Assembly (NCBI GenBank): GCA_947176035.1
Contig: CAMWPJ010000006.1
Coordinates: 1 to 38,733 of the forward strand
Source: an uncultured Clostridia bacterium
GTDB taxonomy: Bacteria; Bacillota; Clostridia; Oscillospirales; Acutalibacteraceae
Direction of reading: 5' to 3'
DNA length: 38,733 bases
Position 1 is the stretch's first letter, and the number at the start of each line of letters is the position of its first letter. Below the pieces are notes generated by a model. It saw only the letters and a program-made list of their open reading frames with translations. It ran no database searches and was not told the origin of the DNA. A program made the translations under genes and the position numbers. This document shows positions 1-38,733 of this stretch, in pieces.

Positions 1-79
1 TATATTTAACATCATCGTGCCTGTATAATATTTTTTTCTTCTCAAACTCTTCTTTCGATATTCTATATAATTTATTCAT
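1..79 (-). CDS. 5' part of an unknown gene, candidate immunity gene (cut by window edge)
   Basis: The minus strand carries an ATG at 77-79, preceded by an AAGGAG ribosome-binding site with good spacing. It opens a frame that runs uninterrupted off the window edge; the 26 visible codons begin MNKLYRISKEEF. The start lies only 11 bases after the stop of the ribonuclease-fusion gene on the same strand, so the two are almost certainly cotranscribed. In toxin loci the gene directly after a C-terminal nuclease toxin usually encodes its immunity protein, so that is the leading guess. The visible part does not obviously resemble barstar, and no family is recognised. The product could equally be unrelated. 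Confidence 0.6.
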   Translation of the reverse strand, partial: MNKLYRISKEEFEKKKILYRHDDVKY

Positions 80-90
80 AATCAATCTCC

Positions 91-1182
91 TTATTCAATT
101 TTAGTAAATGTTTGATAATGATTGTTTGTATAATATGTTGAGCCATCACTGCCATGTACAAAACGTTCTCTGTCTCTCGGCTTATTTGGTACTCTGCTAT
201 TTACATCAAATTCTCTATACTGAATTTTGCCACCATTTGAATCATATTGTGGTAATTTAGGCGGTTCATTATCAAAAATTCTACCACCTTTTGTTTTAGG
301 ATTCTGGTCATTTCTCGCACCCTTCCAGCCGCATTTTTCATATTTTCGGTATGAATCCTTAACATTACTCGGAAAATCCTCAGCATTCATCTTAGGTATT
401 GAATCATTTGGACTGGGATTACCGGAGCTCTCACCCGAAGCAGAGCCGCCGCCTTTATACAACGGTATAAGCCTAGATATGGAGGTCTTTTTTACAATGA
501 AGGACTTGCTTAAATTGTTGGTTTCTCCATAACCGACCTCAATTATATCACCCTTCATTTCATCAAAGGGCTTGCCGTAGCAGATAACCTTGCTTGGCTT
601 AATTCTGCTTAACATTTCATTATAACCAAGCATAAAGTGTGATTTTTCTTTTTTAACACCTATTGTTGAGACAGCAACTATGCTGCCTTTTTCTATTGCG
701 TCAAAGCAAAAATTGAAGCTGGTTAAATCGCCCCAACGTACGGTTGGTATAACATTAAGACCCTGTGCCTGCAGATAGGCACCGACCCATCTGTTTTTGA
801 ATGTACTGAACAGCTGCAAAGCAATAGGCATTTCCACAAACATACTGAAATCGGGTGTAAGCACAGCCTTATATTGCCTGAGCGTTTCTAATTTCTTTTC
901 GGGATTGTTGTATATGCTTTCAAATCTGTAGTCGTCAAGAAAGAAATGTACAATTTTTTCGTAATCATCACTTTGATTAACTTTATCATAACCTATAAGC
1001 TTTACATTCTCAAGACTTATTTCCTGTTTTATCACAAGCGGCAATTTGAACATACCAACACGCTTAAATTGATTTCGCAGGAACATAGGATCGTTCCTGT
1101 ATTCATAACTTGTTATGCTATCATCTCCTGTTTTTAATATTATCCCGATGGGGATAAGCTCACAGCTTAGAGACGGAAGCAT
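91..1182 (-). CDS. DUF4417-like protein fused to a C-terminal barnase-family ribonuclease
   Basis: Residues about 33-250 resemble the DUF4417 family of phage and mobile-element proteins (blocks LTPDFS, NRWVGAYLQAQG, IPTVRWGD, FCFDAIEKGS, VICYGKPFDE). A Gly/Ser/Pro linker (about 246-262) leads to a domain at about 265-363 matching guanyl-specific ribonucleases of the barnase type: GGRIFDN at 299-305, YREFDVN at 322-328, RFVHGSDGS at 340-348, and HYQTFTKI at 355-362, almost identical to the end of barnase. Barnase Glu73, Arg87 and His102 correspond to E324, R340 and H355, so the site looks intact. The architecture resembles a polymorphic toxin. No signal peptide is seen. The start is uncertain: the ATG at 1182 lacks a ribosome-binding site, while the ATG at 1086 has AGGA 8 bases upstream. 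The residues just before that Met look conserved, and an AGGAG sits 8-9 bases before an in-frame ATA codon. Confidence 0.8.
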   Translation of the reverse strand: MLPSLSCELIPIGIILKTGDDSITSYEYRNDPMFLRNQFKRVGMFKLPLVIKQEISLENVKLIGYDKVNQSDDYEKIVHFFLDDYRFESIYNNPEKKLETLRQYKAVLTPDFSMFVEMPIALQLFSTFKNRWVGAYLQAQGLNVIPTVRWGDLTSFNFCFDAIEKGSIVAVSTIGVKKEKSHFMLGYNEMLSRIKPSKVICYGKPFDEMKGDIIEVGYGETNNLSKSFIVKKTSISRLIPLYKGGGSASGESSGNPSPNDSIPKMNAEDFPSNVKDSYRKYEKCGWKGARNDQNPKTKGGRIFDNEPPKLPQYDSNGGKIQYREFDVNSRVPNKPRDRERFVHGSDGSTYYTNNHYQTFTKIE

Positions 1183-1225
1183 ATTCTGTCAAGCATTTGG
1201 GCTTATTTGGCACATAATTTAATAA

Positions 1226-1254
1226 AATATAGTATCAAAGCACTATATTGACAG
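1226..1254 (-). promoter_or_regulatory. Possible promoter of the DUF4417-ribonuclease gene
   Basis: On the minus strand CTGTCA (1249-1254) is separated by 17 bases from TATATT (1226-1231). This would start transcription near 1219, about 37 bases before the upstream ATG. The -35 matches the consensus at four of six positions, so the call is tentative. Confidence 0.35.
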
Positions 1255-1310
1255 CTGTAGACAAACAGCAAAAATCGAGGGTGAAAATTCACTCTCGATT
1301 TTGCTTTTTT
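1254..1310 (+). terminator. Two stem-loops ending in a U-tract with no upstream plus-strand gene
   Basis: A small hairpin (GCTGT 1254-1258 / ACAGC 1265-1269) is followed by a strong one (arms at about 1270-1285 and 1289-1302, AAAATCGAG pairing with CTCGATTTT) and then GCTTTTTT. This is an intrinsic terminator for plus-strand transcription, but no plus-strand gene lies upstream. A TTGGCA-17-TAGTAT box at 1207-1235 could start a short RNA ending here. The rest of the gene-free stretch 1183-1488 is AT-rich and holds only direct repeats near 1422-1451. Confidence 0.6.
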
Positions 1311-1488
1311 CATTATTTTATTAAGACTCAGATCATTATTTACCACATCTTAACTTTTTCTTTCCCCCATTTTATTTTTCATATTGTTTAATATAGATAC
1401 AGAATAAATCATTACGAAAATGTAAGATAATTTTCACCCAAAAGTAAGATAGAAAATATAAAATACAGACAAAAGAAAGGTGATAAAT

Positions 1489-2328
1489 ATGATGAATTTA
1501 TTAGTAACACTTGACAGCGGATACGTTTATCCACTTTGTTGTATGCTGCGTTCACTTGTTGAAAGCAACCCGAATGAATGCATAAATTTATATGTAGCAC
1601 ATTCATCACTGACTGAGCATAATTTCAGACAAATCGCAAACGCACTTGGTAACTCTGACACCGAGATATACCCTATAAGACTTGATGACAGGCTGTTTGA
1701 GAATGCGCCGACAAAAAGCAGAATCACAAAAGAGACATACTACCGTATTTTTGCTCCCCTTTATCTGCCGAAGTCTGTGGACAAAATACTTTACATTGAT
1801 CCCGACACCATCATTCTGAATTCTTTGCACTTCTTCTATTCCGCAGACTTCGGTGATAATCTGATTATAGGTGCAAAGCATTTTGACGGCTTTGTTGACA
1901 GCTGGAATAAATTCAGACTGGGCATACACCGCTCAGACCATTACATAAACGCAGGTGTAATGCTGATGAACATTGAAAAAATGCGTGAATGCGTTACTGA
2001 AAAACTAATATTTGACTGTGTAAATAAAAATCAATACCGACTTTTCCTCGCCGACCAGGATGTAATCAACATTCTTTTTGACGGCAGAATCGGCACGATG
2101 TCAGAATATATGATTAACCTTGACGAACGCTGCTTTAAAAGGCTTGCAAACCAAATAACTGCTGACGAGGCACTTGCACATATTGAGCAAAATACAATGA
2201 TTGTACATTATAACGGCAAAGAAAAGCCGTGGAATAACGAATATAACGGCTATCTTAAGGGATTTTTTGATATTTATGCGAAGCCTGCATTAAAAAAGGA
2301 AATCAGGTGTGTATATGCAGGTGCTTAA
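1489..2328 (+). CDS. Family 8 glycosyltransferase
   Basis: This 279-residue protein matches retaining glycosyltransferases of family GT8 (LgtC/GspA type), which transfer a hexose from a nucleotide sugar. It opens with the strand NLLVTLDSGY, has the metal-binding DxD motif in LYIDPDTIIL (D104 and D106), the acceptor-side block HYINAGVMLMN, and the C-terminal HYNGKEKPW motif typical of the family. There is no signal peptide, so it acts in the cytoplasm, probably on a surface glycan or glycolipid precursor. The ATG at 1489 is preferred because AAAGG lies 8 bases upstream; a GTG at 1480 overlaps that site. It overlaps the downstream TVP38 gene, suggesting translational coupling. The sugar and acceptor cannot be read from the sequence. 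Confidence 0.88.
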   Translation: MMNLLVTLDSGYVYPLCCMLRSLVESNPNECINLYVAHSSLTEHNFRQIANALGNSDTEIYPIRLDDRLFENAPTKSRITKETYYRIFAPLYLPKSVDKILYIDPDTIILNSLHFFYSADFGDNLIIGAKHFDGFVDSWNKFRLGIHRSDHYINAGVMLMNIEKMRECVTEKLIFDCVNKNQYRLFLADQDVINILFDGRIGTMSEYMINLDERCFKRLANQITADEALAHIEQNTMIVHYNGKEKPWNNEYNGYLKGFFDIYAKPALKKEIRCVYAGA

Positions 2329-3019
2329 AAAATATTTCAAAAGGCCGCCTAAAGAGACGCTGATTGCTTACGGTATCAGTATAGGAATTCTGCTCGCAGT
2401 ATTCCTTGCCGTTTATCTGATATTCGGCAAAAGCATGACCGAATTCATAACGGATACCGAAAGCTTTAAGCAGTGGCTTGACACGTACAAAGGCTTAAGC
2501 GGCGCAATATTTGTATTTATCCGTGCTTTTCAGACAGTTATAAAAATTATTCCTGCTGAGCCGCTTGAAATTGCAGCCGGTTATGCTTTCGGCACATGGG
2601 GCGGACTTGCCCTGTGCTCACTCGGCACATTCTTAGGCTCGCTTGTTATCGTTGTTCTTGCAAGAAATCTTGGCAGTAAGTTTATATCTGCATTTATAAA
2701 TGAAGAGCAGTTAAAAAGTCTGAGCGTTATAAGTAATAAGAAAAATCAACGGCTCTTTCTGTTTATATTCTACCTTATACCGGCAACCCCAAAAGACCTG
2801 CTGACCTATGCCGCAGGCTCATTGAAAATGAATATGGCAGAATTTTTTATCATAACGACGATTGCGAGAATACCATCAATCATAACATCAACCATCTGCG
2901 GCTCACAGCTTGAACAGAATAATATAAGAACAGCCGCAGCGGTATTCATCACAACTGCACTTGTATCGGCAGTGTGTGCATTCATCTATAACAAATATAA
3001 AAAGAAGGACAGTCGGTGA
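2309..3019 (+). CDS. TVP38/TMEM64 family membrane protein
   Basis: A 236-residue multi-pass inner-membrane protein. It has an N-terminal membrane helix (about residues 18-42), then the VTT/SNARE-associated domain with IRAFQTVIKIIPAEPLEIAAGYAFG and the second half FIFYLIPATPKDLLTYAAG, the paired re-entrant motifs of the DedA/TVP38 superfamily. Members are linked to lipid transport or scrambling and envelope homeostasis; the substrate here is unknown. The GTG at 2309 has AAGGA 8 bases upstream; an ATG at 2315 is an alternative. It overlaps the end of the glycosyltransferase gene by 20 bases and is probably cotranscribed with it, which fits an envelope glycolipid role (inference). Confidence 0.87.
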   Translation: MYMQVLKKYFKRPPKETLIAYGISIGILLAVFLAVYLIFGKSMTEFITDTESFKQWLDTYKGLSGAIFVFIRAFQTVIKIIPAEPLEIAAGYAFGTWGGLALCSLGTFLGSLVIVVLARNLGSKFISAFINEEQLKSLSVISNKKNQRLFLFIFYLIPATPKDLLTYAAGSLKMNMAEFFIITTIARIPSIITSTICGSQLEQNNIRTAAAVFITTALVSAVCAFIYNKYKKKDSR

Positions 3020-3027
3020 CTGTCCTT
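3005..3027 (-). terminator. Intrinsic terminator between convergent genes
   Basis: A perfect 10-bp stem (AAGGACAGTC / GACTGTCCTT, loop GGT) overlaps the stop codon of the plus-strand TVP38 gene. On the minus strand it is followed by CTTTTT, so it most clearly terminates the 3031-4626 gene. It may also weaken plus-strand read-through. Confidence 0.8.
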
Positions 3028-3030
3028 AAA

Positions 3031-4626
3031 TTATTCTGCAACATAGTTTTTATTCAGCGTTTCAATCACTCTTACCGTATCATTAATTACAGTATTGAAT
3101 TTCTCGCTGTTAACACCTGATACATAGGTCAGTGTATACACATTTGTATCATATGAATCCTCGTCATCAAGAAACATTGGCACTTCGTATGCATTTGACT
3201 CGAATGATGAACGATAGGTATATTCATTATTAAGATAATACTGCTTATAGCCGTATTCCGACTCAGTTCTTGCACTGAAAATGGATTCAAAATTTTCTCC
3301 GCCATCCATTCGGTAAATCCTTGATGAGGCGGTGTAATTATATTCATTCCTATATGAATAGGAATTAATACAGATATCAACACCATTATTTGTTTTTTGC
3401 AGCATTACAAAGTTGGTGTCATTATCCTTCATAAGATTTGAAATGGAATCCTTGCTGAAAATCTTTTTGGCAACTGTACCATTCCAGCTATAAACCTCCA
3501 TACAGTATGTCGGTTCTTCAATAATTATATGCTGACCGGAATAATAATTTGTGGCACTCTTTTTTACCTGCTTTCTGTAAACGATAAGCAGCTCATCATT
3601 GCCGTCATTATTAAAATCAACAAGTCTTACAAGCGCAACACCATCAATAAACGCTTTGCCGTTTTCGGTTACAACTTTTGCTTTGCCGAATTTTTCATTT
3701 CTGCCCTCAACAACCTGATAATAGGCATCTGCCTTGAGCTGTGAAGCAGTTTTCTGATTTTCAATTTTGGCAACAGACACATTGGCAAAGCTGTCAATAT
3801 TTTCTGTAACAATATCAATAATATGCTCTGCTCTTACATCTCTTATAACAGACAGCTTGATTGTTTCAAAATCCTGTGCATTTATTTTGCCTTTAACGGA
3901 ATAAATATCATTCTTATAGTCATAATCACATTCCGAATATTTTTCAAAGGAATCACCCTTGAGTGCATAAAGAATAATTTTTTCGGGCTCTTTCTTTTCT
4001 GACTTACAAATATAATACTTGTTGTTTTTATGATAAAGTCCAATCCAGCTGCCGTCCTTATCATCCTCGGTTGAATTCGCCTCCTGACTGTACACCTTGG
4101 CAAATTCCTTTTTAACGTAGCTCCATACCTCAAGTGTATAGATATTTTTATTGTTATAAACAAGCATCAGCTCGTCACTGCCGTCATTGTCAAAATCCAT
4201 TTGCCTTGCATAGCAGAGTCCCGTGAGCCTTGCCATATTATCACCATAGGTATCGCTGTCCATATTGTCCCATTTAATTGAGCCGTATTCGGTCATATAA
4301 TCCATACAAACCTTACCGGCATCGGTATAGAATTTATCAAATTTTTTATTCTGAGAGCTAACAGTATGACTGAACACTAAAACAAAAACTATGATAAAAA
4401 CAATAAAAACTCCAAAGGCAGCTAACTTGAGCACAGCATGCTGAAGATAAGACAGTTCAATAATATCACGCAAATTATCCAAGGTTTCACCGTGAGCAAT
4501 ACGCCTGAAAAATGATTTAACATTCTGAAAAGCATCATAAAAGTCAATTTCAGGTACAATAAGCTTTTTAGCTGATTTTGGCACAACCTCTTCCGGCTCG
4601 TCATCAAAATAATTATACTTTCTCAC
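3031..4626 (-). CDS. Membrane-anchored protein with two Asp-rich repeat modules
   Basis: The 531-residue product has a charged cytoplasmic N-terminus (1-65), one membrane helix (about 66-86), and a long predicted extracytoplasmic part. That part holds two similar modules, each with an Asp-rich calcium-loop-like motif: DFDNDGSDELMLVY (144-157) and DFNNDGNDELLIVY (337-350), each followed by a strand of the type LEVWSYV or MEVYSWNG. This resembles FG-GAP/VCBS-like beta-propeller blades, often metal binding. No enzyme motif is seen. The GTG start has GAGGTG about 6 bases upstream. It is monocistronic, with its own promoter (4662-4690) and terminator. The function is unknown; surface sensing or binding is a guess. 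Confidence 0.75.
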   Translation of the reverse strand: MRKYNYFDDEPEEVVPKSAKKLIVPEIDFYDAFQNVKSFFRRIAHGETLDNLRDIIELSYLQHAVLKLAAFGVFIVFIIVFVLVFSHTVSSQNKKFDKFYTDAGKVCMDYMTEYGSIKWDNMDSDTYGDNMARLTGLCYARQMDFDNDGSDELMLVYNNKNIYTLEVWSYVKKEFAKVYSQEANSTEDDKDGSWIGLYHKNNKYYICKSEKKEPEKIILYALKGDSFEKYSECDYDYKNDIYSVKGKINAQDFETIKLSVIRDVRAEHIIDIVTENIDSFANVSVAKIENQKTASQLKADAYYQVVEGRNEKFGKAKVVTENGKAFIDGVALVRLVDFNNDGNDELLIVYRKQVKKSATNYYSGQHIIIEEPTYCMEVYSWNGTVAKKIFSKDSISNLMKDNDTNFVMLQKTNNGVDICINSYSYRNEYNYTASSRIYRMDGGENFESIFSARTESEYGYKQYYLNNEYTYRSSFESNAYEVPMFLDDEDSYDTNVYTLTYVSGVNSEKFNTVINDTVRVIETLNKNYVAE

Positions 4627-4661
4627 AGCTTCACCTCATTTCTCACAGCATATACATCTGC

Positions 4662-4690
4662 ATTTTACCATAAATTAACAAAGATATCAA
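4662..4690 (-). promoter_or_regulatory. Promoter of the Asp-rich repeat membrane protein gene
   Basis: On the minus strand TTGATA (4685-4690), a 17-base spacer and TAAAAT (4662-4667) form a good vegetative promoter. The start of transcription would lie near 4655, about 30 bases before the GTG start. Confidence 0.65.
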
Positions 4691-4751
4691 CTATAATTAT
4701 AATATGAATATTAATTACAAATAATAATAGAAAGAAAGTTAAAACTAAAAT

Positions 4752-4781
4752 AAAAAATCCTCATTCAAAAGAATGAGGATT
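4752..4781 (-). terminator. Intrinsic terminator of tRNA-Gly
   Basis: An 11-bp perfect stem (AATCCTCATTC 4756-4766 / GAATGAGGATT 4771-4781) with a 4-base loop is followed on the minus strand by TTTTTT. It lies just past the 3' end of the tRNA gene. Confidence 0.9.
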
Positions 4782-4788
4782 CTTTATT

Positions 4789-4864
4789 TGGAGCGGATGA
4801 CGAGGCTCGAACTCGCTACCTCAACCTTGGCAAGGTTGCGCTCTACCGGGTGAGCTACATCCGC
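4789..4864 (-). tRNA. tRNA-Gly (anticodon GCC)
   Basis: The minus strand folds into a full cloverleaf: acceptor stem GCGGATG/CATCCGC, D-stem GCTC/GAGC, anticodon stem CAACC/GGTTG around loop TTGCCAA (anticodon GCC, glycine), and T-stem GCGAG/CTCGT with loop TTCGAGC. The discriminator is U and the CCA end is encoded (4789-4791). It stands alone with its own promoter and terminator. No integrase or attachment-site duplication is seen next to it. Confidence 0.97.
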
Positions 4865-4877
4865 AAATGCAAGAGTA

Positions 4878-4906
4878 ATTATACACATAAGCAGAGCATT
4901 TGTCAA
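4878..4906 (-). promoter_or_regulatory. Promoter of tRNA-Gly
   Basis: A near-perfect promoter on the minus strand: TTGACA (4901-4906), 17-base spacer, TATAAT (4878-4883). Transcription would begin a few bases before the mature tRNA 5' end. Confidence 0.88.
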
Positions 4907-4938
4907 GTGTTTTTGAAAAATTTTGTTTTATTTATCTG

Positions 4939-4967
4939 TTTACATATCACTTTATTTTTGTTAAAAT
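4939..4967 (+). promoter_or_regulatory. Promoter of the dnaD-dnaC operon
   Basis: TTTACA (4939-4944), 17-base spacer, TAAAAT (4962-4967). The start of transcription would be near 4974, with AGGGAG at 4981-4986 and the GTG start at 4994. Confidence 0.65.
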
Positions 4968-4993
4968 AAAATCCTGATGAAGGGAGTGCTTTT

Positions 4994-5986
4994 GTGGACT
5001 ATCGTGTTATGCCGTTCGGCGAGGTGTGGAACAACGGTATTTTCAATGTACCGAACAGCCTTGTTGACAAATATCTTAAAATGGCAAGTGAATATCAGCT
5101 TAAAGCACTGCTTTTTATTTTGCGAAACGGCGGTCAGTCCGATTCACAGGCTATTGCAAAGGCACTCGGACAAACAGCATCCGACATCGATGATTTGCTG
5201 GAATTCTGGGTTGAGGAAAGTGTAATTGCTGTTGACGGACAGGCTGTGACCATTCAGTCAAAAACAGAAATAAAGCAAATTGAAGAGCCCAAAGCTAAGC
5301 CCATACGAGAAACACTATCCGCACCACGGCTTACGCCAAAGGATATTGTTGCGTTTATACGAGATGATGAAAGCATCCGTTTTCTGCTTTTACAAGCTGA
5401 GCAGGTTCTCGGCAGAAGCATCAGCCACGCTGAACAGGAAATGCTTGTTAATATGGTAAATTACTACGGACTCAAAGCCGAAGTTATTTTAATGATACTC
5501 GAATTTTATCGCAGTGAAAAGGAACGCGGAAAAGCTATCGGCATATCATATGTCAACACCATGGCTAAAAACTGGTCTGAGGAAGGTATTGACTCAATTG
5601 CCGATGCAGAGCTGAAACTGCAGGACATCGCACGCAGTGACAGATTGTGGAACGAAATCGTAGCGATAACCGGAATACGTCACAGACGACCGACGGCAAA
5701 GCAGCGTGAAATGGTTGACGAATGGTTTAAAAGCTTTGACACAACAATGGTCAATCTTGCATCAGATATTATGAAAGAAAACACATCAGAACCGTCACTT
5801 GCATACATAAACAAAATCTTAAAGCAATGGAAAAAGAAAGGCATAACCTCACCTGCACAGGTTCAGGCTGAGCAGGAGGCGTTCAACAGAAGCAAAGAGG
5901 ATAAAAAATCCGACAAACTCAAAAGCAAACCGTCATACGATTTGGAAAAAATCAAACGTGATGCAATGGATAATACAGAAATTTAG
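4994..5986 (+). CDS. DnaD-domain replication initiation protein
   Basis: A 330-residue primosomal protein of the DnaD/DnaB type, which helps load the replicative helicase onto DNA in Firmicutes. The N-terminal winged-helix DnaD domain covers about 1-85. It is followed by two copies of the DnaD C-terminal (DnaB_2) domain, each ending in the characteristic YxxxIxxxWxxxGI-like motif: YVNTMAKNWSEEGI (186-199) and YINKILKQWKKKGI (271-284). The C-terminal 45 residues are highly charged. The GTG start has AGGGAG 7 bases upstream. The DnaC/DnaI-like loader gene follows after 23 bases, and the pair probably works as one helicase-loading unit. The adjacency and domain content look chromosomal; a phage origin is possible but no other phage genes are present. 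Confidence 0.88.
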   Translation: MDYRVMPFGEVWNNGIFNVPNSLVDKYLKMASEYQLKALLFILRNGGQSDSQAIAKALGQTASDIDDLLEFWVEESVIAVDGQAVTIQSKTEIKQIEEPKAKPIRETLSAPRLTPKDIVAFIRDDESIRFLLLQAEQVLGRSISHAEQEMLVNMVNYYGLKAEVILMILEFYRSEKERGKAIGISYVNTMAKNWSEEGIDSIADAELKLQDIARSDRLWNEIVAITGIRHRRPTAKQREMVDEWFKSFDTTMVNLASDIMKENTSEPSLAYINKILKQWKKKGITSPAQVQAEQEAFNRSKEDKKSDKLKSKPSYDLEKIKRDAMDNTEI

Positions 5987-6009
5987 AGGAAACATAAGGA
6001 GGTGCAGCA

Positions 6010-6981
6010 ATGTCTTATTCACAAGAGGTTTACAGCCGTGCTACAGAAATGCTCGAACGCAGACGCGAAAGAGCAAATCTTGAGGCACAGGAGCGATTTG
6101 ATGAAATCAGCGAAAAGCTGCCCGAGCTTGACATAATCCAGCGCAAGCTGGCACAAATAGGACTTAACATTTCAAAAGTATTCCTTTACAGCGCTGACAA
6201 GCAGGCTGATATCGAGCAACTCATGAAAGAAAGTCTTGATTTACAGCAAGAAAAAAAGGCAACACTCATAAAAAACGGCTATGGTGAAAATGCACTGGAT
6301 GTACAGTTCACCTGCTCTGCCTGCAAGGATACAGGCTTTATCGGCAGCAGAAGATGCAAATGCCATAACGAGCTGTTAAAGGATATTGAGCGCAGCAGCC
6401 TTGCAAAAATTGCACCGATTGAGGACTGCACCTTTGAAACCTTTGACACAAGATACTACCCCGAACAGGTTATGGAAAACGGTATTTCACCAAGGGACAA
6501 GGCTGAAAAAATCAAGAAAAGCTGCAGCAAATATGCTGTTAATTTTGGCCGTTCATCAAAAAACATTATGTTTATGGGTGGTACAGGGCTCGGCAAAACC
6601 CACCTTTCACTTGCAATTGCTAATGTTGTTATCAACAAGGGCTACAGCGTAGTCTATGGCACAGCACAGAACATCCTAAGTGATTTGCAGAATGAGAATT
6701 TCGGCAGGGATAATAATTTGAGATATTATGAACGTGCCGTTTTAAATTGCGATTTGCTCATTCTTGATGATTTAGGTACAGAATTCAAGAGCAGTTATAC
6801 TGTTGCATGTCTGTACAATATCATTAACTCAAGGCTTTCAGCAAAGCTGCCGACAATTATTTCGACAAATTTTACGCTTGATGAGCTTGAGGATAAATAT
6901 GACCAGCGCATAACCTCAAGAATAACAGGTGAATACAGCCAGCTGGTTTTAGTCGGCAATGACATAAGATATATCAAATAG
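6010..6981 (+). CDS. DnaC/DnaI-type helicase loader ATPase
   Basis: The 323-residue protein belongs to the DnaC/IstB-like AAA+ family. A helical N-terminal part (1-95) presumably contacts the helicase. A zinc-finger-like cluster follows (C102, C105, C116, C118), as in DnaI-like loaders. The AAA+ core has Walker A GGTGLGKTH (190-198), Walker B LLILDDLG, sensor-1 ISTNF, and an arginine-rich RITSRI segment. It loads the replicative helicase in an ATP-dependent way together with the DnaD protein encoded immediately upstream. The start has a strong AAGGAGG 6 bases upstream. The DUF308 gene begins 24 bases after its stop. An IstB transposition helper is less likely because there is no IstA or IS end nearby. 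Confidence 0.9.
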   Translation: MSYSQEVYSRATEMLERRRERANLEAQERFDEISEKLPELDIIQRKLAQIGLNISKVFLYSADKQADIEQLMKESLDLQQEKKATLIKNGYGENALDVQFTCSACKDTGFIGSRRCKCHNELLKDIERSSLAKIAPIEDCTFETFDTRYYPEQVMENGISPRDKAEKIKKSCSKYAVNFGRSSKNIMFMGGTGLGKTHLSLAIANVVINKGYSVVYGTAQNILSDLQNENFGRDNNLRYYERAVLNCDLLILDDLGTEFKSSYTVACLYNIINSRLSAKLPTIISTNFTLDELEDKYDQRITSRITGEYSQLVLVGNDIRYIK

Positions 6982-7005
6982 TAAATTCTACAACAGGAAA
7001 GCATT

Positions 7006-7584
7006 ATGAGAGATTTTTTTGTTAAAATAAAAAACCTGTCGCTCATCACAATAGCTGCAGGGTTATTAATCGGTATTCTGCTCTTATTTCAGCCGGACAA
7101 AACCGTACAATTTGTAAGCATGCTGTGCGGAATAACGGTTATAATGCTCGGCGTTGGTGCATGGATATCCTATTTCACAAAGGTAAAATCAACAATTCTT
7201 GCCATATTGGGCTCACTTGCAATCATCGCAGGAATCATACTTTGCATAAAATACGAAAGTATTATTTCAACAGTGCTGTTTTTATTCGGAATATTCATAC
7301 TCATAAGCGGCATCGTTGATTTTGTATCTGCAATTGATGCAAAAAAGAACGATTTGAAAAGCTGGATAGTATCGCTAATCATGGCGGCAGCTACCATCGT
7401 TCTCGGCTTATTGGTAGTTGTAAATCCGTTTAACAGTATGCTTGTGCTGACAAAGCTGTTAGGTGTTGCACTTATAATTTATGCTGTTATGGACCTGATT
7501 ACCTTTATTCAGGTAAAAAAAGTTGTTAAATACAGCCTCAGCGAGCAGATCGATGTTGAAGCACAGGAACACACAGAGGATTAA
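7006..7584 (+). CDS. DUF308 (HdeD-like) membrane protein
   Basis: A 192-residue hydrophobic protein with about six membrane helices in paired arrangement and short polar loops, ending in a 20-residue acidic cytoplasmic tail. The repeated pattern of helix pairs with a Gly-rich second helix (for example GIFILISGIVDFVSA) matches the DUF308/HdeD family, which is membrane-bound and of poorly defined role, with some members tied to acid resistance. It has AGGAAA just upstream and probably reads from the dnaD-dnaC operon. A terminator-like hairpin follows. Confidence 0.82.
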   Translation: MRDFFVKIKNLSLITIAAGLLIGILLLFQPDKTVQFVSMLCGITVIMLGVGAWISYFTKVKSTILAILGSLAIIAGIILCIKYESIISTVLFLFGIFILISGIVDFVSAIDAKKNDLKSWIVSLIMAAATIVLGLLVVVNPFNSMLVLTKLLGVALIIYAVMDLITFIQVKKVVKYSLSEQIDVEAQEHTED

Positions 7585-7594
7585 AACAGAAATC

Positions 7595-7638
7595 AAGGAG
7601 TATTAACGATAATTTTTTTACCGTAGTACTCCCTTTTT
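7595..7638 (+). terminator. Terminator-like hairpin between DUF308 and fucosidase genes
   Basis: AAGGAGTATTAACG (7595-7608) can pair imperfectly with CGTAGTACTCCCTT (7622-7635), followed by TTTT. It lies 11 bases after the DUF308 stop and about 17 before the fucosidase start. It may end the upstream operon or act as an attenuator for the fucosidase gene. Confidence 0.55.
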
Positions 7639-7654
7639 ATTAAGAGGTAAAGCC

Positions 7655-9118
7655 ATGGACAAAATTAATGATTATTTAAAAATTATTGATGATGTAATTG
7701 AAAACGGTAAATTCAAGGATAATTGGGAAAGCCTTTCACAGTTTAAGGTTCCGTCCTGGTATCGTGAAGGCAGATTCGGAATTTTTATTCACTGGGGTGT
7801 ATATTCCATTCCTGCAAAACAGACAGAATGGTATCCACGCCTTATGTACATAAAAGGTATGCCGAGCAATACTCACCATATAAAAAAATATGGTATGAAT
7901 TTTGAATATCGTAATTTTATCGATATGTTCAAGCCCGAAAAGTTTAATGCAGATGAATGGATTGAGCTGTTCAAAAAAAGCGGTGCAAAATACATTATGC
8001 CTGTTGGCGAACATCACGACGGCATTAAAATGTACGCAAGCGAGCTTAATCGCTGGAATATGCAGGAGCTCAATGGCAGGGATTATATGGAAGAACTGCA
8101 TACTGCCTGCGACAAGGCTGACCTTGGATTTTTAATCAGCAATCACCGTGCAGAGCATTACTGGTATTTCAATGGTGCAAGAAGATTTTATCCCGATTCT
8201 GAAGTTGCAAAAGACCTTTATCCCGATTTATACGGTCCTGCCTTTATGCCAAAAAGCAAAAACATTTATAAAACAGATAAGGAAATGTTCCCTTCTGAAG
8301 ATTTTGTTAAGGAATGGCTTGTAACAGCCTGCGAAATGATTGACAAAAACAAGCCGCTTGCAGTTTATTTCGACTGGTGGATTCACAAAGACGAATTCAG
8401 ACCTTATCTGAAAAAATTTGCCGCATACTACTACAATCGTGGTATTGAATGGGGCAAGGAGGTCTGTATCTTCTACAAATGGGGAGCATTGTTTGACGGC
8501 TGTGGTGTCTTCGATGTTGAGCGCGGTCAGATTGACGGCGCAGCACGTGAGCTGTGGCAGAATGATACGGCTATTGCAAAGAATTCATGGGGCTATACCG
8601 AGGGCAATCAATTCAAAACGCCTGCCGAAATTATCCGCAATATGATTGAGGTGTTTTCTAAAAACGGCTGTTATATGCTCAATGTAGGTCCAAAGGCAGA
8701 CGGCACAATCTGTGACGAGGAAAAAAATGTTCTGCTTGAAATAGGCAAATGGCTTGATATAAACGGTGAGGCAGTATACGGCTCACAGCCTTTTGAGGTT
8801 TGTCCGTTTGAGGGTAAAAAGAGCAAAAACGGTTCATTCAAGGAAAGCAAGAAATTTTCCAAAAAAGATTTTTGCTTTACTGCCAGACCTGGTAAAATTT
8901 ATATTTTCCCTATGGGAAAAAACTTGCCTGAAACCATAAAAATAAAAGCTCTGCGCCACGCAAATGAACAGGGTATAAGATATAAAATAGAGAATATTCA
9001 TATTCTCGGCGAACAGCATTCACTCAGCTATACCCAAAGCGAGAAAATTCTTGAAATCAATCTCGGTAAAAAATACTCAAATGAAATACCAATGTGTATC
9101 TGCATTGATGTTGAATAA
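7655..9118 (+). CDS. Alpha-L-fucosidase, glycoside hydrolase family 29
   Basis: The 487-residue protein matches GH29, retaining exo-fucosidases that release L-fucose from glycans. Signature blocks are WYREGRFGIFIHWGVYSIPA (35-54), IMPVGEHHDGIKMY (114-127), and LAVYFDWWIH, where D240 fits the catalytic nucleophile (the family usually has FDG). NVGPKADGTI appears in the second half and a C-terminal beta domain (about 380-487) follows. No signal peptide is present, so it is predicted to act in the cytoplasm on imported fucosylated oligosaccharides. AGAGG lies about 8 bases before the ATG. No sugar transporter or fucose pathway gene is adjacent. The acid/base residue could not be assigned by eye. 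Confidence 0.9.
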   Translation: MDKINDYLKIIDDVIENGKFKDNWESLSQFKVPSWYREGRFGIFIHWGVYSIPAKQTEWYPRLMYIKGMPSNTHHIKKYGMNFEYRNFIDMFKPEKFNADEWIELFKKSGAKYIMPVGEHHDGIKMYASELNRWNMQELNGRDYMEELHTACDKADLGFLISNHRAEHYWYFNGARRFYPDSEVAKDLYPDLYGPAFMPKSKNIYKTDKEMFPSEDFVKEWLVTACEMIDKNKPLAVYFDWWIHKDEFRPYLKKFAAYYYNRGIEWGKEVCIFYKWGALFDGCGVFDVERGQIDGAARELWQNDTAIAKNSWGYTEGNQFKTPAEIIRNMIEVFSKNGCYMLNVGPKADGTICDEEKNVLLEIGKWLDINGEAVYGSQPFEVCPFEGKKSKNGSFKESKKFSKKDFCFTARPGKIYIFPMGKNLPETIKIKALRHANEQGIRYKIENIHILGEQHSLSYTQSEKILEINLGKKYSNEIPMCICIDVE

Positions 9119-9126
9119 AAGCATAC

Positions 9127-9156
9127 AAAAGCCTTGCATTATTCTGCAAGGCTTTT
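9127..9156. terminator. Bidirectional terminator between convergent genes
   Basis: A perfect 12-bp stem (AAAAGCCTTGCA 9127-9138 / TGCAAGGCTTTT 9145-9156) with a 6-base loop sits 8 bases past the fucosidase stop and 10 bases past the stop of the minus-strand S1 gene. Both strands end in T-runs, so it can serve both genes. Confidence 0.88.
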
Positions 9157-9166
9157 AACATTATAT

Positions 9167-10081
9167 CTAAACCGAAAAATCCGTATAAATCTGCTTTTGG
9201 CTGCCCTCAGGCGAATACTGCCAAAAATCCATATGATTATCATTAATGTAATATGTAAGTGGTGCCGGTTTCGCAATTTCATCAAACGCTTCAACAATCA
9301 CAAGCTTAATCTTCATTTTTGCAGGGATAACAGATTTAACATATACTACAACCTGCTGACCGACAAACAGATTTTCCTGTGGCTCGGCAAGCCCTGCAAG
9401 ATTAGGTGCAAGCTCAACAAAAACACCGTAATCCTCAATACTCCTTACAACACCTGTCACCGTTTCGCCGGCTGCAAAAGCCTGTGCATTTTCCTCCCAA
9501 TTACCAAGCAGCTCTTTAAGCGAAAAAGTCAGCTTGCTCGGCTCTTTTTTCCTTAGAATAACCTTAATATTCTGGCCCTCGGTCAGCCTTTCGTTAGGGT
9601 GTCCTATACGCGATACCGACAGCATATCAATGGGAATAAGTGCATTTACACCCGCACCTATATCAATAAAAGCACCGAATTTTTCAAGATGCGTAACACG
9701 TGCATCAATAATATCGCCCACAACAAGATGATTAAGATATTCATTCATACATCTTTGCTGTACTGCACGTCGAGACAGAATAGCTAAATTATTATCATAA
9801 ATATCACGCTGAAATCCGAGAACAGTAAAGCAAACGCTTTTGTTAACCTTTGATATCAGGGCAATATCACGCACTGAGCCATCGTCTATCCCGACAGCCC
9901 CTTCAACTCGCGGAATAATGGCGCGTAGTGCTCCCAAATCAACATGCAGATTATGCTCTCTGTCGCAGAGCAGCACCTTTGATTCAAGCACCTCTCCCTG
10001 TATCATAGCTTCCTTCAATTCATCAACGGAATCAAATTGCTTTGACAATTCCTGATTTTTCCCCTCCGGGTAAAATTTCAT
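9167..10081 (-). CDS. S1 RNA-binding domain protein
   Basis: A 304-residue protein built from S1 OB-fold modules as in ribosomal protein S1. A degenerate first module covers about 28-105, a clear S1 domain about 121-190 (VGDIIDARVTHLEKFGAFID), and another about 204-262 (GETVTGVVRSIEDYGVFVEL). It is shorter than the four-to-six-domain S1 of proteobacteria, as is common in Clostridia. It probably binds mRNA and assists translation or RNA turnover. The ATG at 10081 is preferred: GAGAG precedes it and the next 80 codons upstream encode a low-complexity hydrophobic run typical of non-coding sequence. It is divergent from the DUF951-prfA operon. Confidence 0.85.
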   Translation of the reverse strand: MKFYPEGKNQELSKQFDSVDELKEAMIQGEVLESKVLLCDREHNLHVDLGALRAIIPRVEGAVGIDDGSVRDIALISKVNKSVCFTVLGFQRDIYDNNLAILSRRAVQQRCMNEYLNHLVVGDIIDARVTHLEKFGAFIDIGAGVNALIPIDMLSVSRIGHPNERLTEGQNIKVILRKKEPSKLTFSLKELLGNWEENAQAFAAGETVTGVVRSIEDYGVFVELAPNLAGLAEPQENLFVGQQVVVYVKSVIPAKMKIKLVIVEAFDEIAKPAPLTYYINDNHMDFWQYSPEGSQKQIYTDFSV

Positions 10082-10140
10082 AACATCACTCTCTTTTTTA
10101 TTGTAGTTAAGTATATGAAATAAATTCGCGGAGTATGATA

Positions 10141-10169
10141 AACATATATGATGATATAAGAGTTGTAAA
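10141..10169 (-). promoter_or_regulatory. Possible promoter of the S1-domain gene
   Basis: On the minus strand TTTACA (10164-10169), 17-base spacer, TATGTT (10141-10146). Its -35 shares bases with the -35 of the divergent DUF951 promoter. The -10 is weak, so the call is tentative. Confidence 0.4.
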
Positions 10170-10191
10170 AATTTCACAGTGGTGTTATAAT
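10163..10191 (+). promoter_or_regulatory. Extended -10 promoter of the DUF951-prfA operon
   Basis: TTGTAA (10163-10168), 17-base spacer and TATAAT (10186-10191) preceded by TGT, an extended -10. The same layout occurs before ppdK. Transcription would start near 10198, about 50 bases before the DUF951 start. Confidence 0.8.
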
Positions 10192-10247
10192 AACTAAATA
10201 TAAATATAATAACGTTAAGGATAATGACTATGTAAAGGAACATTATT

Positions 10248-10448
10248 ATGCAGCTTAAATTAGGCGATATTGTTATAATGAAAAAAAACCATCCCTGCGG
10301 CTCAAAGGAATTTGAAATCACACGTCTCGGCGTTGATTACAAGCTTAAATGCTGCGGCTGCGGAAAAGAGGTTATGATTCCCAGAATCAAAGCAGAAAAG
10401 AACATAAAGAAAAAAGTAAATAATGATATTAATGAGGATAAAATATGA
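10248..10448 (+). CDS. DUF951 family small protein
   Basis: A 66-residue protein of the DUF951 family of small Firmicutes proteins. Its pattern is [18 protein letters not shown] followed by [23 protein letters not shown], then a basic tail. Three cysteines in the CCGCG segment plus the upstream HPCG could bind a metal, and the basic surface suggests nucleic-acid contact (inference). The function is not known. The ATG has AAGG about 9 bases upstream. Its stop overlaps the prfA start by 4 bases (ATGA), so translation of the release factor is probably coupled to it. Confidence 0.88.
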
Positions 10449-11521
10449 TAGATAAACTTGTAGAAGTAGAAAAAAGATATGAAGAGGTAAATGAGCTTGT
10501 GTGCAACCCGGATATCGTATCTGATCAGGAAAAATACACAAAGCTTATGAAAGAGCTCAAACACCTTACCCCTGTTGTTGAAAAATTCAGGGAATATAAA
10601 AAGGCAGAGGAATCCTTTGAAGAATCAAAAATGATGCTTGACGAGGGCGGTATGGATGCCGATTTTGCACAGATGGTTAAAGAGGAATTTGAGCAGAGCA
10701 AGGACGATATGGAGCGTATATCCGAAGAGCTTAAGGTGCTCCTTTTACCTCGTGACCCTAACGATGATAAAAACGTAATTATCGAAATCCGCGGCGGTGC
10801 AGGCGGTGAAGAGAGTGCACTTTTTGCAGGTGTGCTTTTCCGTATGTACTCTATGTATGCAGAAGCGAAGGGCTTTAAAACAGAGGTGCTCAACGCAAAC
10901 GAAACAGGACTTGGCGGATATAAGGAAATCAGCTTTTCCGTTGAGGGTGACGGTGCATATTCCCGTTTTAAATTTGAATCGGGTGTTCACCGTGTTCAGC
11001 GTGTGCCCGAAACCGAGAGTCAGGGCAGAATTCATACATCAACAACAACGGTTGCCGTTCTTCCCGAGGCTGAAGAGGTTGATTTTGATATCAACCCGAA
11101 GGATTTGCAGATTGATACCTTCCGTTCCTCAGGTGCAGGCGGTCAGCACATCAACAAAACATCATCCGCTATCCGTATAACACATCTGCCGACAGGCACG
11201 GTTGTCGAATGTCAGGATGAACGTTCACAGCATAAAAACAAAGAAAAGGCCCTTAAGGTTCTGCGTTCACGTCTTTATGATGCAGAAAAGGCAAAGCACG
11301 ATGCAGAAATTGCAGGTGAACGTAAAGCACAGGTCGGCACAGGTGACCGAAGTGAGAGAATAAGAACCTATAACTATCCGCAGGGTCGTGTGTCAGACCA
11401 CAGAATCGGTCTCACCCTCTATAAGCTTGAGCAATTTTTAAACGGTGATCTTGATGAAATGATTGATGCACTTATCACCGCCGATACAGCCGAAAAGCTC
11501 AAAGCACAGGGCGAGGAGTAA
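10445..11521 (+). CDS. prfA: Peptide chain release factor 1
   Basis: The 358-residue protein is RF1, which ends translation at UAA and UAG in the ribosomal A site. The catalytic loop [17 protein letters not shown] contains the GGQ tripeptide that triggers peptidyl-tRNA hydrolysis. The PxT-type codon-reading region appears as [16 protein letters not shown]. The helical N-terminal domain and full length fit the family. Its start overlaps the DUF951 stop. The methyltransferase gene prmC, which often follows prfA in Firmicutes, is absent here; an AT-rich gene of unknown function occupies that place. Confidence 0.98.
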
Positions 11522-11558
11522 CTATTGCTGCTATTATTTCTAACATTGAATAATTATT

Positions 11559-12281
11559 ATGAAAATTAATTGTAAATTGACTGATTCAACTGAATATAAA
11601 CAATTTTGCTGTATAGAAAATTCTGTATATACATTAAAAATCAGTAAGAATTTTGAATACTGGTATTATGATTTATGCGATTTAATTGATTTTTACAATA
11701 ATAGCAGTGTTGAAATAGTTTTAAATGCCAATCGTGCTGATATTGAACTGGCAAGAAAACTATATGGCAATCACAGATATAATGAATGCTATCTCAGAAA
11801 ATATGAAACTGATATTATGGTTCATAGCACACCGTTTGAAAATGTTGAGAGTATAATTAAAGATGGTGAACTGAAATCTTGGAATATTTTGAAATTTGAA
11901 AAATCTAATTGGGAGCAAATACCGATTGGCACATTACTTGGAGATATTGATGATTTTTCAAATTATGTTATGTTGTCAATATTGTCTCAAAATAGTGAAG
12001 TTGTTACAGCATCAAAGCAAAAGCATAAGATAGATACCAATATAAATCAGTTATATAAGCCGGGTGCGAGATTTTATCTAAATGCAAAAAAGCTTGCATC
12101 TGATGGATTGCTTTTAAGAGATGGCGAGCATATAAAAGTTAAAGACTATATTCCTTTGAATGAATATCTAATTTGGTATTCAACCACTGAAAATTTGGGT
12201 CTTAATAAAATATCGACACCAAAAGAATTTTTTGAAAAATCAAACAACAGATTTTTCGAATTATATCCCCATTATAAATAA
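11559..12281 (+). CDS. AT-rich hypothetical protein, possibly ADP-ribosyltransferase-like
   Basis: This 240-residue protein is not recognised with confidence. It is visibly richer in A/T and in AAT, ATA and TTA codons than its neighbours, and no clear ribosome-binding site precedes the ATG. The N-terminal 85 residues resemble nothing known to me. The central VHSTPFENVESIIKDGELKS (88-107) has the H-[ST]-T ... I-x-x-D/E-G-x-L pattern seen at the start of several ADP-ribosyltransferase-like folds. It is followed by GARFYLNAKKLASDGLLL (169-186) and a late Glu (E211); an H-Y-E triad is conceivable but speculative. It interrupts the usual prfA-to-sua5 neighbourhood, which suggests acquisition by transfer. 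No obvious partner gene is present. Confidence 0.7.
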   Translation: MKINCKLTDSTEYKQFCCIENSVYTLKISKNFEYWYYDLCDLIDFYNNSSVEIVLNANRADIELARKLYGNHRYNECYLRKYETDIMVHSTPFENVESIIKDGELKSWNILKFEKSNWEQIPIGTLLGDIDDFSNYVMLSILSQNSEVVTASKQKHKIDTNINQLYKPGARFYLNAKKLASDGLLLRDGEHIKVKDYIPLNEYLIWYSTTENLGLNKISTPKEFFEKSNNRFFELYPHYK

Positions 12282-12323
12282 TAAAAAGCGTTCCTGTAAA
12301 AAGGAATACAACAGGAGAACACA

Positions 12324-13892
12324 ATGCAAACTAAAATTTTATCTACAAGTGAATATGACATTGCGCTTGCAGGTGAAATAATTGCAAGGGGTGGTCTTGT
12401 TGCATTCCCGACTGAAACCGTATATGGTCTGGGTGCGAACGCACTTGATGATGATGCCGTAAAAAGCATTTATGTTGCAAAAGGCAGACCGAGTGACAAT
12501 CCGCTGATTGTGCACGTGAGTGACAAGGCAGACATTGCGCCGCTTGTAAAAGAAATCACGCCAAAGGCACAGGCACTTATTGATGCTTTTTTCCCTGCGC
12601 CATTAACAATCATTCTGCCGAAGAGTAAGAAAATCGGCAATGCTGTATCAGGCGGACTTGACACAGTCGCAGTGCGTATGCCTGAAAACGAAACAGCGCG
12701 CAGACTGATAAAAGCAGCCGGATGCCCTGTTGCTGCACCGAGTGCAAACACCTCGGGTTTGCCGTCACCAACAAGGGCAAAATATGTCATAGAGGATATG
12801 AGCGGTAAGATTGATGCAATCATTGACGGCGGAGATTGTGAATTCGGTGTTGAATCAACGGTTATTACACTTGCAACCGAAGTGCCGACCATTCTGCGTC
12901 CCGGTGCTGTTACACAGGAAATGATAGAACATGTTATCGGCAGGGTTGATGTTGCACGTGCGGTTTTAGAGGGTATGAAAAATGATGAGGTTGCCGCATC
13001 ACCGGGTATGAAATATAAACACTATGCCCCAAAGGCAAGGGTTGTGATTGTGGATGCAGACAAAACAGCTTATGAAAATTTTGTCAATTCTCATAAAGAT
13101 GCGTTTGCACTCTGCTTTGAGGAAGACGACATAACTGTACCCAAGGTTACTTTTGGTAAAGAAAACGATGATTTGTCACAGGCAAGGGAATTGTTCGACG
13201 CACTCCGACAGCTTGATGAAATGGGTGCAAAAAAGGTATATGCAAGAATTCCGAACACAAAAGGTGTAGGAATGGCAGTATACAACAGGCTTATCCGTGC
13301 CGCGGCTTTTAACATAATTGATTTGAAAAAGCCATTTTTTATCGGACTTACAGGGCAGACAGGCGCAGGCAAGGACTATGTAGGCAAATATTTTGCCAAG
13401 CTTGGCTTTCATATTATTAACAGTGACGAAATTGTTAAAAAAATTTATGACAATAATCCTGAACTTTTACAGCAGCTTGCCGAAGAATTTGGGAATGATA
13501 TATTAGTGAACGGTACTCTTGACAGAAAAAGGCTTGCAATGCTTGCTTTTTCATCAAGAGAGAATACTGACAGGCTCAATAAATTAGTTCATCCGGCAGT
13601 CATTTCACTTTGTGAACAAGAGGCAAAGCCATTATCTGTTCTGGATGCACCTCAGCTTTTTGAGGCAAATGCACAGTCAAAATGCTACAAAATAATCAGC
13701 GTTATCGCACCTTATGAAACAAGACTGAAACGCATTATACAGCGTGATAACATCACTAAGGAGCAGGCAGATTTAAGAATAAATGCCCAGCTTGACGAGC
13801 AGTATTATATAGATAATTCTGACTTTGTTATTTATAACAACGGCGAGGATATTGAAATACAAATAAGAAAAATAATGGAGGAAATCATATGA
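12324..13892 (+). CDS. Fused threonylcarbamoyl-AMP synthase (Sua5) and dephospho-CoA kinase (CoaE)
   Basis: A 522-residue two-enzyme protein. Residues 1-335 are Sua5/TsaC: GGLVAFPTETVYGLGANA (23-40), YVAKGRPSDNPLIVHV (50-65), APSANTSG (138-145), LRPGAVT, then the Sua5 C-terminal domain (about 235-330, starting at the SPGMKYKHYAPKA linker). This enzyme makes threonylcarbamoyl-AMP for the t6A37 tRNA modification. Residues 337-522 are CoaE, the last step of coenzyme A synthesis: P-loop GLTGQTGAGK (341-350), SDEIV, and the LDAPQLFEAN block. There is no stop or frameshift between the halves. GGAG lies 8 bases before the ATG, and the stop overlaps the next gene by ATGA. Standalone genes are the usual arrangement, so the fusion is the unusual point. 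Confidence 0.92.
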   Translation: MQTKILSTSEYDIALAGEIIARGGLVAFPTETVYGLGANALDDDAVKSIYVAKGRPSDNPLIVHVSDKADIAPLVKEITPKAQALIDAFFPAPLTIILPKSKKIGNAVSGGLDTVAVRMPENETARRLIKAAGCPVAAPSANTSGLPSPTRAKYVIEDMSGKIDAIIDGGDCEFGVESTVITLATEVPTILRPGAVTQEMIEHVIGRVDVARAVLEGMKNDEVAASPGMKYKHYAPKARVVIVDADKTAYENFVNSHKDAFALCFEEDDITVPKVTFGKENDDLSQARELFDALRQLDEMGAKKVYARIPNTKGVGMAVYNRLIRAAAFNIIDLKKPFFIGLTGQTGAGKDYVGKYFAKLGFHIINSDEIVKKIYDNNPELLQQLAEEFGNDILVNGTLDRKRLAMLAFSSRENTDRLNKLVHPAVISLCEQEAKPLSVLDAPQLFEANAQSKCYKIISVIAPYETRLKRIIQRDNITKEQADLRINAQLDEQYYIDNSDFVIYNNGEDIEIQIRKIMEEII

Positions 13893-15295
13893 GCGAGAAA
13901 ACAAAAGCACAGGAGCTTAAGGAAAAGCTCTTTTACAAAAAAGAAAACGGCGTTGACTTTATGAGTGATGAAGAGCTTAAGGTCTGCGATGAATTCTGCG
14001 AGGGCTACAAAAAATTCCTTTTTGAAAACAAGACAGAAAGAGAATTTGCAAAGTCAGCACTTGAGCTTGCAAAGGCAAACGGCTTTGAGGAATTTGATAA
14101 ATTCGGCGAAGAGCTCAAGGCAGGCGATAAGGTTTATTATTTCAACAGAGGCAAGGCAATAATCCTTTGTGTCAAGGGTACAAGACCTGTTAAGGACGGT
14201 GTGAGAATCAGTGCTGCACATATTGATTCCCCTCGTCTCGACCTTAAGCAATGCCCTGTTTATGAGGATGGTTCACTCGGCTTTTTCAAAACACACTACT
14301 ACGGCGGTATCAAAAAATATCAATGGACTGCGATTCCGCTTTCACTTCACGGCAGAATATGCAAAAACGACGGCTCATATGTTGATGTTAAGGTTGGTGA
14401 AGACCCTGCCGATCCTAAATTCTGCATTACAGACATTCTTCCTCATCTCGGCGCTGAGCAAATGTCACGCAAGGCAAATGAGATTGTAAAGGGCGAGGAG
14501 CTTAATGTTGTTATCGGCTCACGTCCGTTTAAGGATGATAAGGAAAGTGAAAAAATCAAGCTCAACCTGCTTAATATTCTTTATGAAAAGTATGGTATTG
14601 TTGAGCGTGACTTTCTTTCAGCTGAGCTTGAACTTGTTCCTGCTTTTCCTGTAAGCGATATCGGCTTTGACAGAAGCCTTATCGGAGGCTATGGTCACGA
14701 CGACCGTGTTTGCTCATACCCGGCAATGCAGGCAATTTTTGATATTGACGGCGCACCTGAATACACAGCTGTTACTGTTCTTACAGACAAGGAAGAAACC
14801 GGCTCAGACGGCAACACAGGTCTTAACTCAAGCTATCTTAAGTATTTCATTGAAGATCTTGCACGCCTTGAGGGCTGCGAGGGCAGAGATGTGCTTTCAA
14901 ATTCAAAATGCCTTTCAGCAGATGTTAACGCAGCGTTTGATCCTACCTGGCCCACACAGTTTGAAAAAAACAATGCATCTTTCATTAATGAGGGTGTTGT
15001 TGTTACAAAGTTCACAGGTGCACGCGGCAAGAGCGGCACAAGTGACGCATCTGCAGAATATGTAAGCTTCGTTAAAAATCTTATGGAATCAAACGGTGTT
15101 TTGTGGCAGAGCGGTGAGCTTGGCAAGGTTGACGCAGGCGGCGGCGGAACAGTTGCTATGTATATTGCAAACCTTAATGTTGATGTTATTGACGTTGGTG
15201 TGCCTGTGCTTTCGATGCACGCACCTTATGAGGTAGTAAGTAAGATTGACACCTATATGGCATATAAGGCATTTAAAGTATTTTTCACAAAATAA
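13889..15295 (+). CDS. M18 family aspartyl aminopeptidase
   Basis: The 468-residue protein belongs to metallopeptidase family M18, which forms large cytoplasmic complexes that remove N-terminal, often acidic, residues from peptides. The two-zinc site is visible: AAHIDSPRLD (first His), GGYGHDDRV (bridging Asp), DKEETGSDG (catalytic and ligand Glu pair), SADVNAAFD (Asp) and SMHAPYEV (last His). Its ATG overlaps the stop of the Sua5-CoaE gene by 4 bases, so the two are cotranscribed and probably coupled. A strong terminator follows directly. Confidence 0.95.
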   Translation: MSEKTKAQELKEKLFYKKENGVDFMSDEELKVCDEFCEGYKKFLFENKTEREFAKSALELAKANGFEEFDKFGEELKAGDKVYYFNRGKAIILCVKGTRPVKDGVRISAAHIDSPRLDLKQCPVYEDGSLGFFKTHYYGGIKKYQWTAIPLSLHGRICKNDGSYVDVKVGEDPADPKFCITDILPHLGAEQMSRKANEIVKGEELNVVIGSRPFKDDKESEKIKLNLLNILYEKYGIVERDFLSAELELVPAFPVSDIGFDRSLIGGYGHDDRVCSYPAMQAIFDIDGAPEYTAVTVLTDKEETGSDGNTGLNSSYLKYFIEDLARLEGCEGRDVLSNSKCLSADVNAAFDPTWPTQFEKNNASFINEGVVVTKFTGARGKSGTSDASAEYVSFVKNLMESNGVLWQSGELGKVDAGGGGTVAMYIANLNVDVIDVGVPVLSMHAPYEVVSKIDTYMAYKAFKVFFTK

Positions 15296-15300
15296 ATCAA

Positions 15301-15341
15301 AAAAGGCAATGCCTCCTTTCTGCGAGGAGGCATTACCTTTT
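15301..15341 (+). terminator. Intrinsic terminator after the M18 gene
   Basis: A 16-base arm at 15301-15316 pairs with 15326-15341 with a single mismatch around loop TTTCTGCGA, ending in a T-run. It closes the DUF951-to-M18 operon. Confidence 0.88.
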
Positions 15342-15350
15342 ATATTCTCA

Positions 15351-15379
15351 TTTACTCACAAAATAATATTATTTATATA
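15351..15379 (+). promoter_or_regulatory. Possible promoter of the asparaginase gene
   Basis: TTTACT (15351-15356), 17-base spacer, TATATA (15374-15379). It lies between the terminator and the ATG at 15399. The surrounding region is AT-rich, so chance matches are likely. Confidence 0.45.
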
Positions 15380-15398
15380 AAATGATAATGGTGATACT

Positions 15399-16193
15399 AT
15401 GAACAAAATTCTTGTAGTCGGCACAGGCGGCACTATAGCCTGTGCTAAGGGTGACAATATACACCTTGACAATCCATTTAAAATTCTTGATTATATTGAA
15501 AAAAAGGATGTAAGCTTTGAATGTGTGTCACCATTTTCTGTTCTATCTGAAAATATGAACATTGATTTATGGCAAAGGCTGATTGACTATTTAAACACAG
15601 TTAATTTCGAAAAATATGCCGGTGTTATTATCTTGCACGGCTCAGATACGCTTGCCTACACAGGCGCACTGCTCGGCAATATTTTTTATAATAGACGAAT
15701 TGTCCTTGTCGCAGCCGACAAGCCTGTTGAGGATACCGCTTCAAACGCTGTACCTAATTTTGAAAATGCAATTGATTTTATATGCGACGGAGCCGTTGGT
15801 GTTTACATCAGTTTCGACAGGCTTTACAGAGCAGTGAGAACTGTAAGTGCCGGCGAAAACGACGAATTCTTCGCAGTCGGAAAACAATCGAACTTTATAA
15901 AAAATCCCACACTGAGCAAAAAAAATATTCTTATAATCAAGCCGTATGTCGGCATTAATTATGATAATTATAAGCTTGATACAGTTGATGCCGTACTGCA
16001 CGCAATGTACCATTCGGCAACTGCACCTGAAAATGCTATTGCATTTGCTGACAGATGCAAAAACAAGAATATACCATTTTATTTTGTCACATCAAAATCA
16101 AGTGCGGAATATGAAAGTGCAAAAAATTTCACCAGCATAATTTTTAACTCTACGATTGAAAATGCCTATGCAAGATTGCTGTTGACAAAATAG
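15399..16193 (+). CDS. Asparaginase family protein
   Basis: A 264-residue member of the asparaginase/glutaminase family, which hydrolyses L-asparagine to aspartate and ammonia. The first catalytic motif VGTGGTIA carries the nucleophile Thr (T12). The second, ILHGSDTLAYT, carries S82, D83 and T84 (the usual form is HGTDT). A downstream K in AADKPVED fits the charge-relay lysine. It is shorter than the usual 320-340 residues, mainly in the C-terminal domain, so substrate preference is uncertain. There is no signal peptide, so it is cytoplasmic. Only GGTGA, close to the ATG, serves as a ribosome-binding site. The T-box promoter overlaps its last codons. Confidence 0.85.
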   Translation: MNKILVVGTGGTIACAKGDNIHLDNPFKILDYIEKKDVSFECVSPFSVLSENMNIDLWQRLIDYLNTVNFEKYAGVIILHGSDTLAYTGALLGNIFYNRRIVLVAADKPVEDTASNAVPNFENAIDFICDGAVGVYISFDRLYRAVRTVSAGENDEFFAVGKQSNFIKNPTLSKKNILIIKPYVGINYDNYKLDTVDAVLHAMYHSATAPENAIAFADRCKNKNIPFYFVTSKSSAEYESAKNFTSIIFNSTIENAYARLLLTK

Positions 16194-16210
16194 CACTTTA
16201 ATGTTATCAT
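16182..16210 (+). promoter_or_regulatory. Promoter of the T-box/trpB transcript
   Basis: TTGACA (16182-16187), 17-base spacer and TATCAT (16205-16210) preceded by TGT. The -35 lies inside the last codons of the asparaginase gene. The transcript would begin near 16217. Confidence 0.75.
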
Positions 16211-16249
16211 ATAAAAAATTAAATATCCAAACCGATGAGGCGGAGATAA

Positions 16250-16504
16250 AAATAAGATACGCAATTACAGAGAGCTCCCGACGCTGTGAATGGAGTATTA
16301 AACGGCTTATTAAATGGACCGCTGAGGGTACGGTGAAAAGCTTTTGCTTAGTATCCCGTAACGTGATGACCTGCGTCAATGGTCGGGGGTATGACAGTAT
16401 CCCGCAAAGTGTATGGAGTACCATAAATCAAGGTGGCACCGCGGAATGTAATTTCGTCCTTGATAATACGAAAAATCGTATTATCAAGGACTTTTTGTTT
16501 TTTC
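16250..16504 (+). promoter_or_regulatory. T-box riboswitch, probably tryptophan-specific, with terminator
   Basis: The leader has the hallmarks of a T-box: an AGAGAG GA-motif at 16269-16274, a long stem I whose base can pair CTCCCGAC (16276-16283) with GTCGGGGG (16382-16389), and the T-box sequence AAGGTGGCACCGCGG at 16430-16444. The terminator is a perfect 15-bp stem (16456-16470 / 16477-16491) followed by TTTTTGTTTTTT. The discriminator-reading bases are UGGC, which would pair with the G73-CCA end typical of tRNA-Trp. Together with the downstream trpB this points to tryptophan. Candidate UGG specifier codons occur at 16291-16293 (in GAAUGGA), 16315-16317 and 16380-16382; which one is used was not settled. 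Uncharged tRNA-Trp would stabilise the antiterminator and turn on trpB. Confidence 0.93.
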
Positions 16505-16550
16505 TTTTGAAGAAACAAACATCCAATGATCTCTTACAGGAGGAAAATAT

Positions 16551-16577
16551 ATGCTGTTAACAAAACGATGGCAATAA
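16551..16577 (+). CDS. Possible 8-codon leader peptide with one Trp
   Basis: An ATG preceded by AGGAGGAAAATAT, a near-ideal ribosome-binding site, opens an 8-codon ORF reading MLLTKRWQ and then TAA. It lies between the T-box terminator and trpB. It has a single Trp codon and no terminator of its own follows, so classical attenuation is not evident. It may be a remnant of a lost gene start, a translated leader, or a chance ORF. Confidence 0.3.
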   Translation: MLLTKRWQ

Positions 16578-16649
16578 CAAATTAATCTATCCAACAAAAT
16601 TCACTATAATATTCAAAGCATAAATTACCTATATCAGGAGGAAACAAGA

Positions 16650-17867
16650 ATGAATTATAACAATATTGATTTTGATACCTATTTTAAAAATTACCCGGAC
16701 AAATCAGGCTTTTTCGGCAAATACGGCGGTTCGTTTATTCCGCCCGAGCTTCAAAACGCAATGAACGAAATTACTGACGCTTACTATTCAATCAGCAAAT
16801 CAGGAAAATTTATAAGCGAGCTTCGCCGTATACGCAAGGAATTCCAGGGCAGACCAACACCTATTTCACATCTTGAAAGACTGTCTGCTAAATGCGGCAA
16901 TGTTCAGCTTTATGTAAAACGCGAGGACCTTAACCATACAGGTGCACATAAGCTCAATCACTGTATGGGTGAAGCACTGCTTGCAAAATATATGGGCAAG
17001 AAAAAGATTATTGCCGAGACAGGTGCAGGTCAGCATGGTGTTGCGCTTGCCACTGCCGCTGCATATTTCGGTCTTGAATGCGACATATATATGGGTGCTG
17101 TTGATATCAAAAAGCAGGCTCCGAATGTTGCAAGAATGAAAATTCTTGGTGCAAATGTTGTTGAGGTTACTGACGGTCTGCAAACACTCAAAGAGGCTGT
17201 TGACGCTGCATTTATGGCATACTGCAACGAATATAAGGACGCAATCTATTGCATAGGCTCAGTAGTTGGTCCTCATCCTTTTCCTATGATGGTACGTGAT
17301 TTCCAGAGCATCGTAGGAATTGAAGCAAGAGAGCAGTTCCTTGAAATGACAGATGAATTGCCTGATGCAATTGTTGCCTGTGTTGGCGGCGGTTCAAATG
17401 CAATGGGAATCTTTTCAGGTTTCCTCAATGACCCTGTTGATATTTACGGCGTTGAGCCTTTGGGCAGAGGTAAAAATCTCGGTGATCACGCAGCTAGCCT
17501 TACATATGGCAGCGAGGGCATTATGCACGGCTTTAACAGCATTATGCTTAAGGACGAGAACGGTGAGCCTGCACCTGTTTATTCCGTTGCAAGCGGTCTT
17601 GATTATCCTTCATCAGGTCCTGAACACGCATTTTTACACGATTTAGGCAGAGTAAAATATGATACTGTTAATGATGATGAAACAATCGATGCTTTCTACA
17701 CACTTTCAAGACTTGAGGGAATTATTCCTGCAATTGAAAGCTCACATGCAGTTGCATATGCTATGAAGCTTGCAAAGCAAATGGATAAGGGTTCTATTCT
17801 TATCAATCTCTCAGGCAGAGGCGATAAAGATATGGATTACATTTTAGAAAAATACGGCATCAGATAA
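16650..17867 (+). CDS. trpB: Tryptophan synthase beta chain (solo TrpB)
   Basis: The 405-residue PLP enzyme joins indole and serine to make tryptophan. The lysine that binds PLP is in [11 protein letters not shown] (K101), the catalytic Glu in AETGAGQHG (E123), and the phosphate-binding loop is VGGGSNAMG. Length and motifs fit the TrpB1 type. A strong CAGGAGGAAA precedes the ATG. No trpA or other trp gene is next to it, so it may salvage external indole, or the rest of the pathway lies elsewhere. The T-box upstream ties expression to tRNA-Trp charging. Confidence 0.95.
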
Positions 17868-17882
17868 AGCAGTCCCTTATAA

Positions 17883-17914
17883 CTCCCTAAACGATAACTA
17901 AATTGTTTAAGGAG
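17883..17914 (+). repeat. Imperfect inverted repeat after trpB
   Basis: CTCCCTAAAC (17883-17892) pairs at nine of ten positions with GTTTAAGGAG (17905-17914) around a 12-base loop. No T-run follows, so it is not a clear terminator. It could protect the trpB mRNA 3' end. Confidence 0.4.
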
Positions 17915-17990
17915 CATAAAATCACCCATAACCGCACACAGGATAAAAACATGAATAATATGTTACGGCAACAATAATTTAATCAATAGC

Positions 17991-18026
17991 AAAACCTCCG
18001 ATTCGAAATTATGAATCGGAGGTTTT
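17991..18026. terminator. Bidirectional terminator between trpB and the ABC permease gene
   Basis: A perfect 14-bp stem (AAAACCTCCGATTC 17991-18004 / GAATCGGAGGTTTT 18013-18026) with an 8-base loop. Downstream T-runs exist on both strands and it lies between two convergent genes. Confidence 0.88.
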
Positions 18027-18031
18027 ACTTT

Positions 18032-20527
18032 TTAAAAATTATGATTGTTGAACACCCATTCAGGTATTTCCTCAGCAGGAATCATTCTTGATACATAACC
18101 TGAATTTTTATAATGCACCATAATAATATAGTCATCTTCATTTGCAAAATAATAATTACGTGACCTAACCATAAGTTCGGCAATTTCATCACTATCATTA
18201 ACATTGATTCCGTTTTTGAAATAATCTGTCATCATAATATTATAATAGCGATTATTATACTGTTCATAATACTGTTCAAAATCATCCTCTTCATTATAAT
18301 AAACATTTGTATAAAACTGGTTTGAGGTCACAAACTGATGCGATACCATCGCATTGCTTCCCCACAATTCAAACTGCGTATCCCTTACAACACTGCACTT
18401 TTCAATGCTGATAGAGATAATTTCATCCTCATGCGGTAAGAACAAATCGTATTCACCTGTTGATTTAAGATAATTTATTGTATTGGTCATAGACGGATAA
18501 ATGTAATAACCACCTTCATAACCGGATTCATATACATCTGCACCAAGCTCGTTTCTAAGTAAGGTCTCAGCTCTATCATCATAGTTATCTTCATTATACT
18601 CACACGAGCTGAAGAACAAACCGCCTATTGCAGCCTCACTTGGCTTGTAGCGCTGTTCATAGGTCTGTGACAATAAATCTGCTAAAAGTGCCTGCCTTAA
18701 TTCAAGTGTATTTCTAATCAGATTACCATTTATCATACCATTTGATGCTACTGCATAAATTCTGCCGCCCTGCAATACATAAGCAGCTGACTTTTCATCG
18801 CTATATCCAAATAACGTACTGGTATCAAATAATAAATCATAAGTTTTCTGACTCATCGGTGCATCATTAACATTTCCTGTCAAAAGACAAGTAAGCTCAT
18901 CTCTTACAGCCTTGCTGTCACGCAGGGAAAGAATACGATATGAGGCATCGTAATCCGTGTTCTCATAAAATCGGCTGACAATCTTGCCGTTTTTCAGCTT
19001 ATAATAAACACAAACGCTGTTGCCGGTCATATTATCGGTTTTCTCAACCAGCTCCTTATTAATATCGGTAAAGAGTTTTAAATCCGCTTCATCATCAAAA
19101 ACACCTATTGCACTGTTTCCTGAATAATAGTTCGGGAAAATATCATCATAGTATGAATCCTTTGACGGAACATTATCAAATTCACTTGCTGTAGCATTAA
19201 TTACATTTGTGGTAATTATTGCTTTGTCGATTTTATCAACCTCAGGAACATATGTTGAGTAACCGAAAGCGCCTGCAGAAAGAATACAGGTAAATACCAC
19301 CACACCACATACTGCTGAAAAAGGAATAACAAGCTCCTTTGCCTTATGCTTAATTGTTCTTCTGCATATAGATATGATAAAAAAGTACATACCTATCATA
19401 ATAAATACAGCCACTAATACCGTAATGGCAATATTTGCCGTAAGACTCAAATCGCTGTAAACAAAGCTTACTGTATCAACCCAGAAAGCACACGCGGCAA
19501 TAATACAAATTACTGCAAAGAAGCGCTGTGCAAAAACACTTGCACCATGAACACCTGCATTCTCCGCCTTTATTTTGATAAACAGGCTTCTTGCAATAAA
19601 TATAAAGCACACACTGATTGCTGCCCATACAATAATCGGGAGGATATAGTCAAAGTTCAGCTCCTTGTAGCCACGGTTGGCAGTATTCATACTCCATTGT
19701 TCCATATTCTGATTAACACGGTAAACAAAATTGAAAATATTTTCTCTGATTGAATACTCTGCACCATATGCCTTGCCGATAAGCAATGGATTAATTATTG
19801 AAGTATAGTGAAAAAGACTCGGCTGAGTAAATTGTTCACTATCATAATAGGAAAACAAATTATTATGGTTATAGCCAGTTAAAAAGACTCTGCAAAAGAT
19901 ATCAATAAAATATACAGCCACACTCGGTGCACCGACCGCCACCGCACCGAAGAACAAAGACTCGATAATCGTACTGCACAGTACCATTGCAACTGACATT
20001 ATTGCAAAGCCTGTAAAAATATAAACAAAGGTCGTTGCAAACAAGGCTAATGCACATTTTATTACATAACCTGCATTCCCAAGAAAAACGATATTGATAA
20101 TCATATCAATAATAATCGGAATTGCAGTTGATAAAACTATCATTAAGATACCGGCTAATGCCCTGTTTTTGTAGAGCGTACGCCTATCAACACTTGTGCT
20201 GAAAAAAACATTAACAGCCTTTTTACTTGTTATAAAGCTGAAAGATATAATGGCAAAAAGCACACCGAGCAGCAAAAAGTATATTCCTACATATTCGCCG
20301 CTGTATATATCCATACCGGTCAGTGCCAATACAACTTCCTTACGCAGTCTTTCAATATTCATGTTGCTGTCAAAATAATATGAAAAGACTGTACTCAGCG
20401 GTGCAATAACAAACAGAATTAAAGATGAAAGAAAGGTCAGAACTGTAGGTATTATGATTTTTTTAAGTGCAAACCTAAAATCATACGCAGCGGCTTTTTT
20501 ATTCGCTGAAAATTGCTGAGATGTCAT
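18032..20527 (-). CDS. ABC transporter permease with large C-terminal domain
   Basis: The 831-residue membrane protein is the permease of the adjacent ABC ATPase. About nine to ten hydrophobic segments occupy residues 20-430: a pair near 25-50, several between 80 and 225, and more between 300 and 430. The last 400 residues are soluble and rich in Asp, Tyr and Asn, and are probably extracytoplasmic. This layout resembles clostridial ABC-2 type permeases annotated with DUF6449, but that match is from memory. The ATG at 20527 has GGAGG 9 bases upstream and is preferred over the in-frame ATG at 20548. The gene overlaps the ATPase gene by 29 bases, so translation is coupled. A substrate cannot be named; envelope stress or antibiotic response is plausible for this operon type. 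Confidence 0.82.
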   Translation of the reverse strand: MTSQQFSANKKAAAYDFRFALKKIIIPTVLTFLSSLILFVIAPLSTVFSYYFDSNMNIERLRKEVVLALTGMDIYSGEYVGIYFLLLGVLFAIISFSFITSKKAVNVFFSTSVDRRTLYKNRALAGILMIVLSTAIPIIIDMIINIVFLGNAGYVIKCALALFATTFVYIFTGFAIMSVAMVLCSTIIESLFFGAVAVGAPSVAVYFIDIFCRVFLTGYNHNNLFSYYDSEQFTQPSLFHYTSIINPLLIGKAYGAEYSIRENIFNFVYRVNQNMEQWSMNTANRGYKELNFDYILPIIVWAAISVCFIFIARSLFIKIKAENAGVHGASVFAQRFFAVICIIAACAFWVDTVSFVYSDLSLTANIAITVLVAVFIMIGMYFFIISICRRTIKHKAKELVIPFSAVCGVVVFTCILSAGAFGYSTYVPEVDKIDKAIITTNVINATASEFDNVPSKDSYYDDIFPNYYSGNSAIGVFDDEADLKLFTDINKELVEKTDNMTGNSVCVYYKLKNGKIVSRFYENTDYDASYRILSLRDSKAVRDELTCLLTGNVNDAPMSQKTYDLLFDTSTLFGYSDEKSAAYVLQGGRIYAVASNGMINGNLIRNTLELRQALLADLLSQTYEQRYKPSEAAIGGLFFSSCEYNEDNYDDRAETLLRNELGADVYESGYEGGYYIYPSMTNTINYLKSTGEYDLFLPHEDEIISISIEKCSVVRDTQFELWGSNAMVSHQFVTSNQFYTNVYYNEEDDFEQYYEQYNNRYYNIMMTDYFKNGINVNDSDEIAELMVRSRNYYFANEDDYIIMVHYKNSGYVSRMIPAEEIPEWVFNNHNF

Positions 20528-21395
20528 ACTTCCTATCCTCCATTTCATTCAAAAATACCTCTTCAAGTGAAAGCGTAACACAATCTATATGAATAGGACC
20601 GAGTGACTCGAGCAGCATTTTATCAAGAGAGCTGCTGACAATGATTGTTACCATTCGGTTATCAATCTGAATATTCCTGTATTCGATATTTGAAAATTCA
20701 TATTCAAACACATCTCTGTTGAATATGAGTCTGTATTTTTTATATGCACTGCTGACATCATCAACCGAAACATTAAGGGCAAGACTTTTGCCGTTGATAA
20801 GTGCAACATGGTCGCAAAGATCAGCAACCTCCTGCAAATTGTGACTGCTCATAAGGATAGAGCAGTCAGTCTCTGCCATATATTCAATAAACAGTCTTTT
20901 ACACAGACTGCGCTTCTGAGGGTCAATTCCGTCAAACACCTCGTCAAGCAGCATAAATTTAGGTCTTGTTGACATTGCAAGAATAATTTCTGCCTGTCTT
21001 TGCATACCCTTTGAGAAGGACTGCAGATTCTTATTTAAATCAAGTCCCATAGCCTCTGCCATTCTGAAAAAAATCTTTTCAGAGAAATTCTCATAGTATC
21101 CCTTATAAAAATCCTTCATTTTAAGCAGTGATGCACCTCTGGGAAAATAAAGCACATCCGGCACAAAGAAAATATTGCTTCGCAGGCTGCCATTATCATA
21201 AACATTTTCGCCGTCAATCAAAACGGCACCGCTGTTAGGAGCATATATACCGGCACAGGTTTTAAGAAGCGTTGTTTTGCCGGCGCCATTATAACCGACA
21301 AGACCGTAAATAGATGACTTATCAATCCGGAGTGATATGTTTTCAATGGCCGTGAAATCACCAAATCTTTTAGTAACATTATTAATATCAATCAT
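20499..21395 (-). CDS. ABC transporter ATP-binding protein (YtrB-like)
   Basis: A 298-residue ATPase subunit. Walker A is GYNGAGKTT, the Q-loop region follows SLRSNIFFVPD, the signature is SFSKGMQRQ, Walker B is FMLLDEVFDGID, and the H-loop is MSSHNLQE. The catalytic Glu and switch His are present, so it should hydrolyse ATP. A C-terminal domain of about 85 residues follows. It sits between a GntR regulator (8-base overlap) and the permease (29-base overlap) in one operon, the same order as the YtrA/YtrB systems that respond to cell-wall antibiotics. Confidence 0.93.
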   Translation of the reverse strand: MIDINNVTKRFGDFTAIENISLRIDKSSIYGLVGYNGAGKTTLLKTCAGIYAPNSGAVLIDGENVYDNGSLRSNIFFVPDVLYFPRGASLLKMKDFYKGYYENFSEKIFFRMAEAMGLDLNKNLQSFSKGMQRQAEIILAMSTRPKFMLLDEVFDGIDPQKRSLCKRLFIEYMAETDCSILMSSHNLQEVADLCDHVALINGKSLALNVSVDDVSSAYKKYRLIFNRDVFEYEFSNIEYRNIQIDNRMVTIIVSSSLDKMLLESLGPIHIDCVTLSLEEVFLNEMEDRKYDISAIFSE

Positions 21396-21768
21396 TTACA
21401 TCACCAGCCTTATATATTTCATTAATTAATGATTCTAAGTTTTCTCTGCTTACACCCTTAGCCTTACCTGAGTTGATAACAATCCTTATATCCTCAATTG
21501 CAGATTCAACAATTCTGTTATTTCCAATTGGATTTTCGCTTACAAAATTGCCCTTGCCCTGAACCGTATAGATAACCTTATCCTTTTCAAGCTCGGAAAA
21601 TGCATGCTTAATCGTATTAACATTAATATTCAGCTCGTTTGACAGGCTCCTGATTGACGGAAGCTGATCGTGTGGTGCATAAACCCCCGCGTTAATCAGC
21701 ATAATAATCTGCTCCTTGATTTGCTCATAAATCGGAACACGGCTGTGTAAATCAATTAAAATCATCAT
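21388..21768 (-). CDS. GntR family regulator (YtrA subfamily)
   Basis: The 126-residue protein is a short GntR-type repressor. A winged helix-turn-helix spans about residues 8-75 (PIYEQIKEQIIMLI, LPSIRSLSNELNINVNTIKHAFSELE, GKGNFV), followed by only about 50 residues, as in the YtrA subfamily that controls neighbouring ABC transporters. The start is taken at the first of two adjacent ATGs (21768; the other is 21765), with AAGGGAG just upstream. It is the first gene of the GntR-ATPase-permease operon and probably represses it by binding repeats around its own promoter. Confidence 0.92.
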   Translation of the reverse strand: MMILIDLHSRVPIYEQIKEQIIMLINAGVYAPHDQLPSIRSLSNELNINVNTIKHAFSELEKDKVIYTVQGKGNFVSENPIGNNRIVESAIEDIRIVINSGKAKGVSRENLESLINEIYKAGDVND

Positions 21769-21794
21769 TATCACTCCCTTCACAAACGAATCAC

Positions 21795-21819
21795 ACTGTG
21801 CCACTATAGCTATCACAGT
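21795..21819. promoter_or_regulatory. Candidate operator for the GntR regulator
   Basis: Two 6-bp inverted arms, ACTGTG (21795-21800) and CACAGT (21814-21819), are separated by 13 bases. The site lies right at or after the predicted start of transcription and before the GntR start codon, as expected for autorepression. Confidence 0.45.
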
Positions 21820-21822
21820 TAA

Positions 21823-21851
21823 AATGTAACATAATTACTTTCTCTTGTCAA
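21823..21851 (-). promoter_or_regulatory. Promoter of the GntR-ABC operon
   Basis: On the minus strand TTGACA (21846-21851), 17-base spacer, TACATT (21823-21828). The -35 is a perfect match. Transcription would start near 21816. Confidence 0.8.
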
Positions 21852-21858
21852 TAATATG

Positions 21859-21898
21859 TATCAATTCTTTTTTATATAGATGCAAAAAAGAATTGATA
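21859..21898. repeat. Perfect 15-bp inverted repeat upstream of the GntR promoter
   Basis: TATCAATTCTTTTTT (21859-21873) and AAAAAAGAATTGATA (21884-21898) are perfectly complementary across a 10-base spacer. It sits 8 bp upstream of the -35 box. It is very AT-rich, so a terminator is unlikely. A protein-binding site or cruciform is possible. Confidence 0.75.
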
Positions 21899-21906
21899 AT
21901 TTATAA

Positions 21907-21936
21907 CAAAAACCTGCTGACATAAAATCAGCAGGT
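21907..21936 (-). terminator. Intrinsic terminator of the glmU-vanW operon
   Basis: ACCTGCTGA (21912-21920) pairs with TCAGCAGGT (21928-21936). On the minus strand the stem is followed by a short T-run (TTTT). It lies just past the VanW stop. Confidence 0.85.
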
Positions 21937-21956
21937 CATTATTTTATACTATAATA

Positions 21957-22817
21957 TTAATCCTCGTTATCCTCATTGTCGTCATCATCCTCGGATTCGT
22001 CCTCGGTTGTGGAAGCTGCAGTTGTTTTAGGCTTATTATACTTACTGTTTGTAGTATAGTTAACAGTACCGTTAACCGACCTTTTAAGAATATACGAGCT
22101 GCCATCCTTTGACACCTGAATATCAACATCACCGACATTGATATCATCTGCAGCATAAACCTCACAAATCAGAGTGCCTTTAGATGCAGACACACTCAGT
22201 CTAATATCTGTACCTGAATTGTTTTTAAACTGAAAATCCTGTGTGTTCCACTGCACGGTTGCATCTGCACCAAGTGGAACATAGCTGATTTCAAGCGAAT
22301 GGCAGGCACGCACGGTTATATCCATATTTGCACGCAGAGCAGCCTGGAAAATTGTTGAGCTGACCTGACAGATACCTCCGCCAAGACCATCAACAAACTC
22401 GTCGCCCTTAACAACCTTTGCCTCCTGATACCCGGCGAGCACTGTTCTTTTGCCGACTGTCTGGTTGAACGAAAAAGTTGCACCATCAGGAATTTTAAGG
22501 TTGTCCAGCTTGCTTACAGCATTATTGATATTAACGGTTCTTGTAGAATTTGATGAATCGTAATATGTAGTATAGGTTGACAGCTTATATGGATAGCTGC
22601 CATCCTCATCCTTTGTAAGAGCAGGATAAACTGTATTCGTTGCTGGCTCCTTGAAGGTTGTATTAACATCCTCGGTGGTTCGGGTTGTTGTGGTGGTTGT
22701 AGTAGTCGGTGCAGTTGTTGATTCTGTTGTTGCATTAACATCGGCAGTTTCACTGCACCCTGCAAAGGTCAGGGACAGCATAACTGCAATTAAAATTATC
22801 GCTAAAAGCTTTTTCAA
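21957..22817 (-). CDS. VanW family lipoprotein
   Basis: A 286-residue exported lipoprotein. A Lys-rich start and hydrophobic segment end in lipobox LTFAGC (16-21, lipid-modified Cys21). A Thr-rich linker of about 30 residues follows, then the VanW domain (about 95-215) with the hallmark GLGGGICQVSSTIFQAAL and the HSLEISYVPLGADATV block. The tail is strongly acidic. VanW proteins occur in some vancomycin-resistance clusters and more widely in Firmicutes envelopes; the biochemical role is unclear. The start is TTG at 22817, immediately after the glmU stop, and its AAGGAG lies within the last codons of glmU. Confidence 0.88.
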   Translation of the reverse strand: MKKLLAIILIAVMLSLTFAGCSETADVNATTESTTAPTTTTTTTTRTTEDVNTTFKEPATNTVYPALTKDEDGSYPYKLSTYTTYYDSSNSTRTVNINNAVSKLDNLKIPDGATFSFNQTVGKRTVLAGYQEAKVVKGDEFVDGLGGGICQVSSTIFQAALRANMDITVRACHSLEISYVPLGADATVQWNTQDFQFKNNSGTDIRLSVSASKGTLICEVYAADDINVGDVDIQVSKDGSSYILKRSVNGTVNYTTNSKYNKPKTTAASTTEDESEDDDDNEDNED

Positions 22818-24197
22818 TTATTTTTTCTCCTTGTAAGGCTTTTTAATATCTACCCAGCCTTCTTTAATCACTTGTCTTGCACGTGCAATTGAGAGTGCTT
22901 TTTCAGGAATACTGTCTGTAATGGTTGAGCCTGCTGCAATATATGCCTGCTCACCCACCTCAACAGGTGCAATCAAATTTGTGTTGCATCCGATAAAAGC
23001 ACCATCGCCGATTTTACAGCGTGACTTATTTTTGCCATCATAATTGCAAGTAACTGTTCCGCAGCCAAAGTTAACATCGCTGCCGACATCACTGTCACCG
23101 ATATAGGTGAGATGTGCACTCTTTGAGCCTTCGCCGACTGTTGAGTTCTTAACCTCGACAAAGTTACCGATATGAACACCTTTTTTAAGTGTGGAATTTG
23201 CACGCACCTTAACAAACGGACCTGCGTCAACCCCATCCTCAACAGTACTGTCAAGAATTTTGCAGTTATCAAGAATAACATTGTCACCGACTGTTGAATT
23301 ATCGATATAGGTATTCGGTCCGATTGTGCAGTTGCTGCCGATAACGGTATCACCAAGAATAATTGTATTCGGCATAATAACGGTTGAATTGCCGATTTTG
23401 ACATTCTTGCCGATAATAACACCGTCTGTGCATGGAATATCAACACCATCAAGCATAAGCTTTGTGTTAATATTTCTTCTCATAATATTATTAAGATCGT
23501 TAAGCTGCTTTCTGTCGTTTGCACCAAGTATAACCTCGCTGTTTTCAACAACATATGCACCTGCATTTTTGCCTGCAGAAATGAGTATTTCAAGTGTATC
23601 AGTCAGATAATACTCATTCTGGGCATTATTATTTGTGATATTGCCCAGTGCATAAAGCAAATCTGCACCGTAAAACCAGTAGCATCCTGCATTTGACTCG
23701 TTAATCTTCTTTTCCTCAGGTGTTGCATCCTTATGCTCAACAATTCTTAAAAGAGTGCCATTATCATCTCTCTTGATATGGCCGATACCCTCTGTATCAT
23801 CAACAAGTGCACTGATCAGTGTAATTGAATTATTATTCTCTTTATGATAAGCATATGCCTTGTTGATGGTTTCGGCATCCATAAGCGGACCATCACCATT
23901 AAGGATAAGAATATCATCCTCTGCATGCTCTTTAATAAAATCCGTTGCCTGCATTACTGCGTGGCCTGTACCAAGCTGCGGCTGCTGCAAAGCAGTCTTG
24001 ATATCTGATGAAAGATAAGCCTCAACCTCTTCATGCTTATATCCTGTAATTACGCAGATGTCCTCGGCCCCTGCCTCTTTAACTGCATCAACAACGTGAC
24101 CGATCATCGGCTTGAATATTACATTGCACATAACCTTAGGGCAGTCTGCCTTCATTCGTGTACCCTTACCGCCTGCAAGAATTATAGCACATTTCAT
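22818..24197 (-). CDS. glmU: Bifunctional UDP-GlcNAc pyrophosphorylase / GlcN-1-P acetyltransferase
   Basis: The 459-residue enzyme performs the last two steps to UDP-GlcNAc, needed for peptidoglycan and other glycans. The N-terminal pyrophosphorylase domain (about 1-230) shows LAGGKGTRMK, QQPQLGTGHAVMQA and NGDGPLMD. The C-terminal left-handed beta-helix (about 250-445) shows hexapeptide repeats, GNFVEVKNS, the catalytic-region HLTYIGDSDVG, and CNYDGKNK. The ATG at 24197 is preferred because GGAGG lies 8 bases upstream; the in-frame ATG 15 bases earlier overlaps that site. The VanW gene follows with no gap, so the two genes are cotranscribed. Confidence 0.96.
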   Translation of the reverse strand: MKCAIILAGGKGTRMKADCPKVMCNVIFKPMIGHVVDAVKEAGAEDICVITGYKHEEVEAYLSSDIKTALQQPQLGTGHAVMQATDFIKEHAEDDILILNGDGPLMDAETINKAYAYHKENNNSITLISALVDDTEGIGHIKRDDNGTLLRIVEHKDATPEEKKINESNAGCYWFYGADLLYALGNITNNNAQNEYYLTDTLEILISAGKNAGAYVVENSEVILGANDRKQLNDLNNIMRRNINTKLMLDGVDIPCTDGVIIGKNVKIGNSTVIMPNTIILGDTVIGSNCTIGPNTYIDNSTVGDNVILDNCKILDSTVEDGVDAGPFVKVRANSTLKKGVHIGNFVEVKNSTVGEGSKSAHLTYIGDSDVGSDVNFGCGTVTCNYDGKNKSRCKIGDGAFIGCNTNLIAPVEVGEQAYIAAGSTITDSIPEKALSIARARQVIKEGWVDIKKPYKEKK

Positions 24198-24243
24198 ACA
24201 TTTTTCCTCCATTAATCTATGAATACATATCTTCCTTTTTACA

Positions 24244-24272
24244 ATTATGCACCAAAACTATATATTTTTCAA
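24244..24272 (-). promoter_or_regulatory. Promoter of the glmU-vanW operon
   Basis: On the minus strand TTGAAA (24267-24272), 17-base spacer, CATAAT (24244-24249). The start of transcription would be near 24237, about 40 bases before the glmU start. Confidence 0.65.
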
Positions 24273-24311
24273 GACAAATCATAATAAAGATTAAAAATTA
24301 ACAAAAAATGT

Positions 24312-24340
24312 TTGTAATTTATCCTATATTATGTTATAAT
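24312..24340 (+). promoter_or_regulatory. Extended -10 promoter of ppdK
   Basis: TTGTAA (24312-24317), 17-base spacer and a perfect TATAAT (24335-24340) preceded by TGT. The leader of about 95 bases that follows holds a small hairpin (ATAGG 24366-24370 / CCTAT 24378-24382) and the 12-bp palindrome CTATACGTATAG (24387-24398). Confidence 0.82.
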
Positions 24341-24441
24341 GCTATCGCATTATACCGTAGCCATAATAGGTTGCTCGCCTATATAGCTATACGTATAGTA
24401 TTCCAAATCAGTTATTTATTATTTAGGAGGTATTTCCCAAT

Positions 24442-27072
24442 ATGGCAAACAAGTATTGCTACCTTTTTTCAGAAGGTAATGCTACAATGAGAGAGCTCCT
24501 CGGCGGTAAGGGTGCAAACCTTGCAGAAATGACCAACATCGGTCTTCCTGTACCACAGGGTTTCACAATTACAACAGAGGCTTGTACTCAGTACTACGAA
24601 GATGGTCGTAAAATCAATGATGATATTATGGCTGAAATCAACGAGTACATTGTAAAGATGGAAGAAATCACAGGTAAGAAGTTCGGTGATAAGGAGAATC
24701 CTCTCCTCGTTTCAGTTCGTTCAGGTGCAAGAGCATCAATGCCTGGTATGATGGATACAATCCTTAACCTTGGTTTAAATGAAGAGGTTGTTAACACAAT
24801 CGCTGAGAAATCAGGTAACCCACGTTGGGCTTGGGACTGCTACAGAAGATTCATCCAGATGTATTCTGATGTAGTTATGGAAGTTGGTAAGAAGTATTTT
24901 GAAGTTCTTATCGACGAAATGAAAGAGAAGAGAGGCGTTACTCAGGACGTTGAGTTAACTGCTGAAGATCTTAAAGAGCTTGCTGCTCAGTTCAAGGCTG
25001 AGTACAAAGACAAGATTGGCGAGGACTTCCCGGCTGATCCTAAGGAGCAGCTTATGGGTGCAGTTAAGGCTGTATTCCGTTCATGGGACAACCCTCGTGC
25101 AAACGTATACCGTCGTGACAACGATATTCCTTACTCATGGGGTACTGCTGTTAACGTACAGTCAATGGCATTCGGTAACATGGGTGACGATTGCGGTACA
25201 GGTGTTGCTTTCACACGTGACCCTGCTACAGGTGCAAAGGGTCTCTTCGGTGAGTTCCTTACAAATGCACAGGGCGAGGACGTAGTTGCAGGTGTTCGTA
25301 CACCAATGCACATTTCAGAGATGGAGCAGAAATTCCCTGAAGCATTCGCTGAGTTCACAGAGGTTTGCAAAACTCTTGAGAATCACTACAGAGATATGCA
25401 GGATATGGAATTCACTGTTGAGCACGGTAAGCTCTTCATGCTCCAGACACGTAACGGTAAGAGAACAGCTCAGGCTGCTCTTCAGATTGCATGTGACCTT
25501 GTTGACGAGGGCATGAGAACAGAGGAAGAGGCTGTTGAAATGATCGACCCTCGTAACCTCGACACACTCCTTCACCCACAGTTTGACGCTGCTGCTCTTA
25601 AGGCTGCAACTCCTGCTGGTAAGGGTCTCGGCGCTTCTCCAGGTGCTGCTTGCGGTAAGGTTGTATTCACAGCTGACGATGCAGTTGCTTGGAACGAGAA
25701 GGGCGAGAAGGTTGTACTTGTTCGTCTTGAGACTTCACCTGAGGATATCACAGGTATGAAGGCCGCTCAGGGTATCCTTACAGTTCGTGGCGGTATGACA
25801 TCACACGCTGCTGTAGTTGCTCGTGGTATGGGTACATGCTGCGTATCAGGCTGCGGCGACATCAATATGGACGAAGAGAATAAGAAATTCACACTCGCTG
25901 GTAAGGAATATCACGAGGGTGACTATATTTCAATTGATGGTTCAACAGGTAACATCTATGAGGGTATCATCCCAACTGTTGACGCTACAATCGCAGGCAC
26001 ATTCGGCAGAATCATGGGCTGGGCTGACAAGTTCAGAACACTCAAGGTTCGTACAAACGCTGATACTCCTGCTGATGCTAAGAAGGCAAGAGAGCTTGGT
26101 GCTGAGGGTATCGGTCTCTGCCGTACAGAGCATATGTTCTTTGAAGAGGACAGAATTGCTGCATTCCGTGAAATGATTTGTTCAGACACAGTTGAAGAGA
26201 GAGAAGCTGCTCTTGAGAAGATTCTTCCTTATCAGCAGAATGACTTTGAGGCTCTTTATGAGGCACTTGAGGGCTGTCCTGTAACAATCCGTTTCCTTGA
26301 CCCACCTCTCCACGAGTTCGTTCCTACAGAGGAAGATGATATCAAGAAGCTTGCTGACTCACAGGGCAAGAGCGTTGAAGATATTAAAGCTATCATCGCA
26401 TCTCTCCATGAGTTTAACCCAATGATGGGTCACCGTGGTCTCCGTCTTGCAGTAACATATCCTGAAATTGCTAAGATGCAGACAAAGGCTGTTATCCGTG
26501 CAGCTATCAACGTTCAGAAGGCTCACGCTGACTGGACAGTTGCTCCTGAAATCATGATTCCGCTTGCTTGCGACACTAAGGAGCTTAAGTATGTTAAGGA
26601 TATGGTTGTTGCAACTGCTGATGCTGAAATCGCTGCTGCAGGTGTTGAGATGAAGTACGAAGTTGGTACTATGATCGAGATTCCTCGTGCTGCTCTTACA
26701 GCTGACGAAATCGCTAAGGAAGCTGAGTTCTTCTGCTTCGGTACTAACGACCTTACTCAGATGACATACGGCTTCAGCCGTGACGATGCTGGTAAGTTCC
26801 TTGATGCTTACTATGATGCAAAGATTTTCGAGAACGATCCATTTGCTAAACTCGACCAGACGGGTGTTGGCCAGCTTATGAAGATGGCTGTTGCAGGCGG
26901 TAAGGCTACTCGCCCGGAGATTCACTGCGGTATCTGCGGTGAGCACGGCGGTGACCCAAGCTCAGTTGAGTTCTGCCACGAGATTGGTCTTGATTATGTA
27001 TCATGCTCACCATTCAGAGTTCCAATCGCTCGTCTCGCTGCTGCTCAGGCTGCAATCAAGTCAAATAAGTAA
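24442..27072 (+). CDS. ppdK: Pyruvate, phosphate dikinase
   Basis: The 876-residue enzyme interconverts pyruvate + ATP + Pi and PEP + AMP + PPi, a central glycolytic/gluconeogenic step in anaerobic Clostridia. The N-terminal ATP-grasp region has ELLGGKGANLAEM and SVRSGARASMPGMMDTILNL. The swivelling phospho-His domain has GGMTSHAAVVARGMG with H455. The C-terminal PEP-binding barrel has GLCRTEHMFF, GTNDLTQMTYGFSRDD and the active-site Cys in HCGICGEHGG (C832). All fit the family's length and sites. AGGAGG lies about 10 bases before the ATG. Codon use is visibly different from neighbours, with many GCT, GGT, CGT, TTC and AAC codons, which fits very high expression. It has its own promoter and terminator. 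Confidence 0.98.
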   Translation: MANKYCYLFSEGNATMRELLGGKGANLAEMTNIGLPVPQGFTITTEACTQYYEDGRKINDDIMAEINEYIVKMEEITGKKFGDKENPLLVSVRSGARASMPGMMDTILNLGLNEEVVNTIAEKSGNPRWAWDCYRRFIQMYSDVVMEVGKKYFEVLIDEMKEKRGVTQDVELTAEDLKELAAQFKAEYKDKIGEDFPADPKEQLMGAVKAVFRSWDNPRANVYRRDNDIPYSWGTAVNVQSMAFGNMGDDCGTGVAFTRDPATGAKGLFGEFLTNAQGEDVVAGVRTPMHISEMEQKFPEAFAEFTEVCKTLENHYRDMQDMEFTVEHGKLFMLQTRNGKRTAQAALQIACDLVDEGMRTEEEAVEMIDPRNLDTLLHPQFDAAALKAATPAGKGLGASPGAACGKVVFTADDAVAWNEKGEKVVLVRLETSPEDITGMKAAQGILTVRGGMTSHAAVVARGMGTCCVSGCGDINMDEENKKFTLAGKEYHEGDYISIDGSTGNIYEGIIPTVDATIAGTFGRIMGWADKFRTLKVRTNADTPADAKKARELGAEGIGLCRTEHMFFEEDRIAAFREMICSDTVEEREAALEKILPYQQNDFEALYEALEGCPVTIRFLDPPLHEFVPTEEDDIKKLADSQGKSVEDIKAIIASLHEFNPMMGHRGLRLAVTYPEIAKMQTKAVIRAAINVQKAHADWTVAPEIMIPLACDTKELKYVKDMVVATADAEIAAAGVEMKYEVGTMIEIPRAALTADEIAKEAEFFCFGTNDLTQMTYGFSRDDAGKFLDAYYDAKIFENDPFAKLDQTGVGQLMKMAVAGGKATRPEIHCGICGEHGGDPSSVEFCHEIGLDYVSCSPFRVPIARLAAAQAAIKSNK

Positions 27073-27096
27073 TTAAACAATTACAAAATAAATAGC

Positions 27097-27129
27097 AAGA
27101 GGATAGCTTAATGGCTATCCTCTTTTTAT
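27097..27129 (+). terminator. Intrinsic terminator of ppdK
   Basis: A perfect 11-bp stem (AAGAGGATAGC 27097-27107 / GCTATCCTCTT 27114-27124) is followed by TTTTT. It lies 24 bases past the ppdK stop. Confidence 0.92.
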
Positions 27130-27137
27130 ATACAAAG

Positions 27138-27171
27138 CAAAAGCACTCAACATTAAAGCTGAGTGCTTTTG
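27138..27171 (-). terminator. Intrinsic terminator of the DUF4272 gene
   Basis: CAAAAGCACTCA (27138-27149) pairs with TGAGTGCTTTTG (27160-27171) around a 10-base loop. On the minus strand the stem ends in TTTTG and further T-rich sequence. It follows the minus-strand DUF4272 stop and faces the ppdK terminator. Confidence 0.8.
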
Positions 27172-27187
27172 TAATTATCATATTATA

Positions 27188-27886
27188 TTAAGTATCGAGC
27201 GAAATATAGTTCCAGTCTTTAACATCAGAAATTAACCATTCAAGACCACGCCGTCTTTCAACAACAACATCCTTATTAAGCTCACCGATTGGAGTATCGG
27301 GGCGGATTCTTTTTTCTGTTGTTGCCCAATGATAACGATAGTACAAATCAAGCATATCAAGAATTTCTTCAGTATTTCTCAGCTTACATTTTGATTTGAA
27401 TTCATCATAGCTTTTACAATCTCCAACCAGAGAAATCGCCTTTTGGCAATCACAGATATCTTTAGGATATTCAAACCCAATATCATCTATCAAACCGAGT
27501 GCCCACACCAATGACCAATAAGCCTCATACGTCCATACAACATCTATAACATCCTGCTTGCTGTAATGCCCGAAAAACACCTTCTTCTCCTTACTCAGCA
27601 AATCCTTCTGCACACCGAATTCCTTAAGGAGCTTATAGAACATTTCCTTTGACTGCTCATAATCATCAGTATCAGCATCCATTGCAATCTGCGTTGACAA
27701 AAGACAGGCAATGGCTCTTTTACAAATTTCGTCCATATCCTTTAACTTTACCTGCGAGCTATCCTCTAAAACAGGCAGATTTTCATTGCAGGCTATTCCT
27801 CTATCCTTAATCTTTTTATTAGATGCAGCTCTCCTTTGTTCAGGAGTTTTGATACTTTTTCTTTTAAATTTATCAAACAAGCCCAT
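27188..27886 (-). CDS. DUF4272 domain protein
   Basis: The 232-residue soluble protein fits DUF4272. After a basic N-terminus (MGLFDKFKRK) come TPEQRRAASNKKIKDRGI, LPVLEDSSQVKLKDMDEICKRAIACL, the WTYEAYWSLVWALGLID block, LDLYYRYHWATTEKR, and the closing ERRRGLEWLI. These are the family's hallmarks, but no activity is established. The ATG at 27886 has AAAGG 8 bases upstream and is preferred to the ATG at 27895. It stands alone between terminators; TATAAT on the minus strand near 27900-27910 may be its -10. Confidence 0.85.
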   Translation of the reverse strand: MGLFDKFKRKSIKTPEQRRAASNKKIKDRGIACNENLPVLEDSSQVKLKDMDEICKRAIACLLSTQIAMDADTDDYEQSKEMFYKLLKEFGVQKDLLSKEKKVFFGHYSKQDVIDVVWTYEAYWSLVWALGLIDDIGFEYPKDICDCQKAISLVGDCKSYDEFKSKCKLRNTEEILDMLDLYYRYHWATTEKRIRPDTPIGELNKDVVVERRRGLEWLISDVKDWNYISLDT

Positions 27887-28025
27887 ATTAAACACCTTTA
27901 ATATTATTATAATTATCGTTTAGCGCAGTAAGTCGTAAGTAATGATTAAACAATCGTGCATTATTAATATAAGCTATAATTTGATATTATGCAATAAATT
28001 ATTTATAATACTAATTGTAACCACA

Positions 28026-28054
28026 TTGACAATTGTATTTTTTATTGTTATACT
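28026..28054 (+). promoter_or_regulatory. Promoter of the zapA-U32-maf operon
   Basis: TTGACA (28026-28031), 17-base spacer, TATACT (28049-28054). Transcription would begin near 28061, about 48 bases before the zapA start. Confidence 0.82.
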
Positions 28055-28108
28055 AAAAAAGTAAAAATATGTCGAGTTATAATGTTATATCAATGAAGGT
28101 GTAGGAAT

Positions 28109-28459
28109 ATGAATAAAAACAGAGTTCAGGTAAAAATTGCTGGTGCAAGCTATACAATTGTTACTGAGGATGACCCGCAGTATGTTGAGGAGCTTGCTGA
28201 AAATATCAGTCTCGAAATCCGCTCAATATGCAATGCAAATCCGTCTTTGTCAATGACACAGGCTGCTGTGCTTGTTGCACTTGACGAGGCAGATTCATAC
28301 AAAAAGGCATCTGCATCTGCAGACAATCTCAGAGTACAGATTAAAGATTATCTTGAAGAGAGTGCAAGAGCAAAGATGGAGGTTGAGGTTGCAAGACGTG
28401 AGGTTGAAAGACTTAACCGCGAAATTGCTGATTTAAGAGAAAAATTAAACAACAGATAA
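28109..28459 (+). CDS. zapA: Cell division protein ZapA
   Basis: A 116-residue ZapA-like protein, which binds and bundles FtsZ at the division ring. The N-terminal beta-hairpin domain is recognisable (VQVKIAGASYTIVTEDDPQYVEELAENI), then SMTQAAVLVALDEADSYKKA, and a long coiled coil (about 70-116) that mediates dimerisation. GAAGGTG lies upstream of the ATG. A U32 peptidase gene follows after 8 bases, an association often seen in Firmicutes. Confidence 0.88.
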   Translation: MNKNRVQVKIAGASYTIVTEDDPQYVEELAENISLEIRSICNANPSLSMTQAAVLVALDEADSYKKASASADNLRVQIKDYLEESARAKMEVEVARREVERLNREIADLREKLNNR

Positions 28460-28467
28460 GGAAAAAT

Positions 28468-30468
28468 ATGAAATATGAAATTTTGGCTCCTGCTGGTAGC
28501 ATGGAGTCTTTGATTGCCGGTGTACGCAGTGGAGCAAACGCAGTTTACCTTGGTGGTAAAATGTTTAACGCCCGCCGTAATGCCGGCAATTTTGATAATG
28601 AAGAGCTGAAAAATGCAGTTGAATACTGCCACAAAAGAGGTGTTAAGGTCTACTTAACACTTAATATTCTCGTGTCCGATAATGAAATGAAAAGCGCCTA
28701 TGATACAGTCAGGTATGCACTCGGCGTTGGTGTCGATGCGTTCATTATTCAGGATATCGGTACAGCAAAAATGATAAAAGAGCATTTTCCGCAGGCAAAA
28801 CTGCACGGCTCAACCCAAATGAGCATAATGACACCTGCAGGTGCAAGATATGCAAAATCACTTGGCTTCAGCCGAATTGTTCTGCCGCGTGAAATGAGTC
28901 TTGACGAAATCGAAGAAATAAGAAAAAGTACCGATTTAGAGCTTGAAATATTCATACACGGTGCGCTTTGCATGTCCGTATCAGGTCAGTGTTACCTTTC
29001 ATCCATGCTTGGCTCCCGCAGCGGCAACAGAGGCTTATGCGCCCAACCATGCCGTCTGCCATTTACAGCAAAGGGAGACAAAAGCGAGTGTGCATTATCA
29101 CTTAAGGACCTTAGTCTTATTGAGTATCTTGATAAGCTTGACGGCATAACCTCATTAAAAATTGAGGGCAGAATGAAAAGACCTGAATATGTCAGTGCAT
29201 CTGTCACCGCAGTGAAAAAGGCTATTGATGGTACTTATACAAGCTCAGACAGTTTTAATCTGCGCTCTGTATTTTCACGCAGCGGCTTTACAGACGGATA
29301 TCTTACTGCCGCACGCGGCAAGACAATGTTCGGCACAAGACAGAAGGAGGACGTTATTTCTGCAAATAATGTGCTTAAAGCAATCAGTCATAACTATGAC
29401 AATGAAAATCCTCTGCTGCCGATTGATATGCACTTTATATGCAAAAAGGATTCACCCTGCACATTAAGTGCTGCCGCACTTGGAAAAACAGTCACTGTTA
29501 CGGGAGATATTCCCGAAGCTGCCATAAACAAGCCTATGACTGCCGAAGGTCTTAAACAGCGTTTGTCAAAGCTTGGAGGAACTCAGTTTTTTGCAAACGA
29601 TATCAGCATTGAGCTTGATGACGGATTAATCATCCCTGCATCAAAAATCAATGAGTTGAGACGAAAGGCTGTTGAACGGATTGAAGTACTGCCTGAAATT
29701 ACAGTAGAGTCAAAACCCTTTGAACAGAAAAATTTTGAACAAAAGAACAAGGTGCCGTATCTCACAGCATCCTTTAGAAATGCTGAACAGATTCCCGACA
29801 AGCATCCATTCAAGTATGTTTTTATTCCGCTTGATTCAAGCCTTGAAGACTTTATCGACAATCGTGCAGGAGTTGTTTTACCCCGCGGTCTGTTCGGAAT
29901 AGAAAATGATATAAAAGCACGTCTTGAAAAACTGAAAAAAGCAGGTGTTGCAAAAGCACTCTGCGGAAATATCGGTTCATATCAATTGGCAAAGGAAATG
30001 GGATTTGAAGTATTCGGTGATTTCGGACTGAATATTTATAACAGCGAAAGTGCACAGCAGATAAGCAATCCGATTCTATCCTTTGAACTGACAATGGAAC
30101 AGGCAAATAAGATTAATGCAGAAAACACCGGTGTTATTGTATATGGCCATGTACCGCTTATGCTTACCAGAAACTGTCCCATTAAATCGAGTATAGGCTG
30201 CTATGAATGTAATATGCAGGGCAGACTTACCGACAGAAAAGGGTATGAATTCCCGATTATCTGTTCAGACTATCCCTGTGTTGAGCTTCTTAATCCTATT
30301 CCGATATGCATGTCAGACAGAATGAATGAAATAAAAACAGATTTTGCACATTTTTACTTTTCAACAGAAACTTTAGAAGAGGTTGAAAAAATTATTGAAA
30401 TGCACAGCAAAGGTGTTAAACCTGATTTTAAATACACAAGAGGATTATATCAGAGAGGAACACTTTAA
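28468..30468 (+). CDS. U32 family peptidase-like protein
   Basis: The 666-residue protein belongs to the U32 family (collagenase-like). Relatives act in 23S rRNA C2501 hydroxylation (RlhA) or tRNA modification rather than true proteolysis. The N-terminal TIM-barrel-like half starts EILAPAGSMESLIAGVRSGA and has the family signature IFIHGALCMSVSGQCYLSS, with RGLCAQPCR following. A second half resembles the U32 collagenase-associated region and carries a late Cys set (C..C in IGCYECNMQG, then ICSDYPC) that could bind an Fe-S cluster. The length fits the long form. The ATG has AAGGA upstream. It is in an operon with zapA and maf, with only 2 bases between its stop and maf. Confidence 0.9.
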   Translation: MKYEILAPAGSMESLIAGVRSGANAVYLGGKMFNARRNAGNFDNEELKNAVEYCHKRGVKVYLTLNILVSDNEMKSAYDTVRYALGVGVDAFIIQDIGTAKMIKEHFPQAKLHGSTQMSIMTPAGARYAKSLGFSRIVLPREMSLDEIEEIRKSTDLELEIFIHGALCMSVSGQCYLSSMLGSRSGNRGLCAQPCRLPFTAKGDKSECALSLKDLSLIEYLDKLDGITSLKIEGRMKRPEYVSASVTAVKKAIDGTYTSSDSFNLRSVFSRSGFTDGYLTAARGKTMFGTRQKEDVISANNVLKAISHNYDNENPLLPIDMHFICKKDSPCTLSAAALGKTVTVTGDIPEAAINKPMTAEGLKQRLSKLGGTQFFANDISIELDDGLIIPASKINELRRKAVERIEVLPEITVESKPFEQKNFEQKNKVPYLTASFRNAEQIPDKHPFKYVFIPLDSSLEDFIDNRAGVVLPRGLFGIENDIKARLEKLKKAGVAKALCGNIGSYQLAKEMGFEVFGDFGLNIYNSESAQQISNPILSFELTMEQANKINAENTGVIVYGHVPLMLTRNCPIKSSIGCYECNMQGRLTDRKGYEFPIICSDYPCVELLNPIPICMSDRMNEIKTDFAHFYFSTETLEEVEKIIEMHSKGVKPDFKYTRGLYQRGTL

Positions 30469-30470
30469 TA

Positions 30471-31004
30471 ATGATAATACTTGCATCAAAATCACCAAGA
30501 AGAAAAGAGCTTTTATCACTTATTACAGAGGATTTTGTTATTAAAACTGCTGATGTTGATGAAAATCTGCCAAAAGACATCACGCCGAACAAGGCTGTTG
30601 AATATTTATCAAAAATAAAGGCAGAGCCATTTAATAACGGCTCTGACACCATAATCGGTGCAGACACAGTGGTGGCAATTGACGGAATAATCCTTGGCAA
30701 GCCGAAAAACCGTAATGATGCTTTCCGTATGCTAAAAATGCTGAGCGGAAAATATCACAGCGTTTTCACAGGTGTTACTGTGATAAAACCTAATGACTCT
30801 ATCACCTATTCAGTTGAAACAAAGGTTAAATTTTTCGATTTAACAGATGATGAAATAAACAACTACATAAATACTGATGAGCCATATGACAAGGCTGGCA
30901 GCTATGGAATACAAGGAAAAGGGGCGCTGCTTGTTGAAAAAATCGATGGAGATTACTTTAATGTAGTCGGTCTGCCTATAAGCACCTTAAACAAGCATTT
31001 ATGA
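30471..31004 (+). CDS. maf: Maf-like nucleotide pyrophosphatase
   Basis: A 177-residue Maf protein, a house-cleaning nucleoside triphosphate pyrophosphatase for dTTP/UTP or modified nucleotides, historically linked to septum formation. The start ILASKSPRRKELL is the Maf signature. IIGADTVVAIDG holds the catalytic Asp, followed by LGKPKNRNDAFRMLKMLSG, and DKAGSYGIQGKGALLVEKIDGDYFNVVGLP near the end. It follows the U32 gene with a 2-base gap, and its ribosome-binding site lies in the U32 coding end (AGAGGAAC). The genetic link with zapA fits a division-related operon. Confidence 0.93.
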   Translation: MIILASKSPRRKELLSLITEDFVIKTADVDENLPKDITPNKAVEYLSKIKAEPFNNGSDTIIGADTVVAIDGIILGKPKNRNDAFRMLKMLSGKYHSVFTGVTVIKPNDSITYSVETKVKFFDLTDDEINNYINTDEPYDKAGSYGIQGKGALLVEKIDGDYFNVVGLPISTLNKHL

Positions 31005-31015
31005 TAAACACAAGA

Positions 31016-31080
31016 GTCGCATTTGGGCGAATTTAAGATAATCAACAGAAATGCGGCTTAAATTGCACTTGAATTTTTTT
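31016..31080 (+). terminator. Interleaved inverted repeats after maf, possible unusual terminator
   Basis: GTCGCATTT (31016-31024) can pair with AAATGCGGC (31049-31057), and GCGAATTTAAG (31027-31037) with CTTAAATTGC (31057-31066, one bulge). The order is A-B-A'-B', a pseudoknot topology. A T7 run lies at 31074-31080. It may end the zapA operon, but the T-run is 7 bases beyond the stem. Confidence 0.4.
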
Positions 31081-31097
31081 GATTTTCGTGGTATTAT
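31069..31097 (+). promoter_or_regulatory. Promoter of the PHP-domain gene
   Basis: TTGAAT (31069-31074), 17-base spacer, TATTAT (31092-31097). It leaves a leader of about 95 bases before the ATG, with GAAAGGAG directly before the start. Confidence 0.6.
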
Positions 31098-31200
31098 ATA
31101 TTTGAAGACTTATTAAATATTATTAAACAGTGAGCAACCGTTCACCATAACTCAGCAATTATTTCACGCAAATTTTTACTGATTTTGAAAGGAGACAGTT

Positions 31201-32091
31201 ATGGCAGCAGATTTACATTGTCATACTAAATTAAGCGACGGTTCAGTCGGTATAGAAGATTTAATCGTTATAGCACAGAAAAGCGGAATAGATACGATTG
31301 CCATAACTGACCATGATTGCCTTGCAGGCACAGTAAGAGGTCAGGTAATCGGCAAGCGTTACGGCGTTAAGGTTATTCCCGGCGTTGAGCTGTCAGCATT
31401 CGACAGTGAAGCAGGCAAAAAAGTGCATATTCTTTGTTACCTTGCAGAAAAACCTGACAGACTCGAGGGACTTTGCAAACGCACATCAGTTGCAAGAAAA
31501 AGAGCAGGACAGATTATGATGCTCAAGGTTGCAGCACGTTTTCCTGTATCAAATGATTTTATAATCAATCACGCATCAGGCTCTACGAACCTTTTCAAAC
31601 AACATATTATGCATGCACTTATGGATGCCGGTTATACAAATAAGATTTTCGGCGATCTTTATCACGTTCTTTTTGACAGTGACAGCGAAACCAATCTTCT
31701 TGCTCCGGTTAAGTATCCTGAGGTTAACGAGGTAATTGAAGAGGTACATAACGCCGGCGGAATTGCCGTGCTTGCACATCCATCAACCTTTGACAACTTT
31801 GATGAGATTGATAAATACATTGAGCTTGGTCTTGATGGTATTGAGGCTTGGTATCCATCCGCAACCGATGAGGATATCGAAAAAGTGAACAAAATCTGCA
31901 AAAAGAACAAGATTCTCATGACAGGCGGCTCAGATTTCCATGGAATTTACGGAGATAAAACCGTTACCCTCGGCAGCTGTACTACACCTGATGAGCATAT
32001 GGACAAGCTTCTCGGCTACAAGGCAAAGAAAAAGAGAGCACAGCGCAGAGCAGAAAAGGAAGCTGCAGAAAAAGCAGCTGTAGAAAATTAA
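31201..32091 (+). CDS. PHP-domain phosphoesterase (RNase AM/TrpH-like)
   Basis: A 296-residue metal-dependent phosphoesterase. The PHP motifs are DLHCHTKLSDG (4-14), ITDHD (37-41), GVELSA, VLAHPS and SDFH. These supply the His/Asp ligands for a multi-metal site. The length and the insert between motifs match the YciV/TrpH type, which acts on 3',5'-bisphosphonucleotides and RNA 5' ends; polymerase or histidinol-phosphate phosphatase roles are less likely. The last 30 residues are Lys/Ala/Glu-rich and low in complexity. GAAAGGAG lies about 8 bases before the ATG. It is monocistronic. Confidence 0.9.
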   Translation: MAADLHCHTKLSDGSVGIEDLIVIAQKSGIDTIAITDHDCLAGTVRGQVIGKRYGVKVIPGVELSAFDSEAGKKVHILCYLAEKPDRLEGLCKRTSVARKRAGQIMMLKVAARFPVSNDFIINHASGSTNLFKQHIMHALMDAGYTNKIFGDLYHVLFDSDSETNLLAPVKYPEVNEVIEEVHNAGGIAVLAHPSTFDNFDEIDKYIELGLDGIEAWYPSATDEDIEKVNKICKKNKILMTGGSDFHGIYGDKTVTLGSCTTPDEHMDKLLGYKAKKKRAQRRAEKEAAEKAAVEN

Positions 32092-32103
32092 TAATCTTAT
32101 ATA

Positions 32104-32138
32104 AAAAAACACGGATAGATTAATCTATCCGTGTTTTT
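32104..32138. terminator. Bidirectional terminator between PHP and MATE genes
   Basis: A nearly loop-less palindrome centred on the TTAA near 32120-32123 (AACACGGATAGATT and its complement) is flanked by a T-run on each strand. It lies between two convergent genes. Confidence 0.9.
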
Positions 32139-32222
32139 GCATATTAAATTTTATCCAAAATAAATATGCAGGCATAGGTCTCTATAACTTTTTATTCAAC
32201 ACTTACTACACTAAATAATAAC

Positions 32223-33614
32223 TTATTGCACTGCCTTTTCCTTTTTATTTATACCTCTCATAATAAATATGAACATAAATATACTCATTACAACACAGAA
32301 GAAATCGGCTGTTGCCTGTGCCCAAATAATACCGTCAAGACCAACAAGCTTATTGAGAATAAAGAGCATCGGAATATAAATAAGTCCCTGTCTGCCTACC
32401 GAAAGAATAAAAGTCTGTATACCCTTGCCCATTCCTTGGAAAGCAAAATTAAGAACAAACATAATACCGATAACCGGCCCAGGAGTCATAATTGCTGTAA
32501 GCATTTTTACACCAAGGTCAATAACCTGAGTATCATCGATAAACATACTGATAACATTTTCTCTGAACACAAGGTAGAACAGCATCATCACAGTACCAAT
32601 AACAATATTGCACATAATACTAAAGCGCATACATTTTTTCATTCGTGTATAGTTCTTAGCACCATAGCAATAACCGATAAGAGGCTGAACACCCTGTCCC
32701 AAACCAATCTGCAACATAATTACAAGCATATTCGCCTTCATTGCAACGCCCATTGCCGCAACTGCATTATCTCCATAGCCTACAAGAACAATATTAACAA
32801 TAATATTGCTTACACTCATCAAAAGACCATTAAGACATGCAGGCAAGCCAACATTGATAACGCCCTTGGCAATGCCGTTGCCCATAGAAAATCTCTTTGG
32901 AGTAATACTTAAAATACTCTTTCCTCTCAGGAAATAGATAAGAAAGAATAATACACTGAAAACATTTCCAAGCACAGTAGCAATTGCTGCACCTGCAACA
33001 CCCATATCAAAACCAAACGGCAAAGTAATACCGAAAAGCTTATCACCCGAATCAAGAATAAAAACAGGATCAAGAATAACATTGATAACCTGACCGAGTA
33101 TTGAACCTATCATAGAGGTTTTAGCAGCACCCTCACCACGAACAAGATTGCAAACTGTGATTGCAAGCACTGAGAATGGTGAGCCGATTGCTACCCATTT
33201 TAGATAATCCTGAGCAAAGCCAATCGTATTATCGCTCGCACCTATAAGATAAAGCAATGGCTCTCTGAAAAGCAAGAAGAGCACACCAATAACTATACCG
33301 CATACCAAAGAACCATAAATGCAAAAGCTGCTTATGGTTTTTACTCTGTCATTTTTACCCTCTCCGAGTGAACGGCTGATAAAAGCACAGCCACCGATAC
33401 CAAACAGATTACCAACTGCAATAAAAAGCATAAATAACGGCATTGATACTGAAACAGCAGCAACCTGATTACTATCGCCTGTCTGTCCTACAAAAAATGT
33501 ATCGGCTAAATTATATACAATATTAATAAGCATGCCCATCATGCTCGGCAATGCCATCGCCGCAACTGCTTTGGGCACTTTATATTCTGCAAAAACTTTT
33601 GTGTTATCCTTCAT
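32223..33614 (-). CDS. MATE family multidrug/sodium efflux transporter
   Basis: The 463-residue membrane protein has twelve predicted membrane helices in two homologous halves. Blocks such as ALPSMMGMLINIVYNLADTFFVGQTG and VGLPACLNGLLMSVSNIIVNIVLVGYGD are the paired N- and C-half motifs of MATE antiporters, which export cationic drugs or metabolites using Na+ or H+ gradients. AAGGATG precedes the ATG. It lies 55 bases downstream of ksgA on the same strand and may be read from the ksgA promoter. The substrate cannot be told from sequence. Confidence 0.93.
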   Translation of the reverse strand: MKDNTKVFAEYKVPKAVAAMALPSMMGMLINIVYNLADTFFVGQTGDSNQVAAVSVSMPLFMLFIAVGNLFGIGGCAFISRSLGEGKNDRVKTISSFCIYGSLVCGIVIGVLFLLFREPLLYLIGASDNTIGFAQDYLKWVAIGSPFSVLAITVCNLVRGEGAAKTSMIGSILGQVINVILDPVFILDSGDKLFGITLPFGFDMGVAGAAIATVLGNVFSVLFFLIYFLRGKSILSITPKRFSMGNGIAKGVINVGLPACLNGLLMSVSNIIVNIVLVGYGDNAVAAMGVAMKANMLVIMLQIGLGQGVQPLIGYCYGAKNYTRMKKCMRFSIMCNIVIGTVMMLFYLVFRENVISMFIDDTQVIDLGVKMLTAIMTPGPVIGIMFVLNFAFQGMGKGIQTFILSVGRQGLIYIPMLFILNKLVGLDGIIWAQATADFFCVVMSIFMFIFIMRGINKKEKAVQ

Positions 33615-33669
33615 AATTACATCATCCTTTCTGAATATTTGCTTTAGATTAAAATCTGATTATTACGAT

Positions 33670-34518
33670 TTACAGCCTGTCTGCTATACAGATAAAATCA
33701 TTCATAGTCAGCTTTTCAGCACGCAGTGTCAAATCAAGACCAAGCTCATCAAAAACAGCAATGAGCCTATCCTTTGATATTCCCATGGTATTCGAAATAC
33801 TGTTAAGTGCTGTTTTTCTGCGCTGTGAAAAAGCACATTTAACAACCGTAAAAAGCTTTTTCTCATCCTTAACACTAAAAATCTGTTCTTTGCGTATTTT
33901 AAGTCTGATAACCACGCTATCCACCTTAGGACTTGGCATAAAACTGTCTCGGTTTACATCAAACAAAATCTCGCTGTCTGCATAATAATTGACCGCCACG
34001 GTTACTGCACCCGCAAGTCGTGAACCAACCTCGGCACAAAGGCGTTCACCCGCCTCCTTCTGCACCATAACAACAATTTCATCAATAGGCAATCTGCTCT
34101 CCAGCAACGTCATAATCACAGGTGAGGTTATATAATAAGGCAGATTTGCACATACTTTCACAGAAGTACAGCCACTGAACTTTTCTTCAATAAGCTGTTT
34201 AAGATCAATTTTCATAACATCGGCATTGATAATTTCAAGATTATCAAATTCAGCCAAAGTTTCGTCAAGTACAGGGAAAAGTCTTTTATCAAGCTCAACA
34301 GACACAACCTTACCTGCAACCGAGCATAACTCCTTTGTAAGCACACCGATGCCCGGACCAACTTCAAGCACACCTGTATCTCCATCAGCACAAAGACTAT
34401 CTGCCATTTGAGGACAAACATCGGGATTAATCAGAAAATTCTGCCCCAGTGCTTTGGAAAAAGTAAAGCCATGTTTTGATAATATTCTTTTTACAGTATT
34501 ATAATCATATAAATTCAT
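33670..34518 (-). CDS. ksgA: 16S rRNA dimethyladenosine transferase
   Basis: The 282-residue enzyme dimethylates two adjacent adenosines near the 3' end of 16S rRNA (A1518/A1519 in E. coli numbering), a late step in 30S assembly. The family signature FSKALGQNFLINPDVC is at about 18-33. The SAM site is VLEVGPGIGVLTKEL, followed by VELDKRL and INADVMKID. The catalytic NLPYYITSPVI motif and the C-terminal RRKTALNSI block are also present. The ATG has GAGGAA about 7 bases upstream. It is divergent from the MarR-ABC operon. Confidence 0.97.
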   Translation of the reverse strand: MNLYDYNTVKRILSKHGFTFSKALGQNFLINPDVCPQMADSLCADGDTGVLEVGPGIGVLTKELCSVAGKVVSVELDKRLFPVLDETLAEFDNLEIINADVMKIDLKQLIEEKFSGCTSVKVCANLPYYITSPVIMTLLESRLPIDEIVVMVQKEAGERLCAEVGSRLAGAVTVAVNYYADSEILFDVNRDSFMPSPKVDSVVIRLKIRKEQIFSVKDEKKLFTVVKCAFSQRRKTALNSISNTMGISKDRLIAVFDELGLDLTLRAEKLTMNDFICIADRL

Positions 34519-34543
34519 AGGCTATTCCTCGCAATTCTGTGAT

Positions 34544-34572
34544 ATTCTAACACATTCACAATAAGTTTACAA
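34544..34572 (-). promoter_or_regulatory. Promoter of ksgA
   Basis: On the minus strand TTGTAA (34567-34572), 17-base spacer and TAGAAT (34544-34549) preceded by TGT. The leader before ksgA is only about 20 bases. It points away from the MarR promoter 8 bp further on. Confidence 0.7.
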
Positions 34573-34580
34573 TGTTTATC

Positions 34581-34608
34581 TTGACATTTTGTTAAGTTGT
34601 GATAAAAT
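34581..34608 (+). promoter_or_regulatory. Promoter of the marR-ABC operon
   Basis: TTGACA (34581-34586), 16-base spacer, TAAAAT (34603-34608). Transcription would start near 34615, inside the operator repeats. Confidence 0.72.
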
Positions 34609-34613
34609 AACCG

Positions 34614-34639
34614 TTAGTCGGCTAATGATAGTCGGCTAA
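34614..34639. promoter_or_regulatory. Tandem MarR-type operator
   Basis: Two copies of a 12-bp element, TTAGTCGGCTAA (34614-34625) and ATAGTCGGCTAA (34628-34639), differ only in the first base. The first copy is itself a TTAG...CTAA palindrome, the typical form of a MarR-dimer site. Both overlap the predicted transcription start of the marR operon, which fits autorepression. Confidence 0.75.
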
Positions 34640-34663
34640 ATTAACAAATAGGATTTGAAATTT

Positions 34664-35128
34664 ATGAGGTATAAGAAGCATTGCGGTCCTCCGCCAAGAG
34701 AGTTAATTGCTCCGAGAGCTATGTGCTTATCAAAGCTGCTGCGCCAATCCTTCAACGAAGCAGTCGCGGAACAGGGACTGTTTTCCGGTCAGCAGGACAT
34801 TGTGCTGGCACTTGTTGAAAATGAAGGAATAACACTGAGCGAGCTCGCAAAACTGCTTGACGTGTCAAGTGCAACGGCAAGCGTATCAATCAAAAGAATG
34901 GAAAAGGCAGGCTTTATAATAAAGAAGGCAGACAAAAACGATGCACGAATCACTCGCCTTTATCCTACAGAAAAAGCAAAACATGCACCGGAAAACATAA
35001 AAAACAAAATGGATTCGCTCGAAAACATTTTGAAAAAAAATATGACTGAAGAACAAGCACAGCAACTGTCAGATCTGCTGGAGCTTGCAATTCAGAATTT
35101 ATTAGAAAGAGGTGACAAGAATGATTAA
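34664..35128 (+). CDS. MarR family transcriptional regulator
   Basis: A 154-residue winged-helix regulator. The core GITLSELAKLLDVSSATASVSIKRMEKAGFI is the DNA-recognition helix-turn-helix, and KKADKNDARITRLYPTEK is the wing with the conserved DxR. Helical ends provide the dimer interface. The ATG at 34664 is chosen because AGGA lies 10 bases upstream; the in-frame TTG at 34655 sits almost on top of that site. Its stop overlaps the first ABC gene by 8 bases. It probably represses this operon through the tandem sites at 34614-34639 and is relieved by a compound the exporter removes (inference). Confidence 0.92.
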   Translation: MRYKKHCGPPPRELIAPRAMCLSKLLRQSFNEAVAEQGLFSGQQDIVLALVENEGITLSELAKLLDVSSATASVSIKRMEKAGFIIKKADKNDARITRLYPTEKAKHAPENIKNKMDSLENILKKNMTEEQAQQLSDLLELAIQNLLERGDKND

Positions 35129-36860
35129 AAAACTGGCAAAATATATGAAAGGATTATGGGGGCTTGCACTCATAAGCGCAAGCGGTATGATTGTTGAGGC
35201 AATCTGTGAGCTTGCACTGCCGTCAATCGCCAATACAATTTACAGCCGTGTATCCGAGGCAAACACCGGTGATGCAGACATTAAAAGCTATGTAATTAAA
35301 ACCGGACTTATTATGTTTGCACTTGCAGTAGTCGGACTTTGCGGCGGCATTGCAACAATGAAATCGTCCTCTGTTGTAGGGCAGAAATTTTCCTACAGAC
35401 TCAGGGGAGATCTTTACAAAAAAACAAGTGAATTTTCATTTAAAAACATTGATACATTTTCAACCGCATCTCTCACAACAAGAATGACAAACGATGTAAC
35501 TATGCTGCAGAACACGGTAATCATGATGCTCAGAATGCTTGTTCGTGTGCCCGCACTGTTGGTAGTATCAGCAGTGTTTGCATTTTCAATCAACGCAAAG
35601 CTTTCATTAATTATTGTATTCCTGCTGCCCGTAATTCTTATTATTGTTGTACTTATACTTAAATTCGGTTTCCCCATGTTCCAGAAAATGCAGAAAAAAA
35701 TTGACACGCTTAACCGAGTTGTACAGGAAAACCTTATCGGCATCAGAGTTGTCAAGGCATTTGTAAGAGAAGAAAAGGAAAAAGAAAAGTTCCACAATGC
35801 ATCGGATGATTTGGCAAGACAGGGCTCAAAAGCGGCAGGTCTGGTTGTAACCATTATGCCGATTATGATGCTGATGATGAATGTTGTAATCGTTTACACC
35901 TACTATAAAGGCGCAACAGATGCAGCGGCAGGTGTTATGGAGGTCGGACAGATTTCAGTTCTTTCCTCATACATTGTCCAGGTGCTTATGAACATTATGA
36001 TGGTATCCATGTTCCTGCTGCAGTTCACAAGAGCAAAGGCATGCGGCGACCGTGTTGTTGAAGTGCTCAATACCGAAATAGATATTGTTAATCCGAAAAA
36101 TCCCTATATCCCTGAAAATCCTAAGGGAAGAATTGAGTTCAAAGATGTTAATTTCGGCTATCATGATAACGACACTGTACTTGAAAATATTAATTTCACC
36201 GCAAAAGCCGGAAGCATTATCGGCATAATCGGATCTACGGGCTGCGGTAAATCCTCACTTGTAAATCTTATACCGAGACTTTACGATGTCACAAGCGGTC
36301 AGATTTTAGTGGATGATGTTGACGTAAGAGATTATGACATTGCTGCGCTGCGTGAGCTGACAGGTGTTGTGCTGCAAAAGAACGTGCTTTTCAGCGGAAG
36401 TATCAAGGATAATATCCGCTGGGGCAAGCCTGATGCAACAGATGAGGAAATCGTCAATGCCTGCAAAGCTGCACAAGCACACGATTTTATCATGGCACAG
36501 CCAAACGGATATGATACCGACCTTTCACAAGGCGGACTTAATCTTTCAGGCGGTCAGAAGCAGAGACTTTGTATCGCAAGAGCGATGATTAAAAAGCCGA
36601 AAATTCTTATTCTTGATGATTCTACCTCTGCTGTTGACACAGCGACCGAGGCAAAAATCAGAGAAAGCTTTTACACAAGTCTTAAGGACACAACTGTTCT
36701 TATTATTGCTCAGAGAATTTCATCTGTTAAGGATGCTGATGAAATTCTTGTACTTGACGATGGAAAAATAAATGCAATTGGTACGAATGATGAGCTGCTT
36801 GCACACAATGAAATTTATCAGGAAATTTACAAAACACAGCAGAAGGGGGTGCTTGAATAA
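35121..36860 (+). CDS. ABC exporter half with degenerate ATP site (heterodimer subunit 1)
   Basis: The 579-residue protein has six membrane helices (about 15-310) and a C-terminal nucleotide-binding domain. Walker A is IGSTGCGKSSL (K377), the signature is LSGGQKQR, and Walker B ends ILILDDST. The catalytic Glu is replaced by Asp (D500), and the switch His is replaced by Gln (Q531, IIAQRI). These are the marks of the degenerate-site partner in heterodimeric exporters such as BmrCD or TM287/288. The ATG at 35121 has AGAGG 8 bases upstream. It overlaps marR by 8 bases and the second ABC gene by 1 base. Drug or peptide export is likely; the substrate is unknown. Confidence 0.93.
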   Translation: MIKKLAKYMKGLWGLALISASGMIVEAICELALPSIANTIYSRVSEANTGDADIKSYVIKTGLIMFALAVVGLCGGIATMKSSSVVGQKFSYRLRGDLYKKTSEFSFKNIDTFSTASLTTRMTNDVTMLQNTVIMMLRMLVRVPALLVVSAVFAFSINAKLSLIIVFLLPVILIIVVLILKFGFPMFQKMQKKIDTLNRVVQENLIGIRVVKAFVREEKEKEKFHNASDDLARQGSKAAGLVVTIMPIMMLMMNVVIVYTYYKGATDAAAGVMEVGQISVLSSYIVQVLMNIMMVSMFLLQFTRAKACGDRVVEVLNTEIDIVNPKNPYIPENPKGRIEFKDVNFGYHDNDTVLENINFTAKAGSIIGIIGSTGCGKSSLVNLIPRLYDVTSGQILVDDVDVRDYDIAALRELTGVVLQKNVLFSGSIKDNIRWGKPDATDEEIVNACKAAQAHDFIMAQPNGYDTDLSQGGLNLSGGQKQRLCIARAMIKKPKILILDDSTSAVDTATEAKIRESFYTSLKDTTVLIIAQRISSVKDADEILVLDDGKINAIGTNDELLAHNEIYQEIYKTQQKGVLE

Positions 36861-38716
36861 TGCCGCCAATGGGACCTCCGGGCAGAGGTGGAGCCCACCA
36901 GAAGCCCAAAAATGCAAAAAAATCACTTTTGAGAATTTTAAAATACATCGGCAAAAACGCAGTACTTTTAATTATTGTATTGCTTATGCTTGTATTGAGC
37001 ACACTGTGCTCAACAGGTGCATCGTATTGGCTCAAACCGATACTTGACAGTGTCGAAGAAACCATTAAGGCAGGCACCTTTGCAACAGACGGTATTCAGC
37101 AGTTAATGATAAACCTTGCAATTGTATCACTATTTTATATAGGTGCTGCTCTTTTCACTTTTATTCAATCAAGAATAATGGTGACAATTGCATACAAAAC
37201 CACAAACATTATAAGAAAAGATTTGTTCGACAGATTACAGACACTTCCGCTTAAATATTTTGATTCAAAAACACACGGCGAAATTATGAGCCGTTTCACA
37301 AATGATGTTGACAATATTCAGATGATGCTTGAGCAGACAATTGTTCAGTTTGTTTCATCAATATTCTCTTTTGTCAGCATTGTAACGATGATGATTGTAC
37401 TTGAGTGGAAATTGTTTATTGTTGCTTTGATATTCCTTGTAATAATGATTGTTAACTCTGTAAACATTGCAAAGCACACAAGAAAATATTTTACAGCTCA
37501 GCAGTCAGCACTCGGTGCAATGAACGGAAATATCGAAGAGACAATTGAGGGTATGAAAATTGTTAAGGTGTTCAATCACGAAGCACAGGCTGTTTCGGAA
37601 TTTGATGAGCTTAACAACAAATACCGAAAGGTTGCAACAAACGCAAGCTTTTACTCCGGTCTTATGGGTCCGTGCGGAACAGGTATCAATAACGCACTTT
37701 ATGCAACTATTGCTCTTATGGGCGGAATGCTTGTTCTTTCAGGCTCACTGAGTATAGGAAGCTTTTTCACCTTCCTCAGCTATACAAAACAGTTCAGACA
37801 ACCAATTGATCAGGTTATGAACCAGATGAATAATATATTCTCAGCACTTGCAGGTGCCGAGCGTGTATTTGAGGTCATGGATATGGAAAGTGAAATTGAC
37901 GATGGAACAGTCACCCTCAGTGAAGAAAAAACGGACGAAGGCAAAAAATGGTTCTGGATTGACGGAGATAAGAAAATCCCTGTTGAAGGCAACGTTGTAT
38001 TCGAAAATGTCGATTTCGGCTATGTGCCTGAAAAGCAGGTGCTCAAAAACATCAACCTTTATGCAAATGCAGGGCAGAAGATTGCTTTTGTAGGCTCAAC
38101 AGGAGCGGGAAAAACCACAATAACAAATCTTATCAATCGTTTTTACGATATTCAGGATGGCTCAATCACCTATGACGGAATTGATATAAAACGAATCAAA
38201 AAGGATGATTTGAGAAGAAGCCTTGCAATCGTTCTTCAGGATACACATATGTTTACAGGAAGCATTATGGAAAATATCCGCTACGGCAGACTTAATGCAA
38301 CCGATGAAGAATGTATCGAAGCAGCCAAGCTTGCATCAGCACACTCATTTATAAAACATCTGCCTGACGGCTATAATACAATAATTACAGGTGACGGCGA
38401 TAATCTTTCACAGGGACAGAGACAGCTGCTTGCAATTGCACGTGCTGCTGTTGCTGATCCTCCTGTTATGATTCTTGACGAGGCAACCTCCTCAATTGAC
38501 ACCAGAACCGAACTGCACATTGAACACGGCATGGACAGATTGATGATAGGCAGAACTGTTTTTGTTATTGCGCACCGCCTTTCAACTGTCAGAAATTCAA
38601 ATGCAATTATGGTGCTTGAAAACGGTGAAATTATTGAACGCGGTAACCACGATGATCTTATTTCACAAAAGGGCAGATATTATGAGCTCTGCACCGGTAA
38701 GGCTAAGCTGAGCTAA
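36860..38716 (+). CDS. ABC exporter half with canonical ATP site (heterodimer subunit 2)
   Basis: The 618-residue partner has a short Pro/Gly-rich basic N-terminus (MPPMGPPGRGG), six membrane helices (about 30-330) and a nucleotide-binding domain. Walker A is GSTGAGKTT (K418), and Walker B MILDEATSSID keeps the catalytic Glu (E541). The switch His is present (H572, VIAHRLS). Its signature is LSQGQ rather than LSGGQ, matching the degenerate site it forms with the partner's Walker motifs. A charged insert (DEGKKWFWIDGDKKIP) precedes the first NBD strand. Its ATG shares one base with the stop of subunit 1 (TAATG), with a G-rich ribosome-binding site upstream. No terminator is seen in the 17 bases left. 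Confidence 0.94.
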   Translation: MPPMGPPGRGGAHQKPKNAKKSLLRILKYIGKNAVLLIIVLLMLVLSTLCSTGASYWLKPILDSVEETIKAGTFATDGIQQLMINLAIVSLFYIGAALFTFIQSRIMVTIAYKTTNIIRKDLFDRLQTLPLKYFDSKTHGEIMSRFTNDVDNIQMMLEQTIVQFVSSIFSFVSIVTMMIVLEWKLFIVALIFLVIMIVNSVNIAKHTRKYFTAQQSALGAMNGNIEETIEGMKIVKVFNHEAQAVSEFDELNNKYRKVATNASFYSGLMGPCGTGINNALYATIALMGGMLVLSGSLSIGSFFTFLSYTKQFRQPIDQVMNQMNNIFSALAGAERVFEVMDMESEIDDGTVTLSEEKTDEGKKWFWIDGDKKIPVEGNVVFENVDFGYVPEKQVLKNINLYANAGQKIAFVGSTGAGKTTITNLINRFYDIQDGSITYDGIDIKRIKKDDLRRSLAIVLQDTHMFTGSIMENIRYGRLNATDEECIEAAKLASAHSFIKHLPDGYNTIITGDGDNLSQGQRQLLAIARAAVADPPVMILDEATSSIDTRTELHIEHGMDRLMIGRTVFVIAHRLSTVRNSNAIMVLENGEIIERGNHDDLISQKGRYYELCTGKAKLS

Positions 38717-38733
38717 TAGTATTAACGTATCAT

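Follow-up and report, generated by a model that had tools for sequence, protein, structure and literature searches.

What does a gene do that joins DUF4417, a domain frequent in phages, to a barnase-family ribonuclease? Such a gene lies near one end of the 38,733-nt stretch of DNA analysed here (the window), which is contig C6 of the source genome in full. We propose, with moderate confidence, that the gene belongs to a polymorphic toxin–immunity system of gut Clostridia whose carrier domain is related to a phage protein. The features of the locus are collected in Table 1. Elsewhere in the window, positions 27188–27895 encode a DUF4272 protein (Pfam, E 1.5e-64), and a 240-aa ORF at 11559–12281 has no Pfam match up to E 0.1 and looks ADP-ribosyltransferase-like by eye.

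Table 1. Features of the toxin locus, in window coordinates
Feature	Position	Strand	Remarks
Barstar-like immunity gene, first 26 codons	2..79	-	truncated at the contig edge, with the rest on contig C98 (L369)
GGAGATTGATT, ribosome-binding-site-like GGAG before the immunity gene	80..90	-	sequence
Divergent tip relative to L032	86..283	-	60 differences in 198 nt
DUF4417-barnase ORF	94..1182	-	stop codon 91-93; ORF 91-1182 = 363 aa
Barnase-family ribonuclease domain	97..384	-	residues 267-362; Pfam PF00545 and PDB barnase
H355	118..120	-	on barnase H102 in alignments
R340	163..165	-	on barnase R87 in alignments
R336	175..177	-	on barnase R83 in alignments
E324	211..213	-	on barnase E73 in alignments
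Gly/Ser linker	400..456	-	residues 243-261; tails of relatives diverge 3' of here
DUF4417 domain	535..1062	-	residues 41-216; Pfam PF14386, PHROG 940 and 8680
Inverted repeat TTATCCC-N4-GGGATAA	1140..1157	.	directly after the promoter-like element
Promoter-like element TTGACA-N17-TAAGCT	1164..1192	-	second hexamer weak; common to several toxin genes of relatives
Terminator-like hairpin	1271..1302	.	between the toxin gene and the glycosyltransferase gene

The fusion of the two domains is near certain. PF14386 matched the window protein with an E-value of 1.2e-61 (207.8 bits; curated Pfam cut-off 28.9), the PHROG match of the same domain had an E-value of 1.5e-57, and PF00545 matched with an E-value of 3.6e-8 (34.3 bits; cut-off 24). 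Barnase chains in the PDB matched the protein from E 7.7e-7 (phmmer), and a profile of the six DUF4417-linked barnase tails, i.e. those of the window and of loci L032, L033, L083, L151 and L154, matched PDB barnase at 8.6e-10. The two parts are separated by the linker GGGSASGESSGNPSP (residues 244–258). The initial annotation had read a DUF4417-like N-terminus, a Gly/Ser linker and a ribonuclease C-terminus from the letters alone and had called for a ribonuclease match in the C-terminal part, which was found in both Pfam and the PDB. It had also placed E324, R340 and H355 in register with the barnase triad; these residues do align with E73, R87 and H102 and, together with R336, are invariant in all six tails. 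A lysine or arginine lies close to the K27 place in each of the six (by eye). The barnase numbers used for aligned positions here (E73, R87, H102, R59, K27) are those that we take to correspond. R59 of barnase is a residue of the base-recognition loop, and its position in the window tail is occupied by Glu in both the PDB and the profile alignments; contacts with the substrate or with barstar may therefore differ from those of barnase. Ribonuclease activity and toxicity are predicted for the window protein. As the initial annotation had also claimed, no hydrophobic secretion signal was apparent by eye. The Pfam result for the protein contained no MuF domain up to E 1, and neither an LXG domain nor a ParB-like partner; NCBIfam had no match for it or for ten relatives.

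The first ATG of the ORF (nt 1182) falls between the two hexamers of the conserved promoter-like element. It is therefore probably not the start, and the first residues are probably untranslated. Two other candidates are an ATA at codon 23 (nt 1116), located 8 nt after AGGAG, and the next in-frame ATG at codon 33 (nt 1086), located 8 nt after AGGA; judging from the sequence, translation probably begins at one of these. The promoter-like element and the inverted repeat of the window (1080–1192) are also present in relatives: several toxin genes carry, before the domain, TTGACA-N17-TAANCT or a close variant, an inverted repeat and then AGGAG or GGAG, and the toxin gene of L032 has the same leader as the window gene. 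A consensus promoter scan did not list the window element because its second hexamer is weak. Rfam had no match in the first 2682 nt of the window, the inverted repeat included, nor in L123 or L090; the matches in six other loci were limited to a T-box, three tRNAs and one pemK RNA, none of which overlapped a toxin leader. A different leader, GTTGCC..GGCAAC and GTGAAAGGA..TCCTTATC, precedes the toxin gene in other genera (L121 6633, L129 6388, L132 6050, L123 12692); it resembles two hairpins and has no Rfam match. In both L129 and L132 the toxin gene is preceded by a tRNA gene at a distance of ~180–210 nt.

A barstar-like gene, which the initial annotation had missed, starts 11 nt past the toxin stop codon. 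Its window part was detected at E 1.9e-6 in a barstar-like profile search of the source genome. Contig C98 of this genome starts with the remainder of a barstar-like gene (residues 16–135), followed by a second, complete copy, and the window end and the C98 start share an exact overlap of 34 nt, by which the two contigs probably join. The tandem copies are identical at 364 of 366 nt over the compared part, which would explain an assembly break at this position. Beyond the barstar-like genes C98 carries histidine kinase and response regulator genes in the order found in L032.

All six barnase-tailed loci have a barstar-like gene 3' of the toxin gene (the window via C98; L032 with two copies). 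The Pfam Barstar model (PF01337) scored above its cut-off beside the L083 barnase (1.8e-8, 34.6 bits). The window-type copies reached 15.6–17.6 bits, below the cut-off of 23.4 (E 0.016 for the L033 copy, 0.0039 for that of L038 and 0.0097 for that of C98), the L032 copy had no Pfam match, and a PDB search with a profile of window-type copies did not find barstar. The assignment of the window-type gene is based on the homologous copy of L083, which is 36–37% identical to that of L033, and on gene position. Seven barstar-like copies align over their full length, with 31–91% identity to the first, and D66, M68 and T69, at what is presumably the place of barstar Asp39, are invariant. The barnase tail and the barstar-like gene very likely constitute a toxin–immunity pair in which the barstar-like protein would neutralise the nuclease.

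Comparison with L032, the closest relative, revealed a sharp recombination-like breakpoint. The window and L032 have 99.5% identity as far as barnase codon 300 and 70% beyond it. On either side of the divergent tip there are six nucleotide differences in 284–1600 and six in 1–85; at the amino acid level there is one difference in residues 23–300 and 22 in residues 301–363. These counts place the break inside the barnase domain. Identity between C98 and L032 is patchy over the barstar-like genes (66–97% per 150 nt) and mostly 92–99% in the flanks, except for parts of the kinase gene (71–88%) and one intergenic stretch (76%). We read this pattern as an exchange of the toxin tip together with its antidotes. 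Mis-assembly was considered as an explanation for the divergent tip and is less likely: the contig ends at the near-identical tandem barstar-like genes, and C98 contains divergent barstars followed by the histidine kinase and response regulator genes in L032 order.

The glycosyltransferase gene that adjoins the toxin gene was detected in 19 of 80 genomes of the genus at E 1e-40 or better. In three of nine further sites (L314, L315 and L316) the kinase and glycosyltransferase genes are adjacent without a toxin gene between them; the flanks match L032 on both sides in L314 and L315 and on one side in L316. L321 holds a remnant in which the same linker leads into a different tail; the remaining five sites have other neighbours or reach a contig edge.

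The window protein was matched in 20 of the 80 genus genomes, in some only as fragments. In a sample of the window's family, DUF4417, tailed or not, was present in 58 of 300 genomes (43 of 135 genera), and phylum-wide it was present in nine of 398, the source genome included. Six of the ten phylum matches outside the source genome lie in open frames of 218–256 codons, and the frames of the others are 71, 134, 344 and 479 codons long. Among phage records, 474 of 50,697 matched a query with the window protein, and the match was to the DUF4417 part among the 40 matches listed. Tails of at least 40 aa followed 50 of 78 bacterial as opposed to two of 75 viral DUF4417 domains; these are the domains reaching the model end among the best 80 of 364 relatives from the genome collection and the best 80 of 243 viral relatives, and since tailed proteins were the basis of the query and only the top matches were retained, the fractions do not represent population shares. 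Of the same 75 viral proteins (best 80 of 243), 74 end 6–44 aa after the domain. Among cultured bacteria, Caproicibacter fermentans EA1 carries two tailed DUF4417 genes (L159 and L160). The initial annotation's description of DUF4417 as a mobile-element family holds in that the domain is frequent in phages, but the toxin-tailed form is common in the bacterial and rare in the viral loci compared, and the chromosomal site of the window copy is unoccupied in three relatives.

The fetched loci yielded 99 tails, 83 of them unique, which fell into nine clusters with 54, 6, 6, 3, 2, 2, 2, 1 and 1 members; six unique tails were too short after the linker to be placed. The C-terminal domains that could be identified among DUF4417 proteins, a check that the initial annotation had proposed, were of the barnase (six tails), LHH (two; 7.4e-26 for L041, the one tested), AHH (one; 4.5e-16, L128), Ntox50 (one; 3.8e-25) and Ntox37-like types (six; best 4.8e-5, below cut-off). 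The cluster of 54 has a motif like HYTDH..HTNPHDH, and its tested members had no Pfam toxin name and no NCBIfam match; this commonest tail, that of L095, had no match in either the phage or the plasmid collection. The LHH toxin gene of L041 is followed by a SUKH-like gene (0.0015, below cut-off), its counterpart in L042 has a partner that is similar by eye, and the AHH toxin gene of L128 is followed by an Imm11 gene (1.6e-22). Small downstream proteins that resemble one another by eye accompany two tail types (L155 7237–7608, L158 3106–3438, L088 6808–7077, L090 5208–5546) and may constitute a single immunity family that serves two toxins. Relatives of the window's barnase tip also occur in six plasmid records, on RHS (five) and haemagglutinin-repeat (one) proteins, and in 31 of the 300 family genomes; three of the latter lie over longer DUF4417-linked frames and the rest mostly in frames of ~180–290 codons. 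We conclude that DUF4417 very likely forms the constant N-terminal part of a family of polymorphic toxins in which tails and immunity genes are exchanged. The proposal of a toxin with DUF4417 as its carrier stands as likely; the window protein is a member of this family, which the initial annotation had overlooked, and not a single odd fusion.

Antidote genes also occur apart from their toxin. A profile search found barstar-like genes in 11 of the 80 genus genomes. Linkage to a DUF4417-barnase gene was seen in G000, G039 and G051, and no such gene was found in G074, G075, G078 or G079, which have intact barstar-like genes. The copies of G052 and G008 are broken and that of G060 is cut by a contig edge. 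The barstar-like copy of G078 has a barnase remnant of 19 residues next to it. That of G079 comes after a different tail and the immunity domain belonging to that tail, and contig edges truncate two DUF4417 genes in this genome; the G075 genome is 75% complete. In G002 (L038) a barstar-like gene lies 3' of an Ntox37-like toxin gene, and further up there is an orphan barnase–barstar pair, the array at 7594–10769 comprising orphan barnase and barstar, a DUF4417 fragment, the Ntox37-like toxin and another barstar-like gene. Apart from the orphan barstars, orphan toxin or immunity cassettes are present in L038, L372 and L373. Orphan antidotes are what one would predict for a toxin that reaches other cells, but they could also be leftovers.

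The sister subfamily formed by the cluster of 54 has an unusual gene layout. In most of its members, e.g. L095 6082–7467, L136 6058–7467, L139 5414–6790 and related loci, the tail runs in frame into an immunity-like domain. The same domain was found in separate ORFs and tandem arrays as well, in all 123 ORFs including duplicates, 54 with DUF4417 and 69 without. Among 50 distinct DUF4417 frames, 35 had a Shine–Dalgarno match of at least 5 nt at the best start near the beginning of the immunity-like domain, compared with 32 of 596 same-frame control windows, 188 of which had no start codon at all. The in-frame domain is probably an antidote, and it may be made alone from the internal start as well as fused to the toxin. 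We found no account of such a toxin–immunity fusion or nested antidote in the open literature searched.

The architecture, active-site conservation, immunity linkage, tail swapping, orphan immunity genes, breakpoint and empty sites, all observed computationally, underlie the polymorphic toxin–immunity reading. DUF4417, related to a phage protein encoded upstream of terminase in the two phages examined, would serve as the constant N-terminal carrier, coupled through a Gly/Ser hinge to a C-terminal nuclease that can be exchanged, in this case a barnase-type RNase. The downstream barstar-like genes would protect the producer, and the toxin would most likely cleave RNA in cells lacking a matching barstar. 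The targets would be kin or competitors; on balance we favour action on other cells, for which phage-like particles are a possible route. Several results count against this reading: the orphan antidotes may be leftovers (the G078 remnant, the contig edges of G079, the completeness of G075), the ATG at 1182 is doubtful, the window-type barstars score below the Pfam cut-off with a negative PDB profile search, no secretion or delivery partner was apparent among the neighbours of tailed genes, and the EssC model stayed below its cut-off in the source genome. Type VII secretion was accordingly set aside as a candidate, the EssC match in that genome being partial (128 bits); the model also matches in nine of 14 control genomes. 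The last two results fit an intracellular defence or addiction module, akin to the action inside the cell that the initial annotation had considered, in which DUF4417 would sense a phage or plasmid event and free the nuclease, the barstar would restrain it, and a tail swap would amount to an exchange of effector. The commonest toxin tail is fused in frame to its immunity-like domain, which would be odd for a secreted toxin, and the phage DUF4417 homologues might represent either the partner that is sensed or the source. We nevertheless regard such a module as unlikely in view of the orphan and tandem immunity genes and of several tail and immunity families known from polymorphic toxins; that no PADLOC model matched any of five proteins is weak evidence in the same direction.

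Delivery by phage particles, in the manner of MuF toxins (the part of PMC5576092 drawn on here offers the precedent), would have DUF4417 load the toxin into virions that a resident prophage produces, so that the toxin would enter the recipient together with the DNA. Streptococcus phage A25 carries a solo DUF4417 gene two genes upstream of that for the small terminase, and Roseburia phage Jekyll carries one three genes upstream of that for the large terminase. The tailed gene of L097 (3632–5014) is located amid phage terminase, portal, head and tail genes (by eye), and L098 (5886–7268) encodes the same toxin before a gene matching a PHROG minor tail protein (2e-81). The rarity of tails of at least 40 aa among the viral domains compared speaks against this route, as do the few phage families near tailed genes: after removal of two duplicates and one ORF with a barstar, 147 of the 150 listed neighbours from 44 loci were searched, with sequences trimmed to 330 aa, and the 25 of 130 PHROG families listed included two integrase families with five members each and a tail-lysin family with two. 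Nor was a phage cluster evident by eye around the window's neighbour gene in the nine sites fetched. We consider phage-particle delivery possible, but somewhat less likely than the intracellular module. For comparison, the 25 of 90 PHROG families listed for 81 neighbours of short-tailed genes included endolysins, terminase small subunit and repressors. In a further record labelled bacteriophage (MT835546.1; L141 6001–7319), a GGRGTF-type ORF overlaps a short DUF4417 gene, and the neighbouring genes look chromosomal by eye. The gene might also be a decayed or unexpressed remnant, given an ATG within a promoter-like element, with an ATA or a later ATG as the alternatives, and given that the genus has several DUF4417 copies that are incomplete or interrupted by stops. 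This is very improbable for a frame of 363 open codons whose leader is shared with L032, whose codon-33 ATG is preceded by AGGA, whose active-site residues are the same in all six tails and which is nearly unchanged relative to L032 over residues 23–300.

The polymorphic toxin–immunity reading can be extended, tentatively, to the idea that DUF4417 is a phage-derived loading domain that became the carrier of chromosomal toxins, via phage-like particles or some other route, with a nested in-frame antidote start in the commonest subfamily; we hold this extended version to be unlikely as a whole. If the polymorphic toxin–immunity reading is correct, DUF4417 would gain a working role, polymorphic toxins of Gram-positive gut bacteria would gain a new class of carrier, and the role of DUF4417 in phages would become testable, as the toxin would report where DUF4417 takes its cargo.

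In the open literature searched, to which bioRxiv did not belong, we found no account of a DUF4417-toxin architecture. DUF4417 is named in three papers there and PF14386 in one. The family thus appears to be undescribed in that literature. LXG toxins of Gram-positive type VII secretion combine a constant N-terminus with swapped toxin tails and immunity genes in Firmicutes. The DUF4417 family shares this organisation, but the window protein has no LXG domain in Pfam and its genome no EssC match above cut-off. Solo phage DUF4417 proteins (PHROG 940, annotated 'nuclease', and 8680) contain the same domain as the window protein and end shortly after it, whereas the window protein adds a linker and a toxin tail. 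Other phage proteins have DUF4417 fused to ParB-CTPase folds, as described in PMC12704722, in whose main text the word 'toxin' does not occur; the window protein has no ParB-like partner, and a DUF4417 profile run against the PDB with the ParB fold in question matched two designed proteins (E 0.002 and 0.032).

Barnase-tipped polymorphic toxins, as covered in part of PMC3482391, resemble the window locus in the barnase domain, the barstar-type antidote and the toxin-before-immunity order, which that source treats as a recognised feature of polymorphic toxins; the window differs in its DUF4417 carrier and in the Glu at the R59 place. The trafficking types named there are T5SS, T6SS, T7SS, PrsW, PVC and MuF. 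According to the portion of PMC5576092 used, MuF toxins of temperate phages likewise have a phage-related N-terminus and exchangeable C-terminal toxins, occur in Firmicutes and are abundant in the gut, as is the DUF4417 family, and 96% of muf genes lie in prophages or their remnants. In the window family, by contrast, DUF4417 takes the place of MuF, phage neighbours are few among the families listed, and the genes around the window site are chromosomal.
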